Below are positions 1-64,000 of a DNA stretch of 64,000 nucleotides, in pieces (within the stretch, counting starts at the first letter, position 1; each line of letters opens with the position of its first letter). This DNA is from Advenella incenata. Its GTDB lineage: Bacteria; Pseudomonadota; Gammaproteobacteria; Burkholderiales; Burkholderiaceae_B. Location: contig NZ_SHKO01000002.1 of NCBI RefSeq assembly GCF_004217095.1, positions 248,001 through 312,000 of the forward strand, written 5' to 3'. The position numbers were made by a program, and so were the translations under genes. The notes beneath the pieces were generated by a model. It was given only the letters and a program-made list of their open reading frames with translations, was not told where the DNA came from and ran no database searches.

Positions 1-547
1 TTCACTCGACTCCAAATGCAAGCTTGACTCCAAACCCGGTCAGCACGGCCGCACCTCTGGTGCCCGTACGTCCGACTACGGCCTGCAACTGCGTGAAAAG
101 CAAAAACTGAAACGTATGTACGGTGTGCTTGAAAAGCAATTCCGTAAATACTTCGCTGAAGCTGAGCGTCGCCGTGGCAACACTGGCGAGACCCTGATTC
201 AGTTGCTCGAATCACGTCTGGACAACGTTGTATACCGTATGGGTTACGGTTCAACACGTGCAGAAGCCCGTCAACTGGTTGCCCATGGTGCAATCGAGCT
301 GAACGGTCACAAAGCAGACATTCCATCAATGCTGGTCAGCAGCGGTGATGTTGTTTCTGTTCGTGAAAAGTCCAAAACACAGGCTCGTATCAAAGAGTCT
401 ATGGATCTGGCATCCGGCAACGGTCTGCCACAGTGGGTTGAAGTAGACACCAGCAAACTGACTGGTACCTTCAAACAGGCGCCGGATCGCGCTGATGTCG
501 CTCGTGATATCAACGAATCCATGATCGTCGAGCTGTACTCACGTTAA
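1..547 (+). CDS. rpsD: 30S ribosomal protein S4, 5' truncated
   Basis: Primary 16S-rRNA-binding protein of the small ribosomal subunit. The reading frame is open from base 2, so the true start lies left of the window. The visible part begins in the N-terminal zinc-finger-like region ([11 protein letters not shown]), continues through [20 protein letters not shown], and includes the S4 RNA-binding domain ([31 protein letters not shown]). The C-terminus [10 protein letters not shown] is typical. It is followed by rpoA and rplQ, the usual end of the alpha operon, although a terminator-like hairpin separates it from rpoA. Identification is certain; only the start is missing. Confidence 0.97.
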
Positions 548-559
548 TGCATCAAGAAA

Positions 560-590
560 AACAGGGAACCAATACGGTTTCCTGTTTTTT
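560..590 (+). terminator. Terminator-like hairpin between rpsD and rpoA
   Basis: An 11-bp stem (AACAGGGAACC at 560-570 pairing with GGTTTCCTGTT at 576-586, one G-U pair) with a 5-base loop runs straight into a T tract (585-590). It has the form of an intrinsic terminator inside what is normally one operon, so it may act as a partial terminator or attenuator, or as a processing site that sets the rpoA:rpsD ratio. Confidence 0.7.
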
Positions 591-680
591 GCAGTTTCAG
601 ATTTTATCCAAGTAGTATTTATCTTATCCATCAGCCTTATCGGTGTAACGAGCCGAGGGTATTGAAAAGGACACAGAGTT

Positions 681-1664
681 ATGTCTCAAGGTTTTTTGAA
701 ACCCCGTTCCATTGAAGTCACACCGGTTACCGAGAACCACGCTAAAGTGGTTATGGAACCGTTTGAACGTGGTTATGGCCACACGCTGGGTAACGCGCTG
801 CGTCGCATTTTGCTGTCTTCCATGACAGGTTTTGCGCCTACAGAAGTGCAGATTACAGGTGTGGTTCATGAGTACTCTACGCTGACAGGCGTGCGTGAAG
901 ATGTCGTTGACATCGTTCTGAACCTGAAGGGCATTGTATTCAAACTGAACAATCGTGAAGAAGTGACCGTTACGCTGCGCAAATCAGGCTCCGGCCCGGT
1001 ATTGGCCAGCGATATCGATCTGCCTCACGACGTAGAAATTATCAATCCGAATCACGTGATTGCGACGCTGACAGACAACGGCAAGCTCGAAATGCAAATC
1101 AAGATCGAGCAGGGTCGTGGTTATGTAGCTGGCAATATGCGCGCACTGACCGACGAGCGTTCGCACACCATCGGCCGTATCCAGATGGACGCCTCTTTCA
1201 GCCCCGTGCGCCGCGTCAGCTATGCTGTCGAAAGCGCCCGTGTTGAACAGCGTACCGACCTGGACAAGCTGATTCTGGATATTGAAACAAACGGCGTGAT
1301 TTCTCCTGAAGAAGCCGTGCGTCAGTCTGCCCGTATCCTGATGGACCAGATTTCCGTATTTGCAGCCCTGGAAGGCGCCAGCGATACATTCGAAACACCG
1401 GTCCGCGGCGTACCGCAAATTGATCCGGTCCTGCTGCGTCCTGTTGACGATCTCGAACTGACCGTTCGTTCGGCCAACTGCCTCAAAGCAGAAAACATCT
1501 ATTACATTGGTGATCTGATCCAGCGTACTGAAAACGAGCTGCTCAAAACACCGAACCTGGGCCGTAAATCTTTGAATGAAATCAAGGAAGTACTGGCTGC
1601 ACGTGGCCTGACCCTGGGCATGAAGCTGGAAAGCTGGCCGCCACTGGGTCTTGAGCGTCCTTAA
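681..1664 (+). CDS. rpoA: DNA-directed RNA polymerase alpha subunit
   Basis: Alpha subunit: the N-terminal domain dimerises and nucleates beta/beta' assembly, and the C-terminal domain contacts UP elements and activators. At 327 residues it is the usual length for betaproteobacteria. The N-terminal domain shows [20 protein letters not shown] and [17 protein letters not shown]. The C-terminal domain shows [20 protein letters not shown], with the DNA-contacting R and N residues, and [19 protein letters not shown]. An AAAGGA Shine-Dalgarno sequence precedes the ATG. It follows rpsD and precedes rplQ. Confidence 0.98.
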
Positions 1665-1830
1665 GGTTCAATAGTGTTGGCAGCAGGCCTCAAAGCCTGC
1701 CGCCAGCATGAGCCCTGGCTCATATTTGCTGTAAAATTGCAGGTTCCCGCAAGGGGCCAAAAGAACCGGATAGTTTCGGGTATTTCATATATGATCTCCT
1801 GATTCTGTTCCTATACCAACCGGACCGCCA

Positions 1831-1850
1831 GTTATGACAGCCGTCATAAC
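1831..1850. repeat. Inverted repeat in the rpoA-rplQ spacer
   Basis: A perfect 8-bp inverted repeat, GTTATGAC-AGCC-GTCATAAC, lies in the 252-bp gap between rpoA and rplQ. No T tract follows, so it is not an intrinsic terminator. It could be a protein-binding site or an RNA structure in the rplQ leader. The sequence gives no further clue. Confidence 0.4.
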
Positions 1851-1916
1851 AGGATAGAAGAACCGGTCAAACAGACGGCATAAGCTGTCTTTAACTTAGA
1901 TTCAAAGGAAATTATT

Positions 1917-2306
1917 ATGCGTCACCGTAGTGGTCTACGTAAGCTGAACCGTACCAGCAGCCATCGCCTGGCGATGTTTCGCAACATGTCTGTATCTCTG
2001 ATTCAGCACGAAGCGATCAAAACAACATTGCCAAAAGCCAAAGAGCTGCGCCGTGTCATCGAGCCCCTTATCACCCTGGCCAAAGAGCCGACCCTGGCTA
2101 ACAAACGCCTGGCATTCGCCCGTCTGCGCGACCGCGATGCTGTGGTTAAACTGTTTGCCGAAATCGGTCCTCGCTATAAAGAGCGTAACGGTGGTTACAC
2201 CCGCGTTCTGAAAATGGGCTTCCGTCAAGGCGATAACGCACCAATGGCATTCATGGAACTGGTTGACCGTCCTGAAGTTGCCGACGAAGTGGTTGACGCC
2301 GAGTAA
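1917..2306 (+). CDS. rplQ: 50S ribosomal protein L17
   Basis: Large-subunit protein near the peptide exit tunnel. The whole protein matches the L17 family: [20 protein letters not shown] at the N-terminus, then [38 protein letters not shown] and the C-terminal [18 protein letters not shown]. At 129 residues it is of normal length. An AAAGGAAA ribosome-binding site precedes the ATG. It is the last gene of the alpha operon and is followed by a strong terminator. Confidence 0.97.
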
Positions 2307-2396
2307 GGCTGACATCCGATAGTCGACAGCCGGTGTGTATGCACCGGCGGGCGTCGCAGTATTTCTTTGCCAGTGCGGATATACTGCTCTGGCGGC

Positions 2397-2426
2397 AAAA
2401 GGCACCTGTTTAGGCAGGTGCCTTTT
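2397..2426. terminator. Terminator after rplQ
   Basis: A perfect 12-bp stem (AAAAGGCACCTG at 2397-2408 with CAGGTGCCTTTT at 2415-2426) has a 6-base loop. The A and T runs at the stem ends allow it to work in both directions. It lies between rplQ and the convergent SDR gene. Confidence 0.85.
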
Positions 2427-2526
2427 GCTTTTATACAGCCTGTGACTCAGACATCATTTATATCAACGGCCTCTGATCGCGCTTTGCCGTTTGGAGGCAA
2501 CGTTTCGTATCTGTCCGTTTTACCGT

Positions 2527-3273
2527 TTAAAGGCCGACGACACCTCCATCGACGATAATTTCACTGCCTCGCATATATTGCGATTCATCCGATAGCAGAA
2601 AAATAACGGCATTGGCTATTTCCGCAGGTGTTCCGATGCGCCCTGCAGGCACGATGGACGTCAAATGCTGCATGAAGTTCGGGTTGCCGGCTTTGAGCTG
2701 TTCCACGGCAGGTGTCTCGGTCGGCCCCGGCGAGACACTGTTCACGCGTATGCCCTGCTCGATAAATTCACGAGACAGGGTGCGCGCCAGCGAAAGCAGG
2801 GCCGCCTTGCTTGCCGCATAAGCTGAGCTGTCCGGAAATCCAATATGGGCGGACACCGATCCGCAAAGCACCACAGAGCTCGGATTTTCCAACAAGGGAA
2901 CGAGGGTCTGCAATAAAAAGAATGGTCCTTTGAGGTTGGTGTCCATAAGCCGGTCATAGTCTTGTTGCTGCCACCGGGATAGCGGCATGTGCGTGACATC
3001 GGCAGCACACAGAAAAGCGGCGTCCAGGCTTCCCCAGTGGTGGGCGATGCGCTCGCTGACAACTGATAGGGCATTGATGTCTGATATGTCCGACTGCACA
3101 GTCAGAATAGCCCCGTTCGATTCTTCGGCCACCTGATCCAGCGTATGCTGGCGACGGCCGGTGACCATCACACTGGCGCCTTCCCGCAGGGCGTGGCGCG
3201 CGGCGGCCAGCCCGATACCTGAAGTGCCGCCTGTGATCAAAATCCGTTTGTTCGTTAATCTGTTCATTTTCAC
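2527..3273 (-). CDS. SDR family oxidoreductase
   Basis: Classical short-chain dehydrogenase/reductase of 248 residues, presumably NAD(P)H-dependent and cytoplasmic. Visible are the Rossmann motif TGGTSGIG (about residue 14), an NNAG-equivalent region (CAADVTH), the active-site YAASK with the preceding catalytic Ser (CGSVSAHIG), and the C-terminal IIVDGG. It is divergent from the HxlR regulator at 3349 with a 75-bp shared promoter region, which suggests it is that regulator's target. Regulators of this type often sense quinones or reactive electrophiles, so carbonyl or quinone reduction is a reasonable guess. The substrate cannot be told from sequence. Confidence 0.9.
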   Translation of the reverse strand: MKMNRLTNKRILITGGTSGIGLAAARHALREGASVMVTGRRQHTLDQVAEESNGAILTVQSDISDINALSVVSERIAHHWGSLDAAFLCAADVTHMPLSRWQQQDYDRLMDTNLKGPFFLLQTLVPLLENPSSVVLCGSVSAHIGFPDSSAYAASKAALLSLARTLSREFIEQGIRVNSVSPGPTETPAVEQLKAGNPNFMQHLTSIVPAGRIGTPAEIANAVIFLLSDESQYMRGSEIIVDGGVVGL

Positions 3274-3316
3274 GTTCCGGTTTCAATTGCCAGTGGCCAG
3301 TGTAATTGGCTGGGTA

Positions 3317-3330
3317 TACTATAGATAGTA
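3317..3330. promoter_or_regulatory. Putative HxlR-family operator
   Basis: The perfect inverted repeat TACTAT-AG-ATAGTA lies between the divergent SDR and HxlR genes. Further TAGTA/TACTA half-sites follow at 3326-3330 and 3344-3348, the last reaching the HxlR start codon. HxlR/YodB-type regulators generally bind such TACT/AGTA dyads, so this is probably the autoregulatory site for both genes. Confidence 0.55.
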
Positions 3331-3348
3331 GGTACCAAAAGGTTACTA

Positions 3349-3804
3349 ATGGACAAAAATAATACGCTTGCGTCACTATCAGGCTTGGCACAGATGAAAA
3401 AAAATGTTTCCGTTCCCGCTCGTAGCAATCTATGTCCGGTCGCACGGTTTGGCGAAATACTTGCCGGCAAATGGGCAACTCCGGTGATTTATCGCTTGAT
3501 ATTGGCTGACGGACCAGTGCGCTTTAACACCTTGCAGCGGACATTGCGACCCATCTCGCAAAAGGAGCTCAGTCGGCACCTGCGACACTTCGAAGCGCTG
3601 GGCATGGTCACGCGGCAGGTGTATGCAGAAGTTCCGCCGCGTGTAGAGTACCTTGTGACCGATTTTGGTCGGACCTTGCGAGAGCCCATAGAGGCGCTCG
3701 CGCACTGGGCCGAACAATATTTTCCCGTGTCAGGACAGGTGCATGCAGCCACGCCGGACCAACAGCATGCCCTAGTGGCTGCTGCCCAAGGCGACCGGGC
3801 TTAG
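3349..3804 (+). CDS. HxlR-type winged-helix transcriptional regulator
   Basis: DNA-binding regulator of 151 residues. The HxlR domain spans about residues 27-120: CPVARFGEILAGKWATPVIY, FNTLQRTLRPISQKELSRHL, FEALGMVTRQVYAEVPPRVE, YLVTDFG. The Cys just before the first helix (SNLCPV) is the position used for thiol sensing in YodB/HypR-like members; whether it senses here is inferred. The first 25 residues and the C-terminal tail are not conserved features. It is divergent from the SDR gene and has a palindrome immediately upstream of its start, so it is probably autoregulated. Confidence 0.88.
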   Translation: MDKNNTLASLSGLAQMKKNVSVPARSNLCPVARFGEILAGKWATPVIYRLILADGPVRFNTLQRTLRPISQKELSRHLRHFEALGMVTRQVYAEVPPRVEYLVTDFGRTLREPIEALAHWAEQYFPVSGQVHAATPDQQHALVAAAQGDRA

Positions 3805-4035
3805 TTGATATCTTTGCCGTGCGTGCAACAGAGCGCAATCGGCTACCGGCCATGCACGCCATGGTTCCGGGCGGAATTCGCATAGATATGCCGCAGTGGG
3901 GGCAGCCCTTTGCTGATGCCGCATTGGGCACTTTTTATTACGGCTGCATTTTTTCAGATTCATGACAGTCGCACCCGCGCTACAATAAGGCCTGCAAAAA
4001 TTCCCCCCTTCTTTTCCCCCCAACAGGAACGAACA

Positions 4036-5280
4036 ATGCGTGCTTCGTCTGTGTCAGGTCTTGCTGCGCCCGCAGAACGTGACTACCAAAAAAATGCAAG
4101 AAAAGCCATCTGGGCTTCATCAATCGGTTATGCCCTGGACGGATTTGATCTGTTGATCCTGGGCTTTATTTTGTCGGCCGTCAGTGCGGGCCTGGGCCTG
4201 ACCAGCACCGAAGCGGGCTCGCTGGTAACCTGGACCCTGGTGGGCGCGGTGATCGGTGGCGTCGGCTTTGGCCTGCTTAGCGATATCTACGGCCGGGTCC
4301 GGGTGCTGACCTGGACTATCCTCCTGTTTGCGATCTTCACGGGAATGTGCGCCCTGGCGCAGGGCTATTGGGACCTGCTGGTGTATCGCACTATCGCCGG
4401 GCTGGGGCTGGGTGGTGAATTTGGCATTGGTATGGCGCTGGCCACTGAAGCCTGTCGTCCTTCGCAGCGTGCCCGGGTGTCTTCGTATGTCGGCCTCGGC
4501 TGGCAGGCCGGTGTACTGGCTGCAGCGCTGCTGACGCCGCTATTGCTGCCCATTATCGGCTGGCGCGGCATGTTCGCCGTTGGCGTGTTGCCGGCCATTG
4601 TTTCGTTTTTTGTGCGCTCCTACATTGGTGAGCCCGAACACTTTGTCAAATCCGCCCCGGTAGCGAAGTCATTTACGTTTGCGCCACTACGATTGTTGGT
4701 AGCCGATGCGGAAACCGTAAGACGCAGCATCGGGGTGATTATCCTGTGCTCGGTGCAAAACTTCGGTTATTACGGCCTGATGATCTGGATGCCTTCGTAC
4801 CTGTCCACCCAGTTCGGCTATTCGCTCACCAAATCAGCCAGTTGGACGGCCATGACCGTGCTGGGCATGAGCCTGGGCATCTGGCTGTTCGGGCAACTGG
4901 CAGATCGCATTGGCCGTCGCCCCAGTTTTCTGCTCTATCAGGTCGGCGCCGTTGTCATGGTTTACGTCTATTCCCAGCTCACGACCCCCACCGCGCTATT
5001 GTGGGGTGGGGCGCTGATGGGCGTTTTTGTCAATGGTATGATTGGCGGGTACGGGGCGCTGATTTCGGAGCTATATCCCCGGGCAGCCAGAGCCACCGCG
5101 CAAAATGTGCTGTTCAATATCGGCCGGGCCATCGGCGGTTTCGGACCGGTGGTGGTCGGTGCGCTGGCGGCAGCGTATTCCTTTGAAGTGGCCCTGGCGT
5201 TGCTGGCGTCCCTTTATATACTGGACATTATCGCGACCCTGTTCCTGATTCCTGAACGCAAGGGGATGGAACTGGAGTAA
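4036..5280 (+). CDS. MFS transporter, aromatic acid:H+ symporter (AAHS) type
   Basis: Twelve-helix inner-membrane carrier of 414 residues. The first helix carries the family signature ASSIGYALDGFDLLILGF, where the Asp is typical of AAHS benzoate and hydroxybenzoate carriers. The loop 2-3 motif is GLLSDIYGRVRVL and the loop 8-9 repeat is QLADRIGRRPSF. The start at 4036 has an AGGAAC ribosome-binding site at correct spacing; an upstream in-frame ATG at 3910 would add an unlikely N-terminal extension. The substrate is probably an aromatic or other small organic acid. No catabolic gene sits next to it; cutA follows at 25 bp. Confidence 0.85.
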   Translation: MRASSVSGLAAPAERDYQKNARKAIWASSIGYALDGFDLLILGFILSAVSAGLGLTSTEAGSLVTWTLVGAVIGGVGFGLLSDIYGRVRVLTWTILLFAIFTGMCALAQGYWDLLVYRTIAGLGLGGEFGIGMALATEACRPSQRARVSSYVGLGWQAGVLAAALLTPLLLPIIGWRGMFAVGVLPAIVSFFVRSYIGEPEHFVKSAPVAKSFTFAPLRLLVADAETVRRSIGVIILCSVQNFGYYGLMIWMPSYLSTQFGYSLTKSASWTAMTVLGMSLGIWLFGQLADRIGRRPSFLLYQVGAVVMVYVYSQLTTPTALLWGGALMGVFVNGMIGGYGALISELYPRAARATAQNVLFNIGRAIGGFGPVVVGALAAAYSFEVALALLASLYILDIIATLFLIPERKGMELE

Positions 5281-5305
5281 TTTCACCTACTCAGGAGTGT
5301 TTCCA

Positions 5306-5629
5306 ATGACAACTGACTGCGTGGTCATGTACACCACCGTTCCCGATACGCTGCTGGCAAAACGCATCGCGCATCTGCTGGTAGAAGAGCATCTGGCTGC
5401 CTGTGTGAACTTAAGCCCTGCCGGTCTGTCTATTTATTTATGGGAAGAGAACGTCGAAGGGACCGAGGAAATCACCCTTACCATCAAGACCTCCAGCCGG
5501 GCCAGTCTGCGCTGCCAGGAGCGAATTGTGCAGTTGCACCCCTACGACGTTCCTGAAATTATTATTTTGCCCGTCATTGGCGGGCATGTGCCGTATCTGG
5601 ACTGGGTGCGGGCGCAAACATCGGTATAG
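5306..5629 (+). CDS. cutA: Divalent-cation tolerance protein CutA
   Basis: Small trimeric ferredoxin-like-fold protein (107 residues) of the CutA1 family, linked to divalent metal tolerance. Matching segments are TTVPDTLLAKRIAHLLVEE, HLAACVNL, the metal/thiol-relevant Cys in that motif, E-E-I-T-L-T-I-K-T, and LHPYDVPEII followed by YLDWV. I chose the ATG at 5306, 8 bases after an AGGAG, rather than the GTG inside the ribosome-binding site at 5297. It is followed 9 bp later by dsbD; the cutA-dsbD pairing is common in proteobacteria and suggests co-transcription. Confidence 0.95.
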   Translation: MTTDCVVMYTTVPDTLLAKRIAHLLVEEHLAACVNLSPAGLSIYLWEENVEGTEEITLTIKTSSRASLRCQERIVQLHPYDVPEIIILPVIGGHVPYLDWVRAQTSV

Positions 5630-5638
5630 AGAGGTCGC

Positions 5639-7624
5639 GTGTTCACGTCGTCGGATTTGAAGGGCCGCATTATGTGGCTGTTGGGGCTTATGGCCATGCT
5701 GTTGCTGCTGGCAGCCCCTGCTGTTCATGCGGAAGAAGAGTTTCTTGATCCGGAGCAGGCCTTTGTCTTTTCTGCGCAAATGCAGACGCCATCCGAGTTG
5801 CGCATAGATTATCGCATCGCGCCCAAATACTATATGTATCGTGAGCGCTTCGAATTTCATATTAAAGATGATGCGGACAAATCCCAGGTCGCGGCCCTGC
5901 TGGGCGCACCGGTGCTTCCCAAGGGGGAGGTAAAGTACGACCCGACCTTCGACAAAAACATGGAGGTCTATCATAACCAGGTAAGTATTCGTCTGCCACT
6001 GCTCAAGCAGACAACGCCCCGCACTGTGCAGGTGGTAGGGCAGGGGTGCGCCGATGCCGGCCTGTGCTATCCCCCGATCACCTATGATATCGTCCTGGAG
6101 CCCGCGCCCGGCGGCGGCATGAGTATTACCGGCGGCACGCCTGGCGTCAAAAAAGGGAGTGCGCCGGCTGGTGCAGTCAGCACGCCACTGGTAGACAATA
6201 ACGCGTCTGGCTCGGAGCAAAGCGCAGATCAGGCCGGGCAGCAGGCCTCTGGCCCTGCCTCTACGGCGGTTTCTGCAGATTCCGGTAATGCCTCGCTGTT
6301 TGATGCCGGCGATACCACTATTGCCCAATGGCTGTCAGAGGCGGGCCTGGCGCGCATACTGCTGATCTGTTTCGCGCTGGGCGTGGTGCTTTCGTTTACG
6401 CCCTGCGTCTTGCCCATGCTGCCTATCTTGTTGTCGGTTATTGTGGGAGACCAGAAGGCGCGCGGGGGTGTCCCATCCAAAGGGCGCGGTTTTGCGCTCA
6501 CGCTCATGTACGTGCTGGGCACGGCCATTGTGTACACGTTGCTGGGCATTGCGGCCGCCTCTGTCGGTTCCGTGCTGGCAGCCTGGATCCAGAACCCCTG
6601 GGTGCTCTCGGCGTTCGCGGTGGTGCTCATTATTCTTGCCATTGGCATGTTCGGCGCTTTTACCATACAGGTGCCGGTATCGCTGCAAACCTCACTGAAC
6701 AGCAAAGTATCGCGGATGCCCGGCGGGCGCTATGGTGGCGCTTTCGGCATGGGCATGCTGTCGGCGCTTATTTGTGGCCCCTGCGTGGCCGCGCCGCTAG
6801 CCGGTATTCTGCTGTTCATCTCCCAGACCGGCAACCTGGTGCTGGGTGGCCTGGCGCTGTTTGTGCTGGCCTGGGGGCAGGGCTTCTCGCTGCTGATCCT
6901 TGGCGCCACTTCCGGTGCGCTCATGCCCAAGGCGGGCCCCTGGATGGAAGCGATCAAGTATTTCTGCGGCTTGTTGCTTCTGGCAACGGCGCTGTGGATG
7001 CTGATGCCCGTTTTGCCCCTGTGGGCTCAAATGCTGGGCTGGGCGTTTCTGAGTATGTGTCTGGCGGTGCTGCTGGGCGCCTTCCGCAGTGACACCGGTC
7101 CTGTCGCCAGCGCCGGCCCGTTGCGGCTTATATTGCGTGCGCTTGGCCTGCTGGCTGCCGCGTGGGCATTGCTGTTGCTGGTGGGCCTGGCAACTGGCAG
7201 CCGGGATCCGCTCGCGCCCCTCAAAGGGATCGCACAGGTAAACGGAGCCGCGCAATCGAGCGTTGCCAAAGTGCAGTTCGAAAGGGTGCGGTCGCTGGCA
7301 GAGCTCGAGGCACGCATTGCGGCGGCCGGTAAACCTGTCATGTTGGACTTTTACGCCGATTGGTGCATTTCCTGTCACGAAATGGAAAAATTCACCTTTT
7401 CCGATAGCCGGGTGGCCAGTGCCATGAGCGCCATACTTGTATTGCAGGCCGATGTAACCGGCAACAATGAACAGGATCGCGAACTGCTCAAGCGCTTTCG
7501 CCTGTTCGGCCCGCCGGGCATTATCTTCTTTGACCGCAATGGCCAGGAAATGAAGGACAACCGTGTGGTCGGTTTCCAGAAGGCGGACAAATTTCTGGAA
7601 AAATTGCAGCTGGCGCAGCGCTAA
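5639..7624 (+). CDS. dsbD: Thiol:disulfide interchange protein DsbD
   Basis: Inner-membrane electron conduit that passes reducing power from cytoplasmic thioredoxin to the periplasm (DsbC, DsbG, cytochrome c maturation). All three domains are present: a signal peptide (MLLLLAAPAVHA), the alpha domain with its Cys pair (GCADAGLCYPP), a hydrophobic core with the two redox Cys (SFTPCVLPMLPIL and LICGPCVAAPL), and the thioredoxin-like gamma domain with WCISCHEME. A low-complexity Ser/Ala/Gly linker of about 60 residues (roughly 165-220) joins alpha to the core. The GTG start gives a charged n-region; an ATG at 5672 with GAAGGG upstream is a credible alternative. Confidence 0.95.
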   Translation: MFTSSDLKGRIMWLLGLMAMLLLLAAPAVHAEEEFLDPEQAFVFSAQMQTPSELRIDYRIAPKYYMYRERFEFHIKDDADKSQVAALLGAPVLPKGEVKYDPTFDKNMEVYHNQVSIRLPLLKQTTPRTVQVVGQGCADAGLCYPPITYDIVLEPAPGGGMSITGGTPGVKKGSAPAGAVSTPLVDNNASGSEQSADQAGQQASGPASTAVSADSGNASLFDAGDTTIAQWLSEAGLARILLICFALGVVLSFTPCVLPMLPILLSVIVGDQKARGGVPSKGRGFALTLMYVLGTAIVYTLLGIAAASVGSVLAAWIQNPWVLSAFAVVLIILAIGMFGAFTIQVPVSLQTSLNSKVSRMPGGRYGGAFGMGMLSALICGPCVAAPLAGILLFISQTGNLVLGGLALFVLAWGQGFSLLILGATSGALMPKAGPWMEAIKYFCGLLLLATALWMLMPVLPLWAQMLGWAFLSMCLAVLLGAFRSDTGPVASAGPLRLILRALGLLAAAWALLLLVGLATGSRDPLAPLKGIAQVNGAAQSSVAKVQFERVRSLAELEARIAAAGKPVMLDFYADWCISCHEMEKFTFSDSRVASAMSAILVLQADVTGNNEQDRELLKRFRLFGPPGIIFFDRNGQEMKDNRVVGFQKADKFLEKLQLAQR

Positions 7625-7997
7625 CGATGCAGCGGTGGTCATCCTTTTGTTGACCAGGCTGTGTGGGCAAAAGGTCATGGCCCAAACGGGACTGCCGGCC
7701 GGTTGAGCGTGGGATGTCAGAGGGAAATAAAGGGGATGCGACCCGCATGGGTCTGTTCCGATAATGAACACAGTCTTTGACAGTGATCTTCCCCGACAGA
7801 TTGGCGGGCCGCGCGCAGCGGCGCTTGCCGTCAAAGCCTGAAGTCTGCTATCGCCGGTTGCAGCGATGGCCCTGCCGTTTCTTTCAGTAAGCGACAGTCA
7901 TGCCCTGGCAAGTGACCGGTTGCGGGAGAAGACGCTAATGATATTGCTATCCGGGTGTGACAACACGCCGGATGTGGATGCAGCAAGAGGAGAGGAT
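7625..7997. other. Gene-free stretch between dsbD and the Cas2-like gene
   Basis: 373 bp between two convergent genes. I see a CCTTTTG/CAAAAGG inverted pair about 20 bases apart near 7643-7674 and a short ATGCG-ACC-CGCAT dyad near 7737, but no T tract, convincing ORF or RNA gene. Confidence 0.4.
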
Positions 7998-8264
7998 TCA
8001 GTCCAGATCGAGCCAGCTGCGGTTCTTTTCCGAAAGACCGATGCCAGCCCATTTATTTCCCAGTTCGATCACCAGGAGACTGTCGTTGGTATCAAGGGCA
8101 GGCAGCAAAAGCTCGCGTACCTGTGTGACCCCCAGATTGGTCGCCACGATATAGCTCGAATCGTAGCAATGCCAGCGGCTGGGGAAATGTTCATCTATGA
8201 GCTGTTTTAACTTGGTAAATCGGGTACCCAGTAGACGGCGGTCATACGTGATCAGCACTTTCAT
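7998..8264 (-). CDS. Small Cas2/VapD-fold-like protein (SinR-like family)
   Basis: 88-residue protein starting MKVLITYDRRLLG and ending SWLDLD. The pattern of a first beta strand ending in YD, a WHCYDSSYIV block and an N-D-S-L-L-V-I-E-L strand followed by a WxGxGLSEKNRSWL tail resembles small stand-alone proteins annotated as SinR-like or Cas2-like, which share the ferredoxin fold of Cas2. This assignment is by pattern recall, not by search. No CRISPR array, cas gene or obvious antitoxin is adjacent. The start at 8264 is preceded by GGGGAAATGAG. Function unknown; a nuclease or RNA-binding role is only a possibility. Confidence 0.6.
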   Translation of the reverse strand: MKVLITYDRRLLGTRFTKLKQLIDEHFPSRWHCYDSSYIVATNLGVTQVRELLLPALDTNDSLLVIELGNKWAGIGLSEKNRSWLDLD

Positions 8265-8451
8265 CTCATTTCCCCTGACTATGAAAAACCATTCCCGATA
8301 TAGTAATACAAATCCGCGACAATGGGCCAGATAGTTGCGGCGCAGGGCTGACGGCTCAGGGATTGCCCGGGTTGTTGTCCGCGCATATGTTGCTGTACAC
8401 AGAGTTGAAATACCAGCGCCATATAATAAAAAAATCATCGCGGAAATTTCA

Positions 8452-9006
8452 ATGACCATGTCAACTTGCGGACGCGTGCTGTCCGTGGCCAAAGACGATA
8501 CACATCGCTTTTCCAAAATCCCCACATCAGAAATATGCATTGTGGCTGGCCTTGGCGTCCAGGGCGATGCGCATGCAGGCGTAACCGTCAAGCATCGCTC
8601 CAGGGTCGCTGTAGATCCGACGCAGCCGAACTTGCGACAAGTTCATCTGATGCACGCCGAACTCTTTGAGGAGCTCCAAGGCAAAGGCTTTAATGTGGGG
8701 CCTGCTGACCTGGGCGAAAACATCACCACTGAGGGCGTTGATCTGCTGTCTTTACCCAGGGACACCTTGCTCAGGATTGGAGACGATGCCCTTTTGCAGG
8801 TAACGGGCCTTCGTAATCCTTGCGCGCAAATAGACCGGTTCCAGATGGGTCTGCTCAAGGCGGTGTTGCTGCGTCAGCCCAATAGGGATTTGATCCGCAA
8901 AGCCGGTATTATGACGATTGTGATAGCGGGGGGAACGGTTCGCGCAGGAGACCCGATTCATGTTCAGTATCCCATGCCTCCCTACCTGCCGCTGGAGCGG
9001 GTGTAG
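8452..9006 (+). CDS. MOSC domain-containing protein
   Basis: 184-residue protein made almost entirely of a MOSC domain, the sulfur-carrier beta-barrel found at the C-terminus of molybdenum cofactor sulfurases and in YiiM/mARC-type enzymes. Visible signatures are the VQGDAHAG turn, RQVHLMHAELFEEL, GENITTEGVDLLSL, and the conserved Cys of the family in TGLRNPCAQIDRF. Such stand-alone proteins reduce N-hydroxylated compounds or handle sulfur on Moco; which applies here is not decidable. The start could be the ATG at 8452 or at 8458; the open frame extends further upstream without a good ribosome-binding site. It is divergent from the Cas2-like gene. Confidence 0.85.
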   Translation: MTMSTCGRVLSVAKDDTHRFSKIPTSEICIVAGLGVQGDAHAGVTVKHRSRVAVDPTQPNLRQVHLMHAELFEELQGKGFNVGPADLGENITTEGVDLLSLPRDTLLRIGDDALLQVTGLRNPCAQIDRFQMGLLKAVLLRQPNRDLIRKAGIMTIVIAGGTVRAGDPIHVQYPMPPYLPLERV

Positions 9007-9077
9007 GAACACAGCGTTTTCCAGTGTCGCTTGCCTTTGAAAAGCAGCTTGGTCGGTAGGCCTACTGTCGGTTTTGC

Positions 9078-9392
9078 TTAGCCGGAAATGATGCCCAGGC
9101 GCTCGTCACCGTAAATGTCTTTTACCTGGGCAATCACGACTTTATACCCGTTTAGCCATTTGGCCTGGGCGGCTTTTGCCTGGCGATGTACGGGATCATG
9201 AATGAGTTTTTCCAGCGCCTGCAGCGACGCCCAGTAATACACGTTGGACACCAGGCCGGTAGCAGGATTCTCCCAAGTCTCCTCACCTAAATAACCATCT
9301 ATATTGCGTGCTATTTCAGCAATGGTTTTGTCCAGGCTGTAAAACTCGTCGTCAAACTGTTTCTTTGCGAAAATAAAGGTAGATGAATACAT
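9078..9392 (-). CDS. Antibiotic biosynthesis monooxygenase (ABM)-like protein
   Basis: 104-residue single-domain protein of the dimeric alpha-beta barrel type. The pattern MYSSTFIFAKKQFDDEF, a long helix (LDKTIAEIARNIDGYLGEE), TGLVSNVYYWASLQALEKL and HRQAKAAQAKWLNGYKVVI match small ABM/YgiN-like proteins, in which the WxS-L-E-A-L-x-x-x motif before an H-x-x-x-K helix is typical. Some relatives are quinol monooxygenases or heme-degrading enzymes; others have no known activity. A 12-bp palindrome lies about 25 bp upstream of its start and may be an operator. Confidence 0.7.
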   Translation of the reverse strand: MYSSTFIFAKKQFDDEFYSLDKTIAEIARNIDGYLGEETWENPATGLVSNVYYWASLQALEKLIHDPVHRQAKAAQAKWLNGYKVVIAQVKDIYGDERLGIISG

Positions 9393-9417
9393 TGTTGTAT
9401 TGGCGATGCCCGTGAAG

Positions 9418-9429
9418 TTCGTGCACGAA
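9418..9429. promoter_or_regulatory. Palindrome upstream of the ABM gene
   Basis: The perfect 12-bp palindrome TTCGTGCACGAA lies 26 bases upstream of the minus-strand start at 9392, in the position expected for a repressor site overlapping the promoter. No regulator is adjacent. Confidence 0.35.
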
Positions 9430-9601
9430 TTCTATCATTCCGGAACCGCTGCGAGAGGCTGGCTGCGTGTTCCAGCCATGGCAGTTGAAGCAGCATGGCT
9501 GACAGGGCCATTGCCACAGGCACGCGAGGCCGGGTCGATAGCGTCTGCGCTTTTGCGCGGGCTAACTGGCACATCGACTTCTACCTGGGTGCCCATAGCG
9601 C

Positions 9602-11227
9602 TTAATTGCCGACCGATTCCACCTTCTTGCGCAGTTCAAATTTTTGAATCTTTCCGGTAGACGTCTTTGGCAGTGGTCCAAAACGGATCACTTTTGGCAC
9701 TTTGAAACCGGCCAGCAGCAAGCGGCAATGATTGATTATTTCCTGCTCTGTGACATTGACATCGGGCTTGAGTTCTACGTACGCGCAGGGTGTTTCTCCC
9801 CACTTGGGGTCGGGCATCGCGACCACCGCTGCAGCAGCCACTGCCGGGTGACGGTATAGCGCGTCTTCAACTTCAATGCTGGATATATTCTCGCCGCCCG
9901 ATATAATAATATCCTTGCTGCGATCTTTGATGCGCACGTATCCATCGGCTGTGAGTACACCCAGGTCGCCCGTGTGAAACCAGCCGTCGCGAAACGCTTC
10001 ACGGGTAGCGCTTTCATTTTTCAGGTAGCCCTTCATACAGATGTTGCCGCGGAACATGATTTCGCCAATCTGGGCCGCGTCAGGCGCTACCGGCTCCATG
10101 GTGTCCGGATTACGCACAGATAGCCCTGCCTGCAAGTGATATCGCACACCTTGTCGTGCCATATGCGTTGCCCGGCTATCGTCGTCCAGTTCGTCCCACG
10201 CCTGCTGGTACGCACACACTGCCGCAGGTCCGTAGACCTCGGTCAGACCATAGGCATGGGTCAGATCGAAACCCATCTCTCGCATTTTTGCAATCACCGC
10301 CGGAGCGGGCGATGCGCCGGCCACCATGGTGTGGACCTTGTGATCAATGCCTTCGCGCATTTGTACCGGGGCATTGGCCAGCGCACTTTGTACTATTGGT
10401 GCGCCGCAATAGTGGGTGACTCCCTCCTGGCGGATCAAATCGAACACCGTTTCGGGGTCGAATTTGCGCAGGCAGACGTTGACCCCGGCGCGCGCCGCCA
10501 CTGTCCATGCAAAACACCAGCCATTGCAGTGAAACAAGGGCAGCGTCCACAGGTAGACCGGGTGTTTGGGCATGTCCCATTCAAGAATATTGCTGATGGC
10601 GTTCATATAAGCACCGCGATGGTGATAGACCACTCCCTTGGGATCGCCTGTCGTGCCGGACGTATAATTTAACGCAATGGCATCCCACTCATCAGCTGGC
10701 GGCAGCCAGTTGTAAACTGGGCTGGCTGCTGCCAGGAAATCTTCGTAGTCTACAGCGCCGGCGATGGTTCCTGATGTGCTCTCCAGATCGTGCACGAAGA
10801 TCACCTGCAGGCTCGGAAACCTGGCCAGGGCATTTTCTGCGACGGTCCGGTATTCGGTGTCGATGATCAGAATTTTAGCCTCGCCATGTTCCAGCATGAA
10901 AAGAATGCTTGATTCATCCAGGCGTGTATTCAATGTGTTCAGTACCGCCCCTGTCATGGGCACACCAAAATGCGCTTCGATCATGGCGGGAATATTGGGC
11001 AACATGACGGCAACGGTGTCGCCGCGCTGCACACCAGCATGTGCGAGTGCGCTGGCAAGCCGTTGTACGCGCTCATAAGTCTGGCCCCAGTTCCTGCGCA
11101 CGTCGCCGTGTACGATCGCCAGCCGGTCTGGATACACCTGGGCTGCGCGCGCGATGAAATCGATGGGCGTCAGCGCCTCGTAATTGGCATCATTGCGACC
11201 CAGGCCATGGTCAAAGATACTGCTCAT
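9602..11227 (-). CDS. Acyl-CoA synthetase (AMP-forming), medium/long-chain type
   Basis: Member of the adenylate-forming superfamily, 541 residues, converting a carboxylic acid plus ATP and CoA to acyl-CoA. The P-loop-like A3 motif is YTSGTTGDPKGVVYHH, the A5 region is HAYGLTEVYGPAAVC, the A7 motif is WFHTGDLGVLTADGYVRIKD, A8 is RSKDIIISGGENISSIEVED, and the catalytic Lys is in KTSTGKIQKFELRKK. The overall layout resembles the fatty-acid/methylmercaptopropionate (DmdB-like) CoA ligases. It is divergent from a Crp/Fnr regulator with a 186-bp intergenic region carrying two palindromes, so that regulator probably controls it. Confidence 0.9.
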   Translation of the reverse strand: MSSIFDHGLGRNDANYEALTPIDFIARAAQVYPDRLAIVHGDVRRNWGQTYERVQRLASALAHAGVQRGDTVAVMLPNIPAMIEAHFGVPMTGAVLNTLNTRLDESSILFMLEHGEAKILIIDTEYRTVAENALARFPSLQVIFVHDLESTSGTIAGAVDYEDFLAAASPVYNWLPPADEWDAIALNYTSGTTGDPKGVVYHHRGAYMNAISNILEWDMPKHPVYLWTLPLFHCNGWCFAWTVAARAGVNVCLRKFDPETVFDLIRQEGVTHYCGAPIVQSALANAPVQMREGIDHKVHTMVAGASPAPAVIAKMREMGFDLTHAYGLTEVYGPAAVCAYQQAWDELDDDSRATHMARQGVRYHLQAGLSVRNPDTMEPVAPDAAQIGEIMFRGNICMKGYLKNESATREAFRDGWFHTGDLGVLTADGYVRIKDRSKDIIISGGENISSIEVEDALYRHPAVAAAAVVAMPDPKWGETPCAYVELKPDVNVTEQEIINHCRLLLAGFKVPKVIRFGPLPKTSTGKIQKFELRKKVESVGN

Positions 11228-11306
11228 TATTCTGTCTCCTGAAAAGCGCGCGCCTTGTTCTTTCAGATAAGAGGTTTGAACATTGGTGATAACCTATAGC
11301 GCGCAT

Positions 11307-11367
11307 CAGATTAATCTGGTTTAGTGTAGAAGCTGATTAAACAAGGAATCTGTCACCTGGGTGACAG
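11307..11367. promoter_or_regulatory. Two palindromes between acyl-CoA synthetase and Crp/Fnr genes
   Basis: The intergenic region holds CAGATTAATCTG (11307-11318), a perfect 12-bp palindrome, and CTGTCACC-TG-GGTGACAG (11350-11367), a perfect 8+8 inverted repeat. The second has the length and symmetry expected of a dimeric Crp/Fnr-type regulator, though its half-site differs from the E. coli CRP (TGTGA) and FNR (TTGAT) sites. Binding by the adjacent regulator is inferred. Confidence 0.5.
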
Positions 11368-11413
11368 TTAAGCATATGCGTCATATCTTCGCTAGATATG
11401 TTCAGGATATATC

Positions 11414-12121
11414 ATGAATGATACTGCTATCCATAATGAGAAGAAATTGCTCGAATTGTTCAGTTTTTATTCCTGGTTTCAGGCACTGGACAAGGATCAT
11501 CGGCGGCTGGTTATTGCCACCTCCAGAGCCGAATCTGTCCCGCATGACGCATGGCTGGCGCGCCGGGGCGAGCCGTCCGATCACTGGTTTGGCGTACACA
11601 ACGGGCTGCTCAAGCTTGCCATCTACGACGAGTCCGGCAAAAGCTGTACTTTTTCCGGCGTCCCGCCGGGAGGCTGGTTTGGTGAAGGCAGTGTCATCAA
11701 ACGCGAGCGGCGTAAATATGATGTGGTGGCCATCCAGCCGTCACTGGTGTTGTACGTGCCGGCGGAAACCTTCGAAACGTTGTTGTCAAGCAGCCTGTCA
11801 TTTTCGCATTTTGTGATTGGCCAGTTGAACGAGCGCATGGGCGAGTTCATCGCCTCGATCCAGAACCAGCGTCTGCTGCGCGCAGATGCGCGCGTGGCGC
11901 AATCACTGGCGCAATTGTTCAATCCAAAACTGTATCCTTCAACCGATTTGGCATTAGATATATCACAGGAAGAATTGGGCTATTTGACGGGGTTGTCACG
12001 CCAGCGCGTTAACCGCGCTTTGCAGACCTTGCAGCAGCATAAAATATTAATTCAGGCTTACAGCAAAATTCGGATTCTGGATTTGGAGCAATTGCGTTTA
12101 TACGGCCTGGCTCCGGTGTGA
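11414..12121 (+). CDS. Crp/Fnr-family transcriptional regulator
   Basis: 235-residue regulator with an N-terminal cyclic-nucleotide-binding-like beta roll (about residues 30-130: ARRGEPSDHWFGVHNGLLKL, GGWFGEGSVIKRERRKYDVV), a dimerisation helix and a C-terminal winged helix (ISQEELGYLTGLSRQRVNRA). The four-Cys cluster of FNR is absent, so it is not an oxygen-sensing FNR. The beta roll lacks an obvious full cAMP-binding motif (GEL..R.AS), so the ligand is unknown. It is divergent from the acyl-CoA synthetase at 9602 and is probably its regulator. Confidence 0.87.
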   Translation: MNDTAIHNEKKLLELFSFYSWFQALDKDHRRLVIATSRAESVPHDAWLARRGEPSDHWFGVHNGLLKLAIYDESGKSCTFSGVPPGGWFGEGSVIKRERRKYDVVAIQPSLVLYVPAETFETLLSSSLSFSHFVIGQLNERMGEFIASIQNQRLLRADARVAQSLAQLFNPKLYPSTDLALDISQEELGYLTGLSRQRVNRALQTLQQHKILIQAYSKIRILDLEQLRLYGLAPV

Positions 12122-12197
12122 TTCGTATCGCTGCGGGCGCGTGACGGCCGGGTAATCTTTATTGATTGTCAAAAGGCGCTCACCGTGTCGTACAGAA

Positions 12198-12215
12198 CGG
12201 CGCATGTTTGCGCCG
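12198..12215. terminator. Hairpin between the Crp/Fnr gene and rfbB
   Basis: A 7-bp perfect stem CGGCGCA-TGTT-TGCGCCG lies in the 142-bp gap between two convergent genes. It has no T tract, so it may be only a weak or Rho-assisted terminator. Confidence 0.3.
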
Positions 12216-12263
12216 GGTAACTGATTTGTGCAGATCAAAACGGTGAGATCGACTCCTGCAAAT

Positions 12264-13349
12264 TTATGCCAATTGTGATGCGGCCGAGCGCCACCACGGT
12301 TCATTGTCCAGGAACCAGTCAACCGTTTTGGCGATGCCGGCGTCAAACGGCTCGCTTGCTACAAAGCCCAGTTGCTGTTCAATTTTTGTCGGATCCATGG
12401 CGTAGCGCCGGTCATGTCCAGGGCGGTCCTGCACGTAGCGGATCAGCGATGCGCTATTGCCCGCCCGCGCTGCCGTTGCCTGTGCAAACTGCTGCCGCAA
12501 CGGCGGTCGCGTCGCAAAGGCGTGGTCCATGATCTGACATAATTTGTGGATGAGCTGCAAGTTGGTCAGCTCGCAACGAGCGCCGACATTCCAGGTGTCG
12601 CCCGTCTGGTCTTGCGTCAGGATCGCCTCGATCGCGCGCACGTGATCCAGTACGTAAAGCCAGTCACGGACCTGCAGGCCATCACCAAAAACCGGAATGG
12701 GCCTATTGTGCAGGATGTTCGTCAGCGTCAGTGGGATAAGCTTTTCGGGGTAGTGATAGGGCCCGTAATTGTTCGAACATCGGCTGAGGGTGGTGGCCAG
12801 GCCGTAAGTCTGGTGGTAGGCCCGCACCAGATGGTCAGCGGCGGCCTTGCTGGCCGAGTACGGTGAATTCGGTGCATAGGGCGTGTCTTCGGTGAACGCA
12901 GGCTGGTCGGCCGCCAGGCTGCCGAAAACTTCGTCGGTACTGACGTGATGAAAGCGGTGTGGCAGGGCGGCTTTTTTGTGCAGCGCTGGCACCTCTATCC
13001 ATACCTGGCGTGCCGCTTTGAGCAGGCTGTGGGTGCCGGTGATATTGGTCTGGATAAATGTGTCGGGCCCCTGGATGGATCGATCCACATGGCTTTCGGC
13101 CGCAAAATGTACGATGGTATCGACGCGGTGTTGTTGCAGCAATGCGATTACTTTGTCCGTATTGCAGATATTGCCGTGTACAAATGTGAAGTTGGCGTGG
13201 CATTCAAGCCCGGCAAGGCTGCTGCGGTTGCCCGCGTAGGTCAGCGCATCCAGCACCACCAGCGTATCGTCTGGATGCTGTCTGAGCCAGTAATGAACAA
13301 AGTTGGCGCCGATAAATCCGGCGCCACCGGTAACAAGCAAAGATGCCAT
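12264..13349 (-). CDS. rfbB: dTDP-glucose 4,6-dehydratase
   Basis: Extended SDR enzyme of 361 residues that converts dTDP-glucose to dTDP-4-keto-6-deoxyglucose for rhamnose and related sugars. Visible are the NAD-binding GGAGFIG at the N-terminus, HFAAESHVDRSI, the active-site block HHVSTDEVFGSL (Thr-Asp-Glu), YSASKAAADHLV, and SRCSNNYGPYHYPEKLIPL. I place the start at the ATG at 13349, where the Rossmann fold begins; ATGs at 13367 and 13388 are alternatives, and none has a clear ribosome-binding site. It is divergent from rfbC. rfbA and rfbD are not in the window. Confidence 0.93.
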   Translation of the reverse strand: MASLLVTGGAGFIGANFVHYWLRQHPDDTLVVLDALTYAGNRSSLAGLECHANFTFVHGNICNTDKVIALLQQHRVDTIVHFAAESHVDRSIQGPDTFIQTNITGTHSLLKAARQVWIEVPALHKKAALPHRFHHVSTDEVFGSLAADQPAFTEDTPYAPNSPYSASKAAADHLVRAYHQTYGLATTLSRCSNNYGPYHYPEKLIPLTLTNILHNRPIPVFGDGLQVRDWLYVLDHVRAIEAILTQDQTGDTWNVGARCELTNLQLIHKLCQIMDHAFATRPPLRQQFAQATAARAGNSASLIRYVQDRPGHDRRYAMDPTKIEQQLGFVASEPFDAGIAKTVDWFLDNEPWWRSAASQLA

Positions 13350-13493
13350 CGCGTTCGGGACCGTCATGTGAAAGTTGCAATGGCTCATGATAACAGGACG
13401 GGTGTAAACAGCGAAGTCTGTCCAGGGCGATGGTGATGACCGATCCGTTATAATCTGCGCTGATGCCAACCATTGGGGCTTTGCCTGATACGC

Positions 13494-14048
13494 ATGAAAA
13501 CAGAACGCCTGGTTATTCCCGATGTCCTGCTGTTTACTCCCAAAGTGCATCGCGACGAACGCGGCTATTTTCTGGAGGCCTACCGGCAGCAGGTGCTCGA
13601 TGAAGCCTTGGGCCGCGCGCTGCGCTTTATCCAGGACAACGAATCACAGTCGTCTTATGGCGTGGTGCGGGGCCTGCATTACCAGTTGCCGCCCTATGCC
13701 CAGAACAAGCTGGTGCGTGTGGTGGCCGGGCGCGTACTCGATGTCATTGTGGATTTGCGCAAGAGCAGCGCGACCTTTGGACAGTCCCTGCAAATTGAAC
13801 TGGATGCGGTGCGCAAGCAATCGCTGTTTATCCCGGCAGGGTTTGCGCACGGTTTTGCCGTGCTCAGCGAACAGGCGATATTTACCTACAAAACCGATGC
13901 GGCCTATGCGCCAGATTACGAGCGTGGCCTGGCCTTTGATGACCCGCAACTGAACATTAACTGGCAGGTGCCGCGCGAACATATGATACTGTCTGACAGG
14001 GATTGCCGTTTTCCTGTGTTTGCCGGTCTGCAGGACTTATACCCCTGA
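13494..14048 (+). CDS. rfbC: dTDP-4-dehydrorhamnose 3,5-epimerase
   Basis: Cupin-fold epimerase of 184 residues, the third step of dTDP-L-rhamnose synthesis. Family motifs are PKVHRDERGYFLEAY, FIQDNESQSSYGVVRGLHYQ with the catalytic His, VRVVAGRVLDVIVDLRKSS, IPAGFAHGFAVLSE with the second catalytic His, and YKTDAAYAPDYERGLAFDDP. The ATG at 13494 is preferred over a TTG at 13473. A TATAAT at 13449-13454 may be the -10 box, but no matching -35 is obvious. It is divergent from rfbB and 54 bp upstream of galU. Confidence 0.94.
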   Translation: MKTERLVIPDVLLFTPKVHRDERGYFLEAYRQQVLDEALGRALRFIQDNESQSSYGVVRGLHYQLPPYAQNKLVRVVAGRVLDVIVDLRKSSATFGQSLQIELDAVRKQSLFIPAGFAHGFAVLSEQAIFTYKTDAAYAPDYERGLAFDDPQLNINWQVPREHMILSDRDCRFPVFAGLQDLYP

Positions 14049-14102
14049 GCACAAAGGGTTTTATCATAAAATGATGTTATTCGATATATCAACGAGGTTT
14101 AA

Positions 14103-14951
14103 ATGAATCCGATCCGTAAAGCTGTATTTCCCGTCGCAGGCCTGGGCACCCGCTTTTTGCCGGCGACCAAGGCCATGCCTAAAGAGATGCTGCCCATTGT
14201 GGATAAGCCACTTATCCAATACGCAGTGGAAGAGGCCGTCAAGGCAGGCATTACCGATCTGATTTTCATTACCGGGCGGCATAAGCGCGCGATCGAGGAT
14301 CATTTTGACTCCATGCCCGAGCTGGAATCCGAGCTGGAATCCGAGCTGGAAGAGAAGGGCAAGCAGGAAATGCTGGCGCAGGTGCGGCAGGTCATTCCAT
14401 CCAATGTCAATTGTATTTACATCCGCCAGTCGGCTCCGCTGGGCCTGGGGCACGCCGTGCTGTGCGCCGAACCGGTGGTGGGCAATGAGCCATTCGCAGT
14501 GTTGCTGGCTGATGACCTGATCGATTCGAACGTGCCGGTTACCCAGCAGTTGATTCAGGCCGCACATGCCAATAACGGCAGCGTGCTTGGCATTCAGACC
14601 ATCGCTCGCGAAGACGCCAATAAATACGGGATTATCGCGGGCAAATCGGTCTCATCCAATACGATCCAGGTGAACCAGATCGTTGAAAAACCTGCACCGG
14701 CCGATGCTCCTTCAGACAAGGCCGTGGTGGGTCGCTATATTCTGGAACCGGAAATTTTTGAATACCTGCGTCACATCGGCAAAGGCGCCGGTGGCGAGAT
14801 CCAGCTTACTGACGGCATTGCTGCCTTGCTCAAAAGCCGTAATGTATTTGGGTTTGCCTACGAAGGCACGCGCTACGATTGCGGCAGCAAGGCTGGGTTT
14901 TTTGCCGCCACGGTAGCGCTGGGCCAGAAATATCACGGCTTCAAGCTGTAA
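14103..14951 (+). CDS. galU: UTP-glucose-1-phosphate uridylyltransferase
   Basis: Makes UDP-glucose from UTP and glucose-1-phosphate for polysaccharide and LPS synthesis. At 282 residues it carries the nucleotidyltransferase signature [68 protein letters not shown] and [17 protein letters not shown] ribosome-binding site precedes the ATG. The helix after IEDHFD contains a tandem repeat of ELES encoded by a 12-bp direct repeat at 14319-14342, so this GalU appears about four residues longer there than usual. With rfbB and rfbC it forms a nucleotide-sugar locus. Confidence 0.95.
14319..14354 (+). repeat. 12-bp tandem repeat inside galU
   Basis: GAGCTGGAATCC is repeated exactly at 14319-14330 and 14331-14342, followed by a degenerate third copy (GAGCTGGAAGAG, 14343-14354). 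It encodes [12 protein letters not shown] in a surface helix, consistent with a recent in-frame slippage duplication. Confidence 0.8.
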
Positions 14952-15085
14952 TTCATTGCTGGCAAGGCAATCGCGGCGGGCAGGAAATCCCGTTTCCCGT
15001 GATTGTCTGTCAATGAACCGGCCACGGATCGCACATCTCGGGCGCGTATGCGCCCGATGGCAGGCGGCAAGTGGTTTACTGACGT

Positions 15086-16411
<1,326 letters not shown>

Positions 16412-17050
16412 TCAGGGGACGACCTGCGGAGAAATCCAGTTGACGATGCTGTGGTCGGCCTCTTCCAGCCCGATGCGTTGCGTGGCGGAAAACGGCACCG
16501 CATTCAGGGCGCCGATATCGGCCAGCTCCTTTTTTACGGCAAAGACCGCCTTGATGCGTTGTCCGTAGGGCAGTTTGTCTGCCTTGGTCAACAGCGCCAG
16601 CACGGGTTTGCCGGTAGGCGCGATCCAGTTGGCCAGGCGTCTGTCCAGATCGGTCACGCCACGGCGGATGTCAATCAGCAGCACGACGCCAGCCAGCGAG
16701 GTGCGCTGGCGCAGATAGGCGCCCAGCACTTCAGCCCATTCTTCGCGGGCGTCGCGGGCGACAGAAGCATACCCGTAACCGGGCAAGTCGGTCAGAAAGC
16801 CAAGCGGCTGCTCCGGATCCAGCGGATCGGGAATGCCAAACAGGTTGATCAGCCGGGTGCGTCCTGGTGTTTTGCTTGAAAACGCCAGCTTTCTCTGGTT
16901 GGCCAGCACATTGATAGCTGAGGATTTGCCGGCGTTGGAGCGGCCCACAAAACAGACTTCAGGCGCCCCTGGCGGCGGCAACTGGTCGAGCCGGGCGGCT
17001 GAAGTGTAAAACGAGGCGCGATGTAATATTGACACAAAGGGTTCCGGCAA
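16412..17050 (-). CDS. engB: Ribosome biogenesis GTP-binding protein EngB (YihA/YsxC)
   Basis: Essential small GTPase acting in 50S ribosomal subunit assembly, 212 residues. G-motifs are clear: G1 GRSNAGKSSAINVLANQ, G2 TPGRTRLINLF, G3 DLPGYGYASV, G4 LTKADKL, and a G5-like SATQRIGLEEA. The start at 17050 gives the standard N-terminus (FYTSAARLDQLPP). It is divergent from the cytochrome c4 gene, the order also found in Bordetella relatives. Confidence 0.95.
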   Translation of the reverse strand: MPEPFVSILHRASFYTSAARLDQLPPPGAPEVCFVGRSNAGKSSAINVLANQRKLAFSSKTPGRTRLINLFGIPDPLDPEQPLGFLTDLPGYGYASVARDAREEWAEVLGAYLRQRTSLAGVVLLIDIRRGVTDLDRRLANWIAPTGKPVLALLTKADKLPYGQRIKAVFAVKKELADIGALNAVPFSATQRIGLEEADHSIVNWISPQVVP

Positions 17051-17207
17051 AAAAAGATTCGTCCTCTATTGTATAATTGCTAGGCCAAAAAATGCCTAAA
17101 TTCATGTTTGAGGTTTATACTTCCGTGTTTATACGCATTTGTCTTTTAAAATACGGGCCGTGGCTGCTAAAGTGCGCCCCAGATCCATGGGATCACAGAG
17201 GATATTC

Positions 17208-17921
17208 ATGAAGCGAGTTTTAACAAACATTCTTGTAGCCGGCAGCGTTCTGGCTAGTATGGCCTTCGGTACGGCAGCTTTCGGCGCAGAGGCCGCTGCT
17301 GCATCCGCTGTTCCTGACGCCGAGAAAGGCGCGGCCCTCTATACAAAGGGTGATACTGCTCGCGGCATTCTTGCCTGTGTCGCCTGTCATGGCGCCAACG
17401 GCAACAGTGGCGTTGCCATGTACCCGAATCTGGCCGGCATGCCTCATGAATACCTCACGCTTCAGCTTGAACACTTCAAAGCACCCGCCGACAAGGTTAT
17501 CCGCGGCACACCAGACGGCAAACCTACGGCCATGGCACCTATCGTGGCACAAATGACCAAGGAAGACATGCAGAATCTGTCAGTCTTCCTGAGCAAACAG
17601 CAACTGACCCAGCCTGCCAAGGCCAAGCAGGGCGAGAACCGGAAAGTGGTCGAACGTGGTCGCCAGATCTGGCGTGCCGGTATCCCCGAGCGTAGCGTTC
17701 CTGCCTGTGCATCGTGCCACGGCGCGACCGGCCAGGGTATCCCATCGGCCTTCCCACGTCTGTCCGGTCAGCATCCGGAATATCTGGAAGCCCAGTTGCA
17801 TGCCTTTGCTGACGGCTATCGCACGCAGGGCGGTGCAGAAAACATGATGGGTAAAATTGCCAACCGCATGAACAAGGCAGACATCCAGGCCGTTGCTGAT
17901 TACGCAGCCGGCATTCGCTGA
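17208..17921 (+). CDS. Cytochrome c4-type diheme protein
   Basis: Periplasmic or membrane-attached diheme electron carrier that feeds terminal oxidases. 237 residues from the ATG at 17208, which follows an AGAGGA ribosome-binding site. It has a signal peptide (MKRVLTNILVAGSVLASMAF, then an Ala-rich stretch to the cleavage region), and two class I cytochrome domains, each with CxxCH: ACVACHGANGNSG near residue 55 and PACASCHGATGQG near residue 165. The axial Met ligands are likely in MAPIVAQM and MMGKIANRM. The adjacent ccs genes would attach its hemes. Confidence 0.93.
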   Translation: MKRVLTNILVAGSVLASMAFGTAAFGAEAAAASAVPDAEKGAALYTKGDTARGILACVACHGANGNSGVAMYPNLAGMPHEYLTLQLEHFKAPADKVIRGTPDGKPTAMAPIVAQMTKEDMQNLSVFLSKQQLTQPAKAKQGENRKVVERGRQIWRAGIPERSVPACASCHGATGQGIPSAFPRLSGQHPEYLEAQLHAFADGYRTQGGAENMMGKIANRMNKADIQAVADYAAGIR

Positions 17922-17975
17922 TCAACAGCCTTACGGTCAGCGGCAGCCTGGCAATTGGCCGCGACCAACAATTTC

Positions 17976-18013
17976 TGACCCGCGTTATGGAACTTTTCCG
18001 TAACAACGGGTCA
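17976..18013. repeat. Imperfect hairpin downstream of cytochrome c4
   Basis: TGACCCG-c-GTTA (17976-17987) pairs with TAAC-aa-CGGGTCA (18001-18013) around a 13-base loop. It sits immediately before the terminator-like hairpin at 18017 and probably contributes to 3'-end formation of the cytochrome c4 transcript. Confidence 0.45.
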
Positions 18014-18016
18014 AAG

Positions 18017-18044
18017 AAGGGGTAACGCGCATCGTGTGCCCCTT
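18017..18044 (+). terminator. Terminator-like hairpin before ccs1/resB
   Basis: AAGGGG (18017-18022) pairs with CCCCTT (18039-18044), followed by TTTCTT and, directly, the ATG at 18051. The stem is short and the loop 16 bases. It could partly terminate the cytochrome c4 message, or sequester nothing but set the 5' context of the resB start. Confidence 0.45.
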
Positions 18045-18050
18045 TTTCTT

Positions 18051-20159
18051 ATGACAAACTCAGTATCTAGACCAACTACCAGAGCCTGGGGCGCCCAGCT
18101 CGTTGAATTGCTTGGCTCCATGCGTTTTGCTGTGAGCCTGCTCATGTTTATCTGCGTGGCCAGCATTATTGGCACGGTTTTGCAGCAAAATCAGCCTGAC
18201 CTGACTTACACCGACCAGTTCGGCATGTACTGGTATGCGGTTTTCAGCAAATTCGGCGTGGCGCAAGTCTACAACACGTGGTGGTTTCTGCTCATCATGA
18301 CTTTCCTGGTGGTCTCCACCAGCATCTGTCTGATTCGCAATGCGCCCAAAATGCTCAAGGACATGCGTTCGTTTCGCGAGTACATCCGCGAAGGCAGCTT
18401 GCGTGCCTTTCCGCACCGCATCGATATTCAAACCGGTCTTACCTCGGCTGCCTCACTCGCGCGGGTCCGCAAGTGGCTGAAAAAAGAAGGGTATGCGGTC
18501 AAGGAAAAAACCGACGCCAGCGGCACGCTGCTGGCGGCCAAAAAGGGCAGTGCCAATCGGCTGGGCTATATTTTTGCGCATTCGGCCATTGTGATCGTCT
18601 GTATCGGCGGGCTGCTCGACAGCGAGCTGCCCAACCGTCTGCAAATCTGGCTGGGCAGCAAGCAACCCATTCCCGACACCGCCCGCTTCGTTTCCGATGT
18701 GCCCGAGGCGGCACGTTTTTCGCCGGGCAACCCCAGTTTTCGCGGCAATGTCTCCATCGCCGAGGGCAATTCGTCCAACACCGGGATTCTGGCGCTCAGC
18801 GGCGGGCAGTATTTGCAAATGCTGCCCTTCGATATCAAGCTCAATAAATTTATCATCGAGTACTACGAAACCAATGGCATGCCCAAGCGCTTTGCCAGCG
18901 AAGTGACGATTACAGACAAGGAAACCGGCCAGGTCTCCAATGAAACCATCGAAGTCAATCATCCGTTCCAGATGCACGGCATTACGCTGTATCAGTCAAG
19001 CTTTCATGACGGCGGCTCGAAGGTTTCCGTGACCGGCTATCCACTGGCGGGCAACCACAGCGCGCCGTTTGAATTGTCGGGCGTTGTCGGCGAGCAGACG
19101 CGCGTGACCACAACGCTCAATGGCCAGAGCAAAAACTACAGTGTGATCTTTGATGATTTCAAACCCATCAACGTCGAAGATCTGTCCGCTCCGAATCCGG
19201 GCGCGGCCCAGCCCAAAACGTTCCAGGAAGACATTCTGGCGGTGACCGGCAGCGCTGCCGGCAGGAATGAAAAGAAATTGCGCAACATTGGTCCCAGCGT
19301 GTCCTATACGCTGACCGATGATCGCAACCAGTCCATCAAGTTCAATAACTACATGTTGCCGGTCATGCTTGAAGACTCACCGGTTTTCCTCATAGGCATG
19401 CAGTTGCCCGGCGACTCGATGTTCCGTTATGTCCGAATTCCTGCCGATGGTAAAAGTACTGTCAACGAATTTCTGGCCATGCGCGCAGCATTCAGTGACA
19501 AAACGATGCGCCTGAAAGCGGCGACGGCATATGCAGAAAAGAATCAGGATGGCCGTATCGATAAAGCGGTCATCATCCAGCTGGCCGAGCGCGCGCTCAG
19601 TGTCTTTGCGGCTGATGGCTTTACCGGTATCGACAAATATGTTGAAGGCGAGGGTGTGCCTGAAAGCGACAGGGTCCCTGCCCAGTTGCGCGAACCCATG
19701 AAGAAAATTCTGCGCGAGTATCTGTTATTCAGTGCCATTGAGCTGCGCAACCTGGCACGTGAACAGGCAGGCCTTGCACCCATCGTTTTCGAGGGGCCAG
19801 ATGCCCAGGCACAGGCGCGCTGGTTTGACCTCTCCTTGCGCGCAGTCTCTGACCTGGCAAACTACCCGGCGCCCATGTTTCTTCAGTTGAAAACCTTTCA
19901 GCACATTCAGGCCACTGTTTTGCAGGCTACGCGTTCCCCGGGTAAACTAATGGTCTATGGGGGATCAATCCTGCTGATACTGGGTGTGTTTTCCATGTTC
20001 TACATCCGTGATCGCCGAATCTGGATCTGGGTCAAGCCCGGTCAGGACGATCAGGATAGCCGTATGATGGCAGCCATGACCTCGCAAAAACGCACCCTCG
20101 ACTTCAATCGTGAATTCGAGCGCTTCCGCCATTACTTTACCGGCAACGAAAAAGCCTAG
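18051..20159 (+). CDS. resB: Cytochrome c biogenesis protein ResB/Ccs1
   Basis: Membrane subunit of the System II cytochrome c heme-attachment machinery, 702 residues. Four membrane segments are visible (LLGSMRFAVSLLMFICVASI, WWFLLIMTFLVVSTSICLI, YIFAHSAIVIVCIGGLL, and near the C-terminus LMVYGGSILLILGVFSMFYI) with a large periplasmic domain between the third and fourth. The conserved QLVELLGSMRFAVSLL start and QQNQPDLTYTDQFGMYW fit ResB. The ATG at 18051 directly follows a hairpin with a T tract; a GTG at 18036 would lie inside that hairpin, so it was not chosen. ccsA follows after 8 bp and acts in the same complex. Confidence 0.92.
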   Translation: MTNSVSRPTTRAWGAQLVELLGSMRFAVSLLMFICVASIIGTVLQQNQPDLTYTDQFGMYWYAVFSKFGVAQVYNTWWFLLIMTFLVVSTSICLIRNAPKMLKDMRSFREYIREGSLRAFPHRIDIQTGLTSAASLARVRKWLKKEGYAVKEKTDASGTLLAAKKGSANRLGYIFAHSAIVIVCIGGLLDSELPNRLQIWLGSKQPIPDTARFVSDVPEAARFSPGNPSFRGNVSIAEGNSSNTGILALSGGQYLQMLPFDIKLNKFIIEYYETNGMPKRFASEVTITDKETGQVSNETIEVNHPFQMHGITLYQSSFHDGGSKVSVTGYPLAGNHSAPFELSGVVGEQTRVTTTLNGQSKNYSVIFDDFKPINVEDLSAPNPGAAQPKTFQEDILAVTGSAAGRNEKKLRNIGPSVSYTLTDDRNQSIKFNNYMLPVMLEDSPVFLIGMQLPGDSMFRYVRIPADGKSTVNEFLAMRAAFSDKTMRLKAATAYAEKNQDGRIDKAVIIQLAERALSVFAADGFTGIDKYVEGEGVPESDRVPAQLREPMKKILREYLLFSAIELRNLAREQAGLAPIVFEGPDAQAQARWFDLSLRAVSDLANYPAPMFLQLKTFQHIQATVLQATRSPGKLMVYGGSILLILGVFSMFYIRDRRIWIWVKPGQDDQDSRMMAAMTSQKRTLDFNREFERFRHYFTGNEKA

Positions 20160-20167
20160 GGGCAAAT

Positions 20168-21520
20168 ATGTCAAATACCGTTGTGACCGCATCAGGAGCC
20201 GCCGACCAGCTGGTCGATTGGGAAAAGAATATTACCGAGTCCGGTGACAGCCGCGTGCTGCGCGGCAAACCGGACTTTTCCGACATATTATTCCTGCTGG
20301 TGTTGCTGGCAGGGGCCATCTACGCCATCATTCAGTACCCCGACTCGATGGATTACTACGAGAAAGCCATTCTGGTCGGCATGACATTTGCGGCCACCTG
20401 GATTGGCTGGTTGTGGCGGCCCGCGCGCAAGCTGATGATCGCCTGTGCCCTGGCTGCCGGTCTGGCCATATGGCTGTATGACGGCCAATTGGCACATGCG
20501 GAAAGCAATTTCCTGCTCAAATACCTGCTCTCTTCACAATCGGCCATTTTGTGGATGTGCGCACTGTTTTTCATGGCCACCGTGTGCTACTGGATCGGAT
20601 TTGTCAGTACGACCGGCGCCTGGATGGGATCAGCCTTGACCTGGACCGGCGTTTTTGCCGGCTTTACCGGCCTGCTGGTGCGCTGGCGCGAGGGCCATCT
20701 GATCGCGCCCGACATGGGGCACATTCCTGTCAGCAACCTGTACGAAGTCTTTGTGCTGTTCTGCCTGATCACGGCCCTGTTCTACCTGTATTACGAGAGA
20801 CGCTACAACACGCGCGCCCTGGGCGGCTTTGTGTTGCTGGTCATCTCGTCTGCGGTCATTTTCCTGCTCTGGTACACATTCGAGCGTGACGCGGCAGTGA
20901 TTACGCCATTGAATAACGCCTTGCGCAGTTGGTGGATGAAACTGCACGTGCCGGCCAATTTCATTGGATATGGTTCCTTTGCACTGTCCGCGATGGTCGG
21001 TTTTGCCTATCTGGTCAAGCAGCATGGTGCCACCACCAGTTGGAAACCCATGATTCCGCTGCTGGTTGTGGGTGGCGCCATGGTGTCGGAGCTGTTCATT
21101 TTCCGTGACAAAGACAATATGGGCTTCTGGTTTGTCTACTTTCTGGGTAGTCTGGCCATCGTTGCTGCCATTTTGCTTGGGCGTCGCGTTATTGCCGCTA
21201 AATTGCCGCCGCTGGAAGTGCTGGACGATATCATGTACCGGTCCATCTCCATCGGCTTTGCTTTTTTCACTGTGGCCACCATCCTGGGTGCATTCTGGGC
21301 TGCCGATGCCTGGGGAACATATTGGCAATGGGACCCGAAAGAAACCTGGGCCTTCATCGTCTGGCTCAATTATGCGGCCTGGCTGCACCTGCGCCTGATG
21401 AAAGGCATGCGCGGCACCTTTGCGGCCTACTGGGCGCTGGTTGGTCTGGTTATTACCAGCTTTGCCTTCCTGGGCGTCAATATCTTCCTGTCGGGCCTGC
21501 ACTCTTACGGAGAGCTGTAA
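20168..21520 (+). CDS. ccsA: c-type cytochrome biogenesis protein CcsA/CcsB (heme handling)
   Basis: Polytopic membrane protein of 450 residues that delivers heme to apocytochrome together with ResB (System II). The hallmark WWD-type motif is WGTYWQWDPKETWAFIVW, followed by LNYAAWLHLRLM. Heme-coordinating His residues are expected in NLYEVF-proximal and KLHVPANFIGYGS segments. There are eight or more hydrophobic helices. In this lineage the second System II gene is named ccsA or ccsB depending on the author. It lies 8 bp after resB, so the two are co-transcribed. Confidence 0.92.
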   Translation: MSNTVVTASGAADQLVDWEKNITESGDSRVLRGKPDFSDILFLLVLLAGAIYAIIQYPDSMDYYEKAILVGMTFAATWIGWLWRPARKLMIACALAAGLAIWLYDGQLAHAESNFLLKYLLSSQSAILWMCALFFMATVCYWIGFVSTTGAWMGSALTWTGVFAGFTGLLVRWREGHLIAPDMGHIPVSNLYEVFVLFCLITALFYLYYERRYNTRALGGFVLLVISSAVIFLLWYTFERDAAVITPLNNALRSWWMKLHVPANFIGYGSFALSAMVGFAYLVKQHGATTSWKPMIPLLVVGGAMVSELFIFRDKDNMGFWFVYFLGSLAIVAAILLGRRVIAAKLPPLEVLDDIMYRSISIGFAFFTVATILGAFWAADAWGTYWQWDPKETWAFIVWLNYAAWLHLRLMKGMRGTFAAYWALVGLVITSFAFLGVNIFLSGLHSYGEL

Positions 21521-21550
21521 GCCGCTGCTGGCGGCCAGCGCCGACCAGCC

Positions 21551-21591
21551 AAAAAAAAGGGATACCCAGTTATACGGCAACCGGGTATCCC
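21551..21591 (-). terminator. Terminator of the sulfonate/taurine operon
   Basis: A perfect 9-bp stem GGGATACCC (21559-21567) / GGGTATCCC (21583-21591) is flanked at 21551-21558 by eight A on the plus strand, i.e. a T tract after the hairpin on the minus strand. It therefore terminates the leftward ABC operon; it has no T tract for ccsA. Confidence 0.8.
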
Positions 21592-21648
21592 AACAGGGAA
21601 AATCATCAATTCATTTCTATGCGCCGCGCCGGCGGGCGCTTGCGCAGG

Positions 21649-22542
21649 TTACTGCTGCGTGCCCCAGCGGCGCACCGTCATTTTCTCCAGGGTCGTAAAG
21701 ACCAGGTTTTCAACCACCAGGCCCAGGATCACAACCATGACCAGTCCGGCAAACACTTGCGCGGTTTCCAGTTCATTCCGGTGCTGGAACACATACCAGC
21801 CCAGGCCGCCCTGGCCGGATGATGCGCCAAAGACCATTTCTGCCGCGATCAGCGTACGCCAGGCAAAGGCCCAGCCAACCTTCAGGCCGGACACGATGGA
21901 CGGCAGCGCGGCCGGAATCAGGATCTGCCAGACAAACCTGAGTCCGCGCAGCCCGTAGTTCTGTCCTGCCATGCGCAGCGTTTGCGGCACGCTCTGAAAC
22001 CCGGCGAAGGTGTTGAGGGCCAGCGGCCACATAACTGAATGGACCAGTACAAACAACAAGCTGGTTGTGCCCAGCCCGAACCACATGAGCGCCAGCGGCA
22101 GCAAGGCAATGGCCGGTAATGGGTTGAACATGGATGTAAGGGTGGACAGGACATCCCGGCCAAGGCGGGTGGAAATGGCAAACGTGGTCAGAAAAAAGGC
22201 CAGTATCACACCCAATGCATAGCCTTGCAGCAGCACCGACAGCGAGATCGCCATGCGGGCCGGCAACTCGCCATTGACCAGATCAGCCCACATGGCGCCA
22301 ATGGTGGCGGTAAATGTCGGCAGAAGCAGCTCATTGTCCTGCCAGCGACCGACTATTTCCCAGATCACCGCCAGCACTGCCAGGATCAGGATTTTACGTA
22401 TGCCGTCATGATTGAGCAGGCGATGTGCCAGGCTCAGGGGTTCGCGAACCGACTCGGCCTGTGCCGTCGGCGCCAGTGCCGACAGTGGATACTCGAACTC
22501 TGGTCGGTAGGGCGGTTCAATGCGCATGCTAGGCTGGTTCAT
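21649..22542 (-). CDS. ABC transporter permease, sulfonate/taurine/nitrate type
   Basis: Inner-membrane permease of about 297 residues (BPD_transp_1 family, SsuC/TauC-like). It shows an N-terminal helix (ILILAVLAVIWEIVGRW), the substrate-loop LLPTFTATIGAMW, LSVLLQGYALGVILAFFL, and the EAA-type loop GQNYGLRGLRFVWQILIPAALPSI. The ATG at 22542 overlaps the end of the ATPase gene by 14 bases, suggesting translational coupling; a longer upstream frame exists but lacks support. It is the last gene of the operon before the terminator at 21551-21591. Confidence 0.9.
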   Translation of the reverse strand: MNQPSMRIEPPYRPEFEYPLSALAPTAQAESVREPLSLAHRLLNHDGIRKILILAVLAVIWEIVGRWQDNELLLPTFTATIGAMWADLVNGELPARMAISLSVLLQGYALGVILAFFLTTFAISTRLGRDVLSTLTSMFNPLPAIALLPLALMWFGLGTTSLLFVLVHSVMWPLALNTFAGFQSVPQTLRMAGQNYGLRGLRFVWQILIPAALPSIVSGLKVGWAFAWRTLIAAEMVFGASSGQGGLGWYVFQHRNELETAQVFAGLVMVVILGLVVENLVFTTLEKMTVRRWGTQQ

Positions 22543-23491
22543 GGGAACGCTCGGCAAGGGTGGAATCCGATTCGGCCGCAGGCAGCTGCTCGAACAGAAG
22601 GCGGTGAATACGGCTGGTTGCCGCCTGAAACTGCTCGCTGCCCGCACTATCCATACTGAATTGATGGCTGTTGATCTCTGCACGCACTCGGCCCGGATGC
22701 GGCGACAGCAGCAAAATCCGGTTGCCGACCACCAGGGCTTCTTCTATGGAATGGGTCACGAACATCAATGTGACCCGGGTTTCGTCCCACAATTGCAATA
22801 ATTCTTCCTGCATTTTGCGCCGGGTGAGCGCATCCAGCGCGGCAAACGGCTCGTCCATCAGCAGCACGGCCGGTTCCATCGCCAATGCACGCGCAATCGC
22901 AACGCGCTGCTTCATGCCCCCCGAGAGCGTATGCGGGTAGGCATGCAGGAAGCTACCCAGCCCGACCCGGTGCAAATAATGCTCGGCGCGTTCCCTTGCC
23001 TGTACCTTATCCAGCGTACGCGACGCGCGCAGGGCAAAAACGACATTTTGCAGCACCGTCTTCCACGGGGCGAGCTGATCAAATTCCTGAAACACCACCA
23101 CACGGTCGGGCCCTGGCCCGGAAATGGCTTGGCCATTCAGGGTAAAGGCGCCCGATTTGGGCTTGATAAATCCGGCCGCCGCTTTGAGCAGACTGGATTT
23201 GCCGCAGCCGGACGGGCCCAGCAAAATGAACCGGTCGCCTTTGTAGATGGAGAAACTGACCTCGCGCGTGGCCTGTACGATGGCATTGCCTGTCTCGTAC
23301 TGCAGGCTTACCCGCTCTGCACGGAACAGGGCCTCTGGCAGGCTGACTTGCCGCGAAGCATGATCATGCTGCAAAGCGTCCTGGTCTGCCGGATGGATGG
23401 ACGCGCTGTGGCCAGCGCTCTGGGGTTTTGACAGCGTTTGCTCAGACGCGGCAGCCAGTCGCAATGCGGTGTTTTTCAGTGCATGGGCCAT
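22529..23491 (-). CDS. ABC transporter ATP-binding protein, sulfonate/taurine type
   Basis: ATPase subunit of 320 residues (SsuB/TauB-like) energising the permease at 21649. Walker A is LGPSGCGKSSLLKAAAGF, the Q-loop VVFQEFDQLAPW, the signature LSGGMKQRVAIARALAM, Walker B AVLLMDEPFAALD, and the switch His is in LMFVTHSIEEALVVG. About 60 extra residues precede the ABC domain, longer than typical SsuB, so translation may begin further in. It starts 3 bp after the binding-protein gene ends. Confidence 0.92.
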   Translation of the reverse strand: MAHALKNTALRLAAASEQTLSKPQSAGHSASIHPADQDALQHDHASRQVSLPEALFRAERVSLQYETGNAIVQATREVSFSIYKGDRFILLGPSGCGKSSLLKAAAGFIKPKSGAFTLNGQAISGPGPDRVVVFQEFDQLAPWKTVLQNVVFALRASRTLDKVQARERAEHYLHRVGLGSFLHAYPHTLSGGMKQRVAIARALAMEPAVLLMDEPFAALDALTRRKMQEELLQLWDETRVTLMFVTHSIEEALVVGNRILLLSPHPGRVRAEINSHQFSMDSAGSEQFQAATSRIHRLLFEQLPAAESDSTLAERSHEPA

Positions 23492-23494
23492 ATT

Positions 23495-24529
23495 TCAACT
23501 GCCATTGTGGTTGTGTTCGTCGTCAAAAAAGTAATCCTGATAGGACGCCGGGCGATTCTTGATGGCGCCGACATCGCCCATGAACTGAGCCAGCGGGAAG
23601 GTATTTTCCGGCGCCAGCTTGACCTGGATATCGGGATTTTTGATGATTTCAATCAGCAGGTTGCGATCGATATTGCTTTTAGCCGTTCGAATATACGCAT
23701 CGGCCGCGCCTTCAGGATCGGCCTTGATAAACGCCGCGGCTTCTTTTAACGACTCGACAAAGGCGCCATAGGTCTTGGGGTTGTCCTGGCGAAACTTTTC
23801 TGTGGCATACAGCACCGTTGAGGTCGACGGTCCGCCCAGCACGTCATAGGATTTCAAAACGATATGTGCGTTCTTGTTGCCTTTGAGTTCCTGCTCCTGA
23901 TAGGGGGGCGTGGCAAAATGAGCGTTGATTTCCGTACCGCCCTTGATGATGCTGGCGGTCGCTTCGGGATGGGGCAACGTTACCGTCAGCCGATCCAGCT
24001 GTTTGAACGCTTCCTTGCCCCATTGTTTGGACGCGGCCAGTTGCAAGATGCGTGCCTGGACCGATACGGTTGTTGCCGGCAACGCAATGCGATCCTTATC
24101 GCCGAAGTCGGCAATGGTTTTAACGTCTGGATTATTGCTGATCAGATAATAGGGGAAGTTGCCCAAAGAGGCGACGCCTTTGACATTGTATTTGCCGCGC
24201 GTTTTATCCCAGATCGTCAGTAGTGGGCCGACACCGGCGCCTGCGATATCGATCGAGCCAGATAGCAGGGCATCGTTAATTGCGGCGCCCCCAGACAGTT
24301 TGACCCATTGAGGCTTGATCTCAAGGCCTGCAGTTTTGCCGTGTTTTTCGATCAGTTTCTGATCCTGCACAACCTGCAGCAACAGATACACGATGCCATG
24401 CTGTTCAGCGATGCGCAACTGGCCTTCAGCATGCGCCGTGGTGCTGACAAGCGCGCAGGCCGATAGTAGAAGCGCTGCGGTACGTATTGACAGAAAACGA
24501 AGCGGGCGTTTGGCAGGATTGGTAATCAT
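23495..24529 (-). CDS. ABC transporter substrate-binding protein, sulfonate/taurine (NMT1/SsuA) type
   Basis: Periplasmic binding protein of 344 residues with a signal peptide (LSIRTAALLLSACALVSTTAHA). The mature start EGQLRIAEQHGIVYLLLQVV, LSGGAAINDALLSGSIDIAG and the PATTVSVQARILQLAA block fit the TauA/SsuA/NrtA group. It is encoded between the TauD-like oxygenase and the ATPase gene on the same strand. The ligand is most likely taurine or another alkanesulfonate, because of the neighbouring oxygenase; the sequence itself does not prove it. Confidence 0.87.
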   Translation of the reverse strand: MITNPAKRPLRFLSIRTAALLLSACALVSTTAHAEGQLRIAEQHGIVYLLLQVVQDQKLIEKHGKTAGLEIKPQWVKLSGGAAINDALLSGSIDIAGAGVGPLLTIWDKTRGKYNVKGVASLGNFPYYLISNNPDVKTIADFGDKDRIALPATTVSVQARILQLAASKQWGKEAFKQLDRLTVTLPHPEATASIIKGGTEINAHFATPPYQEQELKGNKNAHIVLKSYDVLGGPSTSTVLYATEKFRQDNPKTYGAFVESLKEAAAFIKADPEGAADAYIRTAKSNIDRNLLIEIIKNPDIQVKLAPENTFPLAQFMGDVGAIKNRPASYQDYFFDDEHNHNGS

Positions 24530-24683
24530 GATGGGCTCTCTGGCTAAGGTGACGATTGAAATATTGTTATTGGCCGCCGGGCATGCGGCATGTCGATGGG
24601 CAGAATCAGAACAAGGTACGGGCAGTGTTGCACCGGCGATTCAGACTGTCCCGCAGCGATGCCGCGGCCAGTTCAGGCGCATG

Positions 24684-24697
24684 GGCCGGGCCCGGCC
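24684..24697. repeat. 14-bp palindrome between tauD-like and binding-protein genes
   Basis: GGCCGGGCCCGGCC is perfectly self-complementary and lies in the 202-bp spacer within the sulfonate operon. As RNA it could form a short stable stem that separates oxygenase and transporter expression, or it may be chance in GC-rich DNA. Confidence 0.3.
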
Positions 24698-24731
24698 AAA
24701 CAGGCTGCGCCGGGGATCAACACATTTGTGA

Positions 24732-25649
24732 TCAAACTGGCACGGCCCCTTCCACTGTGGTCCGGTTCAGACGGCGCCGTTGATCGTCGGGGGTGCCGCC
24801 GGCCAGATGGATGACCGACCGGTTATCCCAGAAAACCATATCGTCTTTCTGCCATTGATGGGTGTAAATGAATTCGGGGCGGACACTATGCGCAAACAGT
24901 TGCTGCAGAATATCCTCGCTCTCGTCCTGCGGCAGACCGACGATACGCGAGGTAAAGTGTTCGTTTACGAACAGGGTCTTGCGACCATTTTCAGGATGGG
25001 TTGTGACCACCGGATGCACCACCGGCCGCACTTCATCCAGCTGCGCCTGCGTCAGTGCCGGGCGCCATGGCGCCTTGGCGCGCTGTTCTGCGTAGCGCTT
25101 GACGTAGCTATGCTCTGCCTTAAGAGGCAGCAATACCTTCTGCAGCGATGCAGGCAGGGTTTCCCAGGCCAGATGCATATTTGCAAAATGGGTATCGCCG
25201 CCGGTGTCGGGCAGCTCGCGGGCATGCAGCAGCGAACCCAGGCTGGGCACCGCCTTGTAAGACAGATCGGAATGCCAGAAAGCACCGGCATCGCCCAGGC
25301 CGATCGGCTTGCCGTTTTCCCGGATATTGGATATTTGCAGGATTTCCTCATGGCCAGGCAGTTGGAACTGCCTCAATACATGGATCTGCAGCGGTCCAAA
25401 GCGACGACTAAATTGCACATGCTGCGTCGGCGTAATGTCCTGTTTGCGAAACACCAGCACATGGTGATCGGAAAAGGCTTGTCTGATGCGTGCGAATGCC
25501 TCGTCGGGCAGCGGTTGATCAAGGTTCAGATTCAGCACCTCTGCGCCAAGTGGCGCGGCCAGAGGGCGGATCACGAAAGACGATTCAGACGACGCGGACT
25601 GGCCAACGGGCGTTGGGGATGAGGGGATTGAGGCGTAGACGGCAGACAT
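24732..25649 (-). CDS. TauD/TfdA-family Fe(II)/2-oxoglutarate dioxygenase
   Basis: 305-residue oxygenase that probably releases sulfite from taurine or a related sulfonate. The iron-binding facial triad is visible as HSD in GAFWHSDLSYKAVP and the distal His in WDNRSVIHLAGG. The 2-oxoglutarate-binding Arg is in QRRRLNRTTVEG. HPVVTTHPENGRKTLFVNEHFTSRI closely follows the TauD pattern. It is the first gene of a four-gene leftward unit with the ABC transporter, unlike E. coli where tauD is last. The closest alternative is another alkylsulfatase-type family member. Confidence 0.88.
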   Translation of the reverse strand: MSAVYASIPSSPTPVGQSASSESSFVIRPLAAPLGAEVLNLNLDQPLPDEAFARIRQAFSDHHVLVFRKQDITPTQHVQFSRRFGPLQIHVLRQFQLPGHEEILQISNIRENGKPIGLGDAGAFWHSDLSYKAVPSLGSLLHARELPDTGGDTHFANMHLAWETLPASLQKVLLPLKAEHSYVKRYAEQRAKAPWRPALTQAQLDEVRPVVHPVVTTHPENGRKTLFVNEHFTSRIVGLPQDESEDILQQLFAHSVRPEFIYTHQWQKDDMVFWDNRSVIHLAGGTPDDQRRRLNRTTVEGAVPV

Positions 25650-26025
25650 AGATGACCAAAGTCGGAAATAGGGGATCAGATATGACCACTCTATATAAGG
25701 AATGCTTATACGTAAAATAGATAATACTTATTTATATATTCGGATATAAGAACGTAACCCGAATCAATATAGCGCGGCGCAGACGCCTGGCGCCTCGCCC
25801 CCTGTCCTTGCCGATGGCACTCTTATCCTGTTTGACAGGCGTGATCGCGCTGCATGAGTGGGGGCTGGGCCACAGACAGTCCAGCAGTTGGGCTGCGTTC
25901 GCGCCAGGCGCGCCATGGTCCTTTACCGAGGGCCTTCTTTCACCTGCCATAATGAAAAAAGCGAATGCCGAACTGTGGCACTCGCTTTGCATTATTCACC
26001 GGGCAATAGCCCGTATCTGGCGGTA
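25650..26025. other. tauD-like promoter region and gene-free stretch to lysA
   Basis: 376 bp. The 25680-25745 part is strongly AT-rich and holds ATAAG-GAATG-CTTAT (25695-25709), an inverted repeat suited to a LysR-type (CysB/Cbl/SsuR-like) site upstream of the sulfonate operon. Further on, CGCCTGGCGC near 25786 and GCGCCAGGCG near 25910 are complementary but more than 100 bases apart. The right end is the lysA terminator. No ORF is convincing. Confidence 0.45.
25955..25988 (-). terminator. Terminator of lysA
   Basis: On the minus strand GCGAGTGCC (25985-25977) pairs with GGCATTCGC (25969-25961), one G-U pair, 7-base loop, followed by TTTTTT (25960-25955). AAA/TTT flanks extend the stem by three pairs. 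Confidence 0.75.
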
Positions 26026-27333
26026 TCAATCAGGCAGCATCTGCTCCGAAGCGAACAGCTCTTCGACGGTTTCGCGGGGGCGGATCAGATAGCTCTGATC
26101 AGCGTCGACCATCACTTCTGCGCAGCGTGGCCGCGTGTTGTACTGGCCTGACATGACAAAGCCATAAGCGCCGGCCGATTCGATCGCCAGCAAGTCATTT
26201 TGCTGCAACAGCAACTGGCGGTCGCGCGCCAGCCAGTCGCCGCTTTCACAGATTGGACCAACAATGTCGTATACGCGGGCTTGTGTCGTGTCGTTCGCCT
26301 CGCTCGTGTCCGACGGGCGGGCAACAGGCAACACGCCATGCCAGGCATCGTACAGGGTGGGACGCAGCAGATCGTTCATGGCAGCATCCACGATGGCAAA
26401 ATTCTTGCTTTCGTGATGTTTCAGGTACTGTACCCGGGTCACCAGGATGCCGGCATTACCAACCAGCGAACGTCCGGGCTCCATGATCAATTGTAGATAC
26501 CCATAACCTCGGTCTTCAAGCCTCGCGAACACCTTGTCCAGCAGCAAGGCCGGGGCAATGGGGGTTTCGTCCTGATAGCGGATGCCAAGGCCGCCGCCAA
26601 TATCCAGGTGTTCCAGTCTGATGTCCAGACCAGCCAGGGTATCGAGCAGATTCAGCAGGCGCTCCAGCGCATCCAGATAGGGCTCGATCTGTGTGATCTG
26701 CGAGCCGATATGACAATCGACGCCGACGATCCGGATGCCAGGCAGTACGGCTGCGCGCTGGTATACCTGCGCTGCTATTTCAATTGCAATTCCAAACTTG
26801 TTGTCTTTCAGGCCGGTGGAGATATAAGGGTGGGTCTTGGCGTCCACGTCCGGGTTCACGCGCAGGGAGACCGGCGCGGTGCATTCAAGCTGGCTTGCAA
26901 TCAGGGAAATGCGTTCCAGCTCGTCGGTAGACTCCACATTGAAGCATTTGACACCCGCTTGCAGCGCGGCTTTTATTTCCCAATCCTGCTTGCCTACACC
27001 TGAAAAAACAATGGTGTCGGGCCGGGCGCCTGCTTTGAGGGCGCGGGCCAGTTCGCCGCCGGAAACGATATCGAAACCGCTGCCCCATTGCGCAAATTGC
27101 TGCAATACGGCCAGGTTGGAGTTGGCTTTCATGCCGAAACAGACCAGTGCGTTGCGATTGACCAGCGGCTGTGCGTAAGACTCCCAGGCCGCTTTGAGCG
27201 CCGCGCGGGAATAAACGTACAGTGGTGTGCCGTAGCGTGCTGCCAGCTCGGACACAGAGACAGACTCTGCCATGAGTTGCGAGCCGTCGTAATGAAAAAA
27301 GGGTGCACCCGCCGGGGCATTCAGTTCAGACAT
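26026..27333 (-). CDS. lysA: Diaminopimelate decarboxylase
   Basis: PLP enzyme of the last lysine-synthesis step, 435 residues, normal length. The PLP Lys is in CFGMKANSNLAVL, the glycine loop that binds phosphate is LDIGGGLGI, and the EPGRSLVGNAG and CESGDWLARDR motifs bind PLP and substrate; the latter Cys is catalytic. The C-terminal Tyr contact is in AGAYGFVMSGQYNTRPR. It lies downstream of the lptM-like lipoprotein gene, an arrangement common in beta- and gammaproteobacteria, with a 260-bp spacer. Confidence 0.96.
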   Translation of the reverse strand: MSELNAPAGAPFFHYDGSQLMAESVSVSELAARYGTPLYVYSRAALKAAWESYAQPLVNRNALVCFGMKANSNLAVLQQFAQWGSGFDIVSGGELARALKAGARPDTIVFSGVGKQDWEIKAALQAGVKCFNVESTDELERISLIASQLECTAPVSLRVNPDVDAKTHPYISTGLKDNKFGIAIEIAAQVYQRAAVLPGIRIVGVDCHIGSQITQIEPYLDALERLLNLLDTLAGLDIRLEHLDIGGGLGIRYQDETPIAPALLLDKVFARLEDRGYGYLQLIMEPGRSLVGNAGILVTRVQYLKHHESKNFAIVDAAMNDLLRPTLYDAWHGVLPVARPSDTSEANDTTQARVYDIVGPICESGDWLARDRQLLLQQNDLLAIESAGAYGFVMSGQYNTRPRCAEVMVDADQSYLIRPRETVEELFASEQMLPD

Positions 27334-27593
27334 GATAAACAGTAGTTAATGAAACAATTAAAAGGGTGATGCCATACGAAGATGACAGAAAAATGGGGTA
27401 AGCACAGATAATGCCATAGTTATGAAAGTAGAAATGACATCACGGTGTCAGGCGCTGCTGGCCGGGCGCTTGCCCGCTTTCATTGAGCTGGCTGTTGTGA
27501 CCTGTCCCATGCTGCAATAAGGATCAGGCTGAGGCAGGTCACGCCGCCAAGGATCACAACGCAAGCGCTTTGCGGCGCGCCAGCAATGGGCCA

Positions 27594-27854
27594 TCACGGT
27601 GCGGCAGTTGTGCTGGTGCCGCTAGCGGGCTGCCTGGCGGCGGCATCACTGGCGGCTTGTTGCTTGGCCTTTTTCTCTGCTTCGGCCTTCGCCTTGCGCG
27701 CCTTGATGCGTTCTTCGCGCTCTTGCAACTTCTGCTTTTGCTCGGCTGTGGGAAGATACAGTGGCGCTTTATAGCCGCAAGCCGTTAAACCCACACTCCC
27801 GACAAGGAGGGTTACAATAATGGCTACAAGGCGTTTTATACTTGGCGCAGACAC
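27594..27854 (-). CDS. lptM: LptM/YifL-like small lipoprotein
   Basis: 86-residue lipoprotein. From the GTG at 27854 (AAAGGG six bases upstream) the protein begins with a hydrophobic signal ending in the lipobox LTAC, then GYKAPLYLPT, the signature of the LptM/YifL family, which helps assemble the LptD-LptE LPS translocon. The rest is a Lys/Glu/Ala-rich, likely helical tail (EREERIKARKAKAEAEKKAK). An upstream in-frame ATG at 27935 would run through the cyaY start and is unlikely. It is divergent from cyaY, with starts 34 bp apart, and upstream of lysA. Confidence 0.85.
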   Translation of the reverse strand: MSAPSIKRLVAIIVTLLVGSVGLTACGYKAPLYLPTAEQKQKLQEREERIKARKAKAEAEKKAKQQAASDAAARQPASGTSTTAAP

Positions 27855-27888
27855 GGCACACCCTTTAAATTTTTTACAGAACCATATT

Positions 27889-28218
27889 ATGACTGAATCA
27901 GAATTTCTTGCACGCGCAGATGCCCTCCTTGACAAGATCCATGAACAGGTCGACGACTGGTTTGAAACGCTGGATATTGATCTGGATGCCAGCCGCAGCG
28001 GTCAGGTACTCACTATCGTATTCAATCAGAAAACCCACGTGGTGGTCAACAGTCAGGCGCCGCTCCAGGAAATGTGGGTAGCTGCGCCTTCCGGTGGATT
28101 TCATTACAAGTTCGATAACACCAACTGGGTAGACACCCGGTCAGGAACGACGCTGCAGGATAACCTGAGCAGCATTTTTTCCGACATTACCAGTCGCGCG
28201 CTCACCATTACCCTCTGA
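27889..28218 (+). CDS. cyaY: Iron donor protein CyaY (bacterial frataxin)
   Basis: 109-residue frataxin homologue that binds iron and tunes IscS-dependent iron-sulfur cluster assembly. The acidic first helix is ESEFLARADALLDKIHEQVD, followed by D-L-D-A-S-R-S-G-Q-V-L-T-I-V-F, QAPLQEMWVAAPSGGFHY and the Trp-containing NTNWVDTRSG. The ATG at 27889 gives the standard N-terminus; the upstream frame is not part of the family. It is divergent from the lptM-like gene and followed by a strong RNA hairpin at 28246. Confidence 0.95.
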   Translation: MTESEFLARADALLDKIHEQVDDWFETLDIDLDASRSGQVLTIVFNQKTHVVVNSQAPLQEMWVAAPSGGFHYKFDNTNWVDTRSGTTLQDNLSSIFSDITSRALTITL

Positions 28219-28238
28219 GGGCTGCGCGGCAAAACCGC

Positions 28239-28244
28239 TATAAT
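28239..28244 (+). promoter_or_regulatory. Possible -10 box downstream of cyaY
   Basis: A perfect TATAAT lies 20 bases after the cyaY stop, just before the long hairpin at 28246. No good -35 element is present at 16-18 bp, so a promoter is only possible. Confidence 0.25.
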
Positions 28245-28245
28245 G

Positions 28246-28291
28246 CAGGCCGGATGTCGCCGCGATAACAATCGTGGTGGTATCCGGCCTG
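28246..28291 (+). ncRNA. Long RNA hairpin downstream of cyaY
   Basis: Bases 28246-28266 and 28271-28291 pair over 21 continuous positions with four G-U wobbles and an AACA tetraloop. The ends CAGGCCGGAT / ATCCGGCCTG are perfectly complementary. The wobbles all fall so that the plus-strand RNA pairs fully while the minus-strand RNA would have A-C mismatches, which favours function as plus-strand RNA. No T tract follows, so it is not a plain terminator. It may stabilise the cyaY 3' end, or belong to a small RNA running towards the terminator at 28495. Confidence 0.55.
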
Positions 28292-28494
28292 TGTGCCATG
28301 TGCCGCACCCAGTGGCGCACCGCACCAGGCGCCATACGAAGCTCTTGCCATTTCCAGTCAGATGCGTGGGCCAGGCGTGGGGCACGCGTCCCCTGAATCG
28401 TATTTTGAGCCGTGTTGCCCTGGATCCGAGCTATTGCGCCGGGTTTGCAGCGCTTTGAATCGTGTCCGGCCATGCCGAAGTAAAAATGGAAATA
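28292..28494. other. Intergenic remainder between cyaY and mrcA
   Basis: Together with the flanking hairpins this makes up the 394-bp gap after cyaY. No ribosome-binding site plus ORF combination is convincing here. The stretch would be the body of any RNA that starts near 28250 and ends at the terminator at 28495-28531. Confidence 0.3.
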
Positions 28495-28531
28495 AAAAGG
28501 ACTCATGCATGGGATGTGCATGAGTCCTTTT
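28495..28531. terminator. Bidirectional terminator between cyaY and mrcA
   Basis: AAAAGGACTCATGCA (28495-28509) pairs perfectly with TGCATGAGTCCTTTT (28517-28531), 15 bp with a 7-base loop. A and T runs at the two ends allow termination of the rightward and of the leftward (mrcA) transcripts. Confidence 0.85.
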
Positions 28532-28612
28532 CATATTTCTGGTCAAACCGTGGGCTCGCTCCTTCAGATCCTCAGATCCGTCCAGTGCAGCCGGAGACCG
28601 TCTTAAGGCCGT

Positions 28613-31075
28613 TTAAAACCGTATAGGCGGGCCGCCCATGGGATTGAACGACTCTAGGGCTTTGCCGATGGCGTCACCCGATTGAGAGCCGGCCGGTTTG
28701 GCAGCATTCGGGTCCCGAGCGCCGCTGCCCGACACACCGATGTTGGCCAATGCCTTGCCCAGTGGGAATTCAGAGAAATAATAGTTGTCACCCACCTTGG
28801 CCAGCCCTTCAGGCATCGGGCCTGGCGCGGTCACAGGTACTTTTTTGAGGGCTGTTTGCATGTATGTGAGCCAGATCGGCATAGCCGCACCGCCCCCGGT
28901 TTCCTTGTCACCCAGTGATTTGGGCTGATCGAAGCCCAGCCAGGAAATGCCTACCAGCTTGGGGGTGAATCCGGCAAACCAGGCATCGAATGACTGGTTG
29001 GTGGTGCCGGTCTTACCCGCAATGTCATTGCGTTTGAGCGTGGCCTGAGTTCTGGCAGCGGTGCCCGATTTAGCCACGCCACGCAGCAGTTCATTCATTA
29101 CATAGGCCGTACGGGGATCCAGTACGCGCTTGGTTTCATCGCCAGCCACGGCTGGCTGGGCCTTCATGATGACGCGTCCTGTGGCAATATCCACCACAGA
29201 ATCAATAATGTAAGGATTGACGCGATAACCGCCGTTGGCAAAAACCGAGTAGGCGCTGGCCATTTGCAGCGGCGTCACGCTGCCGGCGCCCAACGCCATG
29301 GTCAGGTATGCGCTTTTGGGCGGCTGACGTGCGGGATCAAAGCCAAAGCGGGAGATGAACTCGCTGGCAAACTCCGGGCCCACCGTTTGCAGAATGCGGA
29401 TGGAGACCATGTTTTTGGATTTGTACAAACCCTGGCGCATTGTCTGGCTGTAGGTGTACGAATTACCGTAGTTCTTCGGGCTCCAGGGCTTGCTGCGCGT
29501 CTGGGCTGCACTCAGATGAAAGGGCTGATCCGAAATATTGGTGCCCGGCGTAATACCGCGTTCAAGGCCTGCTGCATACACGAAGGGCTTGAAGGTAGAA
29601 CCGGGCTGGCGCCAGGCCTGGGTAACACGATTGAAATCGCCGCGGTTGAAGTCGAACCCGCCGATCATCGATTCGATCGCGCCGTTTTGCGGATTCAGGG
29701 AAATGAACGCGCCTTCGACCGTTGGCATATTGATAATCGTCCAGGCGTTGTCCACTTTTTGCAGATAAATGACTGAACCACGCTGGATCCGGCGGGACAC
29801 CGGCCCGCTCTTGACCAGGGCCCGTTTTACATAGCCCAACGACTTGCCGCTCAATTCGTAGATCTGCTCGGGCGTGCGCGCTGCAACCACTTTGTTGGCG
29901 CTGGCCGAGAGCACCACGGCCGTGACCAGGTCATCGCTGTCGCGGTGCTTATTGCGAATCTCTTCAAGGGCAAGATCAAACCGTTCCGTATCGTTCTCGA
30001 TCCCGTCGGGCAGGTCAACCTGGGCTGCGGGTCCCGGATAGGGCTTTCTTCGCGTATACGACATAATGCCTTCGCGCACCGCATGATAGGCCACTTCCTG
30101 GTCTTCCGAGCGGATGGTCGTGTAAACGCTCAGGCCACGTCCGTACACATTGTCTTTGTACACGTTGTACATGAGCTGCCTGGCCAGTTCGGCGACGTAC
30201 TGACCATGACGGGCAACGTTAGTTTCCGGTGTTTCCTGCGTATTGTCACGCAGGACGATTTTCTGGGCCATGGCCTGCTGGTGCTGTTCGGGCGTAATGT
30301 ATCCTAGCTTTTCCATGCGATCGAGCACGTAATGCTGACGCGCGACAGCACGTTTCATGTTGGCGCGTGGATTGAAGCGGGAAGGCGCCTTGGGAATGCC
30401 GGCCAGCAAGGCGGCTTCGGCAACAGTTACTTCCGACAGCGGCTTGCCGTAATATGTGCGGGAAGCGGCGGCAAAACCGTAAGAACGATGCCCCAGGTAG
30501 ATCTGGTTCAGATACAGCTCAAGAATCTGGTCCTTGCTCAGGTTCTGCTCGATCTTGTAGGTGAGCATCAGTTCATAGAACTTGCGAATAAAGGACTTTT
30601 CCGAGGACAGGTAGAAGTTTCGTGCAACCTGCATGGTAATGGTGCTGGCGCCCTGCGCCTTTGCGCCGGAAACCACGTTAGCAATCACCGCACGGCCTAC
30701 GCCCGACCAGTCGACACCGCCATGGCTGTAGAAGTTATCATCTTCTGCGGCCAGCAGGGCCTGTTTCATGACATCCGGAATTTCGTTGAAGCGCAAGACG
30801 TTACGCCGTTCTTCGCCGTATTCGGCCAGCAGGACTTTGTCTGCTGTGTACACGCGCAACGGTACCCGAGGGCGATAATCGGTCATCGCCTTCAGATCCG
30901 GCAGGTTCGGCCAGGTCAGCGCGACGGCAAGGGTACCCAGCAACAAACCGCAAAGCCCAAGGCCAATGCAGAAGATGACGGATTGAAAAAGGAACCGGCC
31001 TATGCGCGAGCCTGCGCTCGGGCGCTGCACAGTTTTACGAGGGGAGTTGGGTTTACGTGTACTCATCGCAGGCAA
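28613..31075 (-). CDS. mrcA: Penicillin-binding protein 1A (bifunctional class A PBP)
   Basis: Peptidoglycan glycosyltransferase and DD-transpeptidase, 820 residues, anchored by an N-terminal helix (FLFQSVIFCIGLGLCGLLLG). Glycosyltransferase motifs: AAEDDNFYSHGGVDW, GASTITMQVARNF, KILELYLN-type KDQILELYLNQIYLGHRSYG. Transpeptidase motifs: SxxK in GSTFKPFVYA, SxN in YKSKNMVSIR, and KTGT in IAGKTGTTNQSFDAWFAG. The TTG at 31075 has an AGAAGG eight bases upstream; an ATG at 31066 is the alternative start. It is divergent from aroK. Confidence 0.94.
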   Translation of the reverse strand: MPAMSTRKPNSPRKTVQRPSAGSRIGRFLFQSVIFCIGLGLCGLLLGTLAVALTWPNLPDLKAMTDYRPRVPLRVYTADKVLLAEYGEERRNVLRFNEIPDVMKQALLAAEDDNFYSHGGVDWSGVGRAVIANVVSGAKAQGASTITMQVARNFYLSSEKSFIRKFYELMLTYKIEQNLSKDQILELYLNQIYLGHRSYGFAAASRTYYGKPLSEVTVAEAALLAGIPKAPSRFNPRANMKRAVARQHYVLDRMEKLGYITPEQHQQAMAQKIVLRDNTQETPETNVARHGQYVAELARQLMYNVYKDNVYGRGLSVYTTIRSEDQEVAYHAVREGIMSYTRRKPYPGPAAQVDLPDGIENDTERFDLALEEIRNKHRDSDDLVTAVVLSASANKVVAARTPEQIYELSGKSLGYVKRALVKSGPVSRRIQRGSVIYLQKVDNAWTIINMPTVEGAFISLNPQNGAIESMIGGFDFNRGDFNRVTQAWRQPGSTFKPFVYAAGLERGITPGTNISDQPFHLSAAQTRSKPWSPKNYGNSYTYSQTMRQGLYKSKNMVSIRILQTVGPEFASEFISRFGFDPARQPPKSAYLTMALGAGSVTPLQMASAYSVFANGGYRVNPYIIDSVVDIATGRVIMKAQPAVAGDETKRVLDPRTAYVMNELLRGVAKSGTAARTQATLKRNDIAGKTGTTNQSFDAWFAGFTPKLVGISWLGFDQPKSLGDKETGGGAAMPIWLTYMQTALKKVPVTAPGPMPEGLAKVGDNYYFSEFPLGKALANIGVSGSGARDPNAAKPAGSQSGDAIGKALESFNPMGGPPIRF

Positions 31076-31204
31076 TTTTAATACCTTCTAGCGGGAAAAG
31101 CTGAAATTTTCGGCTCTTTCTGTAACTGAATTGTGCTGTGTGGTGTACATGTGCTATGTTGCAACAAATAAACGACAAATCCTTGAAAACATGGTGTCAT
31201 TTCT

Positions 31205-31233
31205 TTGACAACGGTCACAGAACGTCTGTATTT
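31205..31233 (+). promoter_or_regulatory. Putative aroK promoter
   Basis: A perfect TTGACA (31205-31210) is followed after 17 bases by GTATTT (31228-31233), a weak -10. It lies 42 bases upstream of the aroK start in the mrcA/aroK divergent region. The -35 is convincing, the -10 only fair. Confidence 0.4.
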
Positions 31234-31274
31234 TCACGCCCCGGCGTAACCGGGAGAAAAACCTTTTTACGTAC

Positions 31275-31850
31275 ATGCAGCATACAGAACAGGACAATTC
31301 CCATGTCCGCCACACCGGTCAGGCGCCCATTTTCCTCATCGGCATGATGGGCGCCGGCAAAACGACCATCGGCCGAGGCCTGGCCCGCTCGCTGGGTCGG
31401 GAGTTTCTCGATCTTGATCACGAGCTAGAAGCTCGTTGCGGGGTCAGTATTCCAACCATCTTCGATATTGAGGGCGAAGCCGGCTTTCGGCGTCGTGAAA
31501 CCCAGGTGCTGCAGGATATCACCTTGCGTCGCGATGTGGTCCTGGCCACCGGCGGCGGCGCCGTCGTGGCGCCCGAGAATCAGGAACTGCTGCGCACACG
31601 CGGTATCGTGCTGTATCTGAAGGCGGGCAGCGATGAACTCTTTCGGAGAGTCGCAAAGGATAAAAACCGCCCCATGCTGCTGACGGCCAACCCCAAAGCG
31701 CGTATCGTGGAACTGTTAAAACAGCGCGAACCCATTTACGAGAGTCTGGCCGATTTCACGGTCGAAACCAGCCATGGCTCCATCAATACGGTGCTCGACG
31801 CTATTGACCGTCTATTGAAAGATTACCAACAACGAGGTGAAAGAATCTGA
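31275..31850 (+). CDS. aroK: Shikimate kinase
   Basis: Phosphorylates shikimate in aromatic amino acid synthesis; 191 residues. Walker A is GMMGAGKTTIGRGLA, the shikimate-binding DxD-type segment is FLDLDHELEARCG, the RR...E motif is EAGFRRRETQVL, the GGG loop is LATGGGAVV, and the lid is DKNRPML. The first 15 or so residues are an extension. The last base of its TGA is the first base of the aroB ATG, so the two are translationally coupled. Confidence 0.95.
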   Translation: MQHTEQDNSHVRHTGQAPIFLIGMMGAGKTTIGRGLARSLGREFLDLDHELEARCGVSIPTIFDIEGEAGFRRRETQVLQDITLRRDVVLATGGGAVVAPENQELLRTRGIVLYLKAGSDELFRRVAKDKNRPMLLTANPKARIVELLKQREPIYESLADFTVETSHGSINTVLDAIDRLLKDYQQRGERI

Positions 31851-32983
31851 TGGCCCCAGTCAACGTCGCTACATCTGCCGGACAATACCCCATTCACATT
31901 GCGCCGGGGCGCCTGCAGCACATTGCCGAATCGGTCCCCGCCAATGCAACGCGGCTGGTCGTCATCAGCAACCCTGTCGTGGACGGGCTGTACGGAGAGG
32001 TGCTGCGCCAGGCACTGGCCGGCCTGAACAAACCGGTGCTCACCATCATCGTGCCCGATGGCGAAGCCTTCAAGTCGCTCGATACCCTCAATACCATTTA
32101 CGATCGCATGCTGACCGAAAAACTGGATCGCCGTGCCGTCGTTCTGGCGCTTGGCGGCGGCGTCATCGGCGACATGGCCGGGTTTGCGGCAGCGACCTAC
32201 ATGCGTGGCATCCGCTATATGCAGATTCCTACCACGTTGCTGGCCCAGGTCGATTCCTCGGTAGGCGGCAAAACGGCAGTCAATCACCCGCTGGGCAAAA
32301 ACATGATCGGCGCGTTCTATCAGCCGGTCAGTGTCGATATCGACATCAATGTCCTGCGCACCCTGCCTGCCCGTGAAGTGTCGGCCGGGCTGGCCGAAGT
32401 CATTAAATACGGCCTGATTCTGGATCGTGCGTTTTTTGAATGGTGCGAAAGCAATGTTGCGCAACTGGTGGCCCTTGACGCAGACGCGCTGGCCTACGCC
32501 ATTGCACGCTGCTGTGAACTGAAGGCGCAGGTCGTCTCGGAAGATGAAAAGGAAACCGGTCTGCGCGCCATCCTTAACCTGGGCCACACCTTCGGTCATG
32601 CGATCGAGGCGGGCCTGGGTTTTGGCACCTGGCTGCATGGCGAGGCGGTTGCTTGCGGGCTGGTTCAGGCCGCCGTGCTCTCGGGTAAGGTGCTGGGTAT
32701 GCCTGAAACGGACATCGCAAGGGTGCGTGCGCTGGTGCGCGCCATCGGCTGTCCGGATATTGCGCCGGATCTGGGTGAGAGCACCTGGCTTGACCTGATG
32801 CAGGGCGATAAAAAAACCGAAGGCGGCGAAATACGTTATGTACTCATGCCGGCCATTGGTCAGGCAGTGGTGCAGGCCGCCCCATTGCAGCAGGTGCAGG
32901 AAACGCTCAGCGCCACGGTCGGCGATGTTGCCATCGATCGCCGCGCGGCCCAGCTTGCTGATCTGTCCGGCGCCCGGGCGTAA
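31850..32983 (+). CDS. aroB: 3-dehydroquinate synthase
   Basis: NAD- and metal-dependent cyclase of the shikimate pathway, 377 residues. NAD-binding LALGGGVIGDMAGFAAATY, PTTLLAQVDSSVGGKTAVNH, KNMIGAFYQPVSV, EVIKYGLILD and the metal-binding His motifs LGHTFGHAIEAGLGFGTWLH-GEAVA are all present. It overlaps aroK by one base and is followed three bases later by dgt. Confidence 0.96.
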   Translation: MAPVNVATSAGQYPIHIAPGRLQHIAESVPANATRLVVISNPVVDGLYGEVLRQALAGLNKPVLTIIVPDGEAFKSLDTLNTIYDRMLTEKLDRRAVVLALGGGVIGDMAGFAAATYMRGIRYMQIPTTLLAQVDSSVGGKTAVNHPLGKNMIGAFYQPVSVDIDINVLRTLPAREVSAGLAEVIKYGLILDRAFFEWCESNVAQLVALDADALAYAIARCCELKAQVVSEDEKETGLRAILNLGHTFGHAIEAGLGFGTWLHGEAVACGLVQAAVLSGKVLGMPETDIARVRALVRAIGCPDIAPDLGESTWLDLMQGDKKTEGGEIRYVLMPAIGQAVVQAAPLQQVQETLSATVGDVAIDRRAAQLADLSGARA

Positions 32984-32986
32984 AAC

Positions 32987-34117
32987 ATGACAGTCACCAT
33001 GCTAGCGCCTTACGCGACCCATCCGGCCCTCTCCAGAGGGCGCCAGCATCAGGAAGATGCCGACCCGGCGCGCGACCCTTTCCAGCGCGACCGTGACCGC
33101 ATCATCCATAGCGGGGCCTTTCGCCGGCTCGAATATAAAACACAGGTTTTTGTTAATCACGAAGGTGATTTATTCCGCACCCGGCTGACTCACAGCCTGG
33201 AAGTGGCGCAAATTGCGCGGGCTGTGGCCCGCAATCTGGAACTGCACGAAGACCTGACCGAAGCGATCTCGCTTGCCCATGACCTGGGTCACACGCCATT
33301 TGGCCACGCCGGACAGGATGCACTTCACGAATCCATGCAGACCCTGCGTCCGGGGGCTGGTGGCTTCGAGCACAATCTGCAAAGCCTGCGGGTGGTCGAT
33401 GAGCTGGAGGAGCGCTATGCCTCGTTCAACGGCCTGAACCTTACCTTTGAAACCCGCGAGGGAATTCTCAAGCATTGTTCACTGTCACACGCGCGCCAGC
33501 TGGGCGACGTGGGGCAGCGCTTTATCGACAGAAAGCGCCCGGGCCTGGAAGCGCAACTGGCCAATCTTGCCGATGAAATCGCTTATAACAATCATGATAT
33601 TGATGACGGCCTGCGTTCGGGTCTTATCACAATTGAACAAATGCGCCAGGTGCAATTGTTTGCCACCTACCATGATGAAGTGAGCCGTCTGTTTCCTGAT
33701 GTCACTGGGCGCCGGCTCATTGCCGAGATTATCCGGCGCATGATCAACGCCCTGATCGTCGACCTGACCCACACGACCCGGGACAATCTGCGCATTCATA
33801 AAATTCAGACACGTGAAGATGTGACGGAAGCCCCGGCGTTGCTGCAGTTTTCCGACACCATGCGCAGGCAGGCCGACGAGCTCAAATCCTTTCTGATGCA
33901 TAATCTGTATCGCCACTACAAGGTGATGCGCATGGCCAACAAGGCCAGCACCATTGTCCAATCGCTGTTCAAGGCCTTTGTGGACGATCCGCGGCTGATG
34001 CCGGCAGACTACCGGCACGAGGATGAGCGCAGGCAGGCGCGCGCCATTGCCGACTATATTGCCGGGATGACCGATCGTTACGCGATCAAAGAATACAAGC
34101 GTCTGTTTGTCGTATAA
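32987..34117 (+). CDS. dgt: Deoxyguanosinetriphosphate triphosphohydrolase-like protein
   Basis: HD-domain dNTP triphosphohydrolase family (dGTPase type 2), 376 residues. Motifs: [20 protein letters not shown], the HD metal site in [18 protein letters not shown] and [30 protein letters not shown] and [19 protein letters not shown]. It converts dNTPs to nucleosides and triphosphate in characterised relatives; substrate choice is not readable here. The aroK-aroB-dgt order is shared with Bordetella-type genomes and the tight spacing indicates one operon. Confidence 0.93.
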
Positions 34118-34284
34118 GCCGAGGTATTGCATGGCAAACTGGATTGACTGACGTTAAGAATTATTCATAAAAGCACAATTCATTCTTTTTTCAAAAAGCA
34201 TCAAGAGTCTTTTCAAAATAGGAACTTCGCATCTTGTTGGAAAATGATTTCGCATTTTCAATTTAGATAGTCAAGCGAAATCCT

Positions 34285-35127
34285 ATGGACAGTCCGGCCC
34301 CACCATTGCGCAGCCCCCATGCTCTGTTTGTCGATGGCAATATGCAGAGTTTGCATGGCGTGCTTGCCGCCATGCGAAGTGCTGCCTTCCGTATCACAGT
34401 TGCATTTGACGGGCTGCAGGGATACGAAAAAGCCATTACGCTGCAGCCCGATGTCATTGTTTCGGAGTTGCATCTGCCCCGGCTTGAAGGTATTCCGCTA
34501 TGTCGTCGGCTCAAGGCGAACACACTCACTACAGATATTCCCGTGCTCTTTTACAGCGATCTGGATGATCCGCAATCACGCATCCAGGCCCTGGAATATG
34601 GCGCTTCCGATTTCATATCCAAAGCCCATCCGTATGACGAAGTGGTGGCGCGAATCCGCATTCATGCCAATATCTCGCAACGATTGCACAGCGTACGGCA
34701 ACAGCGGGCGTCTATGCTCTTGTCCCCAGGTCAGGACCAGCATACCGGCACCATTGACAGCGATGATGAAGTCGCCGTGCGCATCGTCATGCAATATGCG
34801 CAGGACAATCTGTCGGAAGATCTGAGTCTGCCCAAATTGTCAGCGCTGGTATCCATGAATAAAAAGCGCTTGAATCGCGCTTTCTGCAATGTTTGCGGTT
34901 GCAGCGCCTTTGAGTACATTCGTGATTTACGTATGCGCACTGCTAAGCACCTGCTGGCTACCACGTCGTTGCGCACACTGACCATTGCCGAAGAGGTGGG
35001 GTTTTCCAACGCCGCCAATTTCGCCACGGCATTTTTGAATATGCAGGGCATGACGCCGTCGGAGTACCGGCGGACCACAAAGCAATTACGGGTTTCCGAG
35101 AGTATGAAAAACACCAATGACGTATAA
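34285..35127 (+). CDS. AraC-family regulator with a degenerate receiver domain
   Basis: 280-residue protein: a CheY-like receiver (residues about 12-125) and an AraC-type double helix-turn-helix (about 165-265: LSLPKLSALVSMNKKRLNRA, ACKHLLATT-like AKHLLATTSLRTLTIAEEVG, FSNAANFATAFLNMQGMTPS). In the receiver, the expected phospho-acceptor Asp is replaced by Glu61 (QPDVIVSELHLPRLEG), and the N-terminal acidic pair is reduced to a single Asp17 (LFVDGN). The conserved Lys remains in FISKAHPYDE. It is therefore likely to act without phosphorylation, possibly locked active. No histidine kinase is adjacent; the acyl-CoA synthetase gene starts 47 bp downstream. Confidence 0.85.
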   Translation: MDSPAPPLRSPHALFVDGNMQSLHGVLAAMRSAAFRITVAFDGLQGYEKAITLQPDVIVSELHLPRLEGIPLCRRLKANTLTTDIPVLFYSDLDDPQSRIQALEYGASDFISKAHPYDEVVARIRIHANISQRLHSVRQQRASMLLSPGQDQHTGTIDSDDEVAVRIVMQYAQDNLSEDLSLPKLSALVSMNKKRLNRAFCNVCGCSAFEYIRDLRMRTAKHLLATTSLRTLTIAEEVGFSNAANFATAFLNMQGMTPSEYRRTTKQLRVSESMKNTNDV

Positions 35128-35174
35128 GCGATGACAGTGAACCGATATACAATTAAAAGAAAAGGAGACCTGTC

Positions 35175-36806
35175 TTGCTTACACGCCATGCAACCTATGC
35201 CGCAACAGTATCGGCTACCCACTGGAATGTGCCGCAACACTACAATATCGGCGTTGACGTTTGTGATAAATGGGCCGACGGGACCGGTCGTCTTGCCATC
35301 ATTCACGAGAAGTCGCCTGCAGATATCCAGTACTACACCTTTGACCAGTTGAAAGCCTATTCCAACCAGTTCGCGCATGTATTGCAACAGGCTGGGGTGG
35401 CGCGAGGCGATCGGGTGGGTATTTTGCTGGCCCAGGGCATTGAAACAGCCATTGCGCATATTGCCTGCTACAAGTTGGGGCTCATTGCCATTCCCCTTTT
35501 TTCACTGTTCGGTTCCGATGCGCTGGCCTACCGTCTGTCCAATTCAGGCGCACGGGTCCTGGTAACCAATACAGAAGGGGTAGCCAAGCTGGGGTCTATT
35601 GCAACGCCCTTGCTTGAACTGAAAACCATCGTGGATATCGACGCCACGCAAAATACACCGGCAACGCTGGCGTTCTGGCCATCGCTGCAACAGCAGCCCG
35701 ATAGCTTTGAGCCGGTTCGCACCCTGGCCGATGACCCTGCGGTCATCATTTATACCTCGGGCACAACCGGCAAGCCCAAAGGGGCCCTGCATGCGCACCG
35801 GATTCTACCGGGGCATTTGCCCGGCGTTGAAATTTCCCACAATTTCTTTCCCGAAAACGCCAAGGTCATGTGGACGCCTGCCGACTGGGCGTGGATCGGT
35901 GGTCTGTTTGATGTCCTTATGCCGTCATTGCATCACGGCATTCCCGTACTGGCCTGCCGTTTTTCCAAATTTACTGCCGAAGCCGCGTTCGATATCATGT
36001 CGCGGCACCAGGTCACCCACACCTTTTTGCCGCCAACGGCACTCAAAATGCTGCGCCGGCTGGAGAATCCGCGTGACCGCTGGCCGCTGGCGCTTCGCTC
36101 CATCGCAAGCGGGGGTGAAAGTCTGGGGCTGGAGCTGATCGATTGGGGGCAGCGCAATCTGGACATTACCATCAACGAATTTTATGGGCAGACCGAATGC
36201 AACATGCTGGTGTCGTCCTGCGCCGATCTGTTCGAGCCTAAAATAGGCAGCATGGGCAAGGCCGCGCCAGGCCATGATGTGCAGATTGTCAACGACCAGG
36301 GACAGGTGCTGCCCGACGGTGCCGAGGGTAATATCGGCGTCAGACGTCCCGATCCGGTTATGTTTCTGGGCTACTGGAACAACCCGGAAGCCACCCGGGA
36401 AAAATTTGCCGGCGACTTCCTGGTAACGGGAGATATGGGCGTTCGGGATGAAGAGGGTTTTTTCCGCTTTGTCGGGCGCAATGACGACGTGATCACCAGT
36501 GCGGGATATCGCATTGGCCCTGGCCCCATCGAAGATTGCATTCTTGGACATCCGCTGGTGAGCATGGTTGCCGTGGTGGGGCTGCCCGATGACGAGCGCA
36601 CCGAAGCGGTCACCGCTTTTGTCGTGCTGAACGAAGGCGTGGCGCCATCGGAGGCCATCAAGAAAGAAATCCAGGATCATGTCAAAACGCGCGTGGCTGC
36701 GCACGAGTACCCGCGCCGCGTTTATTTTGTCGACGCGCTGCCCATGACCACAACCGGAAAAATCATCCGCAAGGAGCTGCGCAACTACACCGAGGCAGCC
36801 CGGTAG
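35175..36806 (+). CDS. Acyl-CoA synthetase (AMP-forming), acetyl/medium-chain type
   Basis: Adenylate-forming CoA ligase of 543 residues. The A3 motif is IIYTSGTTGKPKGALHAH, A5 NEFYGQTECNMLVSS, A7 VTGDMGVRDEEGFFRF, A8 GRNDDVITSAGYRIGPGPIE, and the catalytic Lys is in MTTTGKIIRKELRNY. The WTPADWAWIGG segment is shared with ACSM and acetyl-CoA synthetase-like enzymes. The start is a TTG at 35175, supported by an AAAGGAGA six bases upstream. It follows the AraC-type gene and may be under its control; the substrate is unknown. Confidence 0.9.
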   Translation: MLTRHATYAATVSATHWNVPQHYNIGVDVCDKWADGTGRLAIIHEKSPADIQYYTFDQLKAYSNQFAHVLQQAGVARGDRVGILLAQGIETAIAHIACYKLGLIAIPLFSLFGSDALAYRLSNSGARVLVTNTEGVAKLGSIATPLLELKTIVDIDATQNTPATLAFWPSLQQQPDSFEPVRTLADDPAVIIYTSGTTGKPKGALHAHRILPGHLPGVEISHNFFPENAKVMWTPADWAWIGGLFDVLMPSLHHGIPVLACRFSKFTAEAAFDIMSRHQVTHTFLPPTALKMLRRLENPRDRWPLALRSIASGGESLGLELIDWGQRNLDITINEFYGQTECNMLVSSCADLFEPKIGSMGKAAPGHDVQIVNDQGQVLPDGAEGNIGVRRPDPVMFLGYWNNPEATREKFAGDFLVTGDMGVRDEEGFFRFVGRNDDVITSAGYRIGPGPIEDCILGHPLVSMVAVVGLPDDERTEAVTAFVVLNEGVAPSEAIKKEIQDHVKTRVAAHEYPRRVYFVDALPMTTTGKIIRKELRNYTEAAR

Positions 36807-36893
36807 CGACAGGCATGGCTGCGCAGGGCCGTAGCGGGTCTGTGGCCAATAGCGCTGCTCAGGCATGACCAGCTATTGATCAGGAGCGATCGA

Positions 36894-39749
36894 TCAGGCC
36901 TTTTCTCTTTCCAGTAGCGGCTTCAGGTAACGTCCCGTATGGCTCTTCGGGCTGGCGGCAATATCGGCCGGTGTTCCTGTTGCCACGATCTGTCCGCCAC
37001 CCTGGCCACCTTCGGGACCCATATCAATCACCCAGTCGGCGGTCTTGATCACATCCAGATTATGCTCAATGACCACAACGGTATTGCCCGAATCTACCAG
37101 TTGGTTGATCACGGTGAGCAATAGTGCGATATCGGCAAAGTGCAGACCGGTCGTGGGCTCATCCAGAATGTACATGGTCTTGCCTGTGCTGCGCTTGGAT
37201 AGTTCCAGCGAGAGCTTGATGCGCTGCGCTTCACCGCCCGAGAGCGTGGTGGCAGACTGGCCCAGCCGGATATAGCTTAAGCCCACATCCATCAGGGTCT
37301 GCAGTTTGCGATTGATCACCGGCACCGCGCTGAAATATTCCAGCGCCTGTTCCACCGTCAGATCCAGCACATCGCTAATGGTGCGGCCCCGATAGCGGAT
37401 TTCCAGCGTTTCGCGGTTATAGCGTTTGCCATGACAGGTATCGCAAGGGACATACATATCGGGCAGAAAATGCATTTCAACCTTGATAACGCCATCGCCC
37501 TGGCAACTCTCGCAGCGGCCGCCCTTGACGTTAAAGGAAAATCGCCCGGGATCGTAGCCGCGGGTGCGCGATTCTGGCGTACCGGCAAACAGCTCGCGGA
37601 TTGGCGTGAACAGCCCGGTATACGTGGCTGGATTGCTGCGCGGCGTGCGACCGATAGGACTTTGATCCACATTGATGATCTTGTCAAAGTGATCCAGCCC
37701 CTCTACCGACGTAAAGGGGGCGGGCTCGGTCTGGGCACGATGTAATTCGTGCGCCATCAGCGTTGCCAGCGTGTCGTTGATCAGGGTGGATTTACCTGAA
37801 CCGGATACACCCGTGACGCACACCAGTTTGCCTGCAGGCACCTGCAGTTCGACGTTTTTCAGATTGTTGCCCGAGCAGCCACGTATTTTCAGCCATGCCT
37901 GCTCCTTATCCAGCTTGCGCGGGTTATGCGCCTTGATGCGCATGCGCCCGCTCAAGTAAGCCCCGGTCAGCGACGCTTGATCATTGGCAATCTGGTCCGG
38001 GGTGCCCTCGGCAATAATCTGGCCGCCGTGCTCTCCCGCGCCCGGGCCCATGTCCACCACCCAGTCTGCAGAGCGGATCATGTCTTCATCATGTTCGACC
38101 ACAATGACGCTGTTGCCCAAATCGCGCAAATGCGCAAGAGTCTTGATCAGCCGGTCATTATCGCGCTGGTGCAGCCCGATAGAGGGTTCGTCCAGTACAT
38201 ACATGACGCCCGTCAGTCCTGATCCGATCTGGCTGGCCAGCCGGATACGCTGCGCCTCGCCGCCGGAAATGGTGTCCGCGCTGCGGTCCAGCGACAGGTA
38301 ATTGAGCCCGACATTATTCAGAAACTCAAGTCTGGCACGGATTTCCCGCACAATTCTGTCGGCAATTTCCTGCTTGGATCCAGTCAGGTTCAGGTTTTCA
38401 AACCAGTGCAGGCATTCGGACAGCGCCATTGCTTCCACTTCATAGATCGCCATGCCCACTCGCGAACCGCCACGAGGTTCATTGCCGATCAGCACATGCC
38501 GGGCGTCTTCGCGCAAGCGCGAGCCGCCGCAATCGGGGCAGACTTGCAGGCTGCGGTACTTGCCCAGTTCTTCGCGCACGGTATTGGAATCGGTTTCCTT
38601 CCAGCGACGCTCCAGATTGGGAATAATGCCTTCGAACGCATGCTTTTTGACCGAGCCGCGGCCCTTGTCGTTCAGGTACACAAATGAAATTTCTTCGCTG
38701 CCCGAGCCATACAGCACCGTCTTCTGGATCGCGGGCGGCAGCTCTTCAAAAGGCACATCCATATCGAATTCGTAATGCGCCGCCAGACTGGTCAGCAGCG
38801 AGTGGGTAAACGCGTTGCGCTTGTCCCATCCCTTGATGGCGCCGCTGGACAAACTCAGAGTAGGGAAGGCCACGACCCGTTTCGGATCAAAGAACCAGGT
38901 ATGCCCCAGGCCGTCGCATGTCGGACAGGCGCCCACCGGGTTGTTAAAGCTGAACAGACGTGGTTCCAGCTCTGCCAGGGCATGGTTGCAGATCGGACAG
39001 GCATAGCGAATGGAAAACGGCTGTTCGCGTTCATTGTCCATATCCAGCACCAGCACGCGACCATCTGCCAGCTTGAGCGCGGTTTCTATGCTTTCGGCCA
39101 GGCGCTGCTTGCTTTCTTCACGCACTCGCAGGCGGTCAATGACCACATCGATCGAGTGCTTTTCATTTTTGTTCAGAACCGGACGCGGCTCCAGCTCGGT
39201 CATCTGGCCATTGATGCGCACCCGTACAAAGCCCTGGGCCTGCAACTGGGCAAAATCGTCTTCATAGCTGCCCTTGCGTTCCCGCGCGATGGGGGCCAGG
39301 ATGGCAATGCGCGTGTCGGCAGTCATGGCCAGAATGTGGTCCACCATATGCGCAACCGACTGCGCCTGCAGGGGTTCGCCATGTACGGGACAGTAGGGCG
39401 TGCCTACGCGGGCGTACAGCAGCCGCAAATAATCGTGAATCTCGGTAATAGTGCCGACAGTGGAGCGGGGGTTATGGCCCGCCGCCTTCTGTTCAATGGA
39501 GATCGCCGGCGACAGGCCTTCGATCAGGTCCACGTCGGGCTTGTCCATCAGTTGCAGGAACTGCCGGGCATAGGCCGACAGGCTTTCCACATAGCGGCGC
39601 TGCCCTTCTGCGTACAATGTGTCAAAGGCAAGCGAAGACTTGCCTGAACCGGATAAACCGGTCAAAACGACCAGTTTATGACGGGGGAGGTCGAGCGACA
39701 CATTTTTTAAATTATGCGTACGGGCACCGCGAATGCGGATGGCATCCAT
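36894..39749 (-). CDS. uvrA: UvrABC system protein A
   Basis: DNA-damage recognition ATPase of nucleotide excision repair, 951 residues. Two ABC modules are clear: Walker [17 protein letters not shown] and [16 protein letters not shown], signatures [20 protein letters not shown] and [20 protein letters not shown], Walker [14 protein letters not shown] and [12 protein letters not shown]. Zinc-binding CxxC pairs are in [12 protein letters not shown] / [10 protein letters not shown] and [11 protein letters not shown] / [11 protein letters not shown] see no SOS-box (CTGT-N8-ACAG) in the 114 bp upstream. Confidence 0.97.
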
Positions 39750-39863
39750 GAAATTATCTTTTCCTGTTGAACGAACTGGGTTTTTCTCGGACTAATCCAT
39801 TACTATAACGCAGGTGTCAATCCCAGTTATACCTTCCTCCCACTTTGTCTTTTTATTTGCTGA

Positions 39864-41081
39864 ATGAATTCCGCTGCGCCAAGTCAACCCGCTCAAGCAG
39901 ATGCTGCCAAACCGGCTAAACTCAAACTTACGCCCACTGAACGCCGTGCCAGCACGACGCTGGCGTTGCTTTTTGCAGTTCGCATGCTGGGCCTGTTTCT
40001 GCTGACACCGGTTTTCGCCGATGCTGCCAAAAGCCTGAGCGGTGGCAGCAATGCAGTCCTCGTGGGGGCAGCCATTGGTGCGTATGGCCTGACTCAGGCC
40101 ATTTTGCAGATTCCGCTGGGCATGGCTTCGGACCGGTTCGGACGCCGCCCCGTGATTATTGCCGGTATGGTGCTGTTCATTATCGGCGGTATCGTCTGCG
40201 CGGTTAGTGATTCGGTGACCGGCGTTGTGATAGGCCGTTCCATCCAGGGGCTGGGCGCGATTTCCGCGGCCATTACCGCCTGGGTTGCAGACGCGACGCG
40301 CCCGGAAGTGCGCACCCGTGCCATGGCCATGGTGGGCGGCTCCATTGGCATTTCGTTTGCCCTGGCGCTGGTGCTCGCGCCCCTGCTGGTCGAATATAGC
40401 GGCCTGTCGGGCTTGTTCTGGGTTATTTCCCTGCTGGGCTTTGTCAGCCTGCTGCTGGCCACTTTTATTGTACCGGTCGTCCCCTTGCAGACGCCCGCCA
40501 TCCAGTCACGTGCGCAAGATGTCCTGAAAAATGGCGATCTCTTGCGACTGAATTTTGGCGTGTTCTGCCTGCACTGCATCCTGATGTCCATTTTCGTGGT
40601 GGCGCCGCCACTGCTGATCGGGTTAGGTGGGTTGACTACCGGTACGCTCTGGAAAGTCTACCTGCCCGTGATTCTGGCCTCATTTGTGGCCATGGTGCCG
40701 GTCGTTTTCTACACGGAAACGCGGCACGTGCACAAGCAGAGCCTGGAGTGGAGCGTAGCCGGCCTGGCAATCGTCATGGCCATCATGGCTTTTGCGACCC
40801 ATTCGTTTGCCGCCATTGTGGTGCTCTTCGTGGGTTATTTCGTGGCATTCAATATTCTGGAAGCGTTGCAGCCGTCTCTGGTATCGCGCGTAGCCCCGGC
40901 AGAGCACAAGGGGCTGGCCCTTGGGTTCTATAATATGTCTCAGGCGTTGGGTGTTGCCGCCGGGGGCGCGGTAGGCGGCCTGCTGGCCCGCTACACGGGC
41001 GTACCGGCGGTTTTTCTCATGGGCGCGGCACTGGCTGCCGTCTGGTTCTTTACCGCCAGAAGCTTCAAATCTCCTACGTAA
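39864..41081 (+). CDS. MFS transporter (YajR/DHA1-like)
   Basis: Twelve-helix major facilitator of 405 residues with an N-terminal cytoplasmic tail. Signature segments: LLFAVRMLGLFLLTPVFADA, AYGLTQAILQIPLGMASDRF-GRRP (motif A), IGRSIQGLGAISAAITAWVA (motif B-like Arg) and GGSIGISFALALVLAPLL (motif C, typical of exporters). It is divergent from uvrA and upstream of ssb, the same order found in Bordetella relatives. Drug or metabolite export is likely; the substrate is unknown. Confidence 0.88.
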   Translation: MNSAAPSQPAQADAAKPAKLKLTPTERRASTTLALLFAVRMLGLFLLTPVFADAAKSLSGGSNAVLVGAAIGAYGLTQAILQIPLGMASDRFGRRPVIIAGMVLFIIGGIVCAVSDSVTGVVIGRSIQGLGAISAAITAWVADATRPEVRTRAMAMVGGSIGISFALALVLAPLLVEYSGLSGLFWVISLLGFVSLLLATFIVPVVPLQTPAIQSRAQDVLKNGDLLRLNFGVFCLHCILMSIFVVAPPLLIGLGGLTTGTLWKVYLPVILASFVAMVPVVFYTETRHVHKQSLEWSVAGLAIVMAIMAFATHSFAAIVVLFVGYFVAFNILEALQPSLVSRVAPAEHKGLALGFYNMSQALGVAAGGAVGGLLARYTGVPAVFLMGAALAAVWFFTARSFKSPT

Positions 41082-41093
41082 AGCCCGCGGTGG

Positions 41094-41142
41094 CTATAAT
41101 GACCCAATTGTGCAAGCCGGTAAGGGCAGTTAATATACTGTC
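41094..41142 (+). promoter_or_regulatory. Candidate ssb promoter elements
   Basis: The 91-bp MFS-ssb spacer holds a perfect TATAAT (41094-41099) and a second -10-like TATACT (41137-41142) preceded by a TTGTGC. Either could give an ssb-specific transcript; neither has a consensus -35 at ideal spacing. A TCCTGA...TCAGGA inverted repeat overlaps the leader just before the AGGA ribosome-binding site. Confidence 0.35.
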
Positions 41143-41172
41143 CTGATTACCATCTACAGTCAGGATTTAACC

Positions 41173-41682
41173 ATGGCATCAGTCAATAAAGTCATACTCG
41201 TCGGCAATCTGGGACGCGACCCGGAAATTCGCTATTCACCAGATGGCGCGGCCATCTGCAACGTCTCCATTGCCACTACCTCAAACTGGAAAGACAAGAG
41301 TTCGGGCGAGCGCCGTGAGGAAACCGAATGGCATCGCGTGGTGTTTTATAACCGCCTGGCGGAAATCGCCGGTGAATACCTCAAGAAAGGCCGCCCGGTT
41401 TATGTCGAAGGCCGTCTGAAAACCCGCAAGTGGCAGGACAAGGACACGGGCGCAGACCGTTTCTCAACTGAAATCGTGGCAGACCAGATGCAAATGCTGG
41501 GTGGTCGCGAAAGTACAGGTACTGGCGGCATGGACGATGGCGGTTTTGGTGGCGATGAGTCTTATTCCGCTCCGCAACAACGCCAGGCACCCCAGCAGCG
41601 CAGCCAGGCACCGCAACAGCAGCGCCCCGCGCAAAAGCCTGCAGCCAATATCATGGATATGGACGACGATATTCCGTTCTGA
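41173..41682 (+). CDS. ssb: Single-stranded DNA-binding protein
   Basis: Tetrameric OB-fold protein of 169 residues acting in replication, recombination and repair. N-terminus [20 protein letters not shown], then [40 protein letters not shown] and [17 protein letters not shown]. The linker is Gly/Gln/Pro-rich, and the acidic tip MDMDDDIPF recruits partner proteins. A strong terminator follows, after which base composition changes abruptly. Confidence 0.97.
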
Positions 41683-41763
41683 ATGACATAAAGTAATTAG
41701 TGTTAAATTATTCTGGATATATCTTATAGTAATTCCTTGAATTAAATAAGAAAATTAAAATTT

Positions 41764-41800
41764 AAAGCCTTCGAATTGTGTAAACAACTCGAAGGCTTTT
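41764..41800 (+). terminator. ssb terminator, left edge of the AT-rich island
   Basis: AAAGCCTTCGAATTGT (41764-41779) pairs with ACAACTCGAAGGCTTT (41784-41799), 16 bp with one mismatch and a GTAA loop, ending in TTTT. A similar AAAGCCTTC/GAAGGCTTT hairpin occurs at 46701. Confidence 0.85.
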
Positions 41801-41848
41801 CTCTTTGCATAAGATTTGTACTTTTCATAAATCGTATATTGAGTGTAT

Positions 41849-41877
41849 TTGTCAATTTAAAAAATTTTGGCTATTCT
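41849..41877 (+). promoter_or_regulatory. Putative promoter P1 of the island
   Basis: TTGTCA (41849-41854), a 17-base spacer and TATTCT (41872-41877) in AT-rich DNA just after the ssb terminator. Transcription would begin near 41884 and lead into the 19-codon ORF at 41904. Confidence 0.5.
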
Positions 41878-41903
41878 AATTTCGTAAACCTTTTGGTGGT
41901 GTT

Positions 41904-41963
41904 ATGAGAATAGTGATAATTACACACAAATCAGCTGAACAAATACCAATAATTCTAGATTAA
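41904..41963 (+). CDS. Tiny ORF, 19 residues
   Basis: ATG at 41904 with a GGTGGT a few bases upstream encodes MRIVIITHKSAEQIPIILD and stops at TAA 41961-41963. It starts about 20 bases after promoter P1. The stop overlaps a strong TAAGGAGG sequence at 41961-41968. I recognise no family: it lacks the E-x-x-x-Y core of PqqA. It could be a small peptide, a leader ORF or chance. Confidence 0.25.
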   Translation: MRIVIITHKSAEQIPIILD

Positions 41964-41992
41964 GGAGGCTGCGCCTAGCGTAGATGGATTCC

Positions 41993-42022
41993 TTGACAAG
42001 TCTACTAATTCACGTGTTTAAT
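41993..42022 (+). promoter_or_regulatory. Putative promoter P2 of the island
   Basis: TTGACA (41993-41998), an 18-base spacer and TTTAAT (42017-42022). The -10 region overlaps a direct repeat, ATCTAAAC at 42021-42028 and 42030-42037, which could be an activator or repressor site at the transcription start. Confidence 0.55.
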
Positions 42023-42059
42023 CTAAACGATCTAAACAACACGATGGAAAGGAGTGTGT

Positions 42060-42098
42060 ATGCGCGCTCGTATAGCTTGTGTATGCCACCCTCCATAG
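42060..42098 (+). CDS. Tiny Cys-containing ORF, candidate leader peptide
   Basis: The ATG at 42060 has an AAAGGAG at 42048-42054, one of the best ribosome-binding sites in the window, about 30 bases after the start expected from promoter P2. It encodes only MRARIACVCHPP before TAG. The C-x-C-H-P-P ending and the strong translation signals suggest a regulatory leader peptide for the dehydrogenase locus downstream, for example one sensing cysteine or a metal. I cannot name a family; chance is possible. Confidence 0.4.
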   Translation: MRARIACVCHPP

Positions 42099-42262
42099 CG
42101 TGTTGCACCATGAATAAAGGGACGACTATAAGGTGCCTTGAGGCGATCTTGTGTGTAATTAGTTTTTGCTTCTTGTCAATTCAATTGATTTTAAAACTTA
42201 TAGTGTTGTGGATTTAATTGTTATCTAGCCTAGATTGCCATGGATGAGTGAAAGTTGAGGAA

Positions 42263-42740
42263 ATGACAAGTAAATTGAAGCTGAAAGTTAACGGCAGCAC
42301 GCAGGATGTCAACGTTGAGGCGAACACCATGCTGCTCTACGTCCTGCGCGATGCGATGGAACTGCACCGCCCCAAGTTTGGCTGCAGCCTTGTCATCAGC
42401 CCCGACGGCCTGCACAACCAGATAGAGGGCAACATCATCCAGTCGCTCAGCTGCACGAGGAAGTCACCTTCGACCACAGCCGCGTCACCAGCCTGGAGTG
42501 GACCGCCTACCCCATCCTGCACTTCTCCGAGATCCCCGACGACATAGAGATGGTGCTCGTCAACAACGACCCCGAACACAAGTCTACTGGTGGTGGCGAG
42601 CCCTCCACCAACCCCACCGGCCGCTGTCATCAGCAACGCCGTCTTTGACGCACACCGGTGTGCGCCTGCGCCAGATCCCATTCACGCCCGAGCGCGTCAA
42701 GGCTAAATTAGAAGATTTAATAAATGGTATTTATAACTGA
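42263..42740 (+). pseudogene. Remnant of a molybdenum hydroxylase (isoquinoline 1-oxidoreductase/aldehyde oxidase type)
   Basis: The first 41 codons match the N-terminus of the 2Fe-2S small subunit (KLKLKVNGSTQDVNVEANTM, LLYVLRDAMELHRPKFGC) but stop before the remaining cluster Cys residues. The frame then continues directly into the C-terminal end of the Moco large subunit (ISPDGLHNQIEGNIIQSLS). After a frameshift near 42450 the next frame reads LHEEVTFDHSRVTSLEWTAY-PILHFSEIP, then AAVISNAVFDA in another frame, and finally TGVRLRQIPFTPERVKAKLE in a third. So two subunit genes have collapsed by a large deletion and acquired at least three frameshifts. The fragment is GC-rich inside AT-rich DNA, and its last codons (LEDLINGIYN) already belong to the AT-rich sequence. 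Confidence 0.85.
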
Positions 42741-42749
42741 GGAGATAAA

Positions 42750-44873
42750 ATGAATTCGCGAACAGCTGTAGTTATTATGTCGTCTATGGTGTTCGGTATG
42801 GCAATTACCGGCGCTCATGCGGAAAATAGCGGACCTAAATATAAGCCAGTCACAGAGGATAGAATAATAGAAAATTCAACAAAAGGTGCGGAATGGCTAA
42901 CAACTGGAATGGACTATTATGAGACGCATTATAGTCCATTGAATAAGATAAATAAATCTAACATTAAAGATTTGGGTCTAGCTTGGTCTTATGATTTAAA
43001 AAGTAGCCGAGGAATAGAATCAACCCCAGTAGTCGCGAATGGCATAATGTATGTAACCTCTAACTGGGGGGTCGTTCATGCCATTGATGCTAAATCTGGA
43101 GAAAGCATATGGAAGTATGATCCAGAGGTGGATAAGGGGAAATGGGGCGTCAAAGCATGCTGTGATGCGGTAAATAGAGGCGTTGCCTTATCTGGAGATA
43201 AGGTTTATGTAGCTGCATTTGATGGGAGGCTGATCGCTCTGAATGCATCTACCGGGAAGCTCGTTTGGGAGAAAGATACATTCGATGGAGAAGAGGGGTA
43301 CTATACGATAACTGGTGCGCCAAGAATAGCGGGAAGTCATGTAGTTATAGGTAACGGAGGAGCGGATTATTCTGGACGTGGGTATATTACATCTTACAAT
43401 GTAGATACTGGAGAAAAGGAATGGAGATGGTACACCGTTCCTGGAAACCCAAAAGAGCCCTTTGAGAATGAAGCGATGAAGAAGGCGGCTGAGACTTGGG
43501 ACCCAGCTGGGGAGTGGTGGAAGAACGGTGGCGGTGGAACTGTCTGGGATTCTATGGTATATGACCCAGAGCTTGATACGTTATATATTGGCACAGGCAA
43601 TGGAAGTCCATGGGCGGCAGCAGTTCGGAGCCCAGCGGGCGGAGACAATCTATATCTAGGGTCTATCGTTGCTATAGACCCTAACAGCGGGGAATATAAG
43701 TGGCATTATCAAGAGACGCCAGGCGATAATTGGGACTATACATCGGTACAGCCAATAATTATGGCTGATATAAAAATAGATGGAAAATTAAGAAAAGTAT
43801 TATTGCATGCTCCGAAGAATGGATTCTTCTATGTGATCGATAGAGAGACAGGGGAGTTTATATCCGCTAAAAATTATATGGACGTCACTTGGGCGAAAGG
43901 CTATGGTCAGGATGGAAGGCCAATAGAATTTGCGGCAGCAAGAGACACAAAAAATGAATATTTGCAGATACCTGGACCGTTGGGCGCACATAATTGGCAG
44001 CCTATGTCATATAGCAAAGATACGGGGCTTGTTTATATACCGGCTCAGCAAATACCAGTAACATATAAGGATCAAATGGATTGGCGCTTCAAAGATCCGA
44101 AACCCGGGGTGAGAGGCTCGTTTATTGGTAGGGACGAAGCAAAAACAATGGGGAGTAGCGACGCTGTTAGCGAGTTTGGTGAGCTAGTGGCATGGGATCC
44201 AGTATCAAAAAAATCGCGTTGGAGGGTTAGATATGATGCCCCTTGGAATGGAGGTGTGTTGTCTACCGGTGGGGATTTGGTATTCCAAGGAACGTCTGAT
44301 GGGAAATTTATAGCGTATGCTGCAGAGACCGGCGATAAATTATGGCAGTTTGATTTGAATGGTGGGGCAGGAGCTGGAGCAGCAACATATGAAATTGATG
44401 GAGAGCAATATATTTCAATACCAGTAGGCTGGGGTGGTGCATATGGATTGCCGAGAAGGGTGGCTGAACAGCATGGATCCGGCACTGTATATACGTTTAA
44501 GCTGGGCGGTGATGCCGTTTCTCCGGGAAGTTTGCAGGAAGGAACAGGAAAATTAGTTGAAGGCGTTGATTATGACCCGTCGAAAATAGAACTTGGAGAG
44601 AAGCTCTATACGAGTTCCTGTGCAACTTGTCATGGAGCCCCAGGGGCTACAAAAGGCGGAGCGTTGCCAAATCTGGCGTACGTGGATAAAAATATATTGG
44701 AGAATCTGGGAATTTTTGTATTCAAAGGACCATTCTATAGCTTAGGGATGCCGGATTTTACTGACAAGCTGTCGCAAGATGATGTTAGCGCCATAAAAGC
44801 ATATATACAGGGGACTGCGGATGCTATAAGGGAAAGTGGCGGTAAAGAAGTCAAGGATGAAACAGTGCATTGA
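42750..44873 (+). CDS. PQQ-dependent quinohemoprotein alcohol dehydrogenase (type II, Ca-type)
   Basis: Periplasmic alcohol dehydrogenase of 707 residues: signal peptide ending AITGAHA, an eight-bladed PQQ propeller, and a C-terminal cytochrome c domain. Hallmarks: the vicinal disulfide in VKACCDAV, tryptophan-docking repeats (GSPWAAAVRSPAGGDNLYLG), the catalytic Asp in TPGDNWDYTSVQP, and CxxCH in SSCATCHGAPGATKGG with a Met ligand in GMPDF. The residue two places after the catalytic Asp is Thr, not Asp, which argues for calcium rather than a lanthanide. A GAGGAGAT precedes the ATG. Codon use is AT-rich and unlike the core genes, a sign of transfer. No PQQ synthesis genes are in the window. 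Confidence 0.93.
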   Translation: MNSRTAVVIMSSMVFGMAITGAHAENSGPKYKPVTEDRIIENSTKGAEWLTTGMDYYETHYSPLNKINKSNIKDLGLAWSYDLKSSRGIESTPVVANGIMYVTSNWGVVHAIDAKSGESIWKYDPEVDKGKWGVKACCDAVNRGVALSGDKVYVAAFDGRLIALNASTGKLVWEKDTFDGEEGYYTITGAPRIAGSHVVIGNGGADYSGRGYITSYNVDTGEKEWRWYTVPGNPKEPFENEAMKKAAETWDPAGEWWKNGGGGTVWDSMVYDPELDTLYIGTGNGSPWAAAVRSPAGGDNLYLGSIVAIDPNSGEYKWHYQETPGDNWDYTSVQPIIMADIKIDGKLRKVLLHAPKNGFFYVIDRETGEFISAKNYMDVTWAKGYGQDGRPIEFAAARDTKNEYLQIPGPLGAHNWQPMSYSKDTGLVYIPAQQIPVTYKDQMDWRFKDPKPGVRGSFIGRDEAKTMGSSDAVSEFGELVAWDPVSKKSRWRVRYDAPWNGGVLSTGGDLVFQGTSDGKFIAYAAETGDKLWQFDLNGGAGAGAATYEIDGEQYISIPVGWGGAYGLPRRVAEQHGSGTVYTFKLGGDAVSPGSLQEGTGKLVEGVDYDPSKIELGEKLYTSSCATCHGAPGATKGGALPNLAYVDKNILENLGIFVFKGPFYSLGMPDFTDKLSQDDVSAIKAYIQGTADAIRESGGKEVKDETVH

Positions 44874-44890
44874 TGTTTCAGGGGAAATAG

Positions 44891-44925
44891 TGCGCCCAGC
44901 CATTATTGTGGCTCGGGTGCATTTT
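44891..44925 (+). terminator. Terminator-like hairpin between the PQQ dehydrogenase and ecotin genes
   Basis: TGCGCCCAGCCA (44891-44902) pairs with TGGCTCGGGTGCA (44909-44921), with one G-U pair and one bulge, followed by TTTTATTT. The ecotin-like gene starts 20 bases later, so its expression would depend on read-through. Confidence 0.6.
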
Positions 44926-44944
44926 ATTTATGAAGAGGAATAAA

Positions 44945-45433
44945 ATGATTAGGGTTGCTTGTGCACTGTCGCTGATAGCAATGGTATTGTTGTTACCTGC
45001 CGAGGCGGCTTATGCCGATGAGGCAAAAGAGGGGAATGACATATTAAGGCAATACCCAGATGCCAAAGAAGGGTATATTAGATACATAATAAATAGTCAA
45101 AAAATAATAGAAAAAGATGTGCAAAAGATCGAGGTGTGGGCGTTCAAAAATATTGAGGTAAATTGCCGAAAAAATAAAATAGGTGGAGAATTCAATCCTA
45201 AGCTAGTACCGGGTAGGGGGCTGATGTATTGGGAGTTGGACACTAATAATATATTATATGGAGAACAGGGTAAGTGCGGCGATGATTGGAAAAGAAGAGT
45301 GGATGTGAGGGCAAAAAAAGACGTCATTCATTTAAATAGAACTGTTCCTGTAGTAGTAATGGTGCCCGAAGGGTGGGGTGTAAAATATAGAGTGTTGCGC
45401 GAAGAGAAAGAAGAGCAAGCATCAGAAGGTTGA
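44945..45433 (+). CDS. Ecotin-family periplasmic protein
   Basis: 162 residues from the ATG at 44945 (AGAGGA upstream), with a signal peptide ending EAAYA. The mature part follows the ecotin (periplasmic serine-protease inhibitor) pattern: QYPDAKEGYIRYIINSQ, VWAFKNIEVNCRKNKIGGEF, LVPGRGLMYWELD, and VPVVVMVPEGWGVKYRVLRE. The two Cys that form the ecotin disulfide are at NCRKN and GKCGDD. The reactive loop before the second Cys (YGEQGKC) differs from E. coli ecotin (M-M-A-C), so protease specificity, if any, is different. It sits 71 bp after the PQQ dehydrogenase gene, shares its AT-rich codon use and is followed by an attC-like site. The family call is from remembered pattern, not a search. 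Confidence 0.75.
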   Translation: MIRVACALSLIAMVLLLPAEAAYADEAKEGNDILRQYPDAKEGYIRYIINSQKIIEKDVQKIEVWAFKNIEVNCRKNKIGGEFNPKLVPGRGLMYWELDTNNILYGEQGKCGDDWKRRVDVRAKKDVIHLNRTVPVVVMVPEGWGVKYRVLREEKEEQASEG

Positions 45434-45466
45434 TTACTCATGCCTGTGTTGCCAGAGTAGACGGAG

Positions 45467-45530
45467 GTCTAACAGTTCATTCAAGTCGAAGGCGCTTCGC
45501 GGCAAAGCCGATCCTGCTCAATGCCTAGAT
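45467..45530 (+). mobile_element. attC-like integron recombination site
   Basis: The segment begins GTCTAAC (45467-45473, matching the attC R'' form RYYYAAC), continues AGTTCATTCAAGTCGA and a core CGCTTCGCGGC that closely resembles class 1 integron attC (59-base) elements, and ends CTCAATGCCTAGAT. The right-hand core GTTRRRY is degenerate (CCTAGAT), so it may be inactive. Its orientation is that of a cassette whose gene is the ecotin-like ORF, 33 bp upstream. No integrase gene is visible. Confidence 0.6.
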
Positions 45531-45538
45531 GAGACAAT

Positions 45539-45805
45539 TTATTTTTCTAAATTAGGCAGATTAGCTATTCTCTCAAGATGCGTAACTGCTGCGGCAACGG
45601 CTATTAAGATTGCTGGCTGAAAGGCGGCTGAGGCGATCCCACCGAAGAGGCCGAGCCAAAGCATGACTCCAGATCCTGGCCCAGAGTTCAGCATTTCAAT
45701 AATTCCCATGACCACGCCCAGGGCCTGAATGATAAATATCACTATAGCGACAATGCAAAGTAGTCGAGGTGCTATTCGAATTAGTTGGATGTCAATTTGG
45801 GCCAT
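45539..45805 (-). CDS. Small two-helix membrane protein, unknown
   Basis: 88 residues from the ATG at 45805, which has AAGGAG six bases upstream; a longer frame to 45859 lacks such a site. Two hydrophobic segments are visible: LCIVAIVIFIIQALGVVMGI and, after a Gly-rich turn (NSGPGSGVMLWLGLFGG), FQPAILIAVAAAVTHL. The ends are polar. I recognise no family. It lies just right of the attC-like site and opposite in strand to the ecotin gene, as orphan cassette genes sometimes are. Confidence 0.6.
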   Translation of the reverse strand: MAQIDIQLIRIAPRLLCIVAIVIFIIQALGVVMGIIEMLNSGPGSGVMLWLGLFGGIASAAFQPAILIAVAAAVTHLERIANLPNLEK

Positions 45806-45860
45806 ACTCCACTCCTTAACTGATCTTTGAGAAAATATATTTAAGTAATCATCGAACAAA

Positions 45861-46070
45861 TCAGAATGTGTGCCTGTTCTGGTTAAAAACAGGTCTGCTG
45901 ATATGGACCACTTGCTTAAATACTACAAATAAGCAGCTGCCGCCGATAGTGTAGTTTATCAATGGTTTGACAGTAACGCTCTCCTTCCATTTATAGTACG
46001 GTTTTAAATCAGCAGCAACCATAGGATTGGAAACTCCGGTTTGCAAAGTCTCGTCGTCAAATTTAAGCAT
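45861..46070 (-). CDS. Doubtful small ORF, 69 residues
   Basis: Open frame starting MLKFDDETLQTGVSNPMVAA with one possible hydrophobic stretch (LINYTIGGSCLFVVF). There is no Shine-Dalgarno sequence and no family match I can recall. It is directly upstream of, and on the same strand as, the two-helix membrane protein. Confidence 0.2.
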   Translation of the reverse strand: MLKFDDETLQTGVSNPMVAADLKPYYKWKESVTVKPLINYTIGGSCLFVVFKQVVHISRPVFNQNRHTF

Positions 46071-46567
46071 AATATTAAAATTTAAATAGTAACTATTACG
46101 TCAAGCCCTATCATTGTCGTATCTACAGTCCAAGAAGCAGTCGATGATCGACAGGCTTTCATTCCTCATGACCAGTTCAGGGCTAAGATGTCCAACGTTT
46201 GAGTTCGTCTTCCATGATCCTATTCATCTGTGATTTTCTCCTATGATCACATGAGCTGTTTTTCTCTTAGCCATTACATAGAAGACATGGATATGAATGG
46301 TGCCCCACCTGCGGCCGGGTCCGTGTGCCCAGTTCTGATAGGTAGGTTTGCTAAGCCGCTGCGACCGTCTCACATCATCATTCATCAGCGAGTAGCCGCT
46401 AGGCGCAAGCGATTCCGGGGATTTGTGATGAGAGTAAATTTTTGCAGCTCAGTTACGGACACGATATATATTTTAGACAAACGGAGTTTCGGCAAATCGT
46501 TTGTTAGACGGTAATGCGCGGTCACTATGGGCAAATGTAAACAAATAACCCAAATTCAATATAGATA
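46071..46567. other. AT-rich stretch without a recognisable gene
   Basis: About 500 bp of mixed composition. It contains an ACAAACG...CGTTTGT inverted repeat (about 46478-46502) directly followed by GTTAGAC (46503-46509), which fits the integron core-site form GTTRRRY, but no second core site is placed to make a full attC. A 94-codon open frame at 46230 has no ribosome-binding site or family features. Confidence 0.35.
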
Positions 46568-46738
46568 TTGACAAATAGAAATCGAAAAATTAGCTATTTT
46601 TTTGAAATTACTGCATATCAGATGATATTTACATTTTTTTGTACACATAATCATTTTGATCGCGCAAGTGCGCGGTTGATTTAATATCAGCTTGATCCCG
46701 AAAAGCCTTCAATGACGGTCAGTTGTTGAAGGCTTTTT
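46568..46738 (+). ncRNA. Putative small RNA with promoter and terminator
   Basis: TTGACA (46568-46573), a 17-base spacer and TAGCTA (46591-46596) form a candidate promoter. No ORF follows. The RNA would contain a CGCGCA-AG-TGCGCG hairpin (46661-46674) and end at an intrinsic terminator: AAAAGCCTTCAA (46701-46712) with TTGAAGGCTTTT (46726-46737), 12 perfect pairs and a T tract. Predicted length about 135 nt. The terminator is strong; the promoter -10 is weak. Confidence 0.4.
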
Positions 46739-46927
46739 GCTGTCTACTCCAAAGCCCTGGGTGCTCTCTTGATGCACTGGTTGCCATTGAGCGCCGATGA
46801 CGTCGGAAGCGCTAGCGGATATTGGTGCAGCCCCCAACGCAAGCACATTCATGGACAAAATCACCTTGCACGGATATTATTGAGACCCGTTCACCCCAGA
46901 AGCGGCCACCACCACGGTTAATGATCC

Positions 46928-47809
46928 ATGGACGATATTGCGCGCACTTTCAATGAGCTACGCCCACGATTGCAGAAAATCGCCTATCGCATGCTGGGAT
47001 CGGTAGCCGAAGCAGAAGATGTCGTGCAGGATGCCTGGCTGCGCTGGCATGGCGCCGTGCAGGATCACATCGAAAATGTCGAAGCCTGGCTCGTGGCGGT
47101 GACGACACGGTTGTCGATCGATCGGCTGCGCGCAGCCAAGTCGCAGCGCGAGCATTACGCAGGCATTTGGCTGCCCGAGCCATTCATGATGGAATCGCCG
47201 CCCACACCTGAACAGATCAGCGAACGCGCGGACGACGTGTCCATGGCTTATCTGATGCTGCTCGAACGCCTGACACCTGAAGCGCGTGCGGCCTTTCTTT
47301 TGCATGAGGTTTTTGACGCGGACTATGACCAGATCGCGGAAATTCTTGGAAAAACACAGGCAGCCTGTCGACAGCTGGTGAGCAGGGCGCGTACGCAGTT
47401 ACGCAATGAGCAGCCGCGGTTTACCGTGCCGCCTGAAACGCATCATCGCCTGCTGCAAACCTTCGCACAGGTGCTCGAGCGTGGCGATTTTGCCGGAATC
47501 AACGCACTGCTGGCCGAAGATGCCGTGCTGATGGGCGACGGTGGCGGCAAAGTGACCAGTTTTCCCAAACCCATGGTTGGCGGACGGCGTATTGCACAGC
47601 TATTCATGGCCGCATCGCTACGTTACAAAACCGGGCTTCATATTCAGATGGTTGTGCTCAATGAGCAATGGGCCTTGTTGCGTTACATCCAGGGTCAGCT
47701 TGAATCGGCGTTAATGTTTGAAGTGGATGGTGAGCACATCAACCGCATTTATGTTCAGCGCAATCCTGACAAGCTCGTTCGCATTGCTACAGCAGTGACG
47801 CAACGCTGA
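46928..47809 (+). CDS. ECF41-type RNA polymerase sigma factor (SigJ-like)
   Basis: 293-residue extracytoplasmic-function sigma factor. Region 2 is LQKIAYRMLGSVAEAEDVVQ-DAWLRW, region 4 is LTPEARAAFLLHEVFDADYD-QIAEILGKTQAACRQLVSRA, and a SnoaL-like C-terminal extension follows from about residue 175. The extension has the group's two signatures, DGGGK (GDGGGKVTSF) and NPDKL (QRNPDKLVRI); in ECF41 proteins it modulates activity in place of an anti-sigma factor. The next gene is a carboxymuconolactone-decarboxylase-family protein, the usual ECF41 partner. I could not find a convincing TGTCACA/CGTC promoter near it. Confidence 0.92.
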   Translation: MDDIARTFNELRPRLQKIAYRMLGSVAEAEDVVQDAWLRWHGAVQDHIENVEAWLVAVTTRLSIDRLRAAKSQREHYAGIWLPEPFMMESPPTPEQISERADDVSMAYLMLLERLTPEARAAFLLHEVFDADYDQIAEILGKTQAACRQLVSRARTQLRNEQPRFTVPPETHHRLLQTFAQVLERGDFAGINALLAEDAVLMGDGGGKVTSFPKPMVGGRRIAQLFMAASLRYKTGLHIQMVVLNEQWALLRYIQGQLESALMFEVDGEHINRIYVQRNPDKLVRIATAVTQR

Positions 47810-47991
47810 TTCGCGCCTGCGGTCCCAGCGCAGCCATCACCCTGGGTGTTTGGTGCCTGCCGGACAACACGGTGATCCCTTCTGCCTACCTACCGCCTCG
47901 CCCGCTTGTTGCCTACGATGATGGAATGCGGCCTCCTGCCGTATTCAGCGCCCGATTATCCGCGGCGCTGCCTTCATCCTTTGGAGCAATC

Positions 47992-48471
47992 ATGACACAG
48001 CGCATCAACTATATTCAGCAATCGCCTGAACTGTTCAAGACATTCATGGCATTTAGCACCGCCTTGGCAAGCAGTGCCATAGAAACCTCGATTCGCGACC
48101 TTGTTTCGATTCGTGCTTCCCAGCTCAATGGTTGCGGATTTTGCCTTGATATGCATGTCAAAGAGGCGCGCATCCATGGTGAACGGGAACTGCGTATTTA
48201 TCACTTGGCAACGTGGCGCGAGTCAACGCTTTTTGCGCCGCGCGAGCGGGCAGCGCTCGCCTGGACCGAAGTGCTGACCAGGTTGCCCGAGCATGGCGTC
48301 GCGGACGATATATACGAGCGGGTGCGGGAACACCTGAGTGAAAAAGAACTGTCTGACCTGACTTTCGATGTGATGGCCATCAATGCATGGAATCGCGCCA
48401 ATGTCGCGTTCAAGACGGTCCCCGGCTCTGCCGACAAGGCGTTTGGCCTGGACAAGGCCAATCTCTCCTGA
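47992..48471 (+). CDS. Carboxymuconolactone decarboxylase/AhpD-like protein
   Basis: 159-residue alpha-helical protein of the CMD family. The CxxC plus His of AhpD-type peroxidases is visible in LNGCGFCLDMHVKEARIHGE, followed by REREAL-like PRERAALAWTEVLTRLPEHG. The ATG at 47992 has GGAG upstream; the longer frame from 47872 is not conserved-looking. Neighbouring an ECF41 sigma factor, it is the likely regulatory target. A thiol-dependent peroxide or electrophile-reducing role is inferred from the motif; decarboxylase activity is not implied. Confidence 0.9.
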   Translation: MTQRINYIQQSPELFKTFMAFSTALASSAIETSIRDLVSIRASQLNGCGFCLDMHVKEARIHGERELRIYHLATWRESTLFAPRERAALAWTEVLTRLPEHGVADDIYERVREHLSEKELSDLTFDVMAINAWNRANVAFKTVPGSADKAFGLDKANLS

Positions 48472-48540
48472 GCCGGCCCCTTTTCATTCACCCGATCGGC
48501 ATTAGGGTTGTATGCCCGGGCCGTTTTTTGGAACGCTTAT

Positions 48541-48948
48541 ATGCTTAATCTGAAACATGTCGCACTTACTCTGGTCATGATCCCGCTGACCTATACGGGC
48601 AGTGCCCAGGCAGCGCCACCCGCAGCGGTGGTCAACAAGGTCATGACCCAACCTCTGGCCGATTATCCCGGCAAGGAAATGCTGATGATTACGGTTGACT
48701 ACCCGCCGGGCGCGGTAGATCCGGTGCATCGGCATAACGCTCACAGCTTTGTCTATGTGCAAGAGGGCACTATTGTCATGCAGATCAAGGGAGGCAAGGC
48801 AGTGACGCTGGGTCCGGGCCAAAGCTTTTATGAAGGACCAAACGACATCCATACCGTCGGGCGCAATGCGAGCCAGACCGAGCCGGCAAAATTCGTCGTG
48901 CTGTTATTGAAGGACCAGAACGTTCCATTCTTTATCCCGGCGCATTAG
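48541..48948 (+). CDS. Periplasmic cupin-domain protein
   Basis: 135 residues with a signal peptide (ATG at 48541; LTLVMIPLTYTGSAQA) and a single cupin barrel. Cupin motif 1 is PPGAVDPVHRHNAHSFVYVQEG, with metal-ligand His residues, and motif 2 is GPGQSFYEGPNDIHTVGRNA. Export to the periplasm separates it from most metabolic cupins. It is co-directional with the sigma factor and CMD genes. Function unknown. Confidence 0.85.
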   Translation: MLNLKHVALTLVMIPLTYTGSAQAAPPAAVVNKVMTQPLADYPGKEMLMITVDYPPGAVDPVHRHNAHSFVYVQEGTIVMQIKGGKAVTLGPGQSFYEGPNDIHTVGRNASQTEPAKFVVLLLKDQNVPFFIPAH

Positions 48949-48961
48949 CCAGTCTGTTGCA

Positions 48962-48997
48962 AGCAATTGTAATAATGGAGCAAAGGTGGCAATTGCT
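48962..48997. promoter_or_regulatory. Inverted repeat upstream of the LysR gene
   Basis: AGCAATTG (48962-48969) and CAATTGCT (48990-48997) are perfectly complementary, 20 bases apart, 36 bases before the LysR start at 49033. It may be an operator of that regulator. Confidence 0.3.
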
Positions 48998-49032
48998 GTC
49001 ACAAACCATGGTGCTCATACGTCTGGTTCAGT

Positions 49033-50088
49033 ATGGATACTACGACTTTTCCTTCAGTGCAGATCGAACAAGCACGCCAGATCGGCCCGGGCGCGGACGC
49101 GCTTGCGAGCAGCTTTGTCACCAGTTACGCTGGGGTAGTGGCTTTTCTGGCTGTTGCCAACGAAGGCAGTTTTTCCCGAGCGGCAGACCGGCTGGGCATC
49201 GGTCGCTCGGCTGTCAGCCGCAGTGTACAAAAGCTGGAAGCACAGCTCGATACACGCCTGTTTCAACGCACGACACGCAGCACATCGCTGACCCGCGAAG
49301 GCGAATTGTTTTATGAGAACTGCCAGCCTGGCGTGGAGCGGATCGTTCATGCGCTGCAAGAGATGCGCGAATTGCGCAATGGGCCGGCACAAGGCCATCT
49401 GCGCATCCATGCGAGTCCCGGGTTCGGACGCAAGGTAATCGCGCCACTGCTACAAAGTTTTCATGCGCAATATCCTGCTATCACACTTGAATTACTGCTC
49501 GATGTTCGCCCTGCTGACTTCACGGCCGATCGCATAGACGTTTCATTTCGCGATGGTCGGATGCAGGACAGCGACATCGTTGCACGACAACTTGTCCCGA
49601 TGCAAATGTTCGTTTGCGCTTCGCCCGCCTATGCTCAGGCTTACGGTCTGCCGCGCCATGTTGACGAGCTGGCCAGTCATCGCTGCATCAATTTTCGTAA
49701 CGCGCTGGGCCGCATCAGGGAATGGGAATTCAAGATAGATGGCCTGGCTCACCGGTGTATGCTGCCAGGCCAGCATACATTCAATGATCTTGATCTGATG
49801 CTGCAGGCAGTGCTGCAAGGGCAGGGTATCGCCCAGCTTCCCGGGTATCTGGTGTGCGATTTGTTCAGGCGGCACCAACTGCTGAACTGTCTGGCCCAGC
49901 ATGCACCCGATGACGGCGGTCACTATGTCTGTTATTTAAGCCGCAAGCAACTGCCGGCCAGAATTCGCGTATTTGTCGACCATATTGCCGAGCACACGCG
50001 TGCACTTGACCTCAATTGCATGGATGCGTTGCCAATCCCGAGCTCGTCGCGGTCCATTGTCATTGATGCGCCTGGTGCAACACCGTGA
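49033..50088 (+). CDS. LysR-family transcriptional regulator
   Basis: 351 residues. The winged HTH (about residues 33-95) reads VVAFLAVANEGSFSRAADRL-GIGRSAVSRSVQKLEAQLD, then RLFQRTTRSTSLTREGELF. The effector domain follows, with HLRIHASPGFGRKVIAPLLQ and GQGIAQLPGYLV. The 32 residues before the HTH are an unusual extension, so the real start could be further in. It is flanked by the cupin gene and the NmrA-like gene on the same strand, so it may be co-transcribed with, and control, the redox genes around it. Confidence 0.9.
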   Translation: MDTTTFPSVQIEQARQIGPGADALASSFVTSYAGVVAFLAVANEGSFSRAADRLGIGRSAVSRSVQKLEAQLDTRLFQRTTRSTSLTREGELFYENCQPGVERIVHALQEMRELRNGPAQGHLRIHASPGFGRKVIAPLLQSFHAQYPAITLELLLDVRPADFTADRIDVSFRDGRMQDSDIVARQLVPMQMFVCASPAYAQAYGLPRHVDELASHRCINFRNALGRIREWEFKIDGLAHRCMLPGQHTFNDLDLMLQAVLQGQGIAQLPGYLVCDLFRRHQLLNCLAQHAPDDGGHYVCYLSRKQLPARIRVFVDHIAEHTRALDLNCMDALPIPSSSRSIVIDAPGATP

Positions 50089-50163
50089 GGCCCTTTGCGG
50101 CGCTACCGCGATATTGCACTTCACCCTAGAATTTGCTGTATACATCAACGCCAGGAGCATTCC

Positions 50164-50922
50164 ATGAAAATCGTCGTCGTCGGCGGCACCGGCCTTATCG
50201 GTAGCAAAGTAGTAAATACGCTGCAAGCACAAGGACATCAGGTCATTGCGGCAGCACCTTCAACAGGAATCAATACCATCACGGGTGAAGGCCTGGCGCA
50301 AGCCATGCAAGATACCAATATCGTTATCGACCTTGCCAATTCCCCATCGTTTGCTGATCAGGATGTGCTCGCGTTCTTTGAAACGTCCGGACGTAATCTG
50401 CTTGCTGCCGAGCGCGCCGCAGGCGTACAGCACCACGTGGCATTATCTGTTGTGGGCACCGAGAACTTGACACAAAGCGGCTATTTTCGCGGCAAGCTGG
50501 TGCAGGAAAAACTGATACGCGAATCAGGTATCCCTTATACCATTGTGCAGTCAACACAATTTTTTGAATTCCTGCGCAGTATTGCGCAAGCTGGTGGCGA
50601 GGGCCAGACCGTGCGTATTTCCCCCGCGCTGTTCCAGCCTATCGCTTCGGATGACGTGGCTGCGGCAGTGGTGGATTATGCGCTGGGCGCGCCATGCAAT
50701 GGGAGCGTGGAAATTGCCGGTCCGGAATGCATGAAATTTTCGGACATGGTGCAACGCTACCTGCAGGCAAGCGCCGATTCGCGCACGGTGGTGGAAGATG
50801 TGCAGGCCCTGTATTTCGGCGCCCGGCTCAGCGAAAATTCGCTTATTCCAGGCACGGCCAATCCGCGCCTTGGCGTGGTAAATTTTGATACCTGGTTCGC
50901 TCAATCACAGTTGTCGACATAA
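50164..50922 (+). CDS. NmrA/atypical SDR NAD(P)-binding protein
   Basis: 252 residues from the ATG at 50164 (CAGGAG upstream). The Rossmann motif MKIVVVGGTGLIGSKVVNTL is at the N-terminus, followed by HHVALSVVGTENLTQSGYFR and GKLVQEKLIRESGIPYTIV, typical of NmrA-like/SDR-a5 proteins. Members include quinone reductases and redox sensors. ECF41 neighbourhoods often contain an oxidoreductase or epimerase of this kind. It lies 75 bp after the LysR gene. Confidence 0.87.
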   Translation: MKIVVVGGTGLIGSKVVNTLQAQGHQVIAAAPSTGINTITGEGLAQAMQDTNIVIDLANSPSFADQDVLAFFETSGRNLLAAERAAGVQHHVALSVVGTENLTQSGYFRGKLVQEKLIRESGIPYTIVQSTQFFEFLRSIAQAGGEGQTVRISPALFQPIASDDVAAAVVDYALGAPCNGSVEIAGPECMKFSDMVQRYLQASADSRTVVEDVQALYFGARLSENSLIPGTANPRLGVVNFDTWFAQSQLST

Positions 50923-50939
50923 GAAGAGCACCACATCGC

Positions 50940-51455
50940 ATGGCTGATCTGCAACCGCCGTCTTTGTCGTGGCTTGACGCCTATTATGGGCGCGAAGCCA
51001 GGACGCTGTATTCCACCTGCGTGACCGTAACGGGTGGTGATGCCGGGCACGGGCGCGCCTCGGGCATTGCCCGTTCTGATGACGGCTATCTGGACCTGGA
51101 TTTACGCCTGCCTGTCGCGCTTGGTGGGCCGGGCGGGGGAACCAATCCGGAGCAGTTATTCGCGGCTGGCTATGCCGCCTGTTTTCATGGTGCGCTGAGC
51201 CTGCTGGCCGCGCGCGCGGGCATTCCTATTGCCGGCAGTTCTGTGCAGGTCACGGTCGACTTCTGTCGCGATCCAGTCGATGGTCTGTTTATGCTGATTG
51301 CGTGCACCCATATTCGCCTGCCGGGTGTGGAGCGTACCCTTGCGCAGGAACTGGTGCGCAATACAGAACGCTTCTGCCCCTATACAAAAATGGCGCGGCA
51401 AGGCATCACCAATACTGTCGCGCTGGCTTGCCTGGACGAGACAGACAAGCGCTAG
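50940..51455 (+). CDS. Ohr/OsmC-family peroxidase
   Basis: 171 residues of the OsmC/Ohr fold, which reduces organic hydroperoxides with a Cys pair. Reactive Cys motifs are GYAACFHGALSLLA and TERFCPYTKM, and the Arg/Glu region lies in GGPGGGTNPEQLFAAG. The N-terminal 20 residues are longer than in E. coli OsmC. It is 17 bp after the NmrA-like gene, so probably in one transcript, and supports a peroxide-stress role for the locus. Confidence 0.9.
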   Translation: MADLQPPSLSWLDAYYGREARTLYSTCVTVTGGDAGHGRASGIARSDDGYLDLDLRLPVALGGPGGGTNPEQLFAAGYAACFHGALSLLAARAGIPIAGSSVQVTVDFCRDPVDGLFMLIACTHIRLPGVERTLAQELVRNTERFCPYTKMARQGITNTVALACLDETDKR

Positions 51456-51513
51456 TGCCGGAGTTCGCCTGCCCGACCAGTCCATTCACCTCTTTTTTAT
51501 TTTGAGTAAAACG

Positions 51514-52266
51514 ATGAATCTATTCGAAAACAAGGTTGTACTGATCACCGGCGGCGGCGCTGGCATCGGTCTTGCAGCCGCCGCAAAGTTTGTCGCTGGC
51601 GGTGCCCAGGTAATTATTACCGGACGCAGGCAAGCTGCCCTGGCGCAGTCTGCACAGACCGTCCCGGGCATCGATCATCTGGTGGCAGATGCCGGCAAGC
51701 CCGGCGATGCCGTGCGAACCATCGATGAGGTCATACGTCGCCATGGGCGTCTGGATGTGCTGGTCAACAATGCAGGCGCAGGCGCCATTCTGCCGCTAGC
51801 AGAAGCCGGAGCTGAGCAGATTAACGACATCTTTTCTGTCAACGTTATCGGTCCGTCTTTGCTGGTGACTGCCGCATTGCCGTACCTGAAACAGTCGGCG
51901 GGCAATATCATCAATGTGTCGAGTACCTTTGGCCACAAGGCCGCCGCGGCGTTGTCGCACTACGCCGCCAGCAAGGCAGCGCTTGAACATTTGACCCGCT
52001 GCTGGGCGCTTGAGCTGGCGCCTGATGGTATACGCGTGAACGCCGTCGCCGCAGGGCCGACGGAAACGGATTTTCTGTCCGAAAGAATGCAGCTGTCGGC
52101 CGAGCAGATAGAGAGCGTCAAAGCGGATGAGCGTGCCCGCATTCCGTTGGGCAGGCGCGGGCTACCCACAGATGTGGCCGGCTGGATTGTTGCGCTTGCT
52201 TCTGCCGAGTCCGGCTGGGTCACCGGGCAGGTGCTGGCGGTCGATGGCGGCCTGAGCGTGGCGTAA
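51514..52266 (+). CDS. SDR family oxidoreductase
   Basis: Classical SDR of 250 residues from the ATG at 51514. TGGGAGIG cofactor loop, NNAG in VLVNNAGAGAIL, catalytic Ser in NVSSTFGHKA, YAASK active site in SHYAASKAALEHL, and the C-terminal VLAVDGG. It follows the Ohr-like gene by 58 bp and closes the rightward ECF41/LysR unit. Substrate unknown. Confidence 0.9.
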   Translation: MNLFENKVVLITGGGAGIGLAAAAKFVAGGAQVIITGRRQAALAQSAQTVPGIDHLVADAGKPGDAVRTIDEVIRRHGRLDVLVNNAGAGAILPLAEAGAEQINDIFSVNVIGPSLLVTAALPYLKQSAGNIINVSSTFGHKAAAALSHYAASKAALEHLTRCWALELAPDGIRVNAVAAGPTETDFLSERMQLSAEQIESVKADERARIPLGRRGLPTDVAGWIVALASAESGWVTGQVLAVDGGLSVA

Positions 52267-52299
52267 CGCGGATCGCTTTTGCACTGCGCCTGCCTGCCG

Positions 52300-53226
52300 T
52301 CATTCACCGAACACTGTTTTGAGCTGGGCCTGCAGGTATTGCGTGAGTGTCTTAATGGCAGCCGATGCCAAGTGTGGTCTGGCCGTTGTCAGGATATAAA
52401 GTGTCGCGTCAATGCCGGCGATCCGATAGTGTGGCAATACCAACTGAAGGTTGCCGTCAGCCACATCACGTGCAACAACGTAACTGGGCAACAGCGCTAC
52501 GCCAAGATCGTTTTTGGCGGCCGTGAGCAAAAAGCGGAAGTTCTCCGACTGCAGGCCAGGGTTGAGCTTCAGCCTTGTTGAAGTCTTGCCGTTTTCCAGC
52601 ATGATCTGCTCGTGGAAACGCCGGTTCGATGAGCAAATGAATTGCAGTTGTGCTATCTGCTGCGGGTCCTGCGCTGCGGTGCTATGCGCAGCCAGATAGC
52701 CGGGGGAGGCGCAAAGGCGCCACTGCACATCGCACACTTTCTTTGCGACATAATCCTGGGGCGGTTCGGCCACGACGCGCAAGGCGATATCTACCCGGGA
52801 TTCAATCAGATCATTTACGCGATTCGAAAACATGATGTGCAGATTAAGTCGCGGATAGGCTTTCTTAAAATCAATCAAAATCGGCTGCAAGATCAGTTCC
52901 CCCAGTCCGGTTGGAACGCTCAGTCTGACTGTACCGGTCGGCTCTGCGCCCAGCAGTAACATTTGGTTGGTTGCGGCTTCCAGTTCACGCAATATGCCCA
53001 GCCCGTGCTGGTACAGCACCTCCCCCTGTTGGGTAAGTTCCAGACGTCGGGTTGACCGGCGAATCAGTTGGGTATTTAACTGCGCTTCCAGTCGCTTCAG
53101 GCTCTTGCTCACGTGTGACTTGGTAATGTGGTGGCGTTTTGCCGCCTCGCTAAGCGTGCCGGTGTCTATGATCGTCACGAACAAGCGGATCAGGTTCAGG
53201 TCCAGCTCACTGTAGTTGTCCATCAT
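52300..53226 (-). CDS. LysR-family transcriptional regulator
   Basis: 308 residues. The HTH is LNLIRLFVTIIDTGTLSEAA-KRHHITKSHVSKSLKRLEAQL, followed by IRRSTRRLELTQQGEVLYQH. The effector domain has VRLSVPTGLGELILQPILID and LGVALLPSYVV. Two adjacent ATGs (53226, 53223) follow AGGAAAAGGAG. It is divergent from the SDR at 53368, with a 141-bp intergenic region, and is the likely regulator of the SDR-ligase-transport genes to its right. Confidence 0.9.
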   Translation of the reverse strand: MMDNYSELDLNLIRLFVTIIDTGTLSEAAKRHHITKSHVSKSLKRLEAQLNTQLIRRSTRRLELTQQGEVLYQHGLGILRELEAATNQMLLLGAEPTGTVRLSVPTGLGELILQPILIDFKKAYPRLNLHIMFSNRVNDLIESRVDIALRVVAEPPQDYVAKKVCDVQWRLCASPGYLAAHSTAAQDPQQIAQLQFICSSNRRFHEQIMLENGKTSTRLKLNPGLQSENFRFLLTAAKNDLGVALLPSYVVARDVADGNLQLVLPHYRIAGIDATLYILTTARPHLASAAIKTLTQYLQAQLKTVFGE

Positions 53227-53367
53227 GCTCCTTTTCCTGGTTGGTCGAATTTCAGGCGGAAATCTCCGTGTTTTTATTGTCAACTGGCAGGAAACATATA
53301 TTAGCTATTTATCCGTATTGTTGCCAGCAGATGGCGTTGCTACACTCGTCTGCACAGGAGGCAACCC

Positions 53368-54252
53368 ATGCAAAACCAAATTTTTTCAGAAAATCTATTT
53401 CAGGGTCAGCGTGTGCTGGTAACCGGAGGCGGAACCGGTCTGGGGCTGGCCATGGCCGAAAAGCTGGTCAGTCTTGGCGCACAAGTACATCTTTGCGGAC
53501 GCCGGCAGCACGTGCTGGAGCAGGCCGCTGCCAATTTGCAGACGCGCTTTGCGGACAGTCGTGTTTTCGTGCATTCGGTCGATATCAGGGATTCAGATAA
53601 AGTTGATCAAATGGTTCAGCATATCTGGGACGAGCATGGTGGCGTGGATGCCTTGATCAACAATGCGGCAGGGAACTTCATCTGTCCGACCGAGGATATT
53701 TCGGTCAATGGTTTCAAGGCGATTACCGAAACGGTGCTCAATGGCACATTTTATGTCACCCAGGCGGTTGGTAAACGCTGGATTGCCACACAGCATCCCG
53801 GCTCCGTAGTATCCATCGTTGTCACCTGGGTCTGGACCGGGTCACCCTTTGTCGTGCCTTCGGCCATGTCCAAATCTGCCATCGATACCATGACCAAATC
53901 GCTGGCCATCGAATGGGGGCGTCACGGTATTCGATTCAATGCCATCGCCCCGGGAGTCATTCCAACCGAGGGGGCATCGGCAAGGTTGCGTCCTACCGAG
54001 AGCAACACTGACGCGCTGGTCAGCCAGAATCCCATGCAACGGCTGGGCCAGTTCAGCGACATTGCCAATCTGGCCACCTTTTTACTATGCCCGGAAAACA
54101 GCTGGCTCAACGGCCAGACTATCGCCCTGGACGGTGGTGACTGGCTGGCGAACGGTGCGTACTTCAAGCAGTATTTCGAATGGGATAAAAACGACTGGCA
54201 GGTTGCCCGTGAACGCATACAGGCGCGAACGGCCCCAGATACGCAAAGCTAA
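53368..54252 (+). CDS. SDR oxidoreductase, 2,4-dienoyl-CoA reductase type
   Basis: 294-residue SDR. The cofactor loop is TGGGTGLG and NNAAGNFICPTEDISVNGFK matches the dienoyl-CoA reductase subgroup. In the active site the usual Tyr-x-x-x-Lys is replaced by VVPSAMSKSAIDTMTKSLAI-EWG: Ser stands where Tyr is expected, as in mammalian DECR1 enzymes, so this is a subgroup trait and not decay. The C-terminus (about 30 residues after LDGGDW) is extended. A CAGGAGG precedes the ATG. It is followed 15 bp later by the acyl-CoA ligase, suggesting action on a CoA thioester. Confidence 0.87.
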   Translation: MQNQIFSENLFQGQRVLVTGGGTGLGLAMAEKLVSLGAQVHLCGRRQHVLEQAAANLQTRFADSRVFVHSVDIRDSDKVDQMVQHIWDEHGGVDALINNAAGNFICPTEDISVNGFKAITETVLNGTFYVTQAVGKRWIATQHPGSVVSIVVTWVWTGSPFVVPSAMSKSAIDTMTKSLAIEWGRHGIRFNAIAPGVIPTEGASARLRPTESNTDALVSQNPMQRLGQFSDIANLATFLLCPENSWLNGQTIALDGGDWLANGAYFKQYFEWDKNDWQVARERIQARTAPDTQS

Positions 54253-54267
54253 GGATAAGGAGCAACA

Positions 54268-55779
54268 ATGGAACCGATGATTGTTGTCCAGGACAGAAAA
54301 ACCAGCAAGGCAATGCATCAGTCACGAGCCCGCCGCCTGGCGTTCGGCCTGCGTGCACTTGGCCTCAAACCAGGCGACACGTTTGCGATCATGTTGCGCA
54401 ATAGCGAAGCCTTTCTTGAAGCCATCGACGCCAGCCGGCAGATCGGCACGACATATTGCCCCATCAATTGGCATTTTGCCGCAGCGGAAGTCGGCTTTTT
54501 GCTTAACGATAGCGGTGCGCGAGTGCTCATCGTGCATGCCGATTTCTGGGACCGCATACAAGCGGTGGTGCCACCTTCCATGCCCGTGTTGATTGTAGGT
54601 GAACACGCCGCCTGCAATGGTGAGGAGAACGCGCCATTGTCCTATGCAAGCTGGCGCGATGGCTTCCCCGAAAGTGTCCAATACGCTGCCGCGCCGCGCG
54701 GGCACATGGCCTATACGTCTGGCACGACCGGTAAGCCAAAAGGTGTGGTACGGCATGTGTTCCCGCCGGAGATTGCCGCCGAGCGCAAGCGGGCGGCGCA
54801 ACAATTGCTGCAACAAACGTTCGGCCTGGTTCAGGGGTGCAGGGCATTGCTGCCGGCGCCCATTTATCACAGCGCGCCCAGTCTGTTTGCCCAGAATGCG
54901 TTGCAAATGTGCGATACCTTTGTATTGACAGACCGCTTCGATCCTTTGGAAGTGCTGCAACTGGTGCAGGCTTACCGCATTGAAGTCCTGTACCTTGTGC
55001 CGATCATGTATGTGCGCATGCTCAAGCTCGACCAGCAGTCGCGCCAACGCTATGACCTCAGTTCCCTGCGATTTATCGCTTCTACGGGCGCCCCTTGTGC
55101 ACCGGACGTCAAGCGGGCGATGATCGATTGGTTAGGTCCCATTGTCTATGAAACCTATGCCTCCAGCGAGGCTGGCTTAATCACATTGCTGGACTCACAT
55201 CAGGCACTGGCAAAGCCGGGCAGCGCGGGCAAACCGGTGGGCGAAGCCGTGATCAGAATCTATGACGAAGATGGGGTCGAGTGCGCACCTGGTGTTGCCG
55301 GTTATATCTATGTCCGGCAACCGGCGTATGCTGATTTTCACTACCGCAATAATCCGCAGGCGCGTAACGACATCGATAAAGAGGGACTCATCAGCCTGGG
55401 TGATATCGGCTACCTGGACGAAGATGGCTTTTTATTTGTTTGCGACCGCAAATCCGACATGGTGATCTCCGGTGGGGTCAATATCTATCCTGCCGAGGTC
55501 GAACACCAGCTCTTGCAATATGAAGGCATCGCCGATTGCGCGGTTATCGGAATCCCCGATGCCGAGTTCGGCGAATCGCTTCTTGCATTTGTACAACCGC
55601 AAACCGGTCAAACCCTGGACACCCAGGAGATCGGATGCTGGTTGCAGTCGCGCATGGCTAAATTCAAGATTCCGGGCCAGTTCATTATCGATGCGGCCCT
55701 GCCCAGGGATGACTCCGGGAAAATATATAAGCGCTTGCTACGCGATAAATACTGGGCTGGCCACAGCCGGAAAGTCTAA
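54268..55779 (+). CDS. AMP-dependent acyl-CoA ligase
   Basis: 503-residue adenylate-forming enzyme with a short N-terminus. A3 motif AYTSGTTGKPKGVVRHV, A5 YETYASSEAGLITLL, A7 LGDIGYLDEDGFLFVCDRK, A8 SDMVISGGVNIYPAEVEHQL, and the catalytic Lys in DDSGKIYKRLLRDKY. Resembles fatty-acid/benzoate-type ligases. It directly follows the dienoyl-CoA reductase-like SDR and precedes a Bug binding protein, consistent with uptake and activation of an organic acid. Substrate not determined. Confidence 0.9.
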   Translation: MEPMIVVQDRKTSKAMHQSRARRLAFGLRALGLKPGDTFAIMLRNSEAFLEAIDASRQIGTTYCPINWHFAAAEVGFLLNDSGARVLIVHADFWDRIQAVVPPSMPVLIVGEHAACNGEENAPLSYASWRDGFPESVQYAAAPRGHMAYTSGTTGKPKGVVRHVFPPEIAAERKRAAQQLLQQTFGLVQGCRALLPAPIYHSAPSLFAQNALQMCDTFVLTDRFDPLEVLQLVQAYRIEVLYLVPIMYVRMLKLDQQSRQRYDLSSLRFIASTGAPCAPDVKRAMIDWLGPIVYETYASSEAGLITLLDSHQALAKPGSAGKPVGEAVIRIYDEDGVECAPGVAGYIYVRQPAYADFHYRNNPQARNDIDKEGLISLGDIGYLDEDGFLFVCDRKSDMVISGGVNIYPAEVEHQLLQYEGIADCAVIGIPDAEFGESLLAFVQPQTGQTLDTQEIGCWLQSRMAKFKIPGQFIIDAALPRDDSGKIYKRLLRDKYWAGHSRKV

Positions 55780-55847
55780 TACAAGTGTCATCGCGCATTG
55801 AAAAAAAGCCCGTTGAGTGGCAAAACAAATAACCAAGGAGACTGATC

Positions 55848-56822
55848 ATGAAACAACGCATTGCAAACATCATTATTGCTGCTACATTGGGCCTGGGAGT
55901 GGCTGCGCCGGCCTGCGCCGCCTATCCAGAAAAGCCCATCAAACTGGTCGTACCGTATACGCCGGCAGGCGCGGCAGATCAACTGGCGCGGGCGCTGGCG
56001 CAAAACATGGGTCAGGCGCTAGGACAAGCGGTAGTGGTGGAAAATAAGCCCGGGGCCAGCACCAAAATAGGCGCAACCCAGGTGGCGCGCTCACCCGCCG
56101 ATGGCTATACCCTTTTTTTAGCAAGCAATTCCAGCATGGTGCTCAACCCTCTGTTATACAAAAATTTTCCCTATGATCCCGAACGCGATTACCGTATCGT
56201 TTCTATCGTCGCCGACATTCCGCTTGTTGTAATCACAAATGAAAAATCCGGCCTGGATAGCATGCAGAAGTTTGTAGACTACGCCAAGCAGCATCCAGGA
56301 AAACTAAACTATGCTTCCGTGGGAAACGGCAACCCCTTGCATCTGGCCACCGAATTATTGCTCGGCCAATATGGCATTAAGGCAACCCACGTTCCATACA
56401 ATGGCAGTGCGCCGGCGTTGACTTCACTCATGAGCAATGATACGCAATTGATGATCGATGTTGTCAGTACTTCGCTACCGCTCATCAAGGATAAAAAAAT
56501 CAAGGCGCTGGCCGTCACGTCGCCCAAGCGCCTGGATGTTCTGCCCAATGTGCCAAGCGTATCGGAAATAGGCAAGACCAACTATCAGGCATCGACCTGG
56601 TTCGGTATTGCCGTGCCCAAAAGTACGCCCGATGCTGTGGTGAACGCGCTCAGGACGGCGATCGATACCACGCTAAAGAATGAAGCATTCCAGAAGCGGT
56701 TCGAGACGCTGGGTCTTTATATACAGCAACCACGCGAGCAGAAACAGGTCGATCGGTTTGTTGACGAGGATCGTGCCAAGTGGAAAACAGTGATAGAAAA
56801 CAACCGGATTTCGCTGGACTGA
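55848..56822 (+). CDS. Bug-family (TctC) solute-binding protein
   Basis: Periplasmic binding protein of 324 residues from the tripartite tricarboxylate transporter group, with a signal peptide ending CAAYP-proximal (GVAAPACA). Typical segments: YPEKPIKLVVPYTPAGAADQ, VVVENKPGASTKIGATQVAR, PADGYTLFLASNSSMVLNPL, GKLNYASVGNGNPLHLATEL and VPNVPSVSEIGKTNYQASTW. No TctA/TctB membrane partners are adjacent, which is usual for the expanded Bug families of Alcaligenaceae. The ligand is probably a carboxylate. It is 68 bp after the ligase gene. Confidence 0.9.
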   Translation: MKQRIANIIIAATLGLGVAAPACAAYPEKPIKLVVPYTPAGAADQLARALAQNMGQALGQAVVVENKPGASTKIGATQVARSPADGYTLFLASNSSMVLNPLLYKNFPYDPERDYRIVSIVADIPLVVITNEKSGLDSMQKFVDYAKQHPGKLNYASVGNGNPLHLATELLLGQYGIKATHVPYNGSAPALTSLMSNDTQLMIDVVSTSLPLIKDKKIKALAVTSPKRLDVLPNVPSVSEIGKTNYQASTWFGIAVPKSTPDAVVNALRTAIDTTLKNEAFQKRFETLGLYIQQPREQKQVDRFVDEDRAKWKTVIENNRISLD

Positions 56823-57268
56823 AAGCGCAGGGAACGCGCCCTGGCCTCGGATGCCATTGCGCGTGTTTCAGCATCATGGCGTTTTTTACCAGCGTCATAT
56901 GTGCTCGGCCGGCAATCACAATCATAAACACATCCACAAATTGCCGACCGATTTTCTGCGACAGATAGGTCATGGATGTCACTCGCAAACTGACGGGCCG
57001 ACAGGATTTCCAAACTTGCGTGCGGCTGCGGTGCAGCCGGGGGCGGGGGGATTTATCGCTGCAATGTAAAACAGTTCTGCAATTGCGCGGGGTAATACTT
57101 GATTCAAATCAAATATATGATTGACTCCTCACAACAAGCCACAAGCCGACGTGACGGTCTGCTGCCACTGTATCAGGGTAAATACCAAGGGATTGGATGC
57201 CGATTCATTTACCGCAATCGCAGCGACCTCGTCAGGCCCGGCACTGCAATCGTTTTGGAGGAACATCA
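56823..57268. other. Gene-free stretch with an FNR-box sequence
   Basis: 446 bp between two Bug genes. No ORF here has a ribosome-binding site and family features. The main feature is the TTGAT-N4-ATCAA palindrome at 57099-57112. The segment before it has no recognisable hairpin with a T tract after the first Bug gene. Confidence 0.4.
57099..57112. promoter_or_regulatory. Perfect FNR/ANR-type site upstream of the tandem Bug genes
   Basis: TTGATTCAAATCAA matches the consensus TTGAT-N4-ATCAA exactly. It lies about 160 bases upstream of the Bug gene at 57269. This suggests oxygen-responsive control of the Bug pair, if a -10 element lies near 57135-57147; that part is not clear by eye. Confidence 0.5.
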
Positions 57269-58243
57269 ATGCGCCATATCAAGCGACGCACATTAATTGC
57301 TGCTGCACTGAGTGTCGTCATGTCAATCGCAATCGGGCTGCCCGCGTACGCGCAGGGCGATGGCAAGCCGATCACAATCGTCGTGCCTTATGCTGCCGGG
57401 GGTACGAATGATAACTTCGCCCGCCTGCTGGCCGACGGTATTGGCAAGGAACTGGGCCGCCATGTGATCGTCGAAAACAAGCCGGGTGCCAATGGCATTA
57501 TCGGCGCATCGTACGTTGCCCGTGCGCGGCCGGACGGGACCACCTTCCTGCTGGGCGGCTCGGGACCGGTTTCATTGAACATTCTGCTGCGCCCGTCGCT
57601 GCCCTACGGTTTTGACAGTTTTGATTCGGTGGCCATGCTGTTTGACGGGCCACTAACCATCACGGTGCCAACGTCGCTGGGCGTCAATTCTGTCGACGAG
57701 CTGGTTGCCTACGGTAAAAAGACCGGACAGCCGCTGTTGTACGGCACAATGGGTCCGGGCAGCGTCTCGGATCTGTATGGCCGGATCGTTTCCAAAACCT
57801 TCGGTATCCCGTTAACAGCCGTGGCCTATAAGAACAATAACTCGGCACTGATCGATCTGATGGCAGGGCGCGGCGACATGAATTATGCCACGCCGGTTCC
57901 CATGATCCAGAATGCCAAAAACCTGAAAGTGCTGGCCCTGAGTACCGAGAAACGATCATCGCATTTTCCAAACATTCCTTCGGTGGCCGAACTGGGCTAT
58001 CCCCAATTGAAAACATCCTACTGGACAGCCTTGCTGGCGCCAAAAGGCACACCGGCGGCGATCACCAATGAGGTGGCCGCCGCAGCCATGAAAACAGTTA
58101 AAACCAAAGCGTTCCAGCAGGTGCTCATAGACAACGGGCAGATCGAGAAGGCCGGTGGTCCGCAAGTGCTGGACGCGCAATTGCAGGCCGATCGCGAAAA
58201 CTGGGGCAAAGTCATCAACGAAAACAAAATCGTCATCAACTAG
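57269..58243 (+). CDS. Bug-family (TctC) solute-binding protein, tandem copy 1
   Basis: 324 residues from the ATG at 57269 (TGGAGGAAC upstream), with a signal peptide ending GLPAYA. Bug motifs: GKPITIVVPYAAGGTNDNFA, VIVENKPGANGIIGASYVAR, ARPDGTTFLLGGSGPVSLNI, YGTMGPGSVSDLYG and NIPSVAELGYPQLKTSYW. It is closely related to the next gene, sharing long identical blocks such as LFDGPLTITVPTSLGVNS. Different residues in the ligand-binding loops may give different ligands. Confidence 0.9.
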   Translation: MRHIKRRTLIAAALSVVMSIAIGLPAYAQGDGKPITIVVPYAAGGTNDNFARLLADGIGKELGRHVIVENKPGANGIIGASYVARARPDGTTFLLGGSGPVSLNILLRPSLPYGFDSFDSVAMLFDGPLTITVPTSLGVNSVDELVAYGKKTGQPLLYGTMGPGSVSDLYGRIVSKTFGIPLTAVAYKNNNSALIDLMAGRGDMNYATPVPMIQNAKNLKVLALSTEKRSSHFPNIPSVAELGYPQLKTSYWTALLAPKGTPAAITNEVAAAAMKTVKTKAFQQVLIDNGQIEKAGGPQVLDAQLQADRENWGKVINENKIVIN

Positions 58244-58373
58244 CAGCCAATGCTGTTGTTACAGCGGGCCGTGCCGTCGGAAACGATAACGGTTGCGGCG
58301 GGAGCATGGCGTCCGGTTCACCGGCGGCTACAGCCGGGTGCGGTCAGGCAGCAGGATTTCAGGAGGAGCACGA

Positions 58374-59348
58374 ATGTGCAATCATATGCGGCGCGGCTTG
58401 ATTGTCGCGGTAATAAGTACGGTTTTGGCCTGGGCAGCGCCTGCGTTTGCCATCGATGGTAGCAAACCCATTACGATTGTTGTGCCATACGCGGGAGGGG
58501 GAGCCAACGATAGTCTGGCCCGGCTGATGGCTGAGGGAATGAGCAAGGAGTTGGCGCGCCCCGTGATTGTGGAGAACAAGGGCGGCGCCAATGGCATTAT
58601 CGGTTCGTCCTATGTGGCTCGCGCTCGCCCTGACGGCAATACGCTGCTTTTGGGTGGGACCGGACCTGTTTCCCTGAACATCATGTTGCGTCCCAATTTA
58701 CAGTACGGTTTCGATAGTTTTGAATCCGTAGCCATGCTGTTCGATGGCCCGCTGACCATTACCGTTCCAACGTCGCTTGGCGTCAACTCGATGGACGAAC
58801 TGGTTGCCTATGCGAAAAAATCCGATAGGCCGCTACTATATGGGACGATGGGTCCGGGTAGCGTAACCGATCTTTTTGGGTGGATTCTCACCAAAACCCT
58901 CAACGCGCCTACCACGGCGGTTTCGTATAAAAACAATACGGCATCGTTGATTGACCTGATGGCAGGGCGAGGCGATCTCTCATTTGCCACACCGATTTCC
59001 CTTATTCAACACCAGAGCGCCGGCGATCTGAAAATCCTGGCGCTCACAACCGATAAACGCGATCCAGCGTTTCCCGATATCCCTACGGTTACTGAACTGG
59101 GTTATCCGCAGTTAAAGTCGTCCTACTGGACTTCCCTGCATGCGCCTAAGGGGACGCCACGCAAAATCATCGACCAGATTGCGGCCGCTGCAGTCAAAAC
59201 CGTACAGAGCGACAGATTCCGCAAACTGCTTCGGGACAATGGCCAAACTGAAAAAGCGGGAGGCCCCGACGCGCTGGATGCGCAACTGCAGGCTGACCGT
59301 GAGCACTGGGGTAAAGTGATCCGCGACAACAAAATCATCATCAACTAA
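58374..59348 (+). CDS. Bug-family (TctC) solute-binding protein, tandem copy 2
   Basis: 324 residues from the ATG at 58374 (GGAGGAGC upstream), signal peptide ending APAFA. It is a tandem paralogue of the preceding gene, of equal length, sharing motif blocks (VVPYAGGGANDSLARLMAEG, VIVENKGGANGIIGSSYVAR, LDAQLQADREHWGKVIRDNK). The 130-bp spacer carries its own ribosome-binding site, and the pair is followed by the SMP-30 gene. Duplication followed by divergence is the simplest explanation. Confidence 0.9.
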   Translation: MCNHMRRGLIVAVISTVLAWAAPAFAIDGSKPITIVVPYAGGGANDSLARLMAEGMSKELARPVIVENKGGANGIIGSSYVARARPDGNTLLLGGTGPVSLNIMLRPNLQYGFDSFESVAMLFDGPLTITVPTSLGVNSMDELVAYAKKSDRPLLYGTMGPGSVTDLFGWILTKTLNAPTTAVSYKNNTASLIDLMAGRGDLSFATPISLIQHQSAGDLKILALTTDKRDPAFPDIPTVTELGYPQLKSSYWTSLHAPKGTPRKIIDQIAAAAVKTVQSDRFRKLLRDNGQTEKAGGPDALDAQLQADREHWGKVIRDNKIIIN

Positions 59349-59375
59349 CGTTTTACGTTCTCTCTTGCGTTGCTT

Positions 59376-60266
59376 ATGACTATTGATATTGAACCGCTAG
59401 GCTCGGTCCGCGCTGCGCTTGGCGAGTGCCCTATCTGGGATATGGAAAATCAGCGACTCTGGTTCATGGACTGTCGCGCCGGCCTTATTCATCAGATTGA
59501 TCCGGCAACGGGCCGGACTGTTGCGACCAGCGAGGTGCCGGCGCCGGCCGGCTCCTTTGCCCTGAACGCAGATGGTCGTCTGGTGGTGGCGTTAAAAGAA
59601 GCCATCGCGCTTTATGACCCGGCCACCGAAGTGTGGCAGACAATCGCGCAGATTGAAGATAGCCATCCCAACTTGCGCCTGAATGATGGCGAGGCCCTGG
59701 CCGATGGTTCCTTTATCGTCGGCACCATGCACGTGCTGCGCAACGAAGGCGAGCCGCCCCTGGGCGGTCTTTACCGGCTTTATCCACATGGCGGGTTCAT
59801 CAAGCTGGCCAGCAACATCGGTATAACCAACGGGCCCTGCGTCAGTCCAGTGGACGGGCGGTTCTATGTGAGCGACAGCAGCGTTCGCACCATTTATTCC
59901 TATGCCATTGCAGGTGATGGCACGCTTGCCGACCGGCGCCTGTTTGTCAACACCCAGGTATATGTGTCCGGCCCTGATGGTTGCTGTTTTGATTCGGCCG
60001 GCGGGCTGTGGACTGCCTTGGTGCATGCCGGCGCCATCGCCCGTTTTGGGCCGGACGGCGCCCTGACAAACAAAATTGAGCTGCCATTGACTCACCCTGC
60101 GTCACTGTGCTTCGGCGGTGAAAACCTGGATGAACTGTTCGTCACTTCAATCCGCGATAGCGGCCGTCTGAGGGGTGACAAGCCGCTGGACGGAGCCGTG
60201 CTGCGTGTTCGTGGCATGGGTGCGCAGGGACGGGCACCGGCCCGCACCCGTATCGGTCTTGCGTGA
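59376..60266 (+). CDS. SMP-30/gluconolactonase family protein
   Basis: 296-residue six-bladed propeller lactonase. Metal ligands are visible: Glu in ALGECPIWD, Asn in LRLNDGEALADGSF or GITNGPCVSPVDG, and Asp in VSGPDGCCFDSAGGLW. SPVDGRFYVSDSSVRTIYSY is a typical blade. These enzymes hydrolyse sugar lactones or other small lactones. The ATG at 59376 was chosen over a TTG six bases upstream; neither has a strong ribosome-binding site. It lies 27 bp after the second Bug gene, so a lactone intermediate in this pathway is plausible. Confidence 0.9.
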   Translation: MTIDIEPLGSVRAALGECPIWDMENQRLWFMDCRAGLIHQIDPATGRTVATSEVPAPAGSFALNADGRLVVALKEAIALYDPATEVWQTIAQIEDSHPNLRLNDGEALADGSFIVGTMHVLRNEGEPPLGGLYRLYPHGGFIKLASNIGITNGPCVSPVDGRFYVSDSSVRTIYSYAIAGDGTLADRRLFVNTQVYVSGPDGCCFDSAGGLWTALVHAGAIARFGPDGALTNKIELPLTHPASLCFGGENLDELFVTSIRDSGRLRGDKPLDGAVLRVRGMGAQGRAPARTRIGLA

Positions 60267-60273
60267 TAACCGC

Positions 60274-61209
60274 CTATCCGCCAAGCTGGCGGTATGCCAG
60301 GAACCGGCGGTCGCTGCCCGAGACTTCGGAGGCCACGAAATCCAGGAAGACCCGGATTTTGGCCGGGATCATGGGCGTGTCCAGAATCGTGGCATAGATA
60401 CCGTCTTCGAAAGAGGAATTGGTTACCCGAAAATCAGGCAGCAGGCGTACCAGGCGACCCTGGGCAATATCGTTGGCTACCGTATAGTCGTCAAGTAGGG
60501 CAATGCCTTCTCCCAGCCTGGCCAGTTCCAGCTGGGCAATACCATTGTTGGTGACATGGCGCGGGTGCAGGGCCACTTCGTCAATGCCCTTATCCGACAG
60601 AAAGCGGAAAACATAGCCCTCACCCGGTTTCAAATAGCATATCAAGGCATGGTCAGCCAGTTGCGGCGGCGCTGTAAGCGCGGGCATCGACGCAATATAG
60701 TCCGGGGATGCCACAAGATGGCGTTCGCTTTTGAACAGAATCCTGCGTTTTAATCCGGCTTCCACCGGCGGGGCGATGCGAAAATCGATATCTATTTGCG
60801 CAAGGCGCAGATCAGCCTGTGCTTCGGCCAGAATAAGTTCGACGTGAATGTCGGGGTACAGGGTACGAAAGCGCGCTACGAGCGGTGTGAGCACGCCCAG
60901 CCCGAACATGACCCGGGAATGGACCCGCAACAACCCCTGAGGCGAGGTGCTGATGGCCGTAATGCTGTCGTGCGCGTGGTTGATACTCCACAGGATGCCC
61001 TCCAACTGATGGGCATATTCCTGGCCGGCTTCTGTCAGCATGACCTGGCGCGTTGAGCGCAGCAGCAATCTGACGTTCAGCGCCTGCTCCAGTTCGGTAA
61101 TCATTCGGGACACGGACGTTGGAGAAATACCGAATTGCCTTGCTGTTTCGGTGAAACTGCCGCTGCGGGACACCGACAGGAAAAGCTCCATTGCTTTAAG
61201 ACGATCCAT
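60274..61209 (-). CDS. LysR-family transcriptional regulator
   Basis: 311 residues. HTH: MDRLKAMELFLSVSRSGSFT-ETARQFGISPTSVSRMITEL, then RLLLRSTRQVMLTEAGQEYA. Effector domain: LLRVHSRVMFGLGVLTPLVA and GEGIALLDDYTVA. It is divergent from the luciferase-like monooxygenase with a palindrome and promoter in the shared 113-bp region, so it very likely controls the monooxygenase-reductase-hydratase genes. Confidence 0.92.
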   Translation of the reverse strand: MDRLKAMELFLSVSRSGSFTETARQFGISPTSVSRMITELEQALNVRLLLRSTRQVMLTEAGQEYAHQLEGILWSINHAHDSITAISTSPQGLLRVHSRVMFGLGVLTPLVARFRTLYPDIHVELILAEAQADLRLAQIDIDFRIAPPVEAGLKRRILFKSERHLVASPDYIASMPALTAPPQLADHALICYLKPGEGYVFRFLSDKGIDEVALHPRHVTNNGIAQLELARLGEGIALLDDYTVANDIAQGRLVRLLPDFRVTNSSFEDGIYATILDTPMIPAKIRVFLDFVASEVSGSDRRFLAYRQLGG

Positions 61210-61233
61210 TGATTACCTCAGAATATGCAGGAC

Positions 61234-61276
61234 AGACAAGCGATTTTTGTCTATTCCATCACCTGGTAATTATAAT
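61234..61276 (+). promoter_or_regulatory. LysR-type operator and promoter of the monooxygenase gene
   Basis: AGACAA (61234-61239) and TTGTCT (61247-61252) form an inverted repeat with a 7-base gap. TTGTCT can also serve as a -35, with an 18-base spacer to a perfect TATAAT (61271-61276), 47 bases before the start at 61323. The overlap of operator and promoter fits LysR control by the divergent gene at 60274. Confidence 0.55.
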
Positions 61277-61322
61277 TTAAGATTGCAGCAAGTCAATCAA
61301 TACATATTAAAGAGGAATCCTT

Positions 61323-62384
61323 ATGGAATTCGGTGTATTTATTCTTGCGCAACAACGTGGCTACCACCAGACGTCCAAGCAAGTCATCAGCAATTCGGTC
61401 GAGCAGACCATCGCGGCAGAACAGGCCGGATTCAATAATGCCTGGTATGCAGAGCATCACTTCAACAACTACTCGCTGTCGCCTTCGCCGCTGATGATGG
61501 TGGCCCATTGTGCGGGCGCGACCAAGCGGATTCGTCTGGGAACCGCTGTCTGCATCCTGCCGCTGTATCATCCAGCCCGTTTCCTGGCTGAAGTCGGCTT
61601 TGTCGACACCGTCTCGGACGGTCGTCTTGACCTGGGCATCGGCTCGGGCTATCAGGCTTTCGAATTCGAACGGTTCGGCGTGAAGATGGAAGACGCCTCC
61701 AAGATATACAACGAATTCCTGGACATGATTCCCATGGGGCTGACCCAACAGACCTTCGAATATCACGGCCAGTTCCTGTCCATGCCGCCCAGCTCCATTG
61801 CCGTACGCTGTCTGCAGGAGCCCATGCCGCCACTGTGGATTACTTCGGGCAATCCGGTAGCCCTTGGCCGCGGCGTACGCGAGAATCACAATCTGTTTGT
61901 CACCGCATTGCTCAAGGGTAACGATGGCATCAGAGAGCTGCGCGAGCGCCTGGAGAAGGTGGCTGATGATAATGGTCGCGATCTGGATCGTGACGTCAAG
62001 TTCGGCTTTTTGCGCTGTGGTTACGCGTCGGATAACAAGGCGGAAATTGATGCCTATCTGGACAGTGCGCGGTTCCAGCGCCGTATTTCCGAGAGCCTGA
62101 AATTTCGTCGCGCCCAGTCCGAAGACGGTTATATGATCAAGGAAGTGCCTTCACAGACAGACGTCACTTTTGACGAGTTGCGCAAGAATCTGCCAGTGGG
62201 TTCGGTCAACCAGGTTATCGACAAGCTGCTGGAAGAAATCAGCATCCTTAAGCCGAACCATATTGCCTTGCAAACGCAGTTGGGCGACTTCGATCAAAAA
62301 ACCATGCTCAAGCAAATTGAACTGTGGGGTGACAGAATCATCCCGGCCATCAACAAGGAACTGGGTCTTCGGGCTGCTGCCTGA
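61323..62384 (+). CDS. LLM-class (luciferase-like) flavin-dependent monooxygenase
   Basis: 353-residue FMN-dependent oxygenase of the bacterial luciferase fold. Matching segments: MEFGVFILAQQRGYHQ, EQAGFNNAWYAEHHFNNYSL, with the His typical of the flavin site, RIRLGTAVCILPLYHPARFL, DTVSDGRLDLGIGSGYQAFE and FERFGV. An AAAGAGG precedes the ATG. It needs reduced flavin from a partner; the flavin reductase gene 21 bp downstream is the obvious supplier. The substrate is unknown; relatives oxidise alkanes, alkanesulfonates, terpenes and aromatic N- or S-compounds. Confidence 0.92.
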   Translation: MEFGVFILAQQRGYHQTSKQVISNSVEQTIAAEQAGFNNAWYAEHHFNNYSLSPSPLMMVAHCAGATKRIRLGTAVCILPLYHPARFLAEVGFVDTVSDGRLDLGIGSGYQAFEFERFGVKMEDASKIYNEFLDMIPMGLTQQTFEYHGQFLSMPPSSIAVRCLQEPMPPLWITSGNPVALGRGVRENHNLFVTALLKGNDGIRELRERLEKVADDNGRDLDRDVKFGFLRCGYASDNKAEIDAYLDSARFQRRISESLKFRRAQSEDGYMIKEVPSQTDVTFDELRKNLPVGSVNQVIDKLLEEISILKPNHIALQTQLGDFDQKTMLKQIELWGDRIIPAINKELGLRAAA

Positions 62385-62404
62385 CCGACCCGCAGGGGAC
62401 CACC

Positions 62405-63199
62405 ATGCGCATTCATTTGACAAATACCGGTGCCATCACCGTGCTTGATGCTGCCGAGTTTCGCAAGCTTGACGTTCTGGTCGACCCGCTTGCGCCCGAA
62501 AAGCTGGAACAAGCGATTTTGAAAATCGGTCGACGAGAAGATGACAATCATATCCGGCTGTCACCGGCGGTACTGCGGTTTCTGGCGGATCGGGCCGGCG
62601 ATGCGCAATGGGAGTCCGGGTTTGCACAAATGATGGCTTATGCAACCAAGGCCGGTTGGGTGGATGAACACGGCGACGTGCGCGTGCATATCGAACGCAA
62701 CGAAATTGACGAGGTCGTGACCGAAGTTGAATTCAAAGCCGCCATGCGTGCGCTGCCTGCGGGCATCAGCGCCGTGACAACCGGCAGCGGGCAACAGGTG
62801 GCCGGGATCATCGTATCGAGTCTGACTTCGATTTCGGCCGAACCGCCACTGGTGGGTTTCTTTATCAATGAAAGTTCATCGATTGTGCCGGCGTTGCTGG
62901 CCAATGGCCGTTTTGTCGCCAATGTGCTGGGCGAGGCGCATCGCGATGTAATGTCGGCTTTTCTGTGCGAAAAGCAAGGTCCCGCCCGATTTTCCAAGGG
63001 CGACTGGGGCAGCGGCCTGCATGACCAGCCGGTCCTGAACGATGCGCTGGCCAGCGTGGAGTGCGACATTGTCAACACCCAGGCGCTGGGCACCCATCGG
63101 ATGATCGTGGGCAAAATCCGCCGCTCGGTCAGCCGGCAAGCCAGCCCGATGATCAACTTCAATGCCGGCACGCACCGACTGGAGCCGCTACCGCTCTAG
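62405..63199 (+). CDS. Flavin reductase with an extra N-terminal domain
   Basis: 264 residues. The C-terminal part from about residue 112 is a flavin reductase-like (HpaC/RutF-type) split barrel: FKAAMRALPAGISAVTTGSG, GIIVSSLTSISAEPPLVGFF, SSSIVPALLANGRFVANVLG, CDIVNTQALGTHRMIVGKI. The first 105 or so residues (LDAAEFRKLDVLVDPLAPEK, FLADRAGDAQWESGFAQMMA) are not part of a standard reductase and I do not recognise them; they could be a docking or regulatory module for the adjacent oxygenase. It likely supplies FMNH2 to the LLM enzyme. Confidence 0.88.
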   Translation: MRIHLTNTGAITVLDAAEFRKLDVLVDPLAPEKLEQAILKIGRREDDNHIRLSPAVLRFLADRAGDAQWESGFAQMMAYATKAGWVDEHGDVRVHIERNEIDEVVTEVEFKAAMRALPAGISAVTTGSGQQVAGIIVSSLTSISAEPPLVGFFINESSSIVPALLANGRFVANVLGEAHRDVMSAFLCEKQGPARFSKGDWGSGLHDQPVLNDALASVECDIVNTQALGTHRMIVGKIRRSVSRQASPMINFNAGTHRLEPLPL

Positions 63200-63282
63200 C
63201 TAATCCATTGTTGCCGGATTGACCAGGCAAAGCGGCCTGGCGCACTTGTCCGGCACGCAACACCCTTTCGAGACAAAACACC

Positions 63283-64000
63283 ATGACTGAAAAATTTGTT
63301 CATATCGACGTATCCGATTATGTTGCGCTGGTTACCATGGATCGCAAGCCGGTCAATGCGCTGAACCGCGAGATGCGACGCCAGCTCGTGTCGGCTTTTG
63401 ATGAGATATCGGCCCGCAGCGATGTGCGTTGCGCCGTTCTGACGGCTACGGGCACGGTTTTCTGCGCCGGTGCAGACCTCAAAGATCGTCCCGATGAAAA
63501 CATTGCCGGCGACTTCCTGGAACACAACCGCATTACCCGGGAAACCGGCAACGCGATACGCGAGTGCGCCAAACCGGTAATCGCCGCCGTCAATGGGACA
63601 GCGCTGGGGGCTGGCCTGGGCCTGGCAGCGGCCTGCGACATCCTTTATGCCTCTGAAAACGCAACTTTCGGTATGCCCGAAATCAATGTAGGGCTGGCAG
63701 GGGGCGCCTCCATGCTGCGTACGCTATTTGGCCGTTCCACGCTGCGCCGCATGTTCTATACCGGCCAGCGATTGACCGCGCATGAACTGCTGCGTCGCAA
63801 TGTCCTGGAAGATGTGCTCAAGCCGGAAGAACTGCTCCCGGTCACCATGGCGCTGGCGCATGAAATTGCCGCCAAGGCGCCGCTGGCTACCATTTACGCC
63901 AAGCGCGCCGCCAATATGGTCGATGTGATGCCGCAGCGTGACGCCTACCGTTTTGAGCAAGAGTTCACCATGCTGCTGGCCAAGACAGAAGATGCACGCG
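63283..64000 (+). CDS. Enoyl-CoA hydratase/isomerase family protein, 3' truncated by the window
   Basis: The ATG at 63283 opens a crotonase-fold protein that runs off the end (239 codons visible). Motifs: VALVTMDRKPVNALNREMRR, FCAGADLKDRPDEN (first oxyanion-hole region), CAKPVIAAVNGTALGAGLGL-AAACDILYAS (second oxyanion-hole Gly) and MPEINVGLAGGASMLRTLFG. The catalytic acidic residue at MPEINVGL and the following Gly-rich loop fit hydratase or isomerase activity. It lies 83 bp after the flavin reductase and fits a CoA-thioester breakdown pathway with the nearby ligase and SDR. Confidence 0.92.
   Translation, partial: MTEKFVHIDVSDYVALVTMDRKPVNALNREMRRQLVSAFDEISARSDVRCAVLTATGTVFCAGADLKDRPDENIAGDFLEHNRITRETGNAIRECAKPVIAAVNGTALGAGLGLAAACDILYASENATFGMPEINVGLAGGASMLRTLFGRSTLRRMFYTGQRLTAHELLRRNVLEDVLKPEELLPVTMALAHEIAAKAPLATIYAKRAANMVDVMPQRDAYRFEQEFTMLLAKTEDAR

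Follow-up and report, generated by a model that had tools for sequence, protein, structure and literature searches.

A quinohemoprotein alcohol dehydrogenase–ecotin gene pair beside a likely decayed GInt-type end behind ssb in Advenella incenata

What brought a PQQ alcohol dehydrogenase and an ecotin-like protein together in an AT-rich patch between ssb and an ECF41 gene in Advenella incenata, and do the two genes form a functional pair? We analysed a stretch of 64,000 nucleotides of contig NZ_SHKO01000002.1 (positions 248,001 to 312,000; the window) and compared the locus across 10 Advenella genomes, i.e. nine besides the window's own (the labels G000–G008 are used where genomes must be told apart). 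The features are collected in Table 1.

Table 1. Features of the ssb–ECF41 region, with window coordinates
Feature	Position	Strand	Basis
ssb, chromosomal target gene; insertion point at its 3′ end	41173..41682	+	PF00436, E 3.1e-41
GInt-like left end with leader and a terminator replacing that of ssb; 26% GC	41683..41960	+	Matches to and alignment with ssb-linked left ends
Hairpin behind ssb, putative element-borne terminator replacing the native CAGGGG terminator	41764..41806	+	Fold and relatives
Remnant of ginA: its 19 initial codons (MRIVIITHKSAEQIPIILD), ended by a stop inside the cargo	41904..41960	+	Comparison with ssb-linked left ends
Possible sigma-70 promoter upstream of the cargo, TTGACA-18-TTTAAT	41993..42022	+	By eye
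Molybdenum hydroxylase/aldehyde oxidoreductase debris	42248..42735	+	Weak Fe-S subunit match, blastn, G006 copy
Type II quinohemoprotein (PQQ and heme c) alcohol dehydrogenase	42750..44873	+	Profile and structure-relative matches
Stem-loop between dehydrogenase and ecotin genes, possible attenuator	44890..44922	+	Fold
Ecotin-family protein, 162 aa, atypical reactive loop	44945..45433	+	PF03974 and loop comparison
Half of an aadA-type attC site	45464..45503	+	90% over 40 bp
Native gene for an 88-aa protein, outside the cargo	45539..45805	-	Shared with cargo-free G007 (86% identity over 45503-45940)
AT-rich stretch, 37% GC; could be an element-end remnant	46470..46780	.	Unmatched in the G007 interval

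Composition and borders of the patch

The preliminary description had proposed a single transferred island at 41801-46740, set off by shifts in base composition and codon use. Both shifts are real. In 1-kb steps from 41,000 to 47,000 the GC content is 0.43-0.47, and 41683-45503 averages 0.443 compared with 0.561 in the window outside 41683-46927. GC3 is 0.376 in the dehydrogenase gene and 0.380 in the ecotin gene, against 0.60 in ssb, 0.61 in ECF41, 0.68 in uvrA and 0.69 in the MFS gene. Because the partly native stretch 45504-46927 is equally AT-rich (GC 0.434), the border cannot be placed by composition alone.

Homology that spans ssb breaks off at 41678-41683, the ssb stop, in eight of the nine other genomes; the ninth, G003, is uninformative for this border, as its ssb runs off the contig. 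In G007 the cargo is absent altogether, with ~1.55 kb from ssb to ECF41, and the segments 45503-45940, 46354-46469 and 46839 onward are common to this genome and the window. The break at ssb and the cargo-free relative support the horizontal acquisition that had been suggested. Since a portion of the stretch is native DNA present in G007, the one-island reading was discarded: the left border is the ssb stop, the cargo ends near 45503, and what follows is partly native, including the minus-strand small gene. The AT-rich patch is thus a mosaic, real but not a single island, in which the segment 41961-45436 holds broken molybdenum-hydroxylase genes, the dehydrogenase gene and the ecotin-family gene.

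The hydroxylase debris, noted earlier, has a weak N-terminal match to Fe-S subunits (under the curated cut-offs) and blastn hits on genes with a molybdopterin-binding annotation; its identity is borne out by the longer copy in G006, which carries MoCoBD_2. The hexamers and spacing of the candidate promoter are unchanged in the G006 copy, and the candidate is absent from the output of a consensus promoter scan.

Integron debris had also been reported, of which one attC half stands. Positions 45464-45503 match the attC beside aadA16 at 90% over 40 bp in all of the best 15 of 3364 matching plasmid records (E up to 1). In plasmid integrons the imperfect palindrome has both halves, whereas here the place of the other half is taken by native DNA, the sequence right of 45503 being shared with cargo-free G007. 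It is very improbable that the dehydrogenase and/or the ecotin arrived as gene cassettes: the attC half does start 30 bp past the ecotin stop, but it is a half site only, the G006 match stops at 45436 and does not include it, and the fold of 45464-45535 is no more stable than that of shuffled sequences (z +0.98). With an attC half only, the ecotin gene made a weak candidate cassette and was rejected as such.

A GInt-like left end at ssb

GInts are tyrosine-recombinase islands with a ginABCD operon. Their insertion at ssb ends has been described (Bardaji et al. 2017, PMC5385486), and ssb-end GInt islands were named a Tn6571-family transposon in PMC10121019. The DNA directly behind ssb is likely a decayed left end of this type, an element type missed in the earlier reading. 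Positions 41656-41960 match Serratia plasmid pPM120-2, from the ssb end into the first integrase gene, with 70% identity over 311 aligned positions (E 2.6e-26), and 41683-41960 can also be aligned with other ssb-linked left ends. Features in common with ssb-end GInt islands are the site-specific border at the ssb stop, the AT-rich hairpin left end, the ginA-like start and the cargo behind; the differences are the loss of the recombinase genes except for 19 codons, and an attR and right end that are not recognised. The hairpin folds well (41755-41812, -20 kcal/mol, z -5.5), and the native terminator that it is thought to replace is visible in relatives; a consensus terminator scan reported the hairpin on the minus strand only.

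Because ginA is reduced to 19 codons, in place of a ginABCD operon, the element looks immobile and the window holds a remnant rather than a GInt. A search for a GinB-like protein in G000, G005 and G006, run without a positive control, found none. On the right, nothing resembled the ssb end convincingly enough to count as an attR, i.e. imperfect attL/attR direct repeats were not found, and no right end was recognised within the window. GInts have an AT-rich right end of 0.2-0.4 kb; the stretch 46470-46780 is likewise AT-rich and has no counterpart in G007, but it lies beyond native DNA. Searched against plasmids, it gave chance-level matches only (two Borreliella rows, E 1). In G008, such repeats could be seen by eye: an apparently intact four-gene element (391, 532, 675 and 158 aa) lies behind ssb, and its att-like ends have CCGTTTTA in common. 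Two cargo genes of G008 matched no family in a defence library. This intact-looking element and the matches of the left end to ssb-linked elements support a GInt history for the locus.

The left end could instead derive from a strand-biased circularizing element (SE). As set out in passages of PMC10214605, the left end of an SE carries four core genes, among them an ordinary and a large recombinase. In G008 the third gene, at 675 aa and with an HHFRH stretch, would fit the large recombinase. The second gene, however, is 527-532 aa in the four ssb-linked relatives measured, whereas Tfp hits of <550 aa were set aside in that paper. The same passages place SEs in Gammaproteobacteria only and record neither Tfp nor Srap homologs from Betaproteobacteria, to which the host Advenella belongs and in which GInts are present. 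Moreover, ssb-end insertion is reported for GInts (PMC5385486), and 'ssb' is absent from the main text of the SE paper. An SE origin is improbable, and a GInt-type left end likely, on a comparison of sequence features with published descriptions.

The dehydrogenase and the ecotin-like protein

The PQQ alcohol dehydrogenase was correctly recognised at the outset. It matches TIGR03075 (E 5.6e-188), and its best solved relative is the quinohemoprotein alcohol dehydrogenase 1kb0 (E 1e-278, aligned over residues 32-695), a type II enzyme of Comamonas origin. A PQQ propeller and a C-terminal cytochrome c domain are both present, and the Cys-Cys pair, the WDYT segment and the C-terminal CxxCH heme motif are as in 1kb0; the differences are the low GC of the gene, its location in a foreign block and the ecotin gene downstream. 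The N-terminus is leader-like by eye. The enzyme is predicted to oxidise alcohols in the periplasm and to pass electrons via its heme to the respiratory chain. PqqC is found in six of the 10 Advenella genomes, including the three that carry the block; the genome of the window has a PqqC of its own.

Ecotin-family membership, also proposed previously, is secure (PF03974, E 1.6e-28, 99.6 bits against a cut-off of 22.2), whilst the score with the NCBI equivalog 'serine protease inhibitor ecotin' (NF002987) is 66.1 bits against a cut-off of 162. Like E. coli ecotin (PDB 7cbk, among others), the protein has the profile match, two conserved cysteines and a leader-like N-terminus (by eye), and it too is predicted to be exported. 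It differs in the canonical loop and the secondary-site Trp. The P2 Thr and the Trp of GWG occur in 37/37 other distinct ecotins, and the P1′ Met in 36/37, compared with 0/3 block copies in each case; the block copies have P2-P1-P1′ Glu-Gln/Lys-Gly for Thr-x-Met, GRG for GWG and LNRTVP for YNSRLP. The loop is also variable among the three copies, with 5/13 loop positions differing compared with 10/124 elsewhere in the mature protein (p 0.006), in a test where the copies are related and both the range 102-114 and the leader end were picked by eye after viewing the alignment. A structure model from two input sequences was too poor for use (mean pLDDT 49). The missing loop features argue against an ordinary inhibitor function; most likely, the protein would be a diverged inhibitor of altered specificity that travels with the dehydrogenase.

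Co-travel and possible partnership of the two genes

The two genes had been thought an unusual combination that may form a functional unit. They are adjacent in three of the 10 Advenella genomes (G000, G005 and G006), at two places: the G005 block directly follows ssb, the GInt-like left end being absent and half of the native ssb terminator missing, and the G006 block has a different location, beside short repeats found at other places in Advenella genomes. The pair thus recurs within the genus, but was found at none of 25 non-Advenella dehydrogenase loci from the genome collection (four with <1 kb behind the gene) and in none of three annotated dehydrogenase neighbourhoods. Nor, where flanks existed, did a dehydrogenase match lie within ~1.5 kb of the non-block ecotins. 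In the open-licence literature searched, no paper turned up that treats ecotin together with a PQQ alcohol dehydrogenase or a quinohemoprotein.

Between G000 and G006, dN and dS (NG86) are 0.025 and 0.133 for the dehydrogenase and 0.032 and 0.154 for the ecotin; dN/dS is ~0.2 for both genes, which indicates purifying selection, and the synonymous excess is significant by Fisher's test (p 1e-15 and p 1e-4, respectively). Over 42909-44908, G000 does not differ from G005, compared with 88-99% identity in the DNA upstream of the island; changes between these two genomes are too few to show selection. The intergenic sequence 44874-44950 has a strong predicted fold (-28.2 kcal/mol, z -5.1), and the two changes in the G006 stem-loop both preserve standard pairs (by eye).

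There is a little under an even chance that the ecotin-like gene is an unrelated hitch-hiker, sharing one DNA block with the dehydrogenase gene. A single acquisition would suffice, and the lack of pairing at the non-Advenella loci and around other ecotins fits. Less easily accommodated are the purifying selection on both genes beside a decaying hydroxylase, and an intergenic hairpin and spacing that are nearly unchanged. A dedicated partnership, in which a repurposed ecotin fold protects the periplasmic dehydrogenase or assists its maturation, or inhibits one particular protease of the periplasm, is unlikely: adjacency and an atypical loop in 3/3 copies, leader-like N-termini on both proteins and similar GC3 would suit it, but other family dehydrogenases examined are not so paired, and the structure model is poor. 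More speculative still, the ecotin scaffold may have been recruited as the dehydrogenase's dedicated periplasmic partner and its reactive loop, variable among the three copies, released from constraint; the two genes would then be a mobile module for alcohol oxidation that is spreading in Advenella. A functional unit is possible, being compatible with co-travel and purifying selection on both genes; adjacency is the only link observed.

Overall, we consider it probable that a shuffled accessory alcohol-oxidation gene and a co-travelling, diverged ecotin lie at an ssb insertion hotspot beside a decayed GInt-type end. A GInt-type element would have used the ssb 3′ end as its landing site and placed its own terminator behind ssb; its recombinase genes would then have been deleted, leaving 278 bp of the element with, directly behind, the foreign low-GC block of decayed molybdenum hydroxylase, dehydrogenase and ecotin-like genes. 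The element may also have delivered the block; against this, neither an attR nor a right end was found in the window, the G005 block lacks the left end and the G006 block is at another place. The locus brings to light an ecotin-family protein that shows purifying selection although the hallmark loop residues are missing. Should the pair prove functional, it would connect periplasmic quinoproteins with a protease-inhibitor fold in a new way. The locus also illustrates, for a single genus, the build-up and decay of accessory metabolism at a hotspot of insertion behind ssb.

Extent of the foreign DNA behind ssb

The preliminary description claimed a sharp shift in composition and codon use, which was upheld. 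GC content is 0.43-0.47 between 41,000 and 47,000 versus 0.56-0.61 immediately upstream (0.443 for 41683-45503 versus 0.561 for the window minus 41683-46927), and GC3 is 0.376 for the dehydrogenase and 0.380 for the ecotin gene compared to 0.60 for ssb, 0.61 for the sigma factor gene ECF41, 0.68 for uvrA and 0.69 for an MFS gene. Composition alone does not mark the border because the largely native 45504-46927 also has a GC content of 0.434.

In eight of nine other Advenella genomes, the homology spanning ssb ends at the gene end (41678-41683); in the ninth (G003), the contig stops within ssb, with the match ending at 41551. In G007, ssb and ECF41 are ~1.55 kb apart, and between them lie the native terminator and two genes, one of the DUF805 family and one encoding 88 aa. 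Because stretches to the right of the cargo match G007, the foreign part is essentially 41683-45503, plus two unexplained stretches. Thus, foreign DNA was real and rightly spotted, but its borders, element type and 'integron debris' need correcting; the last reduces to half an aadA-type attC, with native DNA beyond. This half site is present in the G005 copy and absent from the G006 match.

Features of the window from ssb rightward
Feature	Position	Strand	Remark
ssb	41173-41682	+	insertion point at 3' end
Match to pPM120-2	41656-41960		70% identity, E 2.6e-26
Block: molybdenum-hydroxylase debris, type II quinohemoprotein alcohol dehydrogenase, ecotin-family gene	41961-45436		
Half attC	45464-45503		junction to native DNA at 45503
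Common to G007	45503-45940		86%
Unexplained	45941-46353		
Short repeat	46189-46279		81% copy elsewhere in same genome
Part of repeat	46199-46278		83% copy in A. kashmirensis plasmid pWTk445, at a spot without a listed gene
Common to G007	46354-46469		88%
Unexplained	about 46470-46780		
Common to G007	46839 onward		98%

Left end and element type

The left end matches DNA behind ssb of the Serratia plasmid pPM120-2, which there runs into tandem tyrosine recombinases. The window keeps only a hairpin, a leader and 19 codons, and a search run without a positive control found no GinB-like protein in G000 (the source genome), G005 or G006. An apparently intact version lies behind ssb in G008, with four overlapping genes (391, 532, 675 and 158 aa) followed by two cargo genes. 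Gene 1 matches Phage_integrase above the cut-off, genes 2 and 3 below it, and gene 4 matches DUF6262 weakly, also below cut-off; att-like ends with a common CCGTTTTA were located by eye ~12 kb apart. According to PMC5385486, GInts, tyrosine-recombinase islands with a ginABCD operon, can be found inserted at ssb ends, where their attL overlaps the end of the gene. The G008 element and the window left end fit GInts. The related strand-biased circularizing elements (described in PMC10214605) seem the less probable type, given the host and how long the second gene is.

The four G008 operon proteins (L079:2423-7664) are 93-97% identical to those of the conjugative IncF E. coli plasmid P3 (L153:4829-10070), whose operon likewise lies behind the plasmid ssb gene. 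The element lies directly behind the plasmid's own ssb in 4/4 plasmids read, which suggests that plasmid ssb genes are vehicles carrying it between chromosomes. The large G008 cargo genes (L123:670-6637; 1366 and 624 aa) had no defence-library match. In G009, ssb is followed by AT-rich DNA (L076:6250-6670) whose hairpin differs; this may be the left end of yet another element, one devoid of recombinase genes.

Copies of the block

G006 carries 41961-45436 at another place (85% over 41961-42390, 95% over 42512-45436). The G005 copy of 42409-45771 (99%) lies behind ssb, 32 bp past the shared ssb end; half of the native terminator is gone at CCTG, a 4-bp word common to the debris (L072:2640-2690, by eye), putting the cargo directly behind ssb. 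Because the terminator is cut in half, ssb transcripts may read through into the dehydrogenase. No difference separates G000 from G005 over 42909-44908, while identity is 97-99% across the remaining shared stretch and 88-99% upstream; this is most simply read as a recent exchange centred on the dehydrogenase. The hydroxylase pieces are unequally decayed.

Between G000 and G006, dN and dS are 0.025 and 0.133 for the dehydrogenase (ratio 0.19 by NG86, 0.24 by YN00) and 0.032 and 0.154 for the ecotin (0.21 by NG86), a synonymous excess with p 1e-15 and 1e-4, respectively. Changes between G000 and G005 are too few for a selection test (p 0.39 and 0.21).

The dehydrogenase-ecotin pair

The dehydrogenase can be aligned to 1kb0 across residues 32-695 and has a Cys-Cys pair, a WDYT segment, which we take to be Ca-type, and a CxxCH heme motif. 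PqqC was found in 6/10 Advenella genomes, including all three pair carriers, and in 0/14 control genomes.

The ecotin protein belongs to the Pfam family yet scores under the NCBI equivalog cut-off. Among 40 distinct sequences gathered by similarity, the 37 non-block ecotins have Thr at P2 (37/37), the GWG Trp (37/37) and Met at P1' (36/37); in the three block copies these residues are Glu, Arg and Gly, respectively. P1 is Gln in G000 and G006 and Lys in G005. The block copies differ at 5/13 loop positions versus 10/124 in the other mature part (ranges chosen by eye). Inhibitor activity may nonetheless be possible, because P1 also varies in other ecotins (as M, L, R, K or V), and PMC7773321 describes ecotins of Campylobacter in which P1 is Leu and the secondary site is not conserved.

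The pairing occurs in 3/10 Advenella genomes, with none outside the genus among 26 dehydrogenase loci of the genome collection and the three plasmid neighbourhoods inspected. The single locus of the 26 with an ecotin is from Advenella sp. FME57; in four of the remaining 25, the sequence available past the gene is <1 kb. Where flanks existed, non-block ecotins had no dehydrogenase match within ~1.5 kb. Plasmid relatives of the dehydrogenase (73 records, E up to 1e-100) were all <60% identical, and three neighbourhoods inspected had no annotated ecotin. Ecotin matches occur in 13/101 relatives, 7/369 class genomes and 23/398 phylum genomes (G000 counted in each); G001, G003, G004 and G008 have an ecotin of the usual kind without the block. 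As far as searched, the pair is a rare association restricted to Advenella, with an unusual ecotin, and the two proteins may be functional partners.
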